64,000 bases of DNA from Herpomyces periplanetae. Its lineage: Eukaryota > Ascomycota > Laboulbeniomycetes > Herpomycetales > Herpomycetaceae. The stretch covers positions 43,799-107,798 of the forward strand of contig WMKJ01000037.1 in NCBI GenBank assembly GCA_009733715.1, read 5' to 3'. The notes under the pieces were generated by a model. The model saw only the letters and a program-made list of their open reading frames with translations, was not told the DNA's origin and ran no database searches. Within the stretch, counting starts at the first letter, position 1; each line of letters begins with the position of its first letter. A program made the position numbers and the translations under genes. Of this stretch, positions 1-64,000 are shown piece after piece.

Positions 1-2337
1 GGACAATTTGCGACGTGATCGTGAACGTGACCGGGAGCACGAGCATGGGCGTGAGCCCAATTGGGATCTTGAATGAGATGGTGATATTGTATGATACTGT
101 GCTGATACAAGCTTTGTAGTTTCACCATGTGAGTGTTGACTACTGTGCGCCGTTGATACAGATAGTGTAGGTCGAGACATGTTTGAACCTCCATGCGACT
201 CATGCTTTGTTAATTGCCGTGGGTGTGTTCGTTCGGTATTATCACGAATGCGGCGACGGCCACGACGGCGATCTCGTTCCATCGTATGATGAGCGCATGA
301 ACACTGTTGCATGTAAGCGTGATTTTGCACTTTGCGCTGGTACTCTTCAGCATCACGACGTCGGGCGTCCCACTGATCAAGATCTCCCATATCAGAGGAA
401 TTACGATGGTGTTGATTGCATTCATGACGATGACATGTGTAACTTTTTCGTGAACATGTTGGATCATAGTGTCTCATGCCAGGTGTGGTTACATCGGACG
501 ACGCAGACGAGAAAGATTGTGATGCCGAATATCGTGATAATGCACTACATGAACTAGGAAAGCCGCACGATGATATGCTTGAGCAAATTGATCCCAGTGC
601 TCTACCTGATGGTAGGGATTCAGTATAGGAGGGAGCTTGTGGATTAACACTGGAACTGCGGATTGATCGAGTACGCACAGAATCGCGCGACGTTGCTCGA
701 GTATGGTGTGAAAACTGATCGTCAAGCAGACCCTGCGAGGAAGTACGTCGATGGTGTCGATACTGGCCTGACTTGCGACGTTTCGATACTTTTAAATGCC
801 GAGATGGCTCGGGCTGGTCGCAAGTATTTATACTAGATGGATATATGGGTATTCCGGTGGTTGTAGTCTGATTTGATCTGGTCGAGTTGCAGTGTAGCCT
901 TGAATCATTAGTATGGTGTAAACTTGATGAACAGTTATGCTTGCAAGCATGAGATGAGTGAGCATCAGCCGTATCAAGTGTAGGGGTATAGCAAAGAGCT
1001 TTGACGGGGAGATAGCATGGAGGGGATGATGCATAGGGGAAGGGGATTTCGCTATTCAGATTGAGGCCGAGCGATGAAGTTAGGGACGAAGATTGATGTG
1101 AATGACTATGCTTTCGATCGTTCTGGTGGATGTGATGCCGATTTGTAGAAAGTTCGGTGGGAAAGACTAGAGAATCTGAGTTGTAGGAGGGTGTACGGTG
1201 AGCAAAAGGTGTAGATGGTTTTACTCCACAATGTTGTGCATGAGTTGATTGTGAATCAGATATATTGACGGTAGGGTTAGGAGAATGTATTGTTCGAGGA
1301 TGATGAGTAGAGCGAGAGGGTAAATGATGATGGTGATGGTGATGAAGATGGCATGGCGTGTTAGTAGGGCAACAAGATGGTTGATGATAATTCATGCAAG
1401 ATGGATGTTTGAAATGACAAGCAGAATTATCCGTTGAGGTATAAGCTGTATCACGTATAATTAGGGGATGTGGGTGTTGATTTGCCGTAGATAACATTCT
1501 CATGGGTCTCGGGCAGTCCTTTAACGAGGTAGAATTAGTTAATGGATCTGATAGGTGAGAAGTTAGCTTGTGATATTGCGCTTGATTAACATTGTAGTGA
1601 GCTGCCATGGGATGACATGAGTCTGACGTATGTGTACTGTTGTACGTGGGGACACGAGAGGCCGGGAGAGTAGTAGTGTGAGGTGTGACGGCGGGACACA
1701 TGTGTAAAACGGGAGGACTATGTCGATACATATTACGCGAAGTTGTCAACTTACTGGTAGACGCGATACATGGAATAGTCTTTGCGGTATTGACATTAGT
1801 AGATGAAGCAACTGGTTCACGTGAAAGGTGAAAAGACGGACAAGTGATAGGGTGGCGGACCACATCGACACACTTTCGCGGACTGTTGGTTAAGGTAGAC
1901 TGAGAGAAAATTGTAGGCGTGGGTGGTTGTGAAATTGTAGCCGTAGCTGTAGCCGTAGCCGTAGCCGTAGATGTTGAAGTGTGAGAAGACACAGATTCAT
2001 TTATCGAAGTGTGCGGGTAAGCAAGTGGAAAGCTTCCTGGCATACTCGGACACGGTGATTCTGACGAGGTAGCAACGGACGTTAACGGGGAAGGCGAGTT
2101 AACGGTACAATGTGAACGCGGGGAACGATGTCGACGCATAGCGGAAGGTTTAGGGAAACGACGATAGCCTGAGGGAGATTTTGGTTGTGGAGGCGGCGAA
2201 GACGTTGGTGAAGAAAAGGTTAACGATACTAGCGTTGATGATTGACGTGACGAGCGAAGCCCGTCTGGTGAATCGGAAATCCACTCCTCACAAGTTGGGC
2301 GCTTGTACAAAGAACAACTTTCAACGTCATTAGGCAT
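1..2337 (-). CDS. Large disordered Ser/His/Thr/Pro-rich protein, 3' end outside the window
   Basis: From the ATG at 2337 the minus strand is open, without any stop, for all 779 codons to the window edge, far longer than chance allows, so the gene is real and incomplete. The predicted protein is low complexity: Ser, Thr, Pro and His dominate, with a Thr-Ala hexanucleotide tract (around 1938-1970), a poly-His stretch (around 1331-1350) and many Ser-Pro pairs. Towards the sequenced end it becomes more charged, with an Arg-rich segment containing MERDRRRGRRR and a stretch resembling a short helix (DQWDARRRDAEEYQRKVQNH). No enzymatic domain is recognisable. The start could be preceded by a further 5' exon. 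The bodies of such proteins are often signalling or cytoskeletal scaffolds, but that is a guess; no function is assigned. Confidence 0.75.
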   Translation of the reverse strand, partial: MPNDVESCSLYKRPTCEEWISDSPDGLRSSRQSSTLVSLTFSSPTSSPPPQPKSPSGYRRFPKPSAMRRHRSPRSHCTVNSPSPLTSVATSSESPCPSMPGSFPLAYPHTSINESVSSHTSTSTATATATATATISQPPTPTIFSQSTLTNSPRKCVDVVRHPITCPSFHLSREPVASSTNVNTAKTIPCIASTSKLTTSRNMYRHSPPVLHMCPAVTPHTTTLPASRVPTYNSTHTSDSCHPMAAHYNVNQAQYHKLTSHLSDPLTNSTSLKDCPRPMRMLSTANQHPHPLIIRDTAYTSTDNSACHFKHPSCMNYHQPSCCPTNTPCHLHHHHHHHLPSRSTHHPRTIHSPNPTVNISDSQSTHAQHCGVKPSTPFAHRTPSYNSDSLVFPTELSTNRHHIHQNDRKHSHSHQSSSLTSSLGLNLNSEIPFPYASSPPCYLPVKALCYTPTLDTADAHSSHACKHNCSSSLHHTNDSRLHCNSTRSNQTTTTGIPIYPSSINTCDQPEPSRHLKVSKRRKSGQYRHHRRTSSQGLLDDQFSHHTRATSRDSVRTRSIRSSSVNPQAPSYTESLPSGRALGSICSSISSCGFPSSCSALSRYSASQSFSSASSDVTTPGMRHYDPTCSRKSYTCHRHECNQHHRNSSDMGDLDQWDARRRDAEEYQRKVQNHAYMQQCSCAHHTMERDRRRGRRRIRDNTERTHPRQLTKHESHGGSNMSRPTLSVSTAHSSQHSHGETTKLVSAQYHTISPSHSRSQLGSRPCSCSRSRSRSRRKLS

Positions 2338-3510
2338 AATCAATGCCCTACCACAGGTGTAGTCAAGATTGATTTGAACGAAAAGACCCAAGGACACTAA
2401 GGTTGACTTTTGGCCACATTTAAGCGAAATGTGGGAATGGGTGCAACTAAACACTCTAAGGGTATTGGAAAAGGGCAATATACAGAGTAGGTTTAAGCGT
2501 ACAAGGGAATTATGGATGATGAGCGGTGTAAGTATGAGGCGGGTAGTATTGGGTATTTAGATGGCGAATATCAGTTTAGTACAAAAGAATAAATGAAGCT
2601 GTAGAACGCATTAGCGAACAAGTTAGTGGTGTACAAGTAAAGAAATGAGAAAGATATGAGTGGGGAAAACGTGATTTGGATAAATCGTCATGATGTAAAT
2701 TGAATGCAAAAGCATGGATAAAGAAACCCTGAATAAGGGAGGAAGATAATTACGTTGAAAAGGGCTCATGGAAGAAATCGAATGGTATGGTTGGTAGGAA
2801 ACGTATGTATACGTCAAGGTAAATAGGAAATTACAAAGAAATGAGTGGAAACGATGTCCCGAGTGAATTCACTACCCGAAAAATATCCTGGACCGATTAG
2901 GCGCTGTAAACCATTATTTGTTGCATTGATTAACCCGAAACTTTGGCTTGACATTAACGGTTAATTTGAGTTGAATTTTTCGGGTTTTTGAAAACTTCAA
3001 AAATGTATACCTATAACAACCATCTGATATAGGGCCAGGGTGGGATTCCCGGTAAGGCTGACGAGCGTGAATGAGATGTTGAGAGCATGGAAATGGGAAG
3101 GAAGCGCCCAAACGTGCGTTGGCAATCGCGTCATTCCAAATTTATAAGGCGGCCAATCAAAAGATCAGATGGAATGGTTGCGTCAGTTGGTTTCGTCTGG
3201 TTAACCTTCTATATCAATTCTAGAAGGCAATTAAGTTTGGTCTTCATTTATCTCGTTTACAAGTATTTTTTAGCTTTATCTACCTAACCGAATAATTCCA
3301 TTTACTTGTACATCTATTCCATTTATTTTTACTTCTACTACTTAAGATTTCTCCCCTTCTCTCTCGGTCTAGTTATCCATTAATCACGTGATTTGTGGGT
3401 GAAGTATTTCGAGGTCGGCCGAGAGGTGGAAGGTTGGTATATTTTTGTGTTGGCAAATTTCGACAGAAAGAATAAAAAATTTCCCCTTTGAAATAAGTGA
3501 CAAATAAACT
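2338..3510. promoter_or_regulatory. Divergent intergenic region (disordered-protein gene / CIA2)
   Basis: About 1.2 kb between two divergently transcribed genes. Only short chance reading frames are present. A TCACGTG E-box lies at 3384-3390, about 120 bp upstream of the CIA2 start. I see no RNA gene or repeat here. Confidence 0.5.
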
Positions 3511-4255
3511 ATGGATTTTCTTAATCCATTACGACCCAAGGATAATCCGAATCCACAAATACTCAGTGAGTCGGATATGCCAGAACGTCGCGCGCGGCGA
3601 CACATTTCATACACCGTGGAAAAAAGTGGCAAAATAACTATCCAAGCTTCAAAAAATGAAGACATGGAAAATGCAGAGTAACAAAGTTTTAATTGTTAAC
3701 GTCACTATACAAGATTTGATTGGATTAACATTAACAGGGCAATTACCTCCGAAAGTATCGATCAACAAGATATCTACGGTACGTTAGTCTCACCCTGGGA
3801 AATTATTTAGTACCGTCTTTTCACGTACACTTCTAACCTCGACCCTTATTTCATTCCGAATTTCCCAAATATTAGATCTAGTGGCATCGATTAACGATCC
3901 AGAACATCCGTTCAGTCTTGGATCACTTGCCGTGGTAAACATAGCAGATATACACATCAAACGTTTATCATGTCAGCCGACTACGCCGCTCACGCTTCCC
4001 CTTATCCATGTAACAATACTGTTAACGCCCACAACACCTCACTGTAGTTTAGCTACTATAATCGGTCTAGCCGTTCACATCCGTTTACGAGCTACTCTAC
4101 CGCCGAACTTTCGCGTCGATGTTTTAATCAAGCCAAACACCCATACAGCTTACGAAGCCGTTTCAAAACAGCTATGCGATAAAGAAAGAGTAGCCGCTGC
4201 GCAAGAAAACCAAGCATTAATGAGCGTTATCCACTCAATGCTGGCTTCAGCGTAA
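3511..4255 (+). CDS. CIA2: CIA2/MIP18-family Fe-S cluster targeting protein, three exons
   Basis: Homologue of Cia2/FAM96B (MIP18 family), which with the Cia1 WD40 protein and Mms19 delivers [4Fe-4S] clusters to cytosolic and nuclear apoproteins. Modelled as join(3511..3677, 3738..3778, 3876..4255), 195 residues. Intron 1 uses GTAACA and intron 2 GTACGT donors, and the frame joins exactly to give an EAITSES then DIYDLVASINDPEHP sequence, matching the family's conserved I(N)DPEHP motif. Exon 3 carries the reactive-Cys motif in TPHCSLATIIGLAV and the NKQL-type motif as SKQLCDKERVAAAQEN. The N-terminal exon is family-variable but has the usual NPNPQI-like start. The stop lies 142 bp from the convergent ArgRS stop. 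Identification is secure; the exon 1 boundary is inferred. Confidence 0.9.
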
Positions 4256-4397
4256 GCTTAACTCGTAATAAACCTACGTTTAATCGAGAATGAGTGGTGC
4301 ACGGAACAGAAAACCAAGTGTCAAAGAAAATCTATCAATCAATTTAGCTTGACTAGCTTATGGTCATTCAGCACAACTCTGGAAATACGGTATGGTT

Positions 4398-6683
4398 TCA
4401 CATTCGATCAACAGGCGTTAAGCCTAAAAGTCGCATTCCGTTTCTGAGTACTTGCCGTGCAGCCGTGTATAAAGCCAGCCTAGCTCTTAAGACATCTGGC
4501 TTACTAGACACTACATGAAGGTGATCATAACTAGAGCTAAGTAAATGCGTCATGCGAAAGAGATACGTCAAAATGGTAATGGGCTCCAGAGTTCGCAAGC
4601 TATTTGAAACGACATCAGGCCACTGTGCTAAAGATCTCACAAGGTCAGAGGCATGCCGCTCAGACAACAGGGAAAAGTCAGCGCACGCCAATTCCTCAAT
4701 GGTAAAAGATTTATCAACCCGGCGGATAATGGACGACAAACGGGCATGAGCATATTGGAGGTACGGTCCTGTATCACCTTCAAAAGAACACATACGATCC
4801 ATATCGAATTCATAATTGTGAATGCTAAACGGATAGATTAGTTGAGAAAGTAAAATTAAAAGGGTTCATTTGACGTACCGTTTACCCGTCATATCCTGAA
4901 CCATGACGGCAGATATACCAAGTAGATCTGATGTTTTTTCCGGATCTGCGACTTCACGATACTTTGCTTCATTTGTTCTCATAACATCATGCATTTTTTC
5001 GCCGACATCTCGCAGAATATCATCGAGAAATTTAGCCGTACCTCTACGAGTACTCATACCGAGAACCATTCCAAAGTTAATATGGGAACAACGTTGGGCT
5101 ACATCGGGATACCCCATAAGCTCCACGATTTTGAAAAGCTGGGCGAGGTGTAAATCCTGTTGACTAGCAACAACGTAGATCATTTTATCAAATTTATACG
5201 TTTCGAAACGTTCGAGTAAAGCGCCCACATCACGAGTCAAGTACAAGCTAGTTCCGTCTTTCTTACGAACTACGGCTTTGGCTAAGCGTTTTTCATGCTT
5301 GGAAAGATCAATAATGACGGCGCCGTCGCTATCCTCAAGTAAACCTTGGTCCTGCATAATGCGGGTAGCAGTTTTCATACGCCCTTCGGAAACTTGACTT
5401 TCACCCGAGTAATTGTCAAAATTAATGTTTAATCGAGCATACGTATCACGATACTTTTGAATGCTAAGATTACGAAATTTACGCCATACGCTTAAGGCAT
5501 CTTCATCTCCATCAACCATACGCTTGAAGTAAGCACGAGCAGAAGCATCCACGCCAGTTTCATTTATTTTGTCTATTTGAGCCTTGATTGAAGCAATATC
5601 GACGGTATCAGTTGAAGTTCCATTGACAGCAGCGTGATATTTTTGCTCTAGACTTTTGCATAAGTCAGCCTCATCAGCAGCAAGTTTGCTAATTTGAACG
5701 TAGACGTCGTATAAGTGCCCGATAGGGTTGGCTAGCAAATTTTGCTCGGAACCATATCGTTCGAAACCAACAGCTAGAACCCCGTACTGCTTTCCCCAGT
5801 CACCCAGATAATTTAGACGGATAACGTCCCAGCCATGACCTTGGTAAAGATTAGCGATGAAACCACCGATAATAGTGCTGCGTAGGTGACCAGCGTGAAA
5901 AGGTTTAGCAATGTTTGGACTGGAAAATTCAACAATAATGCGCTTACGCCCGGCGGCCGGATTGGTAATGTCGCGTAAGCCAACGTAAGGATTGAAGCCG
6001 TAGTTTTCGCCACGGTAGAGTATGGCGGGTAAGGTTAAGCGTAAAAGGGGCAGCTCCTTGAAAAATATGCGAAGAAAAATTCCCACAGCGGTTGGAGGAT
6101 GAATTAGTGGTGAGGGGGGAAAGTCTGCGGCAAGTTTCTGTGCTAGATCGGCCGGTTTAATATCCTTAACACGCAAGGCAGCAACGGGAATGGATAGATC
6201 CCCATTATCAAGGGTTTGGGTCCAGTGAATAGCATTTCGTAGCGTTGGAATGGGTAAATCTGGTAATAGCTTGTGAAGTATAGAAACCAGATGCGCACGA
6301 TAGATGTCCACAGGATTAATATCGGGAAACAGATCAGATGAAGAGTCAGTAATATCTACATTGTAATCCCTAAGAATATCGTGAACACGGTAATGTTTGC
6401 GAATATCTTCAAAAGTTTCGACTGATGATAGATCGCGTGGAGACGCTGGAATTGCTGTGGTACTCATTGTTGTTACACTGGTGTGTGGTACTGGAAGTAT
6501 AGCAAAGCGTCTGCCGACGAAGTATGATAAATTCACCGTATTTTGATAAACTGGGTACCGATGGTAGATTAATTGTAACCTGGAGCGTCTAGCGAGGAAA
6601 ACCTTGTCGAATAGCAATCTCGTTCCATGAATACTATGGATTAACCTGAAGAAACCCGTGCGAAGTTGACCGTGATAATACAT
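4398..6683 (-). CDS. Arginyl-tRNA synthetase, probably dual-targeted (cytosol and mitochondria)
   Basis: Class I arginyl-tRNA synthetase. Modelled as complement(join(4398..4824, 4879..6683)), 743 residues from the first ATG. The N-terminal tRNA-recognition domain is followed by the HIGH-type signature (KPFHAGHLRSTIIG), an LNYLGDWGKQYG motif and the KMSK-equivalent GMSTRRGT. The C-terminal exon holds the DALR anticodon-binding domain and ends in the family's typical GLTPVDRM. The 54-nt intron (GTACGT donor, TTTAG acceptor) rejoins the frame as GKR-IHNYEFD. Two in-frame starts exist: ATG 6683 adds 72 residues rich in Arg and hydrophobics with one acidic residue, resembling a mitochondrial presequence; ATG 6467 (MSTTAIP) would give a 671-residue cytosolic form. 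One gene could serve both compartments through alternative initiation. That is inference. Confidence 0.93.
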
Positions 6684-6776
6684 GCGCTTGAATTGTTCGC
6701 TACAAAAAAAATAAAGTAGAACGGTAAAAAGTTAACGCGAAACCCGGACCCGGATTGAAGGGGAAATACGTGGGGG

Positions 6777-6800
6777 TTAGGGCTAGGGCTAGGGCTAGGG
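6777..6800 (+). repeat. Telomere-like TTAGGG/CTAGGG array in the ArgRS promoter
   Basis: One TTAGGG followed by three CTAGGG units directly in tandem, about 100 bp upstream of the first ArgRS start and inside the 197-bp gap to the NIC96 stop. It is too short to be a telomere relic of any size. It resembles the TTAGGG sites bound by Tbf1/TRF-type Myb factors at some fungal promoters. Function is inferred. Confidence 0.6.
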
Positions 6801-6880
6801 CAAAGAGACCTTGGGAACTGTCGCGGGAGAATTAACGAGTCGAACCATTTTTGGAAGAGAAAAGGAATTTTTGGGAGAGA

Positions 6881-9800
6881 TTAATTGGCATCCCATTCGC
6901 TGGCTGCGCGAGATAAAGTCTCAAAAACTCGTGCTTCCAGTCGATATCTGACTAAACCAGCAAATACAATGAGATCGTTGGCTGCAGTGTTAATTTCACT
7001 GAGTTTCATGGATTTAGTGTCGTCCACGTAAACGGCAGAGCGTAAGCGTGTACGCTCATGGGAAAATGCAGTTATCGTAATGAGGAGTAAAGGACCAATG
7101 ACTCGTGCGAGTTCAGCAGGTTGGGCGTTAAAATTAGTGGCGGCAGATCGAATCATGGTAATGTCACCGTGGGCTGTAAAAGGTAGTAAACCGGTTTTGG
7201 CGATAAGCTTTGGAGGGTAAAGTAAAGTTAGCAAACTAGTGTACATGTATTGACAAGCCAATAAACTTACATCAAGGGCTTCATGATACAATTGTTCATG
7301 AAGTTTATTTCGAGCCTGAGCGAGAAGAAGTAATGTACCGAAAATTTCCCAAATTTTAGGATTGACTTGACGTTGAATTTGAACTTTTTGAAGGAATAGC
7401 TGATAAAAGCGATCGGATAGTTCAACGGGATCTTCAATGGCCGTTAAACTTAAAGTAGAATTAAGCTCTCCGTACTGAGCCGATTGATCTTCATGATCAA
7501 GGGTTTCCAATTTAAGACTTTGAGATCCAATTTCCGTTGAAATAACTTCAAGAAGTGTTGAATTCAACAAATTTATAACGCTATCATATTCCGAAGCTAG
7601 ATGATACAGGATAACAGCATCTGTAATTCTACCACAATCTTCTGCAACTGAAGCTGCTTGAAGTGTAATAACTTTGAGAAATGATTCATGATCCGATAAT
7701 TTGATCAATTTTAAACGTTGTTCGATAGCGCCTGGTATGCGTTGCCCGTCATTTAAAATATCGCCTAGAAGAAGTGAAAATTCCCGCGTCTCTAGGACAA
7801 GTTCTCGTAAAGCTTCATGACACAGTTGAACTTGAAGTTCTCCCGCTTTTCCCGGTAAATCACTGTTCAAGCAAATTAACGTCAAATAGTCAACCGCCAG
7901 TTCAGGATTAGCAATGCGAAAGTCACAAGTGTAATGACCGATCATCAAGCCAAAGTTTATGTTAGCCGCTCCGTCCGTATCAATGTTGAGTAAATCGGGT
8001 TGATGAAAATCTCCAACACGAAGTAAACCGTAAAAGTCCAGAGCAATAGCAAAGTGAATAGCGGTAACTGCATTGAAATCGTAAAGCCAATTAACCGCTT
8101 GTTCAAACAATCCAGCTGATATTAACAAGTGAAAGTAGGTTGAAGGACTGTCGATGGTATCACCATGTCTGGTAAAGTGTCGCTCTCCAATATCTAGAAC
8201 TGTTTGCCGAATAGCTTCAAGATCGTATCGTGAAGTAGCATCAGGATGATCAATATCATGGGAATTTCGGGATTCACGAGCCAAAGCAAATTGAAGCCAA
8301 ACCCAATCTTCGTAGCCCAGATTAATATTTGGCAAACTTCGACGTTCTAATTCAATGCGACCAATTATCTTATAACAAGCCATTCGATAAGGGTCAACTT
8401 GGTCAGTAGGATACTTCTTTTGGGTTTCCCATTCTCGAATTAACTCAAGTCTAGAGTTGCGCGGCAAACTTCGCTCGGGATCTTGAGCGTAATGGGCGAA
8501 AATGCGCGGAAACGACCGGTCAATGCCCAAAATTGCACGATGATTTTGTGAAATGTATTCCGCGGCATCATTGACCAGCCCACATCGCAGAAGATAATAT
8601 ATTAACACCCAAACATAATCTTCACCAACCCGCTGTAGCAACACATCATCAGATCCGAGTTCTTTGCGTGCCGAACATACTCGAATATATCCGCGGACTT
8701 CATTAATTGCTGACGGAATACCTCCCATGTGTGCTTCGCGCAAATTTCGTTCAATTGTGCCTTGGATATGCCGTAAAAATTTTTCTTCAAGTGCCTGTCG
8801 CGATCCTTTGAGAATTCGGGCGCGCATTTCTTCACTACCGCCATTCTCGCGTAAATATTCAGTTGCGTAAATACGCTCTCCAGTACATGTACCACCCATT
8901 TTATCCACAGGACCAATAATCTTCATTAAAACTTTGAAAGAATCAATTATCAATTCGTTATCGTCCGTTTTAATCAACTTTTCTACGTCCAAAAACCCGT
9001 CAAGCAATTTGTACCAAACTTCTTGTAATCGAGAGATTGTTAACTCTTGAACACACTCTCCATACTTTTCTTGCTTATCGCGCAACATAGCACTATCTCC
9101 ACTCCATCCCTGACTTGCACTATCCTCTAGCTTACCAAGGCCATATCTTCCAGACCTTCGTAATATTGTAGATGATCCATTCGATTGTCCAAGCACGGAT
9201 TTTCTTCCATTGAATTTAAATCCTTTACCACTACAAGATTTCATACCGCTCCACCCCATACCTTTTTCGTGAACAGCTGAATCATTGTCTTCGACTTTAC
9301 ACAAACCAAAATGCTCGTATACACGTTTCCTCGCGCCATCCCAATCTTCTTCTAATGTACCTTGTAGTAATAATTCAAAATCTCGTTTGCTTTGCGCAAG
9401 TCCCTCGGAGATAATGTTCAAAGTTGTCTGCGCATTAATACTCTGGATGTAAGCGTCAACGTTAATATCACTCTCATTAACTCCTCCACCGTTCATGTGT
9501 GCAGTGACTCGTGTAGAAATCTCATCCAAATTTTGGACAGTAGCCGCTGTAGGTACACCAGAAGCTGCTAATAAATAATGCGCTTTACTATCGAGTAGCT
9601 CATCACTACGACCATTATCTAAAGTAGCACCGTTTGTGCCAATACAACGAACTCTTTGAGCAATGTCCCCCAAACCCAATTGTAGGCTAGGCAGTTCACC
9701 TAACTGAGCTGAATTTATGTTAACATCTCGCTTGAGCATTCTCTGTTTGCTTCGTTCAAGTAAATGATCAAAGTAAGCGTTCTGGGAATTAAGAGCTGGT

Positions 9801-10294
9801 GCGTTCACCCCATTTACACTTTTACTATGTTCTCCTCCTATACCCGTAACAATAGAGCTATTCATGTATCCAAGTCTGTCATTACCGCTTCCTCCGGTGT
9901 TAATGGTAGAATTTCCGTTCCAATTCCCACTTGTAGTCGCATTGGTATTAATATTGGAAGTTGAAGTAGCACCTAAAGTTGACGTAGTCCCTCCACCAAA
10001 TCCACTGTTGTTACCAAAGTTAAACATTCCTGTCGTGGTGGGTTTATTTTGTAATCCAAAGGTGCCCGTTCCACCAGATTGATTTAAACTTGTACCGGTA
10101 GTAGTGTTTGTCGCTGCCGCGGTTGTCGTGGATTCAGATGAAAAGTTTGGCATGGACAATTCACTATTCGTTGAATTTCCCTGTTGCCCAAAACCTTTAT
10201 TTCCCGAGCCCAAGTTTCCAAAACCTCCACTACTGAACAATCCACCCGAAGATGGCGCGCTTCCCAACCCGACATTGGTAAAGTTTAACGACAT
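6881..10294 (-). CDS. NIC96: Linker nucleoporin Nic96/Nup93
   Basis: Single-exon gene for a 1137-residue protein of the Nup93/Nic96 family, the inner-ring scaffold nucleoporin that anchors the Nsp1-Nup57-Nup49 channel trimer. The first 130 residues are Gly/Asn/Ser/Thr-rich with scattered FG dipeptides (SGGFGNLGSGNKGFGQQG, MFNFGNNSGFGGG). The linker region after it is helical. The large C-terminal alpha-solenoid contains typical family stretches such as YPTDQVDPYRMACYKIIGR and the segment around DYLTLICLNSDLP. The length is greater than S. cerevisiae Nic96 (about 840) because of the N-terminal extension, in line with filamentous ascomycete orthologues. The start codon is a clean ATG and no intron is needed. 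It shares a 369-bp divergent promoter with the ATP8 gene. Confidence 0.92.
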   Translation of the reverse strand: MSLNFTNVGLGSAPSSGGLFSSGGFGNLGSGNKGFGQQGNSTNSELSMPNFSSESTTTAAATNTTTGTSLNQSGGTGTFGLQNKPTTTGMFNFGNNSGFGGGTTSTLGATSTSNINTNATTSGNWNGNSTINTGGSGNDRLGYMNSSIVTGIGGEHSKSVNGVNAPALNSQNAYFDHLLERSKQRMLKRDVNINSAQLGELPSLQLGLGDIAQRVRCIGTNGATLDNGRSDELLDSKAHYLLAASGVPTAATVQNLDEISTRVTAHMNGGGVNESDINVDAYIQSINAQTTLNIISEGLAQSKRDFELLLQGTLEEDWDGARKRVYEHFGLCKVEDNDSAVHEKGMGWSGMKSCSGKGFKFNGRKSVLGQSNGSSTILRRSGRYGLGKLEDSASQGWSGDSAMLRDKQEKYGECVQELTISRLQEVWYKLLDGFLDVEKLIKTDDNELIIDSFKVLMKIIGPVDKMGGTCTGERIYATEYLRENGGSEEMRARILKGSRQALEEKFLRHIQGTIERNLREAHMGGIPSAINEVRGYIRVCSARKELGSDDVLLQRVGEDYVWVLIYYLLRCGLVNDAAEYISQNHRAILGIDRSFPRIFAHYAQDPERSLPRNSRLELIREWETQKKYPTDQVDPYRMACYKIIGRIELERRSLPNINLGYEDWVWLQFALARESRNSHDIDHPDATSRYDLEAIRQTVLDIGERHFTRHGDTIDSPSTYFHLLISAGLFEQAVNWLYDFNAVTAIHFAIALDFYGLLRVGDFHQPDLLNIDTDGAANINFGLMIGHYTCDFRIANPELAVDYLTLICLNSDLPGKAGELQVQLCHEALRELVLETREFSLLLGDILNDGQRIPGAIEQRLKLIKLSDHESFLKVITLQAASVAEDCGRITDAVILYHLASEYDSVINLLNSTLLEVISTEIGSQSLKLETLDHEDQSAQYGELNSTLSLTAIEDPVELSDRFYQLFLQKVQIQRQVNPKIWEIFGTLLLLAQARNKLHEQLYHEALDVSLLACQYMYTSLLTLLYPPKLIAKTGLLPFTAHGDITMIRSAATNFNAQPAELARVIGPLLLITITAFSHERTRLRSAVYVDDTKSMKLSEINTAANDLIVFAGLVRYRLEARVFETLSRAASEWDAN

Positions 10295-10663
10295 TCTATC
10301 TTGTCGCTTAATTCAACACTTTATAACATTCGTTAACAGACAAACCCGACAATATGAACAATTGAATATAACAACAAATTCAATTCTCCCAAATTTTTAT
10401 CTTCCAAAGAATTCTTTTATCCTTAATCCGTTAACAACCTTTTCATCGCCTTCGCGCCCAACGCGCTCCATTCCTTCCATCGAATCACGTGCCCATATTT
10501 TCACACCTGCATCACGTGCCATTTCAAATAATTTTTCCGGCTCCGAAGACGGGATTTTGTCGACAACAGTTTGGAGGGAAGATCTTGAAAGTTTAAACTT
10601 GGGATTTTTTCACTGGTTAAGCATTCGTTAACTTATCAAGAAATTTTTACACCTTTCTATCAG
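10295..10663. promoter_or_regulatory. Divergent promoter of NIC96 and nuclear ATP8, two E-boxes
   Basis: The 369-bp gap holds TCACGTG at 10486-10492 and again at 10512-10518, 19 bp apart start to start. These match the CACGTG core bound by bHLH factors such as Cbf1. A frame open through this gap on the plus strand is antisense chance sequence. Any shared regulation of the two genes is inference. Confidence 0.5.
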
Positions 10664-11158
10664 ATGGCAAATTTATCTCGTTTAATTCTACGTGCAGGTT
10701 GGCCGGGTTCATCGTTATCACGATATGCCAGCACGTCAATACCCACCTCGCTAGGTGTGTCGCGTTATTCTATGGTTCGATCGATTCGTCCGACGCCCTT
10801 TGTTCATACCGGCAGTCCGATTCTTAAATCAACGTACAAAACTTTATTCGATGATTTCTTCACCTCCGCATCGATTACATCGTCGCGTAAATCTTCTATT
10901 TTACCACGTTTGGATGGTCAACCACTTGTACGCGTGTTCACCTTATGATATTAAAATTTACCTAAACTCTAATAATTGACCTTTTATTTACAGACACCCG
11001 TATATGCTGCTATGCCTCAGCTAGTTCCATTTTTCTTCGTCAATGAAGTTACTTACGCTTTTATCTTCTTCTCCGCCCTTGTATACATTATGTCCAAGTA
11101 CATTTTACCCCGGCATGTTCGTCTTATGTGTGCCAGACTTTTCATCAGCAAACTATAA
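10664..11158 (+). CDS. ATP8: Nuclear-encoded mitochondrial ATP synthase subunit 8 with presequence
   Basis: Two exons, join(10664..10927, 10994..11158), 142 residues. The last 48 residues are a complete F1Fo ATP synthase subunit 8 (Atp8, A6L): MPQLVPFFFVNEV at the N-terminus, one membrane span, a SKYILPR motif and the C-terminal RLFISKL that fungal mitochondrial Atp8 proteins share. They are preceded by 94 residues that look like a mitochondrial presequence: Arg/Ser/Thr-rich with no acidic residue in the first 60. The 66-nt intron has a GTACGC donor and CAG acceptor and is phase 0 (a GTGTTC donor 6 nt later is also in frame). Subunit 8 is normally encoded in fungal mtDNA, so this is a functional-looking transfer to the nucleus with a standard-code ORF. 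It forms part of the peripheral stalk/Fo interface in the inner membrane. Two other overlapping frames are open here but are shadows. Confidence 0.88.
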
Positions 11159-11514
11159 TTCAAAATTCAATGGCATTATTCCCTTGGGCGCTTTTGAACC
11201 AAGTACGCAAGTTTACAGACGCTTGGATATCGGTGTCTGCTCTGATTGGCTTCCCGTTACCAACTTTATCCTACAACTCCGCATTTCCGTGTTGAGTATT
11301 CACTTTCGTTATCCTCGGTTAGCCCTATTTGACTAGTTTAGTCTACGGTTCTGTAGTGTCAACTCAATCTAACTTTGTCAAGCGTATGAATTTACGTCCA
11401 ATTTATGCCTACACTGCATTACATACGTAGACGGTGTATGAAGCACGACCAAAATTTAATCGGTTGTCAAAATCTAACAAACGGTCTGACTAGTATCTTA
11501 TAAAGCTCACATTT
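11159..11514. other. Convergent intergenic region
   Basis: About 356 bp between the ATP8 stop and the stop of the MED27-like gene. A 97-codon frame overlapping the ATP8 3' part runs into it, but it has no recognisable similarity and overlaps a secure gene. Nothing else is seen. Confidence 0.4.
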
Positions 11515-12605
11515 CTAAACACCAATCTGCCAGCATTCCTCGTGAACTGGAAGCCATTGAATCCCGTTGACATTCTTTTCTTCAACGTACGGTCGACGCC
11601 CAGTCGGATGCAGCCAGTCGGATCCTATAATCTCACGACAGGCTGCGCACTCGATAAACGGTCCAGTTAAATAGGCGTTTATAGTGTCCTTTAACGGTAT
11701 GTTATTAGCGCTGTTAAAACCTATAGATAAACTGTTACGCCTACCAGTAAGAACGGTAGATTTCCTGGACATGACCGTTTCTTGATGCATCGAATTATGG
11801 ATTCGTAAGCTCGCTCTCCTCCTGGCAAATCTACTTTGAAATCTGTACACATTTCATTCATAATAACTGGCTGAATGACAAAATTCAAGTTCCAGAAATC
11901 AACCACAAATTGAATCTACGCGCGCAAATTAGCGAAACGGTAATTTTGAGGCAGCGGGATTAATACTTGAACGGTCTCACCTTAATGTCCAAAGTTTGCG
12001 CGACTAATTCAGTTTGAATGGATGGGTGCTTTTTGCGGAATTCTTCGATAATTAACGCAATATTAGCTTTGGGAGTCTGAGAATCGGGCGGTACATAAAT
12101 TGGCTTTGTAGCCAATGCTCCAAGCGGTGTTGCGTCTCTGGGAAGCTTGTGCTTGTGGGGAAACTGAGTTGACTTGGTTGAGTCACTACGTTTAAGCTTT
12201 AGAGGGGAGTAACTAGACCCATGACGTGATAAGTATTCGAAGATAACGCGAGTTTCTGTGCTATCCCAATCTTGGGATAGATGGGTCAGCGTGCGAGAGC
12301 CTCCACACGTTATCTCGAAAAATTTGCTAAAGTATTCCTCTGGCGTCAAATATTTTGCCGCCAAAGTTGACATGATGCGAGCCGGAAGGGTCCGAAGTTT
12401 GTTCAACTAAAGTAAATTTTAACGTGTAAGCAGTAGACGGTAAAACTAAGTAACAATTTAACCATGGTTCACTTTGGTGGGCTAATAGAGGCAACTTGAT
12501 AACATTTAACATTACCTCATCGTGAAGTTTTTCTAGACGCGCCAGCGCTTCAACGCACCGCTCTTCATCCCATGGTACTTCATCTGAAGCTGTAGAAGAG
12601 CTCAT
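11515..12605 (-). CDS. Probable Mediator complex subunit 27 (MED27-like), four exons
   Basis: Modelled as complement(join(11515..11688, 11745..11915, 11981..12406, 12516..12605)), 286 residues, all introns phase 0 with GTAATG, GTGAGA and GTAGGC donors. The N-terminus forms a coiled coil (CVEALARLEKLHDE joined to LNKLRTLPARIM). The C-terminal exon has a CAAC pair, a tryptophan-containing spacer and VHEECW, that is C-x2-C ... H-x3-C. This layout matches the small zinc-binding C-terminal fold of metazoan and fission yeast Med27. If correct, the protein sits in the Mediator tail and links activators to RNA polymerase II. The assignment rests on the C-terminal Cys/His pattern and the helical N-terminus only. 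The last intron (acceptor TTAAAG) is the least certain; an alternative TATAG acceptor lies upstream. Confidence 0.55.
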
Positions 12606-13930
12606 GATAAAGAGTAGTTAGAGGGACTATGAAGATATTGGCTCCATCAAATCAAGTTGAACAAACTCGTCACCAATACTGTACACACACGGAACGTGCG
12701 CCAGACGCTTTAAATTGTTGGTAAACCTGACACACAATAGTTTCATCAACTATAATGTTAAGTACTGAAATAGCAATATCCGATAGTTAACATATGAATC
12801 TGATATCAGATGGCCCATATCAAGTCTGTTAGACACCTCGGTACATTAAAGTAGATATAGAAAGAAAACAAGTTAGATGCGCAGGAAGAGTTAACCAGAT
12901 ACTTTTCCTTTGTAGTATACTTTCCCAAGTGTAAAATGTAACTTTAAGATTAAGGATTTGTTAAATCATATATATGGAAGCGAATTGACACGATAATAAG
13001 CGGAATTAGAAACGTGAAATATTAAACAACCACACGAAGTAAAGTAAAACTACCAAATTCAAGGGATAAATAGGACAAAACAATCCAAGGGAGTGAAAGT
13101 ATTCACGGCATTTAATGTAGAACCTAAGCATTCAGTAGATCGAAGTAGAAGATTTCGCGTGGAGAAAAGAAAAGATTAAGACGCGCCCGCGCGCAAATTT
13201 TGCCGTTTTTGAACGTCACGCAACAATCGACAAGTGTCACATGATCAAATGTTTTAAAACGTGATCGGGCCATCGGATAAAGGACAAGTTCGGAATGCCA
13301 AGACGAGAAAGAGTAGAAAGGAGTTACCGGGGGCAAATTGCCGAGCCGAAGGGACGGATAATTAGATGATCCTTGGGGTAAGAGAAATTCGGGAAGCCGG
13401 GTCGGGTGTGAATTGAAAGAAGGAAAAGATTTTAGGCGGAAATGCGCGTGTCAAGAAAAAAATTTGACTAGTTCTGTCGGGGAAAATTTTCACGCGATAC
13501 AAAGTAATTAGTACGTGAGTTTTATGAAAGAGTTACCAGGGTGTGAATTATTTTATTGATGAGGTTTTATAGACTACTATTTACGGGTTTTTTTTTGATA
13601 CGGACGAAACAGGACATATTTCACACCAAGTTAACCCATTCGTGTGCCCGTTTTTACGGCGTAGAATATCATTTGTGAATTGAATAACATTTGCAAATTT
13701 TCACGTCTTTATTATGCCCAAAGGGGAGGCAGTTGAATTCAATGCCATCATTCAAGCGGGTGAGTTAATAAATTTAAAGGAATGTAAAGTGATTGAATTT
13801 TGAGGGAGGGTCAATTCGACGATGTTAGGTTGGATTCGTGATGTGAAAGATTAAGTTTAATAAAGTTATAATGTTGAAAGATGTATTGCATATTAATTTT
13901 TGAGGTTTTTTTTATATTTTAAAAATAAAG
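12606..13930. other. Divergent intergenic region, 1.3 kb
   Basis: No reading frame that I can support. A 70-codon minus-strand frame near 13124-13336 begins with TTG and resembles no family. The stretch from 13560 to 13930 just upstream of the RRM gene is AT-rich with T-runs, as expected for a promoter. No RNA gene was recognised. Confidence 0.4.
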
Positions 13931-15098
13931 ATGGGTGTTGGTACTAACGAAGGATTTATAGCTCGTGAAAAACGCAAGAAGGAAGCACTTGCGAACGCAA
14001 TATTAGGCTCGGGAAGATTTTCTTCGTCGAGAAAACCACCAAACGGTGGTGGATTAATTGCGACAAGCAAATTGAAAAGTATTAACAATGGTAGAATAAG
14101 AAAGGTTAGTCGAAACGGCCAGCGCGCTTCCCGGTAAACGTGGGTTTATCGAAAAGTGCCGCGATACATTATTGAGCGCGGCCGATCCATCTAAGAGTGA
14201 AATGGACATTTGATATTCCATATTGTAACATTTTGTACGAGCGTTTGCGCGCATTAGACTCCCTTACCTGCGGCGCGGCCAACGGGACTAGCTCCCTCTC
14301 GTCGACCTGATAGTATGTCGAGACAAGCACCGATAAGTGGTAACACATCGCGAAATAGTCCTAAACTCCACGCTAAGTATGATCGGGAGGGATCGTTTCC
14401 TCGATCTACCTCTTCTATGGGCGATCTCCACGTTAGAGGCAAAAGTGCACCTTACGTCGTTATAGCGAGCAATTTTGCATCGGGAACTACAGCTGCTGAT
14501 GTTGAAACCGTTTTAACATCATCGGAATTTGTGGTTAGCGGACTATTGCGATGTACGCTAATTTCTCAGAGTCCTGTGGTGACGTTTGAGATTCTTTTTG
14601 CCGATTACCATAATGCCAATAAAGTAGTGGAGATGTTGCATAACAAGAGCGTGAGTAATTTTGGAATTATATGGGTAGATGAAAAGTATATTTCAGAGAC
14701 GAGCTTACAAGATTAAATTAATGTAGGCCGATGGTCGACTGTTACGCGTATACATGAAAGATGGTGGGGGGGGAATGACATCGATTAAATCACAGCAGAA
14801 TGAACGGTCTCATAATACTGGTAATGACAATGATGCGATGGAGATTGATGAAGAGTCATCTAGTCACCATCATCATTATCATCATCGTAATCATTATCCA
14901 AATCAAAATCATGGACATCTTAGGAGTAATCCATCTAGTCGAAATATACGCAATAATGACTTGATAGGAGGGGGAACTAATTTTTCACGATCAATTAACA
15001 ATCAATCAAGCTATCATTCTCGAGGTAGAGGTTCCAAATTTTCCGGTTTAGTTTCCGATGGAATGATAAAGAGTCCACGCAACGGAAGATGGACGTAA
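13931..15098 (+). CDS. RRM-domain RNA-binding protein with basic His/Gly/Arg-rich tail
   Basis: Modelled as join(13931..14104, 14258..14650, 14727..15098), 312 residues, both introns phase 0 (GTTAGT and GTGAGT donors, TAG acceptors). A single RRM spans about residues 120-200, beginning APYVVIASNFASGTTAADV and ending, across intron 2, at NKSADGRLLRVYMKDGG. The RNP-like strands fit a fungal RRM family whose members show the same ADGR-L-VYMK ending. The tail carries DAMEIDEESS, a poly-His stretch and a final RG-rich part (HSRGRGSKFSG), typical of mRNA-binding proteins. I do not recognise a yeast gene name. Confirmation comes from the perfect frame restoration across both introns within the RRM. 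Confidence 0.75.
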
Positions 15099-16195
15099 AG
15101 GAAAGCTTATCAAAGTATAACTGTCCGTTTGAGAATTGTCGCTGATAAATTCCTCTTTCTATACCGGCTGAACGTATTATCCGATAACTCCGATGAGGTA
15201 TAAATTGATGAATTTCCATATTCTAACTTTCCCGTTTGGGCAGAAACCCATTACCTATTTATCAAGTTCACATTCTTGAACAATTTGGTCGAGTCTTGTG
15301 TACATATGCACGGTCTAACATAGTACACTATTGGATTATAAGCTGATATGCCCATTCCATTTCCTGCTGGAAGATTTTCTCGTGAAACTATACCTGATAG
15401 TTATACCTCATTTGAACGGTATTTTCTGTATGTATAACTCTGGCTGCCAAAGCTAAATTATCCAATTGAATACCATGACAAGTTGCAACTGTTTATTACT
15501 ACGTTTCAAGCTTGTGCTTGTGTACAAGCTCGTGTTCCCGCTTCTTCTCTTCCATCCGTTCAATCCCCCGAAAATTCCTCCTCCAAACCCCCCGTATTTC
15601 CCAATTAAGGCTGTTGCCGCATCTCCATCTGGCCAGTCCGTCGTGCCTTCTCCCGCAGTCCCCTCTACTCGGTCTGCCCAGGAAAGTGCCATTGAGTACT
15701 TCGCTTTGATTGGCCCATCCCGTTTGTGATTTCCTTCAACGCTGTTGTTTCACTAAATTCTCCGAGTCAACAAACAACTATACACTTGGAAGCCGTTATG
15801 TGTATATAGCTGAGGAGGTGAGTTTGCGTTTACTCCAGCGTTAATTCATGTACACAAGCATGTTGAATTGTATACAATTTGCTATACAAATATTTCATCA
15901 TAACTTAAGCTTTTCAAGCCTTCTCCTTCAGTAACTTGTAATCTCTTCATTCTGAAACTTTCTTTCCTCTTTTCCATCATACCATTATTCCGAGTTTGCT
16001 TGTCTTCTCGGAAAGTTTTCTATTTCATAACTTTTATTTTTTTCGTTTCTTGTTTCTATTATTCCCCCTCCTTTAACTACCCGATTCTTATCATCAAAGT
16101 ATATCTAGACATCTTAAACATTAATTCGATCAATTATCCATCCATATTCATATTATCTTTCCACTATTATTAGCTTCCATACTCATTCTATAACA
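15099..16195. other. Intergenic region with pyrimidine-rich leader
   Basis: About 1.1 kb. From roughly 15900 to 16195 the plus strand is strongly C/T-rich and A-poor in blocks, as in leaders of highly transcribed fungal genes. A 79-codon minus frame (15453-15692) with a Gly-rich segment is open but unsupported. No other feature seen. Confidence 0.4.
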
Positions 16196-17842
16196 ATGGA
16201 ACTTTATGGAACCAGCTTCGACAATGAAGTTGTCGGACCAGATGCATCTAGATCAATTTCTCGTCGTGTGGTCAACACTATTTTTCGTCAGTTGGCCAAA
16301 GCAAGATGTAGCATAGCTAACCTTGGGGAACTCTCTGAAGAATTACGATCCACTTACCTTACCCATACCTCACCTCTCCTCAATACTAACGGCTTCAAAA
16401 TCCCGGGAAGACGCCATAACACTCTACACTCCAATTTCTTTCCAGCTTTCAGATTAAACTCAGATTACCTCCCGGATCACTCAGCCGCTCCAAACGATAA
16501 TTCTTTTAATAATGGCCATTGTAAATCTTCCACTAAATTTAGAAGAATTCCCCATACTTTTCTATCTTATACTCTCGGGAGACACAAATTTCTCCCAAAG
16601 CATAAATCTGAATCCCATCTCTTCACTTCTCAAAATAACATTATTCCTCCTCCTCCCCTCTCCTCCACTACCGCTATCGAGTACCAAACTTGTCATAATG
16701 AAAATGAAGATTGGATGGATCAAAACAATCTTTCGGATCCCGACACAGTTAACCGTAGCCGTCTCGATCGTCGTGTATGGAGTCTCACATTGGGTTCCGT
16801 ACAACTAAATTTATCAATTTCTCCAAACGTTAAAAGGCGTTTGCAAGGAAACTATCCAACTGAGCGAATTTTTTCCTCCCGACGTTTAAACCCCTTTTCA
16901 AATCGTGCATCAAGTTTACATCGCACTCGCAGGCGAGAAAACCTCCTCTTTTCCACCGATTCAAAAATCTCAGATGATCATCTTTCAAACCATTCACTAT
17001 CCTCTAAGAAACAACAACTTTTAATGTCACTTGGTTATGACTATAATCATAGTAACTCATCTCCACTGCTAAATGATCCTCCCGAATCTCCATGGAGTGG
17101 TTATGATTATAATTTTGATTGTCGAAATATCTGTCGTAAACCATGCAATGAGCTCTGTGATAGTCGTGTTGCCTCCGTCTGGACTCCCTCAAATCAAACC
17201 GAAACTGTCACAAGTGATGATGGTCATACATACGTCGACGTGAAAAAACGTCGACGTCAAGAAAAATACCCTGATATTCGGAAGAAAAACCAAGCTGCAT
17301 TTCGCAGTAAAATATCCACAAAGCCATACATAAAATTGAGAAAACTTTCTACAAGTTCTGATAGAAGTCTCTTCGACTTCAGCAGTGTATCTTCCCTATT
17401 TGGTGACCAATCTAGCAGTTCAGATTCTCCCTGGAAAGCTGTCAAGAACTGGAAATCTTCCAAGAGTTATACCTATCCCAAACGACTTAATAAACGTCGT
17501 AGCTTATCATCAGATCTGTCAACCTTAACGGAGGGCAAAATTTCCAATCCTAGTTGGTCTGGTCTTAAACATATACCTTCGTTACCATCAATCCCAAAAT
17601 CAGACATTCTTGACTTTAAGAAATCCTATAAAGTTAAACGTCAAGTCAAGCCCAAGAAATCCAATCAAAGACGTCATAGTCAAAGTAGTAGTGATCGTTT
17701 TCACTTCTCAGATGATCAAGGCTTGTTAGGCGCAAAGTTATACTTGCAATCCCAATTCCGAATTTCTTCCATTGACAGTATGTCCTCATTTAACACAGGA
17801 ATCCTTTCGCTACCAGAAACACAAGGTCTAATCTCCGTGTAA
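16196..17842 (+). CDS. Uncharacterised basic Ser/Arg/Asn-rich protein
   Basis: An uninterrupted 548-codon frame with an ATG directly after the pyrimidine-rich leader. I recognise no domain. The N-terminus (about residues 20-60) is probably helical (VVNTIFRQLAKARC ... LSEELRSTYL). The rest looks disordered and basic. A short tryptophan motif recurs: SPWSGYDYNFD, SPWKAVKNWK and PSWSGLKHIP. A four-Cys cluster (CRNICRKPCNELC) lies near residue 310. The C-terminal third is Lys/Arg-rich and contains possible basophilic kinase sites such as RRHSQSSS and KRRSLSSD. This suggests a phosphorylated regulatory protein, but no function is assigned. Confidence 0.7.
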   Translation: MELYGTSFDNEVVGPDASRSISRRVVNTIFRQLAKARCSIANLGELSEELRSTYLTHTSPLLNTNGFKIPGRRHNTLHSNFFPAFRLNSDYLPDHSAAPNDNSFNNGHCKSSTKFRRIPHTFLSYTLGRHKFLPKHKSESHLFTSQNNIIPPPPLSSTTAIEYQTCHNENEDWMDQNNLSDPDTVNRSRLDRRVWSLTLGSVQLNLSISPNVKRRLQGNYPTERIFSSRRLNPFSNRASSLHRTRRRENLLFSTDSKISDDHLSNHSLSSKKQQLLMSLGYDYNHSNSSPLLNDPPESPWSGYDYNFDCRNICRKPCNELCDSRVASVWTPSNQTETVTSDDGHTYVDVKKRRRQEKYPDIRKKNQAAFRSKISTKPYIKLRKLSTSSDRSLFDFSSVSSLFGDQSSSSDSPWKAVKNWKSSKSYTYPKRLNKRRSLSSDLSTLTEGKISNPSWSGLKHIPSLPSIPKSDILDFKKSYKVKRQVKPKKSNQRRHSQSSSDRFHFSDDQGLLGAKLYLQSQFRISSIDSMSSFNTGILSLPETQGLISV

Positions 17843-18110
17843 TCGGTTTAATCCCACCCATCCATCTCTCCAAGCTCATTAAACCCTTGGTTTACACAAG
17901 TTTTTCCTTTTCCAACCCATCGTCTATTCGTCTTTAGAGAATTTTGCGCTGTAGCTTCTCTAATAAAACTTTATTATTTGTCTTGTTCAGGTTTTTTGAT
18001 ACTTTGCCCCAATTCTTCACAAAGCTTTATATTGTTAGAATGCACTAAATGCATGTGCTTCACATACTTTGTCTCGTAATAGTTTACCGGTCAATTCATT
18101 TCATTTCCAA

Positions 18111-19748
18111 TCAATTAACTTGTTCCTCAGTCTCCCTTATCGCATCGAGTAGCCGTTTCGCCGTTCCAAGAACTAATTCGTCACTTCCATACTGCCCGAT
18201 TATCTGAATCCCAACACTGAATGGTGCCTGATTACCTCTTCCTCGTACTCCGTTTGCACGTTCTCCCGTTAAATTAGCTAGTGGAAAGGGAATACTAATT
18301 GCCGGCAATCCTGCCAAACTTGAAGGTACCAAAAAAATATCCGTCAGGTATGAATTGTATATTCTATGTGCATGAGATTTCTCTAATGTGAGTAAACTTC
18401 TATTAGGAGGCAATATTGGTGACGTTGGAGTTACGATAACGTCTATATTGGGAATTTCCTCTTGATTCGGTGAACTTTTTAGCGTAGGTAATTGCTCATC
18501 GGTGTTATTCAAAACGTTTTGTTGGCTAAATACTGTGTTAAAGTCATCTTGAATTAACCGTCGCACTCTCTGCGCCTGAAGAAAATATTCATCATCTTGT
18601 TTACGGAGTCCAAGTAAATGTGTACCAAGAAGAATGCGAAATTTTGTTTCAGGTTGGAAATTTTGCGTCCGGAATCGAAAAATACTGTCCAGAGGCTCCG
18701 AACGATTATGCGTATCATTACATTTATCATTGGAATGATAAAAAGGACGGGAGACACCATACCGAACTCCGTCGTACCGTGCTAAATTTGACGATGCTTC
18801 AGCGAATGCTATAGCCCAATAGGTAGGAAGAGCTTGAAACGTTAAAGGTAACGATATTCGATGGATAGAGCATCCCTTGCGTTGTAACAAACGTAAACTC
18901 GATTGCCACGCTTGTTGTACTACAGGTTCCATGTCATCGATATTGTATTCTACCGGAATCCCAATTCGAAGCGGACGTGTGACGGGAATTTTGGAGCTGG
19001 ATTGCTTTATTATACATTTGATGATGAATTTATCATCATCCATGTACACACTTGAAATTTGGTTAATTTTGTTGCGAACATCTGAGGTTAAGCAAGTAGG
19101 ATCATTAGAATCTGGCCCGTTAATGGCACGATATACGGATACAATTCCTGACATATCGTGCGCAAATATACCTACGGTATCAAGGGAATTGGCAAATGCA
19201 ATGACTCCCCAGCGTGATAATAGACCGTAAGAAGGCTTATAGCCAATTATACCCGTAAAGGCAGCAGGTAATCGAACTGAACCACCCGTATCCGTACCCA
19301 GGGCAAATTTACACTGGTGTGTGGCAACGGCGACGGCGCTGCCACCAGAACTACCGCCGGGCGAAATATCATTATGATAAAGTACGGGTCCATAAGCTGA
19401 GTTTAACGTATGCGACCCCATACCAAATTCATCCATGTTAGTTTTTCCCACGATAACTGCACCTGAATTGTAAAGTCTTTCACACACTGTAGCGTTGAAT
19501 GGACATGTATACCCACTAAGTGTACGTGAACCACATGTCGTAGGCAAATTTTTCACGCAAATGTTATCCTTAATACCAATTGAAGCACCTAGCAATGGTT
19601 TGGAATTAACATCAGCACGATATACAATTGTACGATTAAACAGTTCCTCGATTTCATTCTTGCCAAATTGATGTATAAACGCGTTCAACTTTGCAAATCT
19701 TTGCTGGTTTATCAAACAACCTTGAATTTCTTGAAGTAACCGGGCCAT
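18111..19748 (-). CDS. HER2: Mitochondrial glutamyl-tRNA(Gln) amidotransferase subunit A
   Basis: Amidase-signature enzyme, GatA subunit of the mitochondrial GatFAB-type amidotransferase that converts Glu-tRNA(Gln) to Gln-tRNA(Gln). 545 residues from ATG 19748; the frame extends 12 codons further upstream without an ATG. The Ser-cisSer-Lys triad is present: Lys in GASIGIKDN, the cis-Ser in the Gly/Ser-rich loop SPGGSSGGSAVAVA and the nucleophile in GTDTGGSVRLPAAF. The C-terminal half has the expected PTSP and LAGLPAISIPF motifs. The N-terminus is short and not a classical presequence. A further 5' exon cannot be excluded, since TTAACATACAAAG just upstream resembles a branch/acceptor. The gene is divergent from RPS7 across 0.7 kb. 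Confidence 0.92.
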   Translation of the reverse strand: MARLLQEIQGCLINQQRFAKLNAFIHQFGKNEIEELFNRTIVYRADVNSKPLLGASIGIKDNICVKNLPTTCGSRTLSGYTCPFNATVCERLYNSGAVIVGKTNMDEFGMGSHTLNSAYGPVLYHNDISPGGSSGGSAVAVATHQCKFALGTDTGGSVRLPAAFTGIIGYKPSYGLLSRWGVIAFANSLDTVGIFAHDMSGIVSVYRAINGPDSNDPTCLTSDVRNKINQISSVYMDDDKFIIKCIIKQSSSKIPVTRPLRIGIPVEYNIDDMEPVVQQAWQSSLRLLQRKGCSIHRISLPLTFQALPTYWAIAFAEASSNLARYDGVRYGVSRPFYHSNDKCNDTHNRSEPLDSIFRFRTQNFQPETKFRILLGTHLLGLRKQDDEYFLQAQRVRRLIQDDFNTVFSQQNVLNNTDEQLPTLKSSPNQEEIPNIDVIVTPTSPILPPNRSLLTLEKSHAHRIYNSYLTDIFLVPSSLAGLPAISIPFPLANLTGERANGVRGRGNQAPFSVGIQIIGQYGSDELVLGTAKRLLDAIRETEEQVN

Positions 19749-20447
19749 TTTTACAAACCCTTTGTATGTTAATTGCTTGCACAAGATTTTCCCATAATTA
19801 TTTCGCTATTGGAAATACTTGCTGAGAAAAATCTGCCTGTGTTAATAAAAATATAAAGCCACAACCACAAGCAAATAATTAAAAACCAAGTGAATCCATC
19901 ACGAAATTCTCCATTTTATCCCCATTGTGGACAGGGAAAGTCGGCCCGGCAAACCGTAAGTAGGAAAACTCGGTCTTGCCGAATAAGGAGATTCTGGAGA
20001 CGGCATACCGGAAATTATTTGTTCGGAATTTCTTTCGGCCCATTCAGCTCGGCTCGCTTATGGAGGATTGGTACTGATGAGTAAGCAGCCATGAAAAGGC
20101 CACAAATTCAGTTGCGACGTTGAATCAAGTTCGTGATAATGGAAACAAATTTATCGCGAGAAGCTAGTTTTCTTGACAAGGAATTTGTTCGATAGTCATT
20201 TTTTCGGTATATACAAAATTTGCTTGTTTCCCATCTGGAATATTATTCAGAATTAAAGCTTCTACGGTAAATTATTGAATAATTTTGTTGGGTTGGTAAC
20301 CGTATACTTTACAATACGTTTATTTAAGGAATAATTCACACTTGTACGTGCGGGAATTTAACAGGCACAAGTTTTTAGATGGATCCGTTTATTTTCAGTT
20401 TGAGTTTGCTAATTGTTGAAATTGCATTATCAGGTAACTTTTAAAAT
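19749..20447. promoter_or_regulatory. Divergent promoter region GatA / RPS7
   Basis: About 0.7 kb without a supported gene. Short frames near 19890-20084 have no similarity. The sequence just before the RPS7 ATG is AT-rich and could contain a 5'UTR intron, since an ATCAG then GTAACT stretch lies about 20 bp upstream. Not resolved. Confidence 0.35.
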
Positions 20448-21376
20448 ATGGCTTTAGGAACAAATGCTGCGTTAAAGATAGCCGCCAATAGTCCATCTCA
20501 CGCTAAACCAAGTGAGGTTGAAACTAACATCGCCAATGCCTTGTGTGATCTCGAGGCCAATATTCCCGATATGAAGGAATTACTGCGCCCACTACAATTT
20601 GTTTCTGCTCGTGAGGTATGCCTTCATATTCATAAGATCCTTTAATCGGTTAGCCTCAACACAGTATGCAGTATATACGACTTTGAACGTTTACCCTCGG
20701 CTGTTATGGTTTAACGAAAGGAAAAATGTTAAATGCTTTGCCCAGTATGGTACTGTTTTTGTGTGTGTATTAACGGTTGATTGACGTCAGATTGAAGTTC
20801 ATCATGGTAAAAAAGCCGTTGTAATATTTGTTCCTGTACCATTGCTAAGTAATTGGCATAAGGCTCAGCAAAGGTATGCTGCCCCAATTCCTTCTTTTAA
20901 TGTTAACCTTTAATTTACTATACCGTCAACCAACGCGCATAACGGGCGCAGACAATGCATACTAATTTGTTTATGTCAAAACTTAATCTAAATTAACCTT
21001 CATGCACAGATTGACACGAGAACTTGAGAAAAAGTTTTCTGATCGTCATGTTTTAATTGTTGCTGCACGTCGAATTTTACCACGTCCTAAGCGTTCTAAT
21101 CGCTCTCGTACAACTCAAAAGCAAAAGCGTCCCCGGTCACGAACCCTTACGGCCGTACACGACGCTATACTTCACGATTTAGTTTACCCGGTTGAAATTG
21201 TCGGTAAACGTTTACGTACGCGCGAAGACGGCAGTAAATTGTTAAAGGTTATTCTCGACGAAAAGGAACGTGGTGGAGTAGATTATCGTTTAGATACGTA
21301 TGCGGAAGTTTATCGAAAACTTACCGGTAAAGGTGTTAGCTTCGAGTTTCCTCAATCTATGGCCGGGGAATTCTAA
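20448..21376 (+). CDS. RPS7: 40S ribosomal protein eS7
   Basis: Three exons, join(20448..20615, 20791..20873, 21010..21376), 205 residues. Both introns have GTATGC donors; exon 1 ends phase 0 at SARE and exon 2 restores [19 protein letters not shown], the eS7 core. Exon 3 reads [14 protein letters not shown], then the signature [15 protein letters not shown] and [10 protein letters not shown], ending near GVSFEFP. The protein belongs to the 40S body and is needed for early pre-rRNA processing. The introns (175 and 136 nt) are among the longest in the window, as is common for ribosomal-protein genes. Confidence 0.95.
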
Positions 21377-21573
21377 GGTTATCCTCGTCATTTTCGTTAT
21401 ACATCGCAAGTCCAACATCATTTCCAGTGTATCAACGTCAATGGTGCTGTTAATTTTTCTAATCTAAGACTCACCACGTTATCCCTTACACAACAAATGA
21501 ACAGATATGGTAAATTGCAAACTCGCAAGCACACATCCGCTCTCTTGCTCAAGTCTTTTCATTGCGGCACCGA

Positions 21574-22561
21574 TCATCGATTGTTAATTTCAACGTTTAC
21601 TATACTTTCACAAGTTCGCACAAATTCATCCAAATCTTTTATTCCTTTCCACTCACTTATAACATCCTGAATCTCATTCCAGTCACGACTGGCTTCAGCC
21701 CACCTTAACTCTTTAATCAGAGATTTTAGCCTTCGTGGAGTATCTTGTACCCAGAGTAAGCATTTTATTCTATTTGACAGGGATATCTCTGCGTCACGGT
21801 GATTAAAAGATGTTGAATTGGATTTTTCTTCAGACTTCATGCCTGTAGCCTGAGAATTTTCACACATGAATAGTTTTAGTGCATTGAAGACTGAGCTAGC
21901 TGTTTCAATGATACGCTCAATGGTGTCTGGTAATCCTGATAATGATTCAGACAAGTGTAAATTAGTATTAGAGCGCATCTGGGGGAGACATTAGCATACA
22001 GTACAATGCGCCATTACAGATCAGGAAAAGCTTACGGTTTCGTACCTTACGAATTGTATCCGAAGCGTTTATCAACTTTGAATAATTATCGTAAACCAGT
22101 GCTTTACGGTTACTTTCCAATTCACGGATTTCTAGGGATTGATTTGCACGCGTTATCCGAATTAGTGGACAAAAGTGTATACTTGGCTACGATATAACAA
22201 CAGTGCGTAACATATACGTTTACTACTTACCGCTTTGAAGTTTGAATTCCCAATTCAAAAGTTCATCTAGACTTTTAGTTTCCAAGATACTTTGAGCGTA
22301 TAATTCAACGTCATGATTATCGGCATCTAATTCATTGAAACATGAAACGAATGTATCATCGTTGGCGGATTCAGGAACTGGAGCGACTTCGGCATTCGCT
22401 TTGGGCAAACTGTAAAAATTTCGTAGAGCTTCACGATTTCTCCGTGTTTCTCGCGGTGATTTTATCTTCAGTTTGCTTGCTCTCGATACGTCTAGTGAAG
22501 AACTTTTAATCGGAACCTCCAGTGAAAATTTCGATTCAGTTGGGGACGCTTGTTTCGACAT
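21574..22561 (-). CDS. VPS51: GARP-complex subunit Vps51
   Basis: Three exons, complement(join(21574..21978, 22046..22131, 22231..22561)), 273 residues. The short middle exon (86 nt) supplies the signature EIRELESNRKALVYDNY and SKLINASDTIRK, and the frame joins precisely on both sides (GTAAGT and GTACGA donors; CTAG and CCAG acceptors). Exon 1 has the typical basic start ending RREALRNFY and an acidic, helical segment (VELYAQSILETKSLDELL). Exon 3 continues with MRSN and a coiled-coil/helical end. Vps51 links the GARP tethering complex to the Tlg1 SNARE for endosome-to-Golgi retrograde transport. The protein is short, nearer to S. cerevisiae Vps51 (164) than to metazoan proteins (about 780). 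The convergent neighbour RPS7 ends about 200 bp away. Confidence 0.85.
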
Positions 22562-23562
22562 TGAAGGTTCGCGCTAACGGCAAAGCGTGAATAATCAGGT
22601 ACAAATAGTTTCTAGATATCACACTAATGTATGGAATCTTGTGAAGTTTCAGTCAAGAAGATTATTGGCGTGTATGATAATTATACCGTTGGGAGGAAAG
22701 GGTGAATGACCGTGGAATCTTGCTACACTAATAGCCTGACCAGTTAGTATTTTACCTTTCGTTATTACACTTATATTCACACTTACTGTTGCATTACCAT
22801 CTCGAGTCATTCATTAACCACACAATTACATGATAATATCCTACCGCACAGTTGGATGTATAGAGTGAGCGGTGTTAAGTGATAATCCTGCTTTAGCCTA
22901 TGCTCATTAAGCTAAAGTACAATAATATACATGCAAACAAAATTCCTGTGCAGTTATGGAAATATTATTTTGAGAGAACTATAAAACTTTTATAAGTGAC
23001 AGTTGAACGAACAGTTAAACAAGAAAACGCTATTAAGTTCCTTGAAAATTCATCATTTCATCCCTTCTTGCGCAACAATTCCCCAAGATTTGATGACATA
23101 ATCTCATGGGCTGAACACTCGGACGTCAAGTAGAGGGCTAGAAGTGATGGTGTATGTGCAGAATACATGAGTACACAGTTTGGTGTATGTATGAAAAACG
23201 AGAAAAGAAATGTGATTATATTTGTAGCGAATATTCAATAACGCAAATTCTTGTGTGATAATTCAAAATTAAATTGTATAAACTTAACTTTTTCTCACCT
23301 CCAGTCTATCTCGCCGCCGAATAAAAATCACGTGATTACGACAAATTGGCGAGAGGGCGCAGCTGAAGAGGGGGATGGGATGGGGTTCGGAGATGGAGAT
23401 GTGTAGCAAGTAAATGTTAATGGGGTTTAAATTTTGGAGGGATAGATATGAGTGGTATGGTGGTATATAGCTGTCAATTAAATGGAATAAGCTGATACAG
23501 CGGGTAGTATCAAGTTAAATTGATAACCAAATATGCAATAAGTATAGACCAACCCGAAAAAC
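22562..23562. other. Intergenic region, 1 kb
   Basis: No supported gene. It contains a palindromic TCACGTGA E-box core at 23328-23335 and AT-rich sequence. It serves as VPS51 upstream region and as 3' flank of the next minus-strand gene. Confidence 0.4.
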
Positions 23563-24306
23563 CTAAGTGAGAGGTTTAAAATTATATTTAGACTTGAGTA
23601 GAATTGCACGCTCACGAACCAAACTTGAGTTAACATCTGGGTGTTGTAAAGATATATCTGCCATTCCACTCACAGGAACACTGTCCACCAAGTCCGAATA
23701 TTCCAAACTTGCAGTGCACGGCTTATATCCTGCATGAAAATAAGAACGACGTAGCTTACTAACGTGCTTATCACATGATATTTCGGCAGAAGTCCGGTAG
23801 ATCTGTCGGGTGGGGATTTTTCCGCACAATTCACCACTTGACTGGTCACGTGAAGCAGCGTGGGAGATGGGTTTGGAAGGGGAGTTGTCGGGCAGGAGGT
23901 TAACGGCATTTGAGAATTGAATAGACTGGTTTGTTAAGCGTTTGGCAATTAATGAAGGAGGTATAGATGAATAATTATGGCTTGAAGCTGATGTCTGGAG
24001 GGAATTGAATTGTTTTGATTCGTCGGATTCGAGGATAAATTCAAAGGGAGTTTGTTGTAAAAGTTTAGTAACTGCTTGGGAATTTTTTAGGAAAACTAGG
24101 TGACAATTCGGTGCTGGGGCAGGATACGTATACCGTAAACTTTTAAACGCTACCACATCAGCCAAATTTTTTATTAATTTAAAAAAAGCGCTAGATTCGC
24201 GTAAATTTCGAAGTTGGGGCATGACTTTGAGTAAAATGGCATTTCTGGCAAACTGATACGACCCGATTTGGAGTATATTTTGACTGCGTAGTGATGGCAT
24301 CTTCAT
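23563..24306 (-). CDS. Uncharacterised protein, possibly mitochondrial
   Basis: A 247-residue frame from ATG 24306; six further upstream codons start with TTG, so the ATG is preferred. The N-terminal 80 residues are basic and hydrophobic (SYQFARNAILLKVMPQLRNL, then FKLIKNLADVVAFKSLRY), with no acidic residue before position 35, which would suit a mitochondrial presequence followed by a small alpha/beta fold (NCHLVFLKNSQAVTKLL resembles an RRM-like strand-helix). The rest is Ser-rich and looks disordered until a basic C-terminus. I do not recognise the family. Moderate confidence that it is a gene, low on location. Confidence 0.55.
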   Translation of the reverse strand: MKMPSLRSQNILQIGSYQFARNAILLKVMPQLRNLRESSAFFKLIKNLADVVAFKSLRYTYPAPAPNCHLVFLKNSQAVTKLLQQTPFEFILESDESKQFNSLQTSASSHNYSSIPPSLIAKRLTNQSIQFSNAVNLLPDNSPSKPISHAASRDQSSGELCGKIPTRQIYRTSAEISCDKHVSKLRRSYFHAGYKPCTASLEYSDLVDSVPVSGMADISLQHPDVNSSLVRERAILLKSKYNFKPLT

Positions 24307-24895
24307 GTTGACGGTAAATAACAATTCGGTTCATCTAATATTGCTCAATCAATTTCGCGTGTATCGTCTAAAATTCTCTCCCGGTAATATGTTAAAATTC
24401 ATTTATTCATAAACGTTTTCAATTAGATAAAAAATTAACTTCTCAGTAGTATTTTTGAACTTAGAGCCATCATTACTTATCCACCTCCAGCATAAATACT
24501 TTTTAAACATCATTTAGTAATCATGACATCAATATAGCTTACTTAGCATTCCTGCATTAAAATGAAAGCCGCAAGTCAATGAATCCTTTGACGTATTCTT
24601 CACCCAGCAAGGTAGCACTGAGACATCCGAGCAAATTTCAAAAGATCGGGTTAAGGGAAAATTAGACGCCAAGCCAATCAAGGAACATTAATTGAACCGC
24701 CCCGTCACGGATAAAGTTCGGGAATTCGGTGGCAGTGAATATCTTTTTGTTCACGTGACTTCTGTGCACAAATTCTTAGATAGGTGAAGTCTGTTTCGGT
24801 AGATTTTCTTTTAAATATTCTTCTGCTCAAAATAGTTTGATCAAGCGGGTAATGAGTGACACTGAAATTATTCAGGAAAAAGTGGACATAATTTC
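24307..24895. promoter_or_regulatory. Divergent promoter upstream of RRP7
   Basis: About 590 bp without a gene. TCACGTG occurs at 24751-24757, about 140 bp upstream of the RRP7 start. Otherwise nothing is seen. Confidence 0.45.
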
Positions 24896-25887
24896 ATGGA
24901 CAAGTTGACATTCTTAACTACGGATGAAGAGCTCGGCAAATCGCAGCTATCCCGGTACGTTATCGTACCCATTCAATTGCCGAAAAACTCCAAATTAGAC
25001 ATAAATCAAACAATCATCCACTACATTTATGTTCGTCAAAACGAGCCTCGAATTCCCACCGAATCATCGTACAGATCACTCTTTGTCTCTAATGTACCCG
25101 TTGACGCATCGGAATCATCGCTACGTGGACTATTTAACCAGATAGGCGCCGGGAAAGGAAGAGTTGAAAAAGTTACATTTGACATAGCACAGCAAATTAA
25201 TAATGAACGTCAAGCTCCAACAGCAATACTTAAATCACTCGCACTACTGCCCAAATCGATAAAGCGAAAGCGAGATGAAATTGAATTGGAACGTTTAACG
25301 ACGAAACTGTGTAAAAATCCGCTTGTAAAAGACCAAAAGCCTCAACCTTGTTCTAGTGGAACATGTGCAGTTATAACATTTGCGGATATTTCTAGTATGA
25401 AAAATGTTTTAAAAGAATGTCGCAAAGTTTACCCGGGTGTATGGAGAGGTGTTAATGGAGAAAAGCGCTTGACATGGAAAGAAACCGATGTGCCGTTGGG
25501 TACAAGGTGTAAGTATACAACGAAACAATTTTTCAAATTAATTAAAATAATCTCAATTATTTACCAAATTTTCGACAAAAATTCTAACAAAAATTTTTAA
25601 TTGAAGTAATTCGACAACAGTTAATCGCAACTATGCCTGACGATTCACGAATAGAGCAAGCCGTTAATTCATATTTAGAAGCTTTTGGAAACCTGGAAAA
25701 ATTGCGCGACAATTTAATGGCGCGAGGCGCCAATAAACCCGACGAACAAGGTTTTATTACTGTAGTACGGCATAGCAAACTACGAGCCGCAAGTGTCCTC
25801 GGCGCCAAAGCCGCTCTCCAACGCGCCCACTCCAAACGCTTAAAAAAACTCGGCCCGACCGCCTTCACGCCCCACCGCATTACATAA
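24896..25887 (+). CDS. RRP7: Ribosomal RNA-processing protein 7, atypical C-terminus
   Basis: Two exons, join(24896..25508, 25607..25887), 297 residues. Rrp7 is a 90S pre-ribosome (UTP-C-associated) factor needed for 18S rRNA production. The RRM-like domain begins at RSLFVSNVPVDASESSLRGLF and is interrupted by the usual family insert, then resumes at GTCAVITFADISSMKNVL. Exon 2 joins in frame (TRLIRQQLIATMPDDS) and holds the coiled segment and the conserved DEQGFITVVRHSK. Known Rrp7 proteins end with a basic helix containing an FYRFQ-like motif; here the frame stops 27 residues after the ITVVR motif region and no such motif is found before the next gene. The total length still equals that of yeast Rrp7. 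See findings. Confidence 0.85.
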
Positions 25888-26128
25888 GGCCGCGAGTCCT
25901 TGCCCCGGGCGGAAATTACTTGATCCGATTACAAGCTGGCCTTGGCATTTGTCGGATTCGGAGACATCGTGAAAAGTGATTAACGAAAGGATTCAGCGCG
26001 GAATAAGGATGGAAGATATAATTTTGGAATGAGTCCCATTGATATGAATAAACTGATATGTGCAAAGACGAGGGTTGAGTTGTTCAGATTTACAAATTCA
26101 ATAATTTTAAAGACAACTTTAGGGGATC

Positions 26129-27573
26129 ATGATTGTTGGCGGGAATTTTCGAAACCATTATATTAAGCATTTGGGTTGCTTAAAAGGGAATTTTTTCGAC
26201 GGAACTTTTGCTTGCAGCTCGTGTTATAGTAATTTTAATCATGGACCATACACTGCAAATCATATATTACGCATCCCACTTAACATTTCAATGAGAAACT
26301 ACCTTTGTCATATCAGGGAGTATTCATCTTTAGCGGACAGGAAAAAAAATATTCCGAGTGAATGGCGTAAAAAACTTGTGAATGGTCCAGAGCTTGCGGA
26401 TTTTATCAATCAATCTGCACCATCTTACAATTCTTATGAATTGCAAACGGTTAAAGTTGGACAAGTTGGTCGGGAGCGAGATCATGTTCGGCTTCCTCCC
26501 TGGCTACGAAAGCCTCTTCCCACAGGTGAAAATTACGCCAGAATACGACAAGATTTGCGGGGATTAAATTTACATACTGGTATGCTCAATATTATGTACA
26601 TTGGGTTGGTATTTTGAACCATGATACTTAGGTTTATTTGTCTAATTTGGTTGTTATAATAGTTTGCGAAGAAGCCCGTTGCCCTAACGTATCGGAGTGT
26701 TGGGGCGGTACATCTAAATCTTCTGCCACTGCCACGATCATGCTAATGGGAGATACATGTACGCGAGGATGTCGATTTTGTTCTGTTAAAACTTCTCGAA
26801 CTCCCCCACCCCTCGACCCTAATGAACCGGAACATGTTGCCGAAGCATTAACTCGTTGGGGATTGGGTTACGTTGTTTTAACAAGCGTCGACCGTGATGA
26901 TCTACCGGATGGTGGTGCTCATCATTTCTGCAGTACCATCAAGAAAATTAAGGGAAAAAGTTCCAATATTCTCGTTGAAGCGCTTACAGGTGACTTTGCG
27001 GGAGATGTCAGCATGGTACACATGATGGCAACCAGTGGATTAGATGTTTACGCGCATAACTTAGAAACCGTTGAATCTCTTACGCCGTTTGTACGCGATA
27101 GACGCGCTAACTTTCGTCAAAGTTTAACCGTCCTCCAAGAGGCTAAAAAGGCCAATCCAAACTTGATCACTAAAACTTCTCTGATGCTTGGACTGGGTGA
27201 AAAGGATGAGGAAGTAATCAGTGCATTAAAAGGTACCTTATTTTATCCTACATAAAGCACCCTATCAATCTTTGCCACATTAGCTAATCATTATGATATA
27301 GAATTGAGGAAAATAAGCGTAGATGTGATTACTTTTGGCCAGTATATGCGACCCACCAAAAGGCACATGCCCGTGGTCGAGTACGTACGCCCCGAGAAAT
27401 TTAACGTATGGTATGATAAAGCCATGTCTTTAGGATTTTTATATTGTGCAAGTGGACCATTAGTTAGATCATCATTTAAGGCGGGTGAAGCCTTTATAGA
27501 AAATGTACTAAAGAAGGTAAACCTAAGTAAACCCAAAGACATACGAAGCCCAAAATCTTCGCAGTGCCAATAA
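26129..27573 (+). CDS. LIP5: Mitochondrial lipoyl synthase
   Basis: Three exons, join(26129..26579, 26663..27232, 27302..27573), 430 residues. Radical-SAM enzyme that inserts two sulfurs into octanoylated lipoyl domains. The auxiliary-cluster motif [12 protein letters not shown] is completed exactly across intron 1 (HT-VCEEAR), followed by the radical-SAM CTRGCRFC and the NLETV and LMLGLGE motifs; exon 3 has the [16 protein letters not shown] block and [10 protein letters not shown] near the C-terminus. The first about 65 residues are variable and could include the presequence; a second ATG at 26291 ([13 protein letters not shown]) is a plausible shorter, still mitochondrial, start. Donors are GTATGC and GTACCT. 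The downstream 3' flank is free of genes for 0.7 kb. Confidence 0.93.
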
Positions 27574-28262
27574 TAATCATTTAAACTGACATCCCCAAAA
27601 ATTAATAAACCTCTCAAATCATCAAAAATTAATTTTAACTGTACTATACTCAATTCCTACCAATTTAGCCTTTAGTCACTGCCGGAAAATACGTCTGTTC
27701 CCTCATCACCCTACGTCAATTTCACAAAATTCTCCATTTTCCCTTCAATTTTCCCCTTCCACCGGGCTCAGCCACACATTGTGCTGCGCCCCGGTCTTCG
27801 GGCTGTGCATCGCCTCGCGCCTCTAGTGGCACAGGTGCACGTGATGTATCTGTGACGCAACACTGTCATGTGACTGTTCTTGTCATTTTCCAGGCAAACG
27901 TCAGCTCAAATCGGGGGACGTGATCCATCGTTTGATGTTAAATGATTAGTGAAACGCGCAAACTTGTTGCGTGCACGTTATATTTAACTTTTTGTCATGG
28001 GGTGGTATAGTATGGCATGGTGTGTGATAGTGTGGAAATGGTTGGGTATGATTACATTACTGAACGTGTGAAGAGAAAATGTGGACAAATCTACGAGGGT
28101 TGTGAAAATTTCGATTATTTTATGAACGCGATTATTCCTCATTGTATAAACATTTATGAACGTGCGGACGCGATTTTATCATTACTACTATAAAGTATAC
28201 ACTTTCAAGTTAACAGGAAGGATTATCCTTGTTGTAGCAACTTATGCTGCACTGAGAAAAGC
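27574..28262. other. Intergenic region with GC-rich patch
   Basis: About 690 bp. A GC-rich block near 27765-27840 (GCGCCCCGG...TCTTCGGG) stands out against the AT-rich surroundings and ends at a CACGTGA E-box (about 27838). It does not fold into a tRNA and no ORF covers it. It probably belongs to the promoter of the patatin gene. Confidence 0.4.
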
Positions 28263-30114
28263 ATGTTTCACTTGAATCCCACTCAGTACATTATTGGTGT
28301 ACTTAATCTTTTACTCGAAGTCGTATACTTTTGGCGATCAGTAAGTGTGTGAATGCTTATCCTTATGCTTTTGTAGGCTCAATTAAATTGTGATTATTCA
28401 TACTAACTATGGACACGATGGTGCATAAAAGCGTATTCTAGTCTGGTGGACATCAAAATCACCGCAAAAAGCTCTCCTGGAGGAGTTGGCCCGTGCAAAG
28501 TGTGCTGAAGAATGGGAATCCGTTGCTGGTCAATTGGACGAACTATTTGGTCGTGATATTTGGCGTGAAAATCCCGCTAGCAAACTTTACGATTATCGCC
28601 TGATACTATCAAGATTGTACGCTATATCAAAATGTAGAGCGACAGATGACATTTTAGAGCTAGTCAATATCCTACGTTCTGGTTTAGTTCGTAATCTTGG
28701 AAACATTACCGCTAGTCAACTTTACAACAAAACTTACGTGGGTACGAAACACTTAATTGAGGATTACATTTCTCAAGTTGTCCTGGCTATCGACTACGTT
28801 TCCAAATATCCCACATCTAGAGATCAACTCGACGGTCTCACCCTCCAGACCAAATTCAACGTACTTAACGATACACGGCAAGCTTTTGGTCGTTCTGCTC
28901 TCGTGCTTCAGGGTGGCGTTAATCTTGGGATATGCCATTTTGGAGTAATCAAGGCGTTATACTCATACGGTTTACTACCTCGTATCATTGTGGGTACAGC
29001 AACAGGTGCATTCATCGCTGCACTACTTGAAGCTACAACGGATCGTGAGCTCCTTAATTTTTTAACTGGAAGCTCACTCGAGTCTGTCCTTAAACCCAAA
29101 AAGCCTGCTAAGTCAAGAAATGGTATTTCTTACATCCAGCGAATGTTCCGATTTTTTGGCGAGGGTTGTGTCGAGGAGACTGACGATATGGAAAAATGCA
29201 TACAAAATTGTATAGGCGACTTGACATTCGAAGAAGCGTATTCACGGACGAGTCGAGTGCTAAATATCATTGTGGCGACAACTGGTGGTGGTGTCCCAAA
29301 CGTATTGAACCATTTGACCTCTCCCAACGTACTTATTCGCTCTGCTGTCGTTGCATCTAACGTTACTTCCTCAGCATTGCGCCCAAAAGTCCTACTCTTT
29401 TGTAAAGATGAAACTGGAAAAGTCGTGCCTTGGGCAACAGCCCAAAATGCTAAATTTCGCTCCTGGACAAGCGTATATTACAACGAACGGGAGAGTCCAC
29501 TGTCTAGAGTTATGGAATTGTTCAACGTTAACCATTTTGTCATATCCCAGGCGCGCGTTCAAATCCCTAAGATCCTACGACTTGAAAGTAATCATCTACC
29601 TCCGCCCCGTCGATCCAGAAATAGCTTATGGGCAAAGTTATCACCTTTTTCAGGATCACTCTCGCTGTTTAGATTAATATCAATGGAAATACATCATCGC
29701 CTTCACCAGTTAGATAGTCTAGCATTACTCCCCATGTCTGCTCGAAGGTACCTCCTTGAAGAACAAATCCCTGGTGCATCCATAATTCTAACACCGGAGT
29801 ATAGCTTTTTTGATCTGTTTATCAGCCTGGATAATATTTCCGTTGAAAAGATAAAGGATATAATACTAGAAGGTGAACGGGCTGTATGGTCAACCTGCTG
29901 TGCGCTAACTGTGCGGTGTGCTATTGAAGCTCAGCTAGATCGCGGTTACCAACGTTTAATAGGCAAAAAAAAGACCAATGTATACAATTTCTCTCCCATG
30001 AAGATTTCATTTGGATCTCACTCATCCCTAGTGTGCGATTCCCATCGAAAAGGTATGGCCCGCGCGAAAAGCTTCAGCCATGCAACTATTTGCAAGAGAT
30101 ACTCAGGTATATAA
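28263..30114 (+). CDS. DUF3336/patatin-like (Tgl/SDP1-type) protein lacking catalytic residues
   Basis: Modelled as join(28263..28340, 28432..30114), 586 residues. Exon 1 (MFHLNPTQYIIGVLNLLLEV) gives the N-terminal membrane segment. The intron has a perfect TACTAAC branch site at 28401, and the first AG after it restores the frame into SPQKALLEELARAK, the DUF3336 start. The patatin domain begins at GRSALVLQGG with the oxyanion-type loop GGVNLGICHFGVIKAL. The expected nucleophile elbow G-x-S-x-G reads GTATG (Ser replaced by Ala), and the catalytic Asp-Gly motif before the conserved FNVNHFVISQ reads WTSVYY with no Asp. Active relatives are lipid-droplet triacylglycerol lipases. The 3' end could instead splice (GTATAT donor after RYS) to a stop near 30173. 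It is likely a pseudoenzyme; no frameshift is seen. Confidence 0.85.
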
Positions 30115-30178
30115 CTTTGAGAATGATATCGTTTAACTAAGTAGTCTCCATCTCCTTTTGACCAGCAAAATGATGTGG

Positions 30179-30958
30179 TTATCGACGAGGCAAATTCGGA
30201 ATAGATGAGCTATGATGATGATTATGGTAATGGTCGCGATCGTGTTTAAAGAGAAACTGAAGCCAGAACTCTTTACTATCCTGATCAAACCACTCGAAGT
30301 AGTGATTTTCCCGACGATCTATCTCCTTAGCCTGAATTTTAAAGCCACATGTCTCATAGGGTTGAGCAGTTATCAAGAGATACTGAAACGACTTATCCGG
30401 TTCTTCAACTTTTTGTTCAAATGCACTCATAAACCGAACGCGGGGGCGAACATCGGGTAATATCTCCGGATACTGAAGTTGGAAAAGTAGCCCATTTTGT
30501 CGAGTTAATGGATCCCGGATTTTTGAAATTTTGTACCCAGGTCTACCAATCTTTATTAAGTTACGGTGTACCTGAATTTGAGGTACACCTGGCATAACAT
30601 CATCGCGATCACGTCCCTCTTTTTGTTCACGGGCTGCACGTCTCGCCAAGTTAGTCTGATGCTTCCGACCTTGTGTGTGTGCTAGGTAGGACCCATCATT
30701 TTGATGAACTGTGAGGCACAACCGACACTCGAAATTTCCAACGTGATTCTTGAAGAAGTAAGGATCCTTATCCAGGTCAATACTTTCCAAGGCAAGTTTT
30801 CGTAAACGTTCACGTCGATCAACATTTGTAGCAGACTGTGAAGCGACACCACCACCGCCAAACTTTGAACCAACGCGATTCTAGATAATTGATCACATCA
30901 CATTAGCATCAACATTGTAAATTCTTATAAATCCACTACAACAAACCTGATAATCCAT
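30179..30958 (-). CDS. PRP11: Splicing factor 3A subunit 2 (Prp11)
   Basis: Two exons, complement(join(30179..30880, 30947..30958)), 237 residues. SF3a66/Prp11 is part of U2 snRNP and stabilises branch-site recognition. Exon 1 is only 12 nt (M-D-Y-Q); after a 66-nt intron (GTTTGT donor, CTAG acceptor) the frame gives NRVGSKFGGGGVASQSATN, the near-invariant SF3A2 N-terminus. The matrin/U1-type C2H2 finger is FECRLCLTVHQNDGSYLAHT followed by QGRKHQ. The C-terminal domain (GRPGYKISKIRDP ... YPEI) and the ENHYFEWFDQDSKEFWLQF block are typical. The tail is His-rich but lacks the long proline repeats of metazoan proteins, as in yeasts. Confidence 0.93.
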
Positions 30959-31177
30959 GATGTAAAGAATTGTCAAAATCACTGTTAACCTAAAAATTAA
31001 TCTGTAATCTGCAGAAAAAATATCTTTTCGGCGTGCCAACAGTCCTTGACATTGTTGAGCATTTTATCACGTGTAATACGTCACGTGGCATGATCATGTG
31101 ATATGATGTGAAGTGTGGGGAAGATAGAAGAAAGGGTTTCGTATGGGAAAATGAAAAAGTTAGATGAAGTTAATAAT

Positions 31178-32287
31178 ATGCCGGAGATTGGAGAAGTAGC
31201 ACGAATAATATACTTTTTGAGGGAATATGTAGTGGGAAAAAGAATCAAACAGATTTGGACGCAGAATGATAGTATAGTTTATGGAAAGGGTGGAACGAAT
31301 TGCGAAACATTTGGCGCGGCATTGCAAGGTAAAGAAGTCGTTAACGTGGGAAGACAAGGGAAGTATTTCTGGCTTGTAATGTCGGAACCACCGCATGCAG
31401 TTTTACACTTCGGTATGACGGGATGGATACATCTATCCAACGTTAATACGATGTTTCACCGACGTTCAGTTAACGACGAAACGTGGCCACCGAAATATTG
31501 GAAATTCCATGTTGAATTGGATGACACACCGACAACTCGATTTGCGTTTATTGATGCTCGACGTTTAGCGCGCATAGGATTACTAGACGTTGAAGCCAGT
31601 AAAGTGAGAATGTGTTCACCCTTAATTGAAAATGGTCCAGATCCTGTAGTGGATAGTGAACTTGTAACGATTGAATGGTTAACGGAACAACTTAAAAAGA
31701 GAAGGTTAAAAATTAAAGTTTTCCTACTGGATCAAGGTACAATTAGTGGAATTGGAAACTGGGTAGGTGATGAGATATTATTTCAAGCGAGAATTCATCC
31801 TGAACAGTATACGCATACGTTGAGTGAAGCACAGATTAATGCTTTATTCAATTCCATACACTATGTATGTCGTACCGCTGTGGCAAATCTTTCGGATCCC
31901 GATAAAGTTGATTTGGATTACTTTTCTGCTTTCCCCAAAAATTGGTTAACAAATTATCGCTGGGTTAAGGGTAAAAGGAATATTCAAGCCAAACTACCCA
32001 CCGGTGAAAGTATAATATTTCTTAATGTGGGTGGGCGAACCAGTGCAGTAGTACCACATTTTCAAGTTGTCCCTACTGCTACACTAAACATTGCACCTAG
32101 TGAAACTTTAGATGAGAAAACTGGCCATGTTAAAAGTTGTTATTTTAATTCCACTGACACTACTGAAGAATCACTTTCCCAAACCCAACCCCAAAGCACT
32201 GAATCGAAATTTAAGCCGGATTTTACGAAAAAACCTAAAAAGCGAAAACGTGAAAATTCCAAAAACTCCAGCCCAAAGGACAAATAG
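31178..32287 (+). CDS. Fpg/MutM-like DNA glycosylase (H2TH family)
   Basis: 369 residues from ATG 31178. This start is chosen because the family's catalytic nucleophile is the N-terminal Pro exposed after Met removal, and it reads MPEIGEVARI, with the following Glu of the active site. The frame is open 21 codons further upstream only from a GTG. It continues with the beta-sandwich (VLHFGMTGWI), FIDARRLARIGLLD and the helix-two-turn-helix loop ending LDQGTISGIGNWVGDEILFQ. As in other fungal and plant Fpg proteins, no C-terminal four-Cys zinc finger is visible; instead GESIIFLNVGGRTSAVVPHFQ resembles the zincless finger. The C-terminal tail is Lys-rich (KKPKKRKREN), a possible nuclear signal. 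It should excise oxidised or formamidopyrimidine bases. Confidence 0.9.
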   Translation: MPEIGEVARIIYFLREYVVGKRIKQIWTQNDSIVYGKGGTNCETFGAALQGKEVVNVGRQGKYFWLVMSEPPHAVLHFGMTGWIHLSNVNTMFHRRSVNDETWPPKYWKFHVELDDTPTTRFAFIDARRLARIGLLDVEASKVRMCSPLIENGPDPVVDSELVTIEWLTEQLKKRRLKIKVFLLDQGTISGIGNWVGDEILFQARIHPEQYTHTLSEAQINALFNSIHYVCRTAVANLSDPDKVDLDYFSAFPKNWLTNYRWVKGKRNIQAKLPTGESIIFLNVGGRTSAVVPHFQVVPTATLNIAPSETLDEKTGHVKSCYFNSTDTTEESLSQTQPQSTESKFKPDFTKKPKKRKRENSKNSSPKDK

Positions 32288-32529
32288 TTTTTCCAACCGC
32301 GGGCTATGATGTCATAGCATTTATCACGTGCCTGTTGGTGTGTGGGTAAGAGAGGGACTAGGGCATGATTGGAGGGGACAAAGGGGGATAGGTAAAGGTT
32401 AAAAGAGTAGATTATTGGAAGGTTTGTGGGCGAAAAATTGAAGTTTGGCAAGGCAAGTTAATCTAAGCGTATACAAATAAGCTATCTGTGGACTCTGGTA
32501 AATGATTTATACATAAAGATTGCGGGAAA

Positions 32530-33597
32530 ATGGAAGTTGGAAAGTGGAAATTTTTAACTGAAGGGCAACACATCGGATTAGTTACGGCAAACTTTTCGGG
32601 TGGTCAGGTATGTTAATAAGTGATATTATGGGAAAGAGGATGTGAACTATTAATATGCTAATGTATATTAAAAATTTGATGGATGCATTTGAAGCCGAGA
32701 AAAGGTGTAGAAAAAGGACCACAGGCAGTTTTAGATGCGGGTTTATTACAGCAGTTACAAAATGATTTGGGATATATTGTAGAATATGATGGGGATTTAC
32801 TTGCAAGAGAGGATGAGTTATCATCGGAAAAGCCAGAAAAGGAGGAACAAGGTTTAGGAAAAATGAAAAATGGATTACTTGTGAGTAATGCAACCAGGAA
32901 GATCTGTGACCGAGTATATCAGTATATTCTATCTGGAAAATTTGCCTTAACAATTGGCGGAGATCATTCTATCGCTATCGGTAGTGTTTCCGGTGTATCA
33001 AAAGCTATGAGGGAAATGTATGGGAAAGAAATAAGCTTAGTTTGGGTTGATGCTCATGCAGATATTAATACACCCGAAAGTTCAGAGACGGGAAATGTTC
33101 ACGGAATGCCCGTAGCATTTTTAACGGGGATAGCCAAAGACAAGCGTGAACAATTATTCTCTTGGTTGACAAAAGAGTGTATGATTAATTTGAAAAAGCT
33201 TGTCTACATTGGCTTAAGATCTGTAGACCCGGGAGAACGGAATATCATTCGAGAGCAAAATATTAAAGCGTTTTCTATGCATGATATTGATCGTTATGGT
33301 ATTGGAAAAATAATGGATATGACATTAGAATGGATAGGTAAAGATACTCCAATTCATCTATCTTTTGATGTTGATTCACTAGATCCCATGTGGGCTCCTA
33401 GTACAGGTACACCAGTACGCGGTGGACTTACATTTCGCGAAGGTACCTTTATCACTGAAGTTCTCTCGAAAACGGGCAATTTAGTAGCCTTGGATTTAGT
33501 GGAAATCAATCCTCTTCTCGAGAGACAAGGTGCAGCTGATACAGCCAGAGCTGGGTGTTCCATTATAAGATGTGCACTCGGTGAGACGTTACTGTGA
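32530..33597 (+). CDS. CAR1: Arginase
   Basis: Two exons, join(32530..32607, 32695..33597), 326 residues. Hydrolyses arginine to ornithine and urea with a binuclear Mn centre. Exon 1 ends GLVTANFSGGQ and exon 2 begins PRKGVEKGPQAV, the classic substrate-entry segment, with a phase-0 GTATGT intron of 87 nt. All metal-ligand motifs are intact: GGDHSIAIGS (His), VWVDAHADINTP (Asp, His, Asp) and SFDVDSLDP (two Asp), followed by VALDLVEINPLL. A Lys/Glu-rich loop (SSEKPEKEEQGLGKMKNG) is slightly longer than usual. Its start lies 242 bp after the DNA glycosylase stop, on the same strand, with a TCACGTG near 32323. Confidence 0.95.
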
Positions 33598-34643
33598 AAA
33601 GCGGTTTCCAGCCTACCCTCCCACGTGCCTGAGAATTGAGAAGTTTCGCTCGATCAGGATAGAGCTACCGAGATGATACCAGACGAAATTTGAAGGTCAA
33701 GGGGGGAGAGTGGAGATTAGTGGGTCTGTTTCATCTGGTTTTTGCGTGACACTTTCCCATGTTAAACGGGTTGATACACCTATACAGTTTGAGGTCGTAA
33801 TTGCCAATTTGCATATTGATTTAAGCCAATCGGAAGTAATCAGTCATGTCGTACGGAAGGTGCGTGTTAACCACCAAGTTGATGAATTCACGATGGACGA
33901 TGAACGATGAACGATTAAAGTTTATTCAGTGTCAACGAGGATAGATTAACTTTTATTATTTGATTTGGTGAATTGGTCCAGGTGATGGTTGAGTGAATGA
34001 AATTCAGTGGCTCATACTTTTTCAAGGTATACAATTCCTTTACGACACCTTGTCATGAATCTTTATCTTGGGATGGTCTGGCTTCCTGAATATCCTTGAA
34101 GTGAACGTTTTAATTCCCGGGTGATCATGTTTCCTTTCAGCAACTTATGCTCTGTTTAACCCGAAAGTTTAATCACTTCTGCATGTGAATGGTCAATTTA
34201 CGAGCTAGCTGCTAGATCAATTATGCTGAATTTTACCCGGGCGCACTTCAGACTGATTATACGATGTGGGTGAACTGGGATAATTCACACATTTTTCCTC
34301 ATTGTGTTGAGTGAGAGGAAAAATTCGTATTGTCTTCTAAATAAATAACTCTTTACTTAAACGATTTATCGGATAAAGATTATATGATGGATCTAGGGAA
34401 ATGCCACTTAAGTATACATTTGATAAAGCTTCAAATCAACCGTTAACTTATTCATTACAAAACATTATAGACTTGAATTAAGCAGGTGTGAAATTTCAAA
34501 ATCAATCAGTGTGTTCAGCTAAACACAGGTCGCGGTGAAATCATCATTCCAGTGATTATAACTAGTTTATACCGTTACGCTCTTCACTTTATAAGTCTTC
34601 ACTAATTGTGGCCGGCAATACTCGAGTAGAAGCCTTGCTTGAA
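33598..34643. other. Intergenic region, 1 kb
   Basis: No supported gene. A 66-codon frame around 33710 lacks an ATG and a known relative. The region just upstream of the DUF6594 gene (34330-34600) is AT-rich. Nothing else seen. Confidence 0.4.
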
Positions 34644-36796
34644 ATGGAAATGGGAGCCTCTGCTTCTCAGCCGACATCTTGTAAAAGATATTCAATGGGG
34701 TCGCGTAAGGTTGAGTCGTCATTGGGGCCTGCGACATCATCAGCATCGCATGCTCATGGTATGGGAAATGGTAAATCATCAGGAAGGCTTGCCTCACCAC
34801 CTTTACATTCCAACGTTCAAAATTTAGATATTATGAACCTTTTTTCGTACATTGATTCTAGGGATGATCAACGAGAGTCCGGAAAGTTAACAGAGGGGCA
34901 CAACGCTATGGCCACCCAATCTTCCGTGTTTCCGAATAATCGGGAATACGCTAGATGCAATACAGGGACTTACTCTTCACGAAGTTCATCGAAAGGCCAA
35001 TCCAGTCAAAAGATTTTTCGCACTGAATGTAATAAATCATCCAAGGTTCGACAAAAGCAAAAACTGTCAGCGACAGAATTGGGATCCACGCATCAAGGGC
35101 GAGTTTATGAATCTAATAGAGCAAGAGAAAAATTTACACACCGTCAAACAGATCAATTTGCGCAAACATCATTTGATGGGAAGAATTTTCAGTCTTCAGA
35201 ACCACTTAACATATGGGATGTGGCATCACCAATGTCTAAATTATCATCGAAATCATCTGAATCGTCAATGAATAATTCGACTACACAATCAAGATCACAA
35301 TCCTCGTCACGATCATCACTACCCAACTCGATTAATGATGATGAGTTTTTTGATCCACCGAATTTCTCAAGTAATCATTTAACACATGACAAAACGGGTA
35401 ACCGGAATTCGACATCATCGGTTGACTCTACATTTCACGTTGAAACTGGACTATATGAAACAAGAACGGTGGAAGATGGATCACCTTTTCCATCGCCTTC
35501 ACCACCCGAATCATCGGTTAGCCAGTTGCACAAAGATATTGACGGACATGATGAACGAAAGCAGTACTACGGGAGTTCGGATATTTCGTACTATTCACCG
35601 GAACAAAATGTGCCGTGTCTGTCAGGTTTAGGTTACGATTACCTGTGCGATTCAACGAGTGGATCGTGTGATAATCCAATGGTTGTAAATGATCCACCTT
35701 TGACAGTAGACTCGAGCGTAGGTGGAATACGAGAGAATGGGGAATATGTAGGATACGATGGGCCGATATTTTGTCGAAGGTTTGAGTTCTTAACGCATTA
35801 TGCTCTGCTAAATTTACAAAGTGAACTTGATAACTTGGAGCAACAAGTATTGAGTATAAATGAACAATTGTCATCCGTGGAAACAGAGCATGGATCACGA
35901 AAACGAGTAGTTCGAGTGGGGAATTGTGGAGAAACGATTGACGAAATGGAAGATATAGGAAATGTAAATTCAAGTGAATTACAAGCACAGCGAGCTACGT
36001 TACTTGAACAAACGATTGGCAAGTTGAAGCAATACGGTATGTGACAGTTTACATGGAGAATAAGAGTGGGAAAAACGTAGGGGAAGGAGAACTAATAAGT
36101 GGATTAGATCGAATGATAGCGTATTACCAAAGGATTAATGATCGAAGAGTAATACCGAAAAATATGTTACAAACACTTACATTTCGACGATGGCTCAGTG
36201 GCACATTTCCATCGTATATTGTGAACAAGGGGTTCTTAAATCAATTTCACGATTTAATGCGCGTGGAAATGACGGATGAGAGTAAAAGGAACTACGAAGC
36301 ATGCGAGAATGGAAACAGTGGTAATGGCAACGATGAGGTTAAAATGGCATCTCTCATGAAAAAGTATGAACAATTATTTGAGTGTCCTGGGTATGGATCT
36401 CATCATTGTTCTAATCAACATGTACGTAACGCTAAAACGACGAGATGTTGGATTGACAACACGACGCAGCAACTTTTCAGCAAGTTTTGGGCTAATCAAA
36501 AGACTTGTACGATGACGGGCATGCTCGTGACATATGTGAGCATGATGATTGCAGTCTTGCTATGCGTGAATATTGTTACGACATCGATCTTCTTTTTCAT
36601 TGCTCTACGACGCCTTTCACAATCAACATCATTTGCGTATATCAGCATTGTCATGTTGATAAGCATAGCCGGTATTTATACGTTTAAGTTTCATTCATCA
36701 ACGATGATACAACATGAAGATATAAAATTACGAAGTAGTGGAGCAGGTATAGTGAAGGAAATTGTAAGATCAAACCCCGTGATACCTACATGTTAA
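34644..36796 (+). CDS. DUF6594-type membrane protein with long disordered N-terminus
   Basis: Two exons, join(34644..36036, 36108..36796), 693 residues from the first ATG (the frame is open 12 codons earlier from a GTG, so an upstream exon is possible). The first about 380 residues are Ser-rich and disordered. The conserved part begins at FCRRFEFLTHYALLNLQSELDNLEQQ, the arginine-phenylalanine start and coiled coil characteristic of fungal DUF6594 proteins; the 71-nt intron (GTATGT donor, TTAG acceptor) restores LKQY-DRMIAYYQRINDRR within it. The C-terminus has two predicted membrane spans (about MTGMLVTYVSMMIAVLLCV and FAYISIVMLISIAGIYTF), as the family usually shows. Function of the family is unknown. 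It suggests ascomycete (or dikaryan) origin. Confidence 0.75.
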
Positions 36797-37152
36797 CCTA
36801 TTTCGATTTTATGAGGAAAAGATTAAAAAATCCACCGATAAAACACAAATATTTAGCAAAACAATTCGATAAAACAGTATTTTTCCTCCCAAACGGCACG
36901 ATGAATGTTTTTAGTTCAATATCATGAGAATCTTTTCCCAACGAAATGTATAATACACCAACAGCATGACGTCAGAGTCACGGGAACAGTGTTGAGGAGT
37001 CACGTGCTGGAGTGTAGTGGAGGGGAAAAAATGAGCCAAGGTTAAGAGAAGATTTGGGATTGTGGAAGTTTAAGATGGTGAGTAGATGAGGATGAAGGTA
37101 TGAGAAATAAGGGTGAGATTGGAAGAAAGAGAGTGAAGAAGTCTTGTACAGA
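36797..37152. promoter_or_regulatory. Intergenic region upstream of LIN1-like gene
   Basis: 356 bp with TCACGTG at 37000-37006 and a purine-rich stretch after it. A small upstream exon for the next gene is possible (a GAAG then GTATGA donor-like site near 37096 and a TACAG acceptor just before the ATG), but not demonstrated. Confidence 0.4.
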
Positions 37153-38403
37153 ATGACGAGAAGCTTCCAGGATGGGGGAAAACGGGCTTACTCGAAATTT
37201 CATGCACGTTTTCCCGTAACGGTGGTTAAGGAGTGTATTAAGAGCGATGAAGATGGTGGCGGTTCAAAGGTTGAGAAGGGTGAGGGTGAAGGAGATGGAA
37301 GTGAGAGTGGGAGTGATGATGAAGAAGCGTTAAAATGGGCTAGTGTTGCAACGCAAAGACGAGAGAAACGTGGTGCAGTGCGCGTGTATGAATACGAAAC
37401 AGATAGCTCTGAAGGAGGATTGGATTATTGGGATGATGAACGACGGCGTAGGCAACGGCAGAAACGGAATAATGATTCTACTAATGATGAAGGTAACAAG
37501 GAAGTAAATGAGGAAGCTAGCGAAGATGAAGATATGTTTGCTACAGGAAAAGGAGATAGTGAAGAAGATGGCTACAAGGTAAAACCAAGAAATGAAAAGC
37601 GGCGTGTACGATTTGTTAAAGCGGATAAATTGATCGAAAAGGAAGAACAAGACGATGATGATGCGACAGAGTTAGCAAGGTTATCAAGTGAAAAGAATTA
37701 CGCCGTACATTGTAAAGCTGAAGAGAATAGTACAGAAAGAGGAGGGAGTAGTGCGGCGGGGGATGAGGATGAGGATGATGAAGGTAATGATGAGGACCGA
37801 GCCAGACTAGATCATGCTCTGGATCCAGAATTGGGAGCGGGAGCTAAACGAAAAAATGCACCTCGACTAGATGCGTTTAACATGAAAGCAGAAGAACGTG
37901 AAGGTGTATTTGATGAAGACGGAAACTTTTTACGCAAGGCAATAGATAGTGAAAGAGAGCACGATATCTGGCTGGAAGGTGTATCAAAACGAGAAATTCG
38001 TATAGCACGAGAAGCGCAAGAAAAGAGACGGAAAAGTGAAAGAGAGCAGGACCGTAAGGAGGATGAAATAGTAGTATCGGAATTGATTGGGGTGTTAATA
38101 AAAAATTTGAATTTTGGAGAAACACCCGTTGAAGCTTTAGCCAAGCTAGGACGAGCCAAGGAACCATTTATGGGAAGAAACCGCTGGGCAAAGAAGAAAA
38201 CCAAGGTTAAACAATGCGAACCTGTCGTGGACTCGGATAAAGTTATCATGATAAAACGGCAAATTGAAGAGGTAACACATGCAGCCAGTTTATTGCTAGT
38301 CCGTGGATTTACTCAGGTGTATGAAAGTGAACGAGAAATTTTAATGAGGTGGTTTGAAAGAGAAACCGGTGAAATTTGGAAAGATGCGGGAGAAAGTAAT
38401 TAA
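37153..38403 (+). CDS. LIN1/CD2BP2-like U5 snRNP protein without GYF domain
   Basis: 416 residues from ATG 37153. Homologue of Lin1/CD2BP2 (U5-52K), a U5 snRNP-associated protein. The acidic, Lys-rich N-terminal half ends in the diagnostic block APRLDAFNMKAEEREG and VFDEDGNFLRKAIDS, followed by DIWLEGVSKREIRIAREAQE. Next come the helical ETPVEALAKLG segment and FTQVYESEREILMRWFERET. Known family members then carry a C-terminal GYF domain (W-x-Y...GPF/Y...GYF) that binds proline-rich Dib1/U5-15K or Prp8-associated partners; here the frame stops at GEIWKDAGESN and the next gene, on the other strand, ends only 13 bp later, leaving no space for that domain. Loss of the GYF domain is therefore likely. 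An upstream exon may exist. Confidence 0.85.
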   Translation: MTRSFQDGGKRAYSKFHARFPVTVVKECIKSDEDGGGSKVEKGEGEGDGSESGSDDEEALKWASVATQRREKRGAVRVYEYETDSSEGGLDYWDDERRRRQRQKRNNDSTNDEGNKEVNEEASEDEDMFATGKGDSEEDGYKVKPRNEKRRVRFVKADKLIEKEEQDDDDATELARLSSEKNYAVHCKAEENSTERGGSSAAGDEDEDDEGNDEDRARLDHALDPELGAGAKRKNAPRLDAFNMKAEEREGVFDEDGNFLRKAIDSEREHDIWLEGVSKREIRIAREAQEKRRKSEREQDRKEDEIVVSELIGVLIKNLNFGETPVEALAKLGRAKEPFMGRNRWAKKKTKVKQCEPVVDSDKVIMIKRQIEEVTHAASLLLVRGFTQVYESEREILMRWFERETGEIWKDAGESN

Positions 38404-38416
38404 CAAAGAGGAAATA

Positions 38417-39274
38417 TTATGATGATCTTCCATGTTTCTTATTAGATCGACCCAGTGAAATCATGACATGATGATCATCGTAACATGGAAAAGAGAATTG
38501 CCGAAAAGGTGACTGATGAGCAGAAGATGTAGCAATTCCTGGCATTGAACGTCTCTGATACGCGTGAAATGTCGATTCTTGATTCAAAACTCGATCCGCC
38601 AACAAAAGCGTATCAAAAATTTGACGATAATTTGGATCGCGATCTCGATCACGAGATGAGGCGGTGCGAGCGGGAGACAGGTCACGGGACCGCGCGGCTG
38701 CGGCGCCGCGGGTCCGGGCAGTGGCGGTGCAGGGATGGTCATGTCTGGAGAGGCTTCTGATCATGTGATTAACGTGGTCGCGGTTCTTTTTGATGCGACC
38801 GCGCAATCGTTTGCGTTCTTCGCGCAAGTTCATGTTATCGAGTTGAAGAGAGCGATTAGTATGGATGGTGTTAAGTAACATTTGATATAATTGTTCGTTT
38901 TCTTGCTTGAGCAATGTGTATTGTTGATCATGATCTCGGGTACGTGATAAATTTCCCTTATGATCGTAAAAACCTTCGCGATACTTTAGGCAATCTTTTA
39001 AAACTTCCACTTCACGTTCAATCATTGTTAACTCAACTGCCATTCTATTAGCAGTCTCTGAGCTATTAATGGCTAACAAGTTATACTTATGTTTGCTTTG
39101 TGCAGCAGAAATACGCGCTTCGCGTAATTCTCGTGAAATCTGTATAGTAATTCCTCGTAATTCTTGAATGGAGGCGTTACCAATTTTGGAAATATATTCA
39201 TCATCTGTATTTGCATCTTGATCAGATGTTTTGCTCCATAGGTCTGAGTTCCCCGTTGAGTTTGATGTATTCAT
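38417..39274 (-). CDS. Uncharacterised coiled-coil protein
   Basis: 285 residues from an ATG. Two coiled-coil segments are evident: ASIQELRGITIQISRELREA (about residues 33-52, continuing with TANRMAVELTMIEREVEVLK) and the stretch from LLKQENEQLYQMLLNTI to MNLREERKRLRGRI (about 120-165). These are followed by a short basic, Arg/Ala-rich disordered region (TRGAAAARSRDLSPARTASS) and a Ser/His-rich tail. I do not recognise the family; spindle pole, septin or motor adaptors share such architecture but nothing here is specific. The stop codon faces the stop of the LIN1-like gene with 13 bp between, so the 3' ends must overlap. Confidence 0.7.
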   Translation of the reverse strand: MNTSNSTGNSDLWSKTSDQDANTDDEYISKIGNASIQELRGITIQISRELREARISAAQSKHKYNLLAINSSETANRMAVELTMIEREVEVLKDCLKYREGFYDHKGNLSRTRDHDQQYTLLKQENEQLYQMLLNTIHTNRSLQLDNMNLREERKRLRGRIKKNRDHVNHMIRSLSRHDHPCTATARTRGAAAARSRDLSPARTASSRDRDRDPNYRQIFDTLLLADRVLNQESTFHAYQRRSMPGIATSSAHQSPFRQFSFPCYDDHHVMISLGRSNKKHGRSS

Positions 39275-40975
39275 ACTGTGCTCAAATTAACCTAATCCTC
39301 TCGGTGACTATTTCTTCCGATGTGAACCTTTCGGGAACTAGGCGTACCGTGATTTATCTTGCGCGCGCGCGCGTGAACGCGCGTAAGAAATAATGTGTAG
39401 TTGTGTATAAGTGTAGACGTAAACGTATACGTGAATTTAAGTGAGTATTCAATAAATAGCCTTGTACCGCGTAAGATCGTTCAAAGTATTAACTGTTGTA
39501 ACGTGTGGTGTATTAATTTTACTTCAGGCTAACCTTAGGTTAAATTCGGCCGGGTCATTCGATGCCATAGAGACACACTCACGCGCCTGCGCCAACTCCA
39601 GCGCACACTGAACAAAAAACTGCTACAACCAGACCCCCGTTCGCGTTTTCAATGCTCTGCTCACTTGATCGTTCGCCCGATTGATCTTTAGCCAGTCCTG
39701 CCATCGGGAAACTTGAATTAATCAAACCTAATACGTATGAGCCAATCATATCACTATTCAAGGCGAACGGAACCCAGACTCACTAAATTAACCACCCATT
39801 TGAATACACAAACCTCACAGATAAAATATTTCATTGTACCTATCACCAACCTTTAATATCCCCATCTTTTACTAAATTAACAAACCCTCCAATTCTCACT
39901 TCTTTTTCCTCCTCGTCTACCCGTCCCCGGCTTCCACGTGACGTAATCACGTGTCACACCCCAATAGGTGTGTGTGTGCGGTTCGAGTAGACGTGATTTT
40001 GCGCGCAACGAATTTAGTTTTTACGATGTTATTTTATTTATGCTTCCAGTAAGATGTGTTTGCTTGAGCGATAAGTCATTCGTTGAATTAATTTAATTGC
40101 ACGTGTGTCATTTTGTGTTGCTGGTTTTTCCGGCATTCGTATCCTTCCCCCACTCTCCAACACTACACTTTTCCATGGAGGGGGATAAACCTTGGAGATT
40201 TTTATCTCTTGTCTAATATATAAATTATCAAAAAAGATACTCTTCTATACGTTAATTTAAATACGGCGCTTTGCTTGATAAATCATGCTATATCCGATCC
40301 ATGAATTGATAATTTTTTACTATTTCATGGTTACCCAGTTAATTCACAATTTTATCCATTTCTACTAGCTCCGGTAGAACTGTTTTTTCGGTGCTACTCA
40401 TACGTTCATTCTCTCCGCATCTTTATTACCCGTAATATCAAGTACAAATCCGCACGTGAATTCTCCCTACTAGGAATCCTGTTATATCTTACACCATTTT
40501 AGTGCGCTTGTGCATAACTATTTACCAAACTATTTCCATGTCTCCTCCCGTAATCTTCTCCAAGCTTTCCTTACCCCTTCCCGTTACTTTCGCTGGGTAA
40601 TTCCCACTTCCCCTAACGACCTGAGAGTAATGGTCCATTTTACTACCTTGAACAAATCTTCTGCCACCTACTCTGTCCATACATCTACACAATCATCACC
40701 AGACCATTCCTTACACTTCCACCACCCTCTCTACCCACAAACTTTCACCATCTCTCCAGCCACACACATGCCATCATGCTTATATAATTGCACTGCCACA
40801 AGGGCATTGGATTCGGCAATTTTTGAGGGTCGGAAAGGATTAATTCTCTTGAAATGATGTCGAATATTGATCAAAGCAGTTTTACCACTAACGGTGTGCC
40901 TTGATACTCTGCGCGTGAGCCTGGCTAGAGTTCGTGGTAATTTGTCTACTTATTGTATAAGTTAGGTTGATCGAA
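39275..40975. promoter_or_regulatory. Divergent intergenic region, 1.7 kb, with GC alternation and E-boxes
   Basis: No gene that I can support. At 39361-39382 the plus strand alternates G and C (GCGCGCGCGCGCG) and then reads TGAACGCGCG. Two E-boxes occur at 39935-39941 (CACGTGA) and 39947-39953 (TCACGTG). A possible exon on the minus strand (39579-39761, ending at a GTGAGT donor-like site) was considered and not accepted. Near 40140-40860 the plus strand is C/T-rich, as seen before BUD31. Confidence 0.45.
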
Positions 40976-41512
40976 ATGGCGGCATCTCGGTTTGCTAAGA
41001 GTCGTAAACCCATTCCTGCCGGCTTCGAAGATATCGAAGATATTTTACTCGAATTTGCAAATCGTATGAAAGAAGTTGAAAATGAATCCACCGAGGGCAA
41101 AAAACGCTACGAAACGACCTGGCCTATTTTTCAAATCTCGCATCAACGTTAGCTAAACTATCCTCTATATGTATACATTAACGTAGCATACCTTTACGCC
41201 AATTTTCACTGATGCTAACGATTGGTATGATCAGGCTCACGATACATTTACGATTTATACTACAAGCATGAAGCTATATCGCGAGAACTCTATGACTACC
41301 TATTGAATAATGGCTACGCGGATAGAAATCTTATTGCCAAGTGGAAAAAGCAAGGCTACGAAAAACTTTGCTGTTTACGTTGCATTCAATCAAACGAGAC
41401 AAACTTTCGCGCTACGTGCATTTGTCGAGTCCCAAAAGATCAACTTAAAGAGGAACATATAATCCGCTGTGTTAACTGCGGCTGTCTGGGTTGCGCATCC
41501 GGGGACTTATAA
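40976..41512 (+). CDS. BUD31: Pre-mRNA splicing factor Bud31 (G10 family)
   Basis: Two exons, join(40976..41147, 41235..41512), 149 residues. Bud31/Cwc14 belongs to the activated spliceosome (Prp19-associated complex). Exon 1 has [20 protein letters not shown] and the WPIF segment ending HQR; the intron (GTTAGC donor, phase 1, ATCAG acceptor) rejoins [20 protein letters not shown]. Then come the hallmark blocks [20 protein letters not shown] and [10 protein letters not shown], and the Cys-rich end [10 protein letters not shown], which binds three zincs. Length and Cys count are normal. The stop faces RFA2 at 358 bp. Confidence 0.95.
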
Positions 41513-41870
41513 TCTTAAACTTCACCTTGCCTTTTGCTTAACCAGGACGTGCTCGTCAATACATTGTCGGTACAATTGTTCGCCATTACTACTTAACACA
41601 TACATACATTTTAGAACTTATAATCCGGTCATGAAAATTTGCGTTTAAAGATTATCGAACAAGTTAATAAATCATTTGACCTACGCGGGACCCGCTGTCC
41701 CGGTAGGTAATCAATGTTATCAAGGCAACCTATATGCGTTAACGTCTCATGAATTTACCGGAGAATTCGGGCAAATAAGTCCGTTAAATTGTTCACTTGT
41801 CATATTAAACGTTTACACCAGTCAAAGTACACACTTGAACCTGTTGACCTACCAGTAAACGTGAGCAAAG
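41513..41870. other. Convergent intergenic region
   Basis: 358 bp between BUD31 and RFA2 stops. A 60-codon frame (41676-41858) lacks similarity. Nothing else seen. Confidence 0.4.
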
Positions 41871-43006
41871 TTAAGTTAACACTGCCCACGTTTCATCATC
41901 GATTGTTGAGTATATTAAACCGAGCTGACAAAGTTCCTCGGTCGCCAGGCGAATCTCGGATATACTAGCTTGTAACCTATGAGTTATCTCCTGATTGTGT
42001 AAACCTTGGGGTAACTGTGTTGATTTAAGTAATGCTAATACTTTCTTCGCTACTTGACTAATATTAGGTAAAGACGGTTGCTTTGGTTCTATCCTTTGTG
42101 GAATCGCATTGCCATTCATGGATCGATTATTGTTTGGTATGCCAGCGTATGAATCGCCCGTGTAAGGTTTACCTTGTCCTGGATACGATTGACCATGTGT
42201 ACTCATGCCCCCCGTTGTTAAGTTTCCATTTCCCGACTGTGTGGTGACGGGAACCAGTGGACCACGAGTAAAGTATAAATGGGTAGCCGTAGCATCAAGT
42301 AAATGGTACAATACTTCATTTAGATCTTTTACCGGTCGAATTGATAGTGCGTGAACATGGCGACGCATGTTAAATTCACGCAATTGACCGTATATGCGTG
42401 CGTACATATTCTCTGTTAGATTTGACATTCCGTTATGGTCATCTCCCTCCAATTCCTGTCGGTCTCCGTCAGACCAAAACATTACTTCTATACGACCCGT
42501 GCCATCTTCCACTTGATAGTTTATCTTTGTAGTTTGTGATGACATGTTGCGAATCTGCGCTACCAGTGTTATATACCCAATATCCTCCCCATCAATCTTA
42601 TAACTATCATCACCTGTCATATTGCGTGCTTCCAAAAGTTGTTTTATCGTTACAGGTCTTAGAATATCCCTTGCTGAACCCTATTTTAAGCATTATAACG
42701 GTTAATTGCAAATTATTGTATCCTTTGGCACCCAAAATTTGACCCTGAAATATGCTTAAATCCAAGTGATACATCAATTCACCTTAGTTGTACTGCCCGG
42801 AGTCTGTTGGCTACCGCCCATCACAAAACCTCCACCTGCATCGCCGCCGTCAATCCCATTTCTCATAACGACTCCGCCCCCACCACCACCACCACCACCA
42901 CCACCACCGCTGCCGTAACCATAACCATATCCATAATCTAATAGAGTTCCAAGTTAGCGATCATCCATAATACAGCTTTAAAACAGTCAAATTAACATTT
43001 ACCCAT
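41871..43006 (-). CDS. RFA2: Replication protein A 32-kDa subunit, with a 4-nt first exon
   Basis: Modelled as complement(join(41871..42680, 42783..42937, 43003..43006)), 322 residues. RPA2 binds ssDNA as part of the RPA heterotrimer. Exon 1 is just ATGG (start codon plus one nucleotide); intron 1 (GTAAAT donor, GCTAAC branch, TTAG acceptor) then gives M-DYGYGYGYGSGG. Exon 2 encodes a poly-Gly tract and GSQQTPGSTTK. Intron 2 ends at AATAG and exon 3 begins GSARDILRPVTIKQLLEA, the family start, followed by the OB fold (IGYITLVAQIRNMSSQTTKI, YQVEDGTGRIEVMFWSDGD) and a C-terminal winged helix (GLHNQEITHRLQ ... LGLIYSTIDDETW). The N-terminal Gly/Tyr region replaces the usual Ser-rich phosphorylation region. 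Confidence 0.85.
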
Positions 43007-43434
43007 TGCACCGTTGTAGTAAGTTGGTCCGAAACAAACCTAAATGTGCACAGGGGAGAGGGAGTACGCAAACAATGTGCCGTTAACTTGTGCACGAAAA
43101 TGTAACGAGACCAACAAGAGTTAAACCTGATACGCCTAAAGAAACACTTCCCTACACGACGCCCTTGCAAGCCAAAGTCTAACGAACTTTGACCGTTTCG
43201 TTTCCCAAACGCGCTTCCAAAACCTAAAGTTTTTGCGGCATCATTCTTAAACACGTGACGGGCAACAGAAGACGATTAGTAAGTAGTCATGTGGACAATT
43301 TTCCGATATGGATTTGGATTTGTGGAAAGGAATTGGGAAAATTTGCCCGTAAAGATAATTTCTTCATAATGCATTTTTAAGTTTTACCGATTAAATTTTC
43401 GTGTTACTGGGTAAACTAAATTAAGTTGTGCTTG
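43007..43434. promoter_or_regulatory. Divergent promoter RFA2 / DBP10
   Basis: 428 bp with a CACGTGA element at 43252-43258. A 97-codon minus-strand frame through this region begins with GTG and overlaps the RFA2 first exon; it has no similarity and was rejected. Confidence 0.5.
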
Positions 43435-46089
43435 ATGCTAAAATTTTCGAACGTCGGGCCAGTGGGCGGGGCAGATGAAGATGATTACACTCAACTGCTC
43501 ACCCAGATAAACGTTAACGACGATCTGGTTAATCAAAGAAAACCGCTGGACTTTGGTGAAGTTGATGATAAAATTGACGATTTTGAAGATGATAATTTAG
43601 TTTATACAGTGAATTATAGAAGTTCGAATGAAGTAGGAAATAAAAAAAAGAAAAGTGGAGGCTTTCAAAGCTTCGATTTACCCGATACACTTTTACAAGC
43701 TATACGTCGAAAGGGATACACAGTACCAACACCGATTCAACGAAAAACCATTCCTTGGATTATGGCTCATAAAGATTTAGTGGCAATGGCACGAACGGGA
43801 TCCGGCAAAACAGCGGCCTTTGTTTTACCCATGATTGCGAAATTGCGCCAGCATTCGGCTACGTACGGATGTCGTAGTTTAATTATTTCACCATCGCGAG
43901 AACTTGCGCTTCAAACGTTAAAATTTGTGCGTGAAATGTCGCGTGGAACTGACCTTCGTTCACTTCTTCTTGTTGGCGGGGATAATATGGAAGAGCAGTT
44001 TTCCGAAATGCTTAGCAACCCGGATATTATAGTAACAACACCCGGACGGTTTGTTCACTTGATGGTAGAAATGCGATTAGAACTGTCCAGTGTAAAATAC
44101 ATTGTGTTTGATGAAGCCGATAGATTGTTCGAAATGGGATTTAGCGTTCAGATTGGTCAAATTCTTGAATCATTACCAGCGAACCGGCAAACTCTCCTTT
44201 TTTCTGCAACACTACCTGATACTTTAGTACAATTCTCTCGCGCATCACTACAGGATCCACGTTTAATACGCTTAGATGTAGACAGCCAAATATCACCAGA
44301 TCTTCGCAGCGCTTTCTTTACTTTACGTAGCGATGATCGAGAGGGAGCTTTGTTATACATTATTGAACGAATTATAGGGATACCTACGGGTAGTACACCG
44401 GCAAACGAGCGATTGAAACAACAGATCAACGAAAGCTCAGAGCAACTTGACACGGTAGAAAAAAAAATCAGGGAAGATGAAGAGATACCAATTAGCAAAC
44501 GTAGGAAAATTCAACGGGGAAAAAAATTAACGAAGCGGAAACATGAATTGATTAAACTAAGCCGAGAAAATATACAAAATGTCAGTAAACATTCGACGAT
44601 TATTTTCGTATCAACGAAACATGCAGTCGAGTATATTGCAGCGCTTTTGCTTGAGTTTGATTACGCTGTGTCCTGGGTATATGGATCAATGGATCAAGCA
44701 GCACGTCGTATACAAGTTAACAAATTTCGCGCTGGTCTAACCAACATTCTCGTGGTAACCGACGTAGGGGCAAGAGGGATAGATATTCCATTATTAGCCA
44801 ATGTAATAAACTATGGATTTCCCAGTGAGCAGAAGTTATTCCTACACAGGGTAGGACGTACAGCTCGAGCAGGACGTACAGGATGGAGTTATAATTTGAT
44901 TAATGAAGCGGATCTACCCTATTTATTGGACCTGCAAGTTTACCTGGGAAGAAAGTTAATTGTAGGGTGTGGACGTAATGACAAAGGAGAAAAGATTCGT
45001 GTAATGAAAGATGAAGCATTAACACGGGATATAGTAATAGGAGGATTACCCGAGTATGAAGTTGGAATGATGAGTGAACATGTTAACAATATTGTTAGTC
45101 TAAAGGAAGATTTGCGATCGCAAAAAGAAGTTTATAAGAAGGGAGAGCGGATGTTTATACGTACACGATCCGGAGCATCAGGAGAAAGTGTAAGACGATG
45201 CAAAGAAATGATATCACAAGGTAGTATATACGAGGAACATATAATGTTTGAGAAAAAGAACGAACAAGAAGATTTACCAAATATCCATGATAAAACGAGA
45301 CAACGTGAAGAATTCCTTGACCATTTACGAAAATTTAAACCGGAACAAACCATTTTCGAATGTTTACAACGGGACACCTCACACGTGACAATGGTTGCCC
45401 AGCGACTGCGGGCGCGGAAGACGGGCCGGAGTTTAGCCGACGACGGGTTGAACGGACTGCGGCAACATAGGCGAGAGGGGCGGGCCGAGGGGGAAGGGGA
45501 AGCCGAAGGGGTATCGGAGCAGGGTTCGGAGGAGGGATCGGAATTGAAAGTTTCGGGATGGGTTCGGGACTGTCAAGTTAAGGGGAAAAAGTCGAGTCAA
45601 GCATCGTGGATTGATCATGATAATTGCCTTGGGTATGAAAGTGGTAAGGGTAACGGATGGAATGAAAAGAGTGTAGCGGTACCGGGGGATGAGTGGAGTC
45701 ATGACGCTGAGGCTCATCGAGTTAACGTTAATCGTAAAGTTTATCGATGGGATCGTAAAGCTAAAAAGTATTCTATGCATGATTCACCGGGTAGGGCAAA
45801 GATGATGAAAGGGGAATCTGGAGTATTATTACCTGCATCTTACAACAGTGGAAGATTTGCAGCGTGGAAGTCGCGTATGCGAATTGATCGAATGAGCGAA
45901 CAAACACAACACATAACCAAAGTGGGTAAACGGAGGCATATTCATACAGGATCGGTAGCAAAGTGTATGGGCACGGGCACGGATAAGTATATTGCTTGCA
46001 AGGGCAAGAATATACGTGCAGGGACTGGGTCAACGAAAGCTTCAAAAGCCGGATTAAATGGCACAAGACATGGAAAGATTACGAATTGA
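43435..46089 (+). CDS. DBP10: ATP-dependent RNA helicase Dbp10 (DDX54)
   Basis: 884 residues from ATG 43435, no intron. DEAD-box helicase for 60S subunit assembly. Motifs in order: Q motif GFQSFDLPDTLLQAIRRKGY, TPIQRKTIPW, Walker A MARTGSGKT, PSRELALQT, TTPGR, DEAD box VFDEADRLF, LFSATLP, and in the second lobe TDVGARGIDIPLL and HRVGRTARAGRTG. A Lys/Arg/Glu-rich insert (around KKIREDEEIPISKRRKIQRG) sits in lobe 2 before the ATP-binding strand, as in Dbp10/DDX54. The DBP10CT region follows (LRKFKPEQTIFECL) and then a basic tail with KVYRWDRKAKKYS. The C-terminal about 60 residues are Lys/Gly-rich and poorly conserved. Confidence 0.95.
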   Translation: MLKFSNVGPVGGADEDDYTQLLTQINVNDDLVNQRKPLDFGEVDDKIDDFEDDNLVYTVNYRSSNEVGNKKKKSGGFQSFDLPDTLLQAIRRKGYTVPTPIQRKTIPWIMAHKDLVAMARTGSGKTAAFVLPMIAKLRQHSATYGCRSLIISPSRELALQTLKFVREMSRGTDLRSLLLVGGDNMEEQFSEMLSNPDIIVTTPGRFVHLMVEMRLELSSVKYIVFDEADRLFEMGFSVQIGQILESLPANRQTLLFSATLPDTLVQFSRASLQDPRLIRLDVDSQISPDLRSAFFTLRSDDREGALLYIIERIIGIPTGSTPANERLKQQINESSEQLDTVEKKIREDEEIPISKRRKIQRGKKLTKRKHELIKLSRENIQNVSKHSTIIFVSTKHAVEYIAALLLEFDYAVSWVYGSMDQAARRIQVNKFRAGLTNILVVTDVGARGIDIPLLANVINYGFPSEQKLFLHRVGRTARAGRTGWSYNLINEADLPYLLDLQVYLGRKLIVGCGRNDKGEKIRVMKDEALTRDIVIGGLPEYEVGMMSEHVNNIVSLKEDLRSQKEVYKKGERMFIRTRSGASGESVRRCKEMISQGSIYEEHIMFEKKNEQEDLPNIHDKTRQREEFLDHLRKFKPEQTIFECLQRDTSHVTMVAQRLRARKTGRSLADDGLNGLRQHRREGRAEGEGEAEGVSEQGSEEGSELKVSGWVRDCQVKGKKSSQASWIDHDNCLGYESGKGNGWNEKSVAVPGDEWSHDAEAHRVNVNRKVYRWDRKAKKYSMHDSPGRAKMMKGESGVLLPASYNSGRFAAWKSRMRIDRMSEQTQHITKVGKRRHIHTGSVAKCMGTGTDKYIACKGKNIRAGTGSTKASKAGLNGTRHGKITN

Positions 46090-46244
46090 AAAAGGATAAG
46101 CGTTTGTACGTAAATATAAATTTTACCATTTAATACAGTATAAATGCAGCAACGAAGATTTGACGGTTCATTCCTATATGTGTACATTGCACCAGGGGAG
46201 AAACAGAGTGGATTTAATACACCATGAGGCCAAATGAGTAATTG

Positions 46245-47241
46245 CTAGTTAGGCTTTGGATCTTTAGGCATCGAGATACCGGAAATGTTAATTGGGGCAA
46301 GTTTGAGTCTTTTACTCTGGCGACGTGGAGGTGCAAATGGAGGGAGGGGTGAGAGAGAAGTGGAGGTGGTTGAATCAGTTGAAGTTTCGGTCGCTTTCTG
46401 ATCTGATGAAGTTAAGTGAACACCTGGGGGAGTTGCGGCAGGAGTTGCGGGTTTATCATAACACGATGGTAGTAAATTCTGCTCGCGTAATCGAGCAATA
46501 GCAGTGCGAAACTTTTCCAAACCTTTAGAGTTTAAGCATCGGTTTTCGTAAGTATTAGTGTTAACGTAGCACATGAGATTGAAGTGTGATGAACGCGTTA
46601 AACCTGGGCATTGGAAATAATTGGTTAATGTTGGATTGCTATCCATATGATAATATACTATAAGGGCGTATACAGTTTGTTATATAGAGTAATAATGTGT
46701 ATCTGTGTTGGGAGAAGGGCTCAACGTACCATTTTCGACTACATAAAAAAGATCTTTCGACATGTCATCATTGTAATCCTTTTGTAATTCTTGTTGATGC
46801 CGGTACCAGCAATCATCTGGATTAAGTGGTAAGCATCCTGTAAGGTTTGGTGTATTCTGTAGAGCAGCACTGAGAGCATCTGTTTGTACAGATAGGTCAA
46901 AAATGTGAGCGTGATAGTAAATGGATATGTATTCACATGGCTTTTACATTTTTTTAAACTGAAAACTGAGCAGCCAAAGTGTATATTAAAGGGCTAGTCA
47001 TACCATTCATGTGTGTCGACTCTGAGGGTGTCAATGGAGAATTTGAAAAGTACTGGAACAAATCTTCCATGCCTGAATATGGTGAAGTGGGAATGGATGG
47101 GGAATTGTTTGAGGTTGGAGATAAGGGTGTGGAGTTCCCATTTACTCTTACTCGAGTCGGGTGAGCTTGCACATAGAGACACCTTGACGAGAATAGTATG
47201 AATGCACCAAGCAACATTGTAAATTTAACGCAGTGTTTCAT
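46245..47241 (-). CDS. Secreted or membrane-lumenal protein with Cys residues, three exons
   Basis: Modelled as complement(join(46245..46657, 46730..46879, 47004..47241)), 266 residues. Exon 1 starts MKHCVKFTMLLGAFILFSS, a good signal peptide with a likely cleavage after VQA, then a Pro/Ser-rich segment. Exon 2 (150 nt) reads DALSAALQNTPNLTGCLPLN, then DDCWYRHQQELQKDYNDDMS; exon 3 gives YFQCPGLTRSSHFNLMCYVN and NRCLNSKGLEKF before a Pro/Ser/Thr tail with a basic patch. All joins are phase 1 (GTATGA and GTACGT donors; CAG and TAG acceptors) and keep the frame, which is the main evidence. At least five Cys in the mature protein would suit two disulfides. No family recognised; a small secreted wall-associated or effector-type protein is possible but the basic tail is unusual. 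Confidence 0.6.
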
Positions 47242-49601
47242 GATGCGCGAATGCAGAGTCAAGTGGATGGTTAAATGTAGGTGTTCTTTTATATGAATGA
47301 AATTGGATTACTAGAAGGGGATTAACCGCTGTATTCAGTTGAATATATTCATGTAAGTTGATGTAACACGATAGAGGAAACGTTACGATGTATGCGTTCA
47401 TTTATTCATTTGCTATAGACGATATACTATTTGAGTTATCATGTCTGAATGGGGATTTCGCATGCGACCTAGGCTTCAGCGTATGGCCTGTGTATAAATA
47501 AAATGATACGCATATGTTTGCAGACAAGAAATTGAAAATAATTACAATTACCCAAGTTAATTCAAAGCCACCAGCGCATTAACCATCAAAATCGATTTCT
47601 GCATAAAACCGACGGATTGATATAAGCGCATGCATAGCATCACAAACAAATGGATGATAAGACACTACGATTAAATGAGGTCACAATGACGAGTGGTATT
47701 TACGGGAATTAGGCAAGTCAATTGCTAACATGATTGGTGCCGAGTGAAATAGTCTAAGATATTGAGATTTTCGTGACTGTAAAAATAGCGTAATAGACCA
47801 ACAATTTAAAAGTGAAGAGTATTAATGACAGCAGAGATATGATACACGCAATGTCGTCATGAACAACCCTGAACAGGGCGGGCGGGCACGCGCTTTTACA
47901 AGAAAGACGACATTAGGAGCTTAGGAGCACAAATTAGCTGAAATCAGGGCTACCGGATCCACTCGTTTAATATGTACTCAAAAAAAAGAGCAATTTTAAA
48001 GATGAAATGGTAATTGAAGCGACTGTACATTAACTCCATTACAGGGTGGTAGGAAAGAAATCTTGGATGGGGAATGAATAATTGGGAAAATTAAAAAGTT
48101 GGGTACTATTCCGTTGCAAAAAGCAAGAAACCAACACCAGCGAACCCGCCTAAACCACGTTAACACGATGCACAGGACGTAACAGCAGTTAACCCGAAGA
48201 GTTGGTAAATTAACAGGAACTTTGGGTTCAGAAGACTAAACTGGTAGACATGACCTGTAGTGCATCCACGCGCGATTGGCACCGAGTTACGACACAAAGT
48301 CAAGGTACTATGGAAGACATGCGTTCCTCGCACCATAAAGCTTATGCGTGCAGCATTATGCATCGCGACCTGGTGCGAGCATAGCTCCACACGATGATAA
48401 ATTACTGTCATACACAAAGCGTAATCCTCCACTGACTCCACACCAGACTAGTTAGTACCACCACCACATGGAGTGATTATCCTCAAACAGTCAGAAGATC
48501 AGTACATCTCGATGTATTGACAAGAACTAATATAAATGGAGCTAAAATTAAAAATGCCGCTAATTAAATTATGCACCCAGATGTAGGTTCACGGGAAAAT
48601 TTAAGGGCGAATACGCAAATTTAACCAAAATACAGTTCGCCAGCACAGGATAAGTCAAAGTAAATTGGGAAAAATCGGGGAAAAAGTATTTGTATCAGTT
48701 AAATCACAATCACGTCAAAATAAGGGGGAGGAAATTACCCAGCGAAAAACAGGCCGGGTATCACGCTCCATTCTCAATGAAACGCAAATAAACAATATTA
48801 AGAAACGGAGACGCTTGAAATGCTGCCGAGATGATGAGAAGAATAAGGAGAGTAACGTTGGCCCATATTTCAGACAAGTATACTGCGCTGGGCTACACCG
48901 AATGTAACATTCATGCAACACTCAGCAAATAGCACAACGTGACCAGGAAGAGATAAAATAACTTAACCCCACCACGGCCGGTCCGCAGGCTCAAGTCTGG
49001 TAGACACACATACTCTCGATTTTTCAAAAGCACAAAAACCACCTATACTACTAGCAGATCACCAAAGCCAATATGCTGAACCAAGTTGACACATGAAAGT
49101 CGGTCTGTCGGTTGGTTGATTAGCCGGTTGTCGAGTGAAAGAAACAAATTTTGTTCGACAAAAATAAACTGCTAAACCAAATATATTCACAAGATCCACG
49201 CACAGCTTCACGGCAATACCGAAACCGACCCGAGCAAACAAGACCGCCAATCAAAGTCCGTTGTTGTATTAACAAAGTGAAGCTAGTAGATTAAATTAGC
49301 CAAAAAAAAAAGAACACGCACGTCTGTACGACAAACTTTCGGCGTATTTTAACGCAAGATTTCACACAAGCACGCACAAAAGGGAGCCTCACAAAACATA
49401 CCAGAAGATACGTATAGTGCAATGCGCGGCGTACATCCTACCCCAAAACAAACGTGCTAATATCCAAAAATTTATCGACCTTCAAACACACAACCACCTT
49501 ACTCATACTTCCTATACCTCCAAGGCTGAATATATGTGGCATATAATAACCACCCTTTCACAACTCCATATCACACAATTCATGCGCGTAAAAAATGAGT
49601 G
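47242..49601. other. Gene-poor region, 2.4 kb
   Basis: No frame here has an ATG start plus similarity; the longer ones (48160-48441 minus, 48665-48907 plus) begin with GTG or TTG or have no recognisable content. A short GC-rich stretch lies near 47877-47893. No repeat or RNA gene was recognised. Confidence 0.4.
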
Positions 49602-51506
49602 TTAAATGTTCAAGGCGACAACGCTCAATGCTAAAACAGTTAGAAGTAAACGCATACACAAACTGGCATTTGACGTTGCAGATGAAGACTGGGCCGGACC
49701 ATTTATCGCGGACCCATTGGACGATGCAGACTGAGCATCGCCATTACCACCTGGCATCCCATCAAGTGCCCCCATAGGAGTTGGATAAACGTAATCGTAA
49801 CGAGTAATGATATCAGTCTGACCATTTGCTAAAACCTCGGTGGTAATAATTAGAGATAACACCATTGATGCGGATGGCGTAAAGGTTGTGATAAACGTTG
49901 AACCTCGAGCATCAGTTGAAGACAGAGTACGAGGTAACTGACTAGTTGTAATTAGGGATGGCAAGGACGTAGGTGCACTGACCACTGGAGCAGAAGTTGC
50001 TAGAGGGGGAGATTGAAATGAAGAAGGGGGCGTAGGGGGCGGGATGATAGCAGAAGTAAGAGAGTTCAAAGGATCAGACAGAGTAGAAAGTTCATCCATA
50101 GGAGGCATCACATTTCCGCCAGGTAAACTTGAAGGATCCTGAATAATATTTGAGCCCAAACTACTCGGTAAGGAAATAGTTGGCATAGGAAATGGAAACG
50201 GAAATGTGAAAGGAGTAGACGCGGAGATCGTTTCAGAAAATGAAGGAATAGGCGAGGGCAGGGGAACATCTGGTGAGTTGAGCGTAGCTGATACCAAAGG
50301 TGGATTAAAGGATACGGTAGATATGCCACCAGATGGTAATATCACAGAAGGTAAAGCAGCCAAGGAGCTATTGAGTGAAGTCGAAGGGGGTGACGCGAAG
50401 GAGGCATCAGGAGAAGAAGCAGGTAGAGTTGAAGGCAAGTCCATGCTTGGAGGAAGAGGAGTCTCTGGCGATGCAGGAGGAAACGGAACGACAATGATAA
50501 CTGGGGAGGAAGAAACAGGCTCAATACTTATAGCAGAAGAGGGAGCTCTCGGGAAAGAAATCGGTGGTAAACTTGAGAGAGCAGATGAAACGATTTGAGA
50601 CGGAATAGGAGAAACGGGAAGAGCGGACAGCGCAGCGCTGCTGCTGCTCAGTAATGCAGTAGCCAAAGAGTTCATGGATGATGGGGGTTGATTAGAAGGA
50701 ATGGAAAAAGACACAGATTCCGATCCAGTAGCGGGAAGGGCGACGGGGATGGGTGTTAATGTAGGCGCGACGGCAGGAGCAGACTCGGATGTGGGGGGCG
50801 AAATAACGGGAATGGGAGGAAGAGCGGGAGACGAAAGAGAAACGAGTGATGAACGGAAAACGGAAGAGACAAAAGAAGAAATAGACTCAGAGGCAGAGGT
50901 GCCTAAGGCTGACGAAACTGAGAGGGACGAGGGAGAGAGTAAAGGGACAGGATTAGAGACAACTGACGCAGCGACAGGAGATGTTAAAACAGAGGCAGGA
51001 GCAAATGATGACTCAGCGACGCGCAATGTTGATTCAGATGGAAGGGAAAATCGGATAGTTTGAGGAAGTCCAGAAAGGCTTTCACTGCGTGAAGGAGGGA
51101 GAGATGGGGCTGTGATAAATTGAGGGGATGGCTGTGAAAGGGGAGAAAATAGAGAAGAAACAAGTGGTGGTGGTGGTGGTGGTGGTGGTGGTGACGATGG
51201 GGATGACGATAAGGAAAAAGATTGCTTAACAGGTAAACTGGTTAAAGTGGCCTGAGAAAGTATGCCACTTGATTGAAGAAGTGATGAAGCGGGAAAAGTA
51301 TTATTATTTATAATTGAGAGTGGTATAACGGGGGAAGATAAGTTTTTGGGCGATGAGGAAACTATGGCTGCGGGGGCGTTGTTGACGGTGGAGGCAACTG
51401 AACCGGAGGGACCCGGAGGAGCAATGTTAGACGGGACAGAGAGAGAGGAATTGGTGGCGGCATAAGCGGTGGCAAAGAAAACAAAAAGTGGAAGAATGGA
51501 TGGCAT
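49602..51506 (-). CDS. GPI-anchored Ser/Pro-rich cell-wall protein
   Basis: 634 residues from ATG 51506 (the frame extends 53 codons upstream without a convincing start). The first residues MPSILPLFVFFATAYAATNS form a signal peptide. The body is mostly Ser, Pro, Ala, Thr and Val, with a nine-proline run and many SxP sites, typical of heavily O-mannosylated wall proteins. Close to the end is a short ordered block (TFITTFTPSASMVLSLIITT, then DIITRYDYVYPTP), a pattern common to fungal GPI wall proteins. It ends in a Ser/Asn/Ala omega-site region and a hydrophobic tail (LCMRLLLTVLALSVVALNI) with no charged residue after it. It should be attached to the plasma membrane or wall by GPI, whose synthesis needs GPI11, also in this window. 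Confidence 0.8.
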   Translation of the reverse strand: MPSILPLFVFFATAYAATNSSLSVPSNIAPPGPSGSVASTVNNAPAAIVSSSPKNLSSPVIPLSIINNNTFPASSLLQSSGILSQATLTSLPVKQSFSLSSSPSSPPPPPPPPPLVSSLFSPLSQPSPQFITAPSLPPSRSESLSGLPQTIRFSLPSESTLRVAESSFAPASVLTSPVAASVVSNPVPLLSPSSLSVSSALGTSASESISSFVSSVFRSSLVSLSSPALPPIPVISPPTSESAPAVAPTLTPIPVALPATGSESVSFSIPSNQPPSSMNSLATALLSSSSAALSALPVSPIPSQIVSSALSSLPPISFPRAPSSAISIEPVSSSPVIIVVPFPPASPETPLPPSMDLPSTLPASSPDASFASPPSTSLNSSLAALPSVILPSGGISTVSFNPPLVSATLNSPDVPLPSPIPSFSETISASTPFTFPFPFPMPTISLPSSLGSNIIQDPSSLPGGNVMPPMDELSTLSDPLNSLTSAIIPPPTPPSSFQSPPLATSAPVVSAPTSLPSLITTSQLPRTLSSTDARGSTFITTFTPSASMVLSLIITTEVLANGQTDIITRYDYVYPTPMGALDGMPGGNGDAQSASSNGSAINGPAQSSSATSNASLCMRLLLTVLALSVVALNI

Positions 51507-54500
51507 AGCTAAATGTGATGAATGGGTAGAAGAAGGATAAAATTTAAGAGGAAAAAAGCAAAGAGAGTAAAAAATGAAAATTGGATGGATTGGAATGCCA
51601 AAGACAAGTAGTAGTGAGTGATTGGGGGAAGAGGGGAGGTGGTAGGGGCCAGCACACTCAATCACACAAGGATAGGGAGGCAGGCTTTAGCGAAGGTACC
51701 GAGGTGATAAAAAAAGGAGGGATTGAGGGGTTCAAGTATACGAGAAATTCAAAACCAAGCACGGAAAAGACAAGTAAGTGAACGTATACAACGATAAGAG
51801 GAAAGAGGAGGGTAAAAATGGTTGAAAACGAGGTATAGCGTTACTCGGTGATTAAAATTTATCGAATTGACGACTTGGAAGAGACGTGGAGGGCAAGACA
51901 AGTAGGCTACTGAACGAGTGGAAGTGTGCTTAAAAGAACAAGCATTGAACCGAAACACGATAAAGAGACGAGAGAAGAGGGAAAAGGAGCAAAACCAAAC
52001 ACAATTGTGTGAGGGGAGGTGAGAGGGGAAACTGGGTTCTTATAGAGTTGAGAAGGTGTTTAGGAGGGTGTGATTAATAATCTATGATGAGAAGAGAAGG
52101 AGCGTACGACAGTTGAAGTGAATGGGTGAGCGAGTGTCGCTTAATGCACCAGGATGAAAATAAGGATCGTGGACGACGGGAGGGGTAAGGGGATGGGGAT
52201 TGAGATGAGGGTGAGGGTGAGGGTGAGGAAAAAGATGATGATGGTAATGGGGATGGCATTGATGATAGTGGTAGCGGTGAAAATGGCAATGTAGGTGGCG
52301 AGGGAGACGGAGACAACTGCAGATACTGTGATGTATAAATTCATGTATATGCCCGACTACTTGGTAAACTGGATAGTCGCTTGAGCATACACGCAATCAC
52401 GAGGGATTTTATGTATAGGTAATTAGCCACGTATACGAAGAAATTTAACGACAGGAATAGCGTGTGAGGAGGGAAGTATGGAATAATTCTATATGAAGCA
52501 ATGAATTACAAGGGATATATATCAGGGGAGCTAGGTAATGGATTTGACTAAAGGTAAACGGGGGTGGATGGATGGATGAATGGATGAATAGCTTGTTTAA
52601 ACTTATCTGCAGCATTATCAACTGTTATCGTGGTCGAGAATGTCTCGGTTACGGGTGTTTAAGATTGGATAATCGCCGTTTATCAGCCGCAAATTCCATC
52701 GGAAATTCAACATTATACATTGAATTGGAGCCGACATGCCAAGCATAATAAACCCAGTCTACCAGACATAAATTTGGCGTAAAGAGTTCTATACACTTGA
52801 TTAATCGGAATTGAGCATAAGGAAACTTTGCCTAATAAAAAAGAAAAAACGTTAATTCTTTCCGAGCATTATCGTATACCCCAACTCATGGCAGTACATG
52901 GCAACACAGAGCTAGCAAAGAACGAGCGAACGGTACGCACCCACACGAACGTTCATTGACATGGCGAATCACCACTTGCTCGGTTAACCGTTAGTGCGTT
53001 GGTGGTTACCTCATCACGCTCGCTTAGTTCGTTTTTCATTGGAGTGTGCACGATTCTTCGAAGGCTGACTCGCTTAATGGCTTACGTCTCGTGTAATTTT
53101 AATTTAGCGCCGCACTCTCCTCTAATATTCAAGATTCCTGATTGGGTAATCTATGCTATATGGCTGTTTCGTTTACTCGGGCATGCACGTACGCACTTAC
53201 TCGCTCTTGCTCTTTATTTTTAAAAGTTTCTCCTGTTCCATACATTTGGACGATATTTATTGTACTTCACATTTTTTCCATTTCGTTAGCTAATAAACTA
53301 TTCAACCGGTTTGTTGTCCTATTGATCTCTTTCTGGCTTGCCAACTCTCCAACTTACCAACGCTTTAGCCAGTCAATCAGTCAGCTAGCCATCCGGCAGA
53401 TAAGCCGGCCCCCCGTCCGGCTGGTAATTTTGTAACCCTTTGCCGGTTAAGTAACCGGATATTTAATTAATACACTTATCCTACTCTGCTCAATATGAAC
53501 TGATGTGCTTTCGAGTCTTATTTTCTGCACTCTATCATTTTTGTACCGTAGTATCTAATTTCCAGCGTCCACTCTTCTCCTAATTTCATTAAACCATTTT
53601 TTATAATCATCCCAAACCACCGTGTTCTTTGATTTGTCTAATGCGAAACCCTTCTAATTATATATTCTCCTCCTATTGCTTACTCATGTCTTCCGATCCC
53701 TGTTTGACGCTAATGCTTGTCTCCTCGTCCCCTCGGGCAGAGCTTCCCCCCTTCACTGTACCGTTTACCTTTGCCCACTATATTTTGTCTTTTTGCTTTA
53801 TCTCAAATTGCAATACAAACGTATAAACGTGAATATTGGTTTTGTCATTCATTCATTCACTCATCCCCTCATTCGTCCCCGATAACTTATCTCTCCACCT
53901 AATCTATTTCCTTAATCACCAACCCATGTACTTACCCCTTCCCTTGACCCTTATTTACCTTTCTTTTCACACCTCCGCGTAACCCTTAATACTCAATATA
54001 CTCGGCTTTGGGAGCTTGCCTACCTCTCAATTCCGGTGACTTTTATACTACTTTTTACAATGTATTAGTAATCAACATGTGCATCTTCTTCTTTTACTCC
54101 GCTCTTTGTAAATCAAATTTGAAAAGTATTCTCTTGTCATGTTTTCACCAAACTGTATTGCATCACGACGTCAGCTTGCATCACAGGACTGTAATTGGTA
54201 TACCACTAAAATTTACACATTTTCTAGCCTCACACTATCACGACAATTAAGCTGGTAAGTTTAACTAACCAATTTCATCAACCCTAATCAGCTCAGCTCA
54301 TCCCACCTCACCTCACTTTACCTTACCTCACATCGCCCCCATTCTCTTGGCTTTCTAGGTATATTCACATGCCAGGTTTGTTGGGGATTTGGCTTTGGTA
54401 CATGAAACATATTACAGAATCCCATTATTACACGTGACACTTTGTAAAACTTTGTGAGCTTTACCGTGTAGTGGCATAGCCAAATTTTGCTGTAGCAAAG

Positions 54501-54926
54501 AATAATTACAGACAATGATTTGGCATGGGTTTTGTACTCACGGATGTTAATATAACATTATTATTAGATGATTGTATAATTAATTTTTGCAAGCGATTCG
54601 GAATACATTTGGTTGATGTGACGTGCGCCTACCGATACATGCTTTGGCTCACTAACCCTACTAAATGACAATGTCATTGTTTGCTCTGGCTGTATACAAT
54701 AATGTAACTATCGAATAATAAGACCAATATCTGCCGTGGGTTGGATAGTATGCAGGTGAACTTATGATGATTTACGTGAATAAAATGTAGTTGAACGAGA
54801 TGCGACACATATATTTGCCCAATGATTGTGAAAATATGTACACAATGATTTTATTAAATAATACGCTATCATTTGATAAATTAAACGATATTTCACGGAA
54901 AAGGGAAAATTGTCAGATCGACTAAC
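51507..54926. other. Gene-poor region with low-complexity tracts, 3.4 kb
   Basis: No gene supported. Near 52170-52330 the minus strand is a CTCACCCT/CATTACC-type low-complexity tract that leaves all three minus frames open (poly-Ser/Pro, poly-His and a hydrophobic frame), so ORF length there is not evidence of coding. At 54290-54335 there are TCACC/TTACC short repeats. The remainder is AT-rich. Confidence 0.45.
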
Positions 54927-55508
54927 CTACGACCAAGTGAATTGACAATAAACCAATGAATATTTGTCACAAGCCTGAACACTAACGAAAGTAATAATGT
55001 GCGGAAATGCCTGCGTGCATGTGTACGCACCTATAAAATCTCCGTTTCATTATCTCCCGTAATTCGTCCCACGCTAACCCATCAGCTGATGTCCATCCGT
55101 TTGGCACGTGATAAAAACCCTCCGATTCAGAATGCGTAGCAAGTTGGCCTGACAATCGGAACCCGCTCGTATGGATCCCGAGATCCCGAGATCCCGAGAT
55201 TCCCAAATTCCCAAATTCCTGATTTCCTTTCGGCCTATTCAATACGACCAAGTCAGGCCTCGCAAACTGGATTACTTTCGGTATTACGGGAGTGCTGCAG
55301 GACGGTACAGTATCGACTGTTGGGCGATGGTCAGGTGAGCGGCAGCTGGGTTGATTGGGAGGAATGTGTGGAAGGGGACTGGTGATGGAGTTGGTGTTTG
55401 GGATTGCTATTGCGATTGGAGTTGTGATGGCAATTGGAATTCGATTGGGACCTGGGCCTACACTTGATCCAGCTTTCAGTCTTTTGCTCTTATCCACCAG
55501 CCCCCGTC
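54927..55508 (-). CDS. Possible exons of an unknown minus-strand gene
   Basis: A frame open from the acceptor-like site ATAG|GA at 55508 to a GTGCGT donor at 55031, encoding a Pro/Ile/Asn-rich stretch and then GWTSADGLAWDELREIMKRR, which looks like a real helix. A next exon 54974..54927 (RLVTNIHWFIVNSLGR) would join in phase. The first exon includes an 8-bp repeat (three GATCCCGA units, 55174-55197) translated as LGI/SGS-type repeats. No ATG begins the frame, so a 5' exon is missing. The family is not recognised and the model is tentative. Confidence 0.3.
55174..55217. repeat. Short tandem repeat GATCCCGA followed by AATTCCC
   Basis: Three perfect 8-bp units GATCCCGA at 55174-55197, then GATTCCCA and 7-bp AATTCCC units to 55217. 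It lies inside the tentative exon of the preceding entry. Confidence 0.7.
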
Positions 55509-56329
55509 CTATCCATCAGTCAATGTTCCAGCATCGTCACTTTGCTCCGATATGTAGAATTAGACCTAATCGATGATATTTCCACTCTTAAACCAACGAG
55601 TATTAACACCAAGTTGGCATAATTGAAAAGATTACCGTATCAAACTTACTTCTCACGATACCAGTATGTACACTAAGCTTTAACGACCCGTTTAAATTTT
55701 TCTATAGCAAGTTTATCAGTATGACAGCTTGCTGGATACTCCCAACCATGTTCGAGAGTGGGTCAGGCGTGTGCAAGTGCGTAATGTTCAAACGTAAAAC
55801 AATTCTGAACTTGCGCGTAACACGGTTAAGGTGAGATTAGGGTCAAAAGTTGACGTTAACACAATACTTTTAAACCCAAGAATCACTTACCTGCCTTTCA
55901 TAAAACGAACATTACAGAGGGGTAGAATGCAATCATCCAGGTTTGCGATACTATGCGACACATCGCATAGTATCGCAAATGGTCGCGATACTATATAGCC
56001 AGACAGTTTGAATTCTCACTTATCTATTCATCTACACTAGTCATTAAGTAGAGAAAATGGTAATCATTTCTCACCTACGCTAAGCAAACCCTAGAATATA
56101 TCCTAATGCACGATTCACCTATACTTGAAGAATTTTCACCGCCTACTCTACAATATGACAGGACGAGACGGGACATGACAGGACAGAACTGTTCAAGATT
56201 CGATAAAACAACAAAAAGTAAGATAAAGTTGTATAGATAAACTTAATAATTTTTGCGATATGTTTCAGGTTATACCCGCCGCAACAGCTGTACGCTGCAT
56301 ACGCATACTAAACCAGCATAACTGCTACC
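55509..56329. other. Intergenic region holding a perfect hairpin
   Basis: About 0.8 kb. Besides the hairpin described separately, it holds a GACAGGAC/GACGGGACATGACAGGAC imperfect repeat near 56157-56186. A potential mini-exon (ATGAAAGGCAG followed by GTAAGT on the minus strand, near 55890) was seen, but I could not join it in frame to the tentative exon at 55031-55508. Confidence 0.4.
55942..55979. repeat. Perfect inverted repeat, 17-bp arms with a 4-nt loop
   Basis: The left arm 55942-55958 (TTTGCGATACTATGCGA) and right arm 55963-55979 are exact reverse complements separated by CACA. The downstream 15 bp (GGTCGCGATACTATA) repeats the arm core GCGATACTAT a third time. It lies between genes in AT-rich DNA. 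It could be a small-RNA hairpin, a terminator-like structure or a protein-binding palindrome; the sequence alone does not decide. Confidence 0.85.
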
Positions 56330-57245
56330 TCATCGTGAAGTGACCTTGATATAATTAGCGCGAATCTGAAGTTCCGGTGAAGATGATTTAGGATAATTTT
56401 TGTGGCTATGATTTCCACTGACCGAATAACCACCCCGCACAAACGTGTATTGTTAAATTTTCCGTATATACGAAGCTGAATCGGTTCACTTAATTCACCC
56501 AGAATACACTTTAAGCATCTTCCACACTCTCCAAAGTCAAAACCATACAACACATCTTCTTTGTACAAACGACCAACTACAACATCTGATTAAACGTACA
56601 TTATATCGTGTATATCAAAATCTCTCCATTGGAAACCGACTTTTCATGACCGTTACACACCGTACACTTGTAACCCGTTGCATGCGTTTAGACTTACCCA
56701 TACACACTTAAAGTATATCTATTCTCGTTTTCCAAAATTCAATCACTTACAAGGTTTAGCATACACTCGTTGAGCTGCAGTATGATGGTATTCATTCTTC
56801 AAACTAATTTTATCCGAATACAGCATATCACGACATTGAATTGCGTTACATTGTATGTATGTACAACGGAAATTCTAACAAAACAAGGTTTGGAAAATGT
56901 AAGAGTTATGATGGTTAATCCATCTTACCATTCAAACCAAATGGTTAAATGTATAGTAAAGTTACAATATTCATAGCCGTAACACGTATTCATCTACCGG
57001 TTTATTGCATTACTCCATCCGATCAAATGTATAACTTTTCCATGAAATTGTCGGTTTCTCAGGTTAACTTCATTCTGCATTACTGTCCCACTTCTAATTG
57101 TTGCTTAACGTGTATACGAGCAGAATAACCCGTTGTTTCGTCAAGTTAACCAGCACTCTTACCTTTGAATATGGCGATGATTAAACTCGGGCTGGTCATA
57201 ATTGGTTTCGAGTAAATGGTAAAGTTGTATAGTATAGATGAGCAT
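56330..57245 (-). CDS. Probable five-exon gene for an unknown protein with Cys residues
   Basis: No long ORF exists here, but successive minus-strand segments are open between good splice sites and keep one frame. Exon 57245-57163 starts MLIYTIQLYHLLETNYDQPE and ends at GTAAGA. Exon 57093-57036 (or -56998) gives RSGTVMQNEVNLRNRQFHGK. Exon 56874-56751 gives NFRCTYIQCNAIQCRDMLYS and ends at GTAAGT. An exon from 56585 reads VVVGRLYKEDVLYGFDFG with CGRC. A last exon 56417-56330 reads NHSHKNYPKSSSPELQIRAN and ends at TGA. The donors after the second and fourth exons are uncertain. The composition is coding-like and only one phase is open at each join. No family is recognised. Confidence is moderate for a gene, low for its exact structure. 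Confidence 0.45.
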
Positions 57246-57335
57246 TCATGAACTACGTGAAGAACGTGCAAGGGTTCGCTTTTCTTATCGCGGCCGATCA
57301 ATCATGTTTGACGATGATCCGTGAAACATACTCAC

Positions 57336-57442
57336 CCATTCTCGTAAACCTTTGTCGTCGGATACACTCTTATGACGTTAGCTACATGAATTTTTACCAT
57401 GTCTGGACTGTAAACTCGGGCGTTATGTAAAGATTCCAACAT
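57336..57442 (-). other. Isolated coding-like exon upstream of the unknown gene
   Basis: A minus-strand stretch from ATG 57442 to a GTGAGT donor at 57335 encodes MLESLHNARVYSPDMVKIHV followed by ANVIRVYPTTKVYENG. It looks coding but cannot be joined in frame to the exon at 57245, because a TGA precedes that exon's ATG. It may be a 5' exon of an alternative transcript or a chance frame. Confidence 0.25.
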
Positions 57443-57841
57443 GGTCAAACTTACTTTTCCACCCTTTTTATTTTCCCTTCAAGCTATTTAAGCGGTAAAC
57501 CTACATATCCACACTTCCAATCTCCTCTCCGGTATCGTGAACGTAGTGTAGCCTAATTTATTCTTACATGCTTAACAAGGTAAGCCCAAAAAAGACATTT
57601 GTTTTATGCACTAAAATATACAAGGCTACGACTAATTGCTGCATTAATGCAACACGGTTAACTCACGATACCCGGTATTTCGCGGGCGGACTGTGCGTGC
57701 TAAGATACAAGTCATCGAGCAACTTAAGTTATACAAATTATTTTAGTTGACTCGTTTCTCGTGCGGAAAAAAGGCTGCACAGCACAAAGTGTTTCATACA
57801 GTTTTCCATTAATATCGCACTAAATCAACACGTTAAACTTA

Positions 57842-58573
57842 ATGAACATGACATTAAACGAACAATCAATTCCCCATACGCGGAAATTAATTACTCAACA
57901 ACGACAATCAATCCATCGTGAACGGGATCGATACGAATTTCTTTATCACGTAACTTTGTTAATACTACCCTTAGCAGTGTTAATACTGCGCGTTAAGCCA
58001 ACCTACGCTTATCTTTGCGCTGGCACATTTATCCTTCGATTTTGTTTAACATCATTTAGCTTACATCGTGATTTTCTCAGTATAGGTATATTTTACTTTA
58101 TACTATTAGCCTTTGCTGCGCCGTTTACACTATCTTCTCTCATCGCTGGAATTCATCTTGCACTACTTAACGGTAGTGTGATTGCAAAAATTATTCTCGA
58201 TCAAATTTCCCATACATCTGCAACCGTATCCCCGCCGATAAACGTTCCATTTCCCGTAGTATCGTCACTTGTAGCAGCATGGTTCGGTGCATTCGTTTTA
58301 CCTCTTGATTGGTATGTTAAAAATATCTTAAATGTGATTATCAGAAGTTCAGTTATACCTACGCGTATCATAACTCTTACGCTACTTTAAAACAATCTAC
58401 TAATCTAAAACAATGCGAAATCTTTAATGATATTGTCAATTAGGAATCGATCCTGGCAAGTTTGGCCTCTCCCTATCATTATTCCGGCTCATATAGTTTA
58501 TTCTCTATTCTACACCATTTTCGATGCAATACATTGGTACAAACTACGTTCTGCAAATCTGCACTACGATTAA
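57842..58573 (+). CDS. GPI11: GPI ethanolamine-phosphate transferase subunit Gpi11 (PIG-F)
   Basis: Two exons, join(57842..58311, 58444..58573), 199 residues. PIG-F/Gpi11 is a multi-spanning ER membrane protein that stabilises the Gpi7/Gpi13 enzymes adding ethanolamine phosphate to GPI precursors. Several hydrophobic spans are evident (LLILPLAVLILRV, FLSIGIFYFILLAFAAPFTL and others). The diagnostic block SLVAAWFGAFVLPLDW is completed across the 132-nt intron (GTATGT donor, TTAG acceptor, phase 2) as LDW-NRSWQVWPLPIIIPAHI, the conserved WQ-WP end of the family, then a last span. The stop lies about 100 bp from that of the convergent carrier gene. Confidence 0.9.
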
Positions 58574-58670
58574 ATTATTCTTTTCCCCTTTCTCCCTTTC
58601 CCCCGATCCAAACCAATTTAGGCCTGGGTAATTCCAGCATCGTCTCCTCTGCCATACAAGGCAGTACGCT

Positions 58671-59831
58671 TCACTGTGCCAGGTTTGCTTTGTATCGGCG
58701 TAAAATGGTGTATAGCAATACGATGAAGCGTTCAACTCTTTCTTTCATCATCATCATTATGCCTTGAACTAGTATACCTTTCAATAATTGCGGCCCTAAT
58801 CCTCGGTACAATCCAGTCCATCCGTCTTGTTTATAAATTGCTTCAAGTATATTCTTCATTCCATTCTTTGACCTTTCATACACTTTATCATTCTCGGTTT
58901 GTTCATTACACTCGTTAAAAGATTTGCCACTTTGCATGCAAACTTTTGCTATGATCAAAGGATGTGTCACTAATGTTGCTATCGACTTGGATAATGAACC
59001 AAACAAAAAGGCTTCCTTTGGTGATAAGGGTACTCTACTCCAATCTTGTTTGTAATCATCCTTGACAGATCCCTGAATATTTTTACCATGATGTCTCGAC
59101 TCTGTTAAACGGTACCATGCGCCTCTTAAAGTTTGTAACCTTTGGTAAGCTCCGTACGTTATTGAAGGATTAATCACTAATATTAAACTAGCCTTTAATC
59201 CTTTCCACAAATTTCTCACGTCAGGTTCACTACCCTTTTCCTTATCATCGTTTCCTTCTCCTCTAATAACTTCTAGACCCGTCGCCCAAAATCCCTTTCT
59301 TTCCAATTCATTTGAAGCTCGTTCCGTCTGCTGTCTTGTCGTAATAACACTAACTGGGGTCGTGAATAACTGTGCCATTGCTGCCGCTACCGCCCCTAAC
59401 GCTAACTCTGCAATGGTTCCAATATTTCCCAAATTCGCATTATACTTATCATGTCCCGAATTACTTCTTATCTTCCGAAATCGTAATGCATAAAGGTAAC
59501 TTTGTCTTACCACGCTATAGCAGTAAAAATACGCAAAATTGGTTATCGCTACTCCAAACAGTGATCCAGTTATTCCAGCGTACAAGCCCGCTATCCCTTC
59601 TTGCTCAATAATCTTTTTAAATGCATCCAACGTATCGTTATACTGTACGTTACCATTTTCCTTTATCTCATGTTTTTCCTCGTCCCCGTCTTCTTTTTCT
59701 TGGACTTGGATTCGTGTCTTGATTATATCCAACGGGTAAATCAAACCATTAGCCAGTACTGCCCCGATCGCCCCGGATATCGCCACTCCAACCGGCGGTA
59801 AAATCGGTTTGGTGGACGGATTAGTAGACAT
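58671..59831 (-). CDS. Peroxisomal-type adenine nucleotide carrier (Ant1/PMP47-like)
   Basis: 386-residue, single-exon member of the mitochondrial carrier family. Repeat 1 has the signature YPLDIIKTRIQ. The second and third repeats read TTPVSVITTRQQ and HPLIIAKVCMQSGK, departures from P-x-[DE] that characterise the peroxisomal Ant1/PMP47 branch, which imports ATP for beta-oxidation acyl-CoA activation. Six membrane spans fit the length; hydrophilic loops after spans 1 and 3-4 are expanded with acidic and basic residues (KEDGDEEKHEIKENG, GEGNDDKEKGSEPDVR). Peroxisomal sorting is inferred from the motifs, not from a targeting signal. Confidence 0.85.
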   Translation of the reverse strand: MSTNPSTKPILPPVGVAISGAIGAVLANGLIYPLDIIKTRIQVQEKEDGDEEKHEIKENGNVQYNDTLDAFKKIIEQEGIAGLYAGITGSLFGVAITNFAYFYCYSVVRQSYLYALRFRKIRSNSGHDKYNANLGNIGTIAELALGAVAAAMAQLFTTPVSVITTRQQTERASNELERKGFWATGLEVIRGEGNDDKEKGSEPDVRNLWKGLKASLILVINPSITYGAYQRLQTLRGAWYRLTESRHHGKNIQGSVKDDYKQDWSRVPLSPKEAFLFGSLSKSIATLVTHPLIIAKVCMQSGKSFNECNEQTENDKVYERSKNGMKNILEAIYKQDGWTGLYRGLGPQLLKGILVQGIMMMMKERVERFIVLLYTILRRYKANLAQ

Positions 59832-60567
59832 TTATTATTGTTTCTGTAATTTTTGGTATCCCTTTTCTCTCGTATGTACCCACGCACACTCCAGCCCCTC
59901 TAGAAATTTCTTCAACGTTTTTCCTCCAGTTATTGCTAACTTCGTTTCCCGTACAATCAAATTTGTATTTCCTAACCGTAACAAGTCGTTTACTCACTAC
60001 CTCTTTCATCCAACTATACTCTCTCATTAGCCTTAAACATCCCGCACAAGCGCGCACTCAAGTATACTCTTCCTCTCTCGCATCAACACGCTGCCTCACC
60101 CTTCTTCATTTATTCCATTCTACTCTCTTCTCTTTATCATACTCCTCCCCTCTTCCTTTAACTTTTTCCCTCTTATACACTCTAAACCCCAAATGACGTC
60201 ACTAACCCCTCCACATCCGGCTATATGTATATCCGCTCCTTTTTATATCTCACGTGACAACTGTCATTCGTATCCACATCTTTGATTAATAATCAGAATT
60301 GGAGTGGGCTAAGTTCATTTCTGTGGGATTACGGGCTCGATCTAGGAATTTTTAAGTGGGTTGATGATTATCGTGGAATTCTGGATAGTTTTACTTCATG
60401 AACACGTACACTCTAATTTTTATTGCTATATTTGTCTTTTAACTTATTAATTTATTTCAATTCGCCGTTAGACTAGACTTTATAATTACTTTAATTAACT
60501 TCTCTCCGCATTTCTAACATATTCATCTTCATCACGTTCTCCCCTCGTCAATGTTTTCAATCTACTA
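59832..60567. promoter_or_regulatory. Intergenic region upstream of the carrier gene
   Basis: About 0.7 kb between the carrier start and the NPL4 3' end. It holds a TCACGTGA element at 60250-60257 and C/T-rich stretches that keep short frames open. No gene supported. Confidence 0.4.
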
Positions 60568-62545
60568 TTAACAATACCGGCAGATTTCCACCAATGTTGC
60601 CCACCCCGGCGAATCAAACAATTTCCTTTCAATTCTCATCTCTAATTCACCCGAAAAAACACGTGTCGCTGCTTCACACATAACCCCAAATTCCTCCTAC
60701 ACATTACATCCCCATCACTTGCGTTAGCCACACGTTGTTCTACAGCCACAATGTCTGGCTTACCTTACTAAGAATTCCCATGCGCCACAAATACGTCAAA
60801 AAGTGAAAGTTGGAAGCTTGTCGCCATGTTTGTTCAAAGGAATCTTCATCTTTAGGTTTCACTGCTTCATCATGTGTGTACCCGCGAACAATTGTCTCGA
60901 TAACTCTCTTCACTGCTCCAACGTCTTGAATTGAATTTAACGCCGACCGATTCTCTATAGGGAACTCGAATGCGCTCCCTTTACTTCCCCTTTCGATTTT
61001 CTCATAATGCGCTAATCCATTACGAAATACTGCTCGACTTGCGCTATTTGGAAATCCATGAGTCAGTGTTACCAGTAAATATTCTACTGGAAATGCTGGC
61101 TTTCCAGATTCCATAACTTTGACGCCGTATTCATTGACCCTCCGAAAAAATACTTCCGGGCAATATCGTTTATACCTTCGTTTCTTCCCTCCAACCTCTC
61201 CATTGTTCACTTGATCATTATCATCATTATACTCATCTTCTTCACGTACCAGCATCACCGAAGGCTCGGCTGATGCTTCTATTATATCTGCTCTAACCAT
61301 TTCAACAGCCGTATTCGATACCTGATAAGCCATAATGCCAATTTGTCCAACTTCATCGCCACTAATTACACAGGTCACAAAATTTGATCCGAAAACACCA
61401 GTATCACTCCATCGTGTTCTACGTGGGTATAGACTTTGATATCGCGCTGCAAATATCACTTCTAAAGACGATAAATAGTATGATCCAACATGTCTACGGC
61501 ATACCACCTGTCCATCGCCTCTTCTACTATCCGTTAAATCTGTAAATATAACTCCTAACAATTCCAATCCGCATAATTTCGCCACTTGATTGACATCTGA
61601 ATCCGGTTGACATGCCACATCTTCAATTAGCTTAAGCCCGTCAGTTTCATTGACTTGTTCAGCCTCGTATATTGCTTCTACTACAGCCTTTGTCCCTAAC
61701 GGTACTTCCTCATACTCTTCATAATGTCCGTACAAAAATCCTATTCTTTGCCAGCCAGTTTTGCGCCAAAATTCCAAGAAAGCGTCAATCATTTCCGCCG
61801 ACGCGAACTCTACATGATCCACCATGCGAAATGATTGTCTATGCAGCGTTATGGCGCTTGGTTGACATTTTGTGCATATCCCTTCTGGCCAAGGTCGGTG
61901 ATCTGATGGACAGTTTGCTCGAACAGAATAGTTAACTTCCGTTAGGGGTGCCATATACGAATTTGCAGCTCCCGTTTTATTTTTTCCCGCATCAAGTTTC
62001 CTTAAATAACTGTGAAATGACATATGCTTAATGTTTTTCTGTGCCAAATACTCCGGTGACCAAGGCTCCAAAGGCATACAATAATCACACATGCCTTTAC
62101 TGCCATGCCGACACATTTTAACGTCTATTCCCCGGTAAATTTTCCCGTCTTTCCCATCCAAAGTATTATCCAGTTCTGATTGGTCAAATTCTTGAGTTTC
62201 GGTCGATTTGTTGTTTATTTCAACTTCCCGTGTACGAAAGTCTACCTTTACCATATCCCCGTGCGAAAGACCAACTGATGCAACCGTCTTCCCCGCCAAA
62301 TCATTGAGAGAGCATGGTGAATTTGATAATGTATCCCCCGACAGTTGTATACTATCAACGTCAACATTTTGCCCCAAATGCTCATAAATATTTGTGCGTA
62401 AGTCCCCAAATGTCTTGCCCGCTTCAGTCGATAATCTAAATTGTCCAACGCGACTTTGGAACCGTAGTATAATATTACTCGGATTGTCCGAATTTCCTTG
62501 CTTTCTGCCGTCCTTCATATCTAAAATTGCTAACCTATTCTCCAT
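60568..62545 (-). CDS. NPL4: Npl4, Cdc48 cofactor
   Basis: Two exons, complement(join(60568..60696, 60764..62545)), 636 residues. Npl4 with Ufd1 recruits polyubiquitinated proteins to Cdc48/p97 for ERAD and related pathways. The N-terminal ubiquitin-like domain starts at NIILRFQSRVGQFRLSTEAG. Next are the zinc motifs CRHGSKGMCDYC and CPSDHRPWPEGICTKCQPS, then FRMVDHVEF and the MPN-like core (FLYGHYEEYEEVPLGTKAVV, VGSYYLSSLEVIFAARYQS). The main frame would stop at 60740, but a GTAAGC donor after GILSK and a TGTAG acceptor at 60697 join a last exon reading EEFGVMCEAATRVF and FDSPGWATLVEICRYC, matching the conserved SPGWATL end of the family. Start ATG 62545; an in-frame ATG lies 9 codons on. 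Confidence 0.93.
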
Positions 62546-63013
62546 GTAAGCCTGTACGTCAGTGTATACAGTTGATCTACATTTACATTCACTACCATTA
62601 TCACCATCATCATCATTAATACCGCAACGTTACCCTAATCAACGACCTCCTCAAAACAATATTCCTTTGATTTCCCTTGAAATTCAACTCGCAATGTTTC
62701 CTGAATCTTTTAATCTAACTCGTAAATACTAAAACTTTACAACTTCTCTTCACAAATTCTTCATCCTGCTTCGTTATTCTCCCACTTTCATAGTCACTTG
62801 TCCACTTTATTACATAATCAACGCATCCAAATTTCCGTTGGCTATGACGTCACGCCGTCTCGTATTTTTTGGCACGTCATGTGACTAGATTTTTGATTTC
62901 GCGAAATTTTTTTCCATAATTTTTCCTTTCGATTGCTCGCACAAGCACAAACTAATCTGTTCATATCTTTACAATTGCAGATTTTATTCTATTCACGCCA
63001 GCGTTTTTATCAG
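62546..63013. promoter_or_regulatory. Divergent promoter NPL4 / methylesterase
   Basis: 468 bp. It contains GGCACGTCATGTGACTAG near 62870, an E-box-like CACGTCATGTGAC element, and T-rich sequence upstream of the methylesterase ATG. A frame open upstream of that ATG begins with TTG and is not used. Confidence 0.4.
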
Positions 63014-63553
63014 ATGGAATCTTCTAAGGTTGGTTTACCCCTCTGGTCAGAATACTTTACCCATGAACTATTCATTGATCAATCAAATCATTTTACTGCA
63101 TCCTCTAATAATGAACCACCCCATACTTTATCCGCATTATTACGCTTTCACGTTTATATTAATCTTCCAACTTCTCATGAACCTTCAAATCAAATAAATT
63201 TACGATATAGTAACAATAAATTTTCAAAATGTCCAGTATCACATTCTAATTCGGATTCCTTAATCTTGTTACATCATGGCGCAGGATCGTCAGCCATGTC
63301 ATTCGCATTGCTCACCAAATCCCTGCGAAAATCAATGCCACGCTCAACTATCATAGCATACGATGCCCGGGCTCATGGACAAACTTGTCGTATAAAACAC
63401 TCAACCGATCATACACCTGTCAATTCGTCATCACTAAATCCTGCCTCTTTTGATCCTACCACCCTTAGCTTAAAATATGATCCCCAGGATGCGAGTATGC
63501 AAGATGTAACATTAGAACAACTTGTCGATGATTTACACTCTTTACAAGCTTAG
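63014..63553 (+). CDS. PPE1: Protein phosphatase methylesterase 1, 3' half missing
   Basis: 179 residues from ATG 63014. Homologue of PPE1/PPME1, which removes the C-terminal methyl ester of PP2A catalytic subunits. The sequence has LWSEYF and the oxyanion-hole motif LILLHHGAGSSAMSFALLTK, then AYDARAHGQT and the helix VTLEQLVDDLHSLQ. The frame stops at TAG 63551-63553, before the catalytic GHSMGG serine elbow and the later Asp and His of the alpha/beta hydrolase. No donor site that would skip this stop is visible in frame. About half of the usual length is therefore absent. The next coding sequence (UTP23 3' part) begins 60 bp later on the same strand, so the loss is probably a deletion or a misjoin. 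See findings. Confidence 0.8.
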   Translation: MESSKVGLPLWSEYFTHELFIDQSNHFTASSNNEPPHTLSALLRFHVYINLPTSHEPSNQINLRYSNNKFSKCPVSHSNSDSLILLHHGAGSSAMSFALLTKSLRKSMPRSTIIAYDARAHGQTCRIKHSTDHTPVNSSSLNPASFDPTTLSLKYDPQDASMQDVTLEQLVDDLHSLQA

Positions 63554-63612
63554 GGGTAACTAACGATACTAACGGGACTTTTACCACTACTGAAAAATTC
63601 GGATTTATATAG

Positions 63613-64000
63613 TGATAACACAATGTTGTATGCGACATTTGTACGCTCTTCCACCACCATTAAATCCCCAGTTGGTTGAACAAGCTAAAAAGTATGAACG
63701 TAGACGATGCAATCACCATTTGCTCGCTGAACCACTTACCACACTCGAATGTCTAGAAAGTGTTATTTGTGGTACATTAGATGGAAATGATAATAAGAAT
63801 CGATACGTTGTTGCGAGTCAAGATATACAAGTACGTCGCAGGTTGCGACAAGTACTAGCTGTACCTTTACTATACGGACATCGTAGTGTATTGAAAATGG
63901 AGCCAATGTCGATTGCTACTGTGCATAATACCGAACAACAAGAACAGACCAAGTTAACTCACGACTTGGTGGAAATGCAATCCAAGTCAAAATCACCATT
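63613..64000 (+). CDS. UTP23: UTP23 (PIN-domain SSU processome factor), 5' part missing and 3' end beyond window
   Basis: From an acceptor at 63612 the plus strand is open to the window end in one frame: VITQCCMRHLYALPPPLNPQ, then KKYERRRCNHHLLAEPLTTL, ECLESVI, NRYVVASQDIQVRRRLRQVL, GHRSVLKMEPMSIAT. This matches yeast Utp23 from about residue 60 onward, including its zinc-binding CC...C...H cluster and the ASQD segment. The intron 63556-63612 (GTAACT donor, TACTAAC branch, TATAG acceptor) precedes it, but the sequence upstream is the methylesterase gene in another frame, and no exon encoding the Utp23 N-terminus (the basic start and the first PIN strand with its Asp) is found between 62546 and 63555. 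Utp23 is needed for snR30 release and 18S rRNA processing. Confidence 0.8.

Follow-up and report, generated by a model that had tools for sequence, protein, structure and literature searches.

Relocation of atp8 from the mitochondrion to the nucleus is rare: according to the accessible part of PMC10809612, the gene is among those with fewer than six nuclear transfers across eukaryotes. ATP8 engineered into the nucleus serves as a test case for relocating mitochondrial genes. Natural nuclear copies have been described in fungi. A 2017 study of Stemphylium lycopersici reported a nuclear atp8 (TW65_04673) and a nuclear atp9, both with presequences predicted by TargetP; the accessible text of the same study places atp8 and atp9 in the mtDNA of two Capnodiales and suggests that their loss followed the split between Dothideomycetidae and Pleosporomycetidae (PMC5626475). 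Shiraia-like fungi are likewise said, in the portion available, to have moved atp8 into the nucleus (PMC11881002), and the absence of both atp8 and atp9 from mtDNA is described as a feature of the Pleosporales in excerpts of three further papers (PMC6221350, PMC5722872, PMC11167856), the last of which has the two genes present in the mtDNA of many Dothideomycetes orders and lost within Pleosporales. As far as the accessible portions of other mitogenome reports go, atp9 was found in the mtDNA of Neofusicoccum parvum with atp8 not named (PMC4366305), atp8 was missing from 9 of 20 mitogenomes (PMC7225605), and the gene list for Macrophomina mtDNA gives only atp6 and atp9 for ATP synthase, with atp8 included in a tree legend (PMC8451660). 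For Phyllosticta, Aplosporella and Saccharata the Atp8 entries come from contigs 0.77-3.35 Mb long, and these large contigs, together with the Macrophomina gene list as available, are consistent with a nuclear atp8 in Botryosphaeriales.

The gene considered here lies in a 64-kb stretch of Herpomyces periplanetae DNA, the window. Its full preprotein retrieved 23 proteins, most of which are Dothideomycete entries named by NCBI that share its core and are about 98-105 residues long. The first-pass annotation of the window, made from its letters, knew of no described natural fungal example; that claim is refuted by the available text of PMC5626475 and PMC11881002 and by the many Dothideomycete copies in the databases. 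A literature search for a nuclear-encoded ATP synthase subunit 8 in work on Ascomycota mitogenomes retrieved nothing. By published standards a nuclear atp8 is ordinary for its class, to which the sequence comparisons add evidence for an old transfer tied to NIC96. On sequence comparison the gene is very probably a working nuclear atp8 that stems from a single old Dothideomycete transfer, settled beside NIC96 behind a presequence exon.

Structure and nuclear setting of the gene

In window coordinates, the gene and its neighbour are arranged as follows.

6881..10294, minus strand: NIC96/NUP93 nucleoporin gene (Pfam Nic96, E 4.5e-175), with its ATG at 10294
10295..10663, no strand: intergenic region of 369 bp between the divergent NIC96 and atp8 ATGs, a putative shared promoter
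10664..10927, plus strand: atp8 exon 1, 88 codons, by its translation likely a mitochondrial presequence
10928..10993, plus strand: predicted phase-0 GT-AG spliceosomal intron of atp8, 66 nt, its site backed by read-through ORFs of relatives
10994..11158, plus strand: atp8 exon 2, 54 codons and stop, encoding the six-residue linker TPVYAA and the Atp8 core
11012..11155, plus strand: Atp8 core, 48 residues from the ancestral Met, which is preprotein residue 95; matched by PF05933 and 6b2z

Joined in phase 0, the exons give 142 codons and a 142-residue preprotein. The intron, which is predicted from the sequence and its homologues, has the borders GTACGC...TTATTTACAG and a GC content of 29%, and four in-frame stops precede the core when the gene is read unspliced. 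An alternative in-frame donor at 10934 (GTGTTC), used with the same acceptor, would make a 60-nt intron and a 144-residue product possible. Preprotein residues 95-142 match PF05933 over model positions 1-48 of 48 (E 1.3e-21; 76.9 bits, the curated cut-off being 26.1) and also match the yeast Atp8 of PDB 6b2z (E 9.2e-10), and because the family match spans the full model and is joined by the yeast match, a chance resemblance to Atp8 is out. Exon 1 had no Pfam match, and Rfam and tRNA scans found nothing across the 64-kb window. The first-pass annotation had proposed an Atp8 encoded in the nucleus, extended at its N-terminus by a presequence-like stretch and with its ancestral Met now internal, an intron just ahead of the fusion point, and an intergenic region common to atp8 and NIC96. 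The family and yeast matches on a nuclear contig, the gene model with an intron whose site and phase recur in relatives, and the distance between the two start codons bear out this description, the coordinates of which were correct.

The gene is encoded on a nuclear contig, among nuclear genes, which in the window include those for arginyl-tRNA synthetase, an amidase, a DBP10-type helicase and NPL4 as well as NIC96. GC3 is 0.38 in the atp8 coding sequence and 0.32 in NIC96; gene GC in seven mtDNA copies of atp8 is 0.20-0.28. Across the assembly (13.8 Mb, 220 contigs) one match exceeded the PF05933 family cut-off, and this was the window core. A second atp8-like match, on contig C219, had an E value of 3.89 and one internal stop and was taken as chance. 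Exon 1, searched against its own assembly for a second copy or a donor, matched only itself. COX1, COX2, COB and ATP6 had no match anywhere in the 13.8-Mb assembly, and since the same kind of search worked there with PF00137, giving seven matches, the mtDNA is judged to be absent from the assembly. One of these seven lies on another contig (L005:1200-1632, at about 36.5-37.0 kb of C84) and is a nuclear atp9, which has an intron of 103 nt and is extended at its N-terminus, with a provisional start; judged by this sequence, subunit 9 is likewise nuclear-encoded in Herpomyces periplanetae.

The 94-residue extension ahead of the core contains 11 Lys or Arg and 3 Asp or Glu, with the first acidic residue at position 63. 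Its most amphipathic stretch, residues 3-20, has a hydrophobic moment of 0.54, a value that 114 of 5000 shuffles reached. Exon 1 is thus predicted, as likely, to encode a mitochondrial presequence. It is longer than most nuclear-type presequences, and a profile built from those of 52 other nuclear Atp8 copies gave it 0.2 bits (230th among 926 scored, from 999 shuffles plus the window), a score not above shuffles and hence no sign of presequence homology by profile. On what is generally known of Atp8 and of mitochondrial import, the preprotein would be made in the cytosol, and its amphipathic N-terminus would guide it through TOM and TIM23 to be trimmed by MPP, the matrix processing peptidase; the single span would then enter the inner membrane, leaving the basic C-terminal half on the matrix side.

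Core and intron among nuclear and mitochondrial copies

A profile of the Atp8 core found 658 proteins, and the comparisons use the best 120 of these. Copies with at least 4 residues before the core Met were called nuclear-type, an assignment that is inferred for unnamed metagenome proteins and is to be read with the caveat that mtDNA frames may also run open upstream, as in L010 and L013. The mtDNA set (n=8) consisted of yeast 6b2z and the contigs L010, L011 and L013-L017, taken to be fungal mtDNA. The last five are filed as bacterial in GTDB (Fictibacillus, Streptomyces, a Bacilli MAG, Tolypothrix and an Atribacteria MAG) and carry a fungal-type mitochondrial atp8; with a GC content of 26-30% and an atp6-like motif in 4 of the 5, they are probable fungal mtDNA contamination. 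L010 and L011, filed as viral in IMG/VR, also carry a fungal-type mitochondrial atp8, joined in L010 by an atp6-like motif. Several of their ORFs resemble intron endonucleases by eye, and by sequence the two are probably fungal mtDNA misfiled as viral.

Of its 48 residues the window core shares 25 with yeast, 32 with L010 and 29 with L011, and it keeps all 18 positions that are invariant among the 86 distinct nuclear-type cores from the listed matches. A core tree was built from 47 rows, namely the window, the 8 mtDNA cores and 38 nuclear-type cores hand-picked from the 86. The window core fell with the nuclear-type group at a support of 92/87 in this tree, in which the bootstrap had not settled and which was read solely for the nuclear/mtDNA split, its 48 columns resolving little more. 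The window core has Cys-Ala at positions 40-41; all mtDNA cores (n=8) have Ile, Leu or Val followed by Ser or Thr, and the 86 distinct nuclear-type cores have Ala (69) or Cys (15) at position 40 and Ala at position 41 in 82. At two other positions the window departs from the nuclear pattern. Pro21, present in 106 of 109 nuclear-type copies among the listed matches and in 0 of 8 mtDNA copies, is Ser in the window, and Arg34, which the window has, occurs in 6 of 8 mtDNA cores but in 2 of the 86 distinct nuclear-type cores. Ser21, Arg34 and the unmatched presequence could reflect an early branch or a reversal that came later; a separate transfer is the less likely explanation. Pro21 itself is a candidate for a change tied to import or assembly, a pattern seen here and not a published criterion.

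Polar and aromatic residues in the membrane span had been put forward in the first-pass annotation as a drop in hydrophobicity for import, and this proposal holds in part. Over core residues 13-27 the mean Kyte-Doolittle value is 2.07 in the window, 2.08 in the 86 distinct nuclear-type cores and 2.74 in the 8 mtDNA cores, so nuclear spans are less hydrophobic on average (Mann-Whitney p 1.4e-4, on rows that are not independent). The p value rises to 0.019 once position 21 is omitted, and part of the gap therefore comes from that position alone; the span of the mtDNA copy L010 is, at 2.01, as low as the nuclear ones. The residues that had been cited are common in mtDNA copies, with Tyr25 in 6 of 8, Lys29 in 5 of 8 and Tyr30 in 7 of 8, and the SKY motif and Tyr25 are accordingly rejected as import adaptations. 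Nor is lower hydrophobicity strictly required, since in yeast a targeting sequence and an adjusted code sufficed for nuclear Atp8 to work, as given in the accessible text of PMC3420929.

Proteins called from unspliced DNA extend back into the intron, where a Gln represents the acceptor CAG read through. Counted back from the core Met, such a Gln is found at precisely the seventh residue in 36 of the 44 proteins that lack an NCBI name versus 3 of 57 NCBI-named ones (121 proteins from the listed matches, 20 of them too short and dropped), and a Gln occurs there as well in copies lacking an NCBI name whose linker, like that of Verruconis, is RILQAA. Six copies translate through the whole intron in the pattern QQM|V...Q|T.LKSA, with inserts of 48-66 nt. 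The window intron has the same site and phase as in these six, the relatives' intron being read from unspliced protein calls rather than from DNA.

Linkage to NIC96 and the origin of the gene

Among the NIC96 matches listed (best 120 of 332), the closest to the window's protein is that of Eremomyces bilateralis, with 49% identity and 967 bits, the next scoring 795. A tree of the window protein with 42 of the 120 listed (332 found) likewise joined it to Eremomyces, which belongs to the Eremomycetales, Dothideomycetes incertae sedis, at an SH-aLRT of 100; its branch is long (1.24) and its letter make-up was flagged as unusual. By NIC96 the source of the window thus reads as a Dothideomycete allied with Eremomyces. 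The long branch and odd composition perhaps belong to a fast-evolving genome, which at 13.8 Mb is also small.

Linkage of atp8 to NIC96 was compared in the 34 species named both in the NIC96 list (best 120 of 332) and in the Atp8 lists, one of which is the best 120 of 658. It was judged from contigs of identical length and from locus tags, not from DNA, and by these criteria the two genes are linked in 7 of the 34, six of them outside Pleosporales. Contigs of identical length carry both genes in 6 of 34, namely Verruconis, Tothia, Trichodelitschia, Aulographum, Rhizodiscina and Kalmusia; the Kalmusia linkage, on a contig of 4.38 Mb, is weak evidence. Adjacency proper is supported by tags in two species alone, Verruconis gallopava (PV09_08613/PV09_08612) and Venturia inaequalis (BLS_001320/BLS_001321), where NIC96 and atp8 have consecutive numbers. 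Because several contigs or members make up the Phyllosticta and Venturia clusters, identical length is not decisive for them, and Venturia was counted by its tags. Verruconis and Tothia belong to Venturiales, Trichodelitschia to Phaeotrichales, and Rhizodiscina and Aulographum to Aulographales. The length and tag criteria gave no linkage in 27 of the 34 species, five of them outside Pleosporales (Saccharata, Phyllosticta, Pseudovirgaria, Trypethelium and Zopfia) and the other 22 presumably Pleosporales. Outside that order the genes are thus linked in 6 of 11 species; within it, 22 of 23 have atp8 off any contig that matches the NIC96 contig in length, taxonomic order having been looked up for nine species and presumed for the rest. 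No report of NIC96-atp8 linkage or of a common intron was found in the literature, most subscription papers lying beyond the search.

These patterns suggest that atp8 would have moved once from mitochondrion to nucleus in the Dothideomycetes, landing next to NIC96, and that the linkage would later have been lost in many lineages, above all in Pleosporales. A single transfer predating Pleosporales is favoured because the intron site and phase recur, NIC96 linkage recurs, and the core groups with nuclear-type copies at 92/87. Had the window's lineage instead moved atp8 separately from Pleosporales and Venturiales, it would be easier to see why its presequence goes unrecognised by the profile of 52, why it lacks the Pro21 of nearly all nuclear-type copies and why it shares Arg34 with most mtDNA cores. 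Such a second transfer would, however, have needed the same landing site plus the same intron, and is therefore very unlikely: the intron agrees with that of relatives in site and phase, NIC96 is the neighbour also in Venturiales, Phaeotrichales and Aulographales by tags or contigs of identical length, and the core, with its nuclear-type Cys40-Ala41, lies within the nuclear-type group.

The mtDNA might also still supply most or all of subunit 8, the nuclear copy being one of two or a relic. In favour of this, no mtDNA genes were found in the 13.8-Mb assembly, but the nuclear core retains every invariant position, the exon-intron structure is intact, and the Pleosporales covered in the accessible text of PMC5626475 and PMC6221350 have no mtDNA atp8; this reading is improbable. 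An assembly chimera or a recent NUMT is scarcely credible, given a spliceosomal-type intron, nuclear composition, divergence from mtDNA copies, in-frame exons on one contig amid nuclear genes, and the recurrence of NIC96 as neighbour in other fungi. Nothing was found in favour of a chimeric contig, which the first-pass annotation had named as a possible refutation, and it was rejected.

Within the single-transfer account, a more specific version has about an even chance of being right. It has a single transfer land beside NIC96 in an early member of the Dothideomycetes that lay outside Dothideomycetidae and well before Pleosporales, with the linkage apparently kept in Venturiales, Phaeotrichales, Aulographales and the window's lineage, and with the window copy as an early branch from before Pro21. 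The wider date proposed here runs against the loss within Pleosporales given in the available text of PMC11167856. If the specific version is true, the window core displays the membrane span before the import- or assembly-related change to Pro21. If the nuclear copies can be traced to one site with a common intron, neighbour and set of residue differences, the order of the changes could be asked.

Comparison with known systems

Stemphylium and other Pleosporales resemble the window in having a nuclear gene, a predicted presequence, a core that begins at its Met and a nuclear atp9, as far as the accessible part of PMC5626475 describes them. Six read-through copies with presequences of Pleosporales type share the window's intron site and phase. 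Named Pleosporales copies differ in being mostly about 98-105 residues long, in starting like MNS.R..RP.ARA and in carrying Pro21. Verruconis, Venturia inaequalis, Tothia, Trichodelitschia, Aulographum and Rhizodiscina, like the window, combine an extension and an Atp8 core with NIC96 linkage (by tags or contigs of identical length), but their cores have Pro21 and their presequences are different. The mtDNA-encoded fungal copies (yeast, L010, L011 and L013-L017) have a homologous 48-residue core, yet none has Ala41 or Pro21. To our knowledge, mtDNA-encoded Atp8 has neither a presequence nor a spliceosomal intron. The engineered allotopic ATP8 of yeast is, like the window's gene, nuclear, with a targeting sequence; it has an adjusted code and is functional. 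Unlike the window's gene it uses, for example, a presequence borrowed from Podospora Atp9, and the accessible text mentions no intron (PMC3420929). By analogy, the natural gene of Herpomyces periplanetae is proposed to work like the engineered yeast ATP8.
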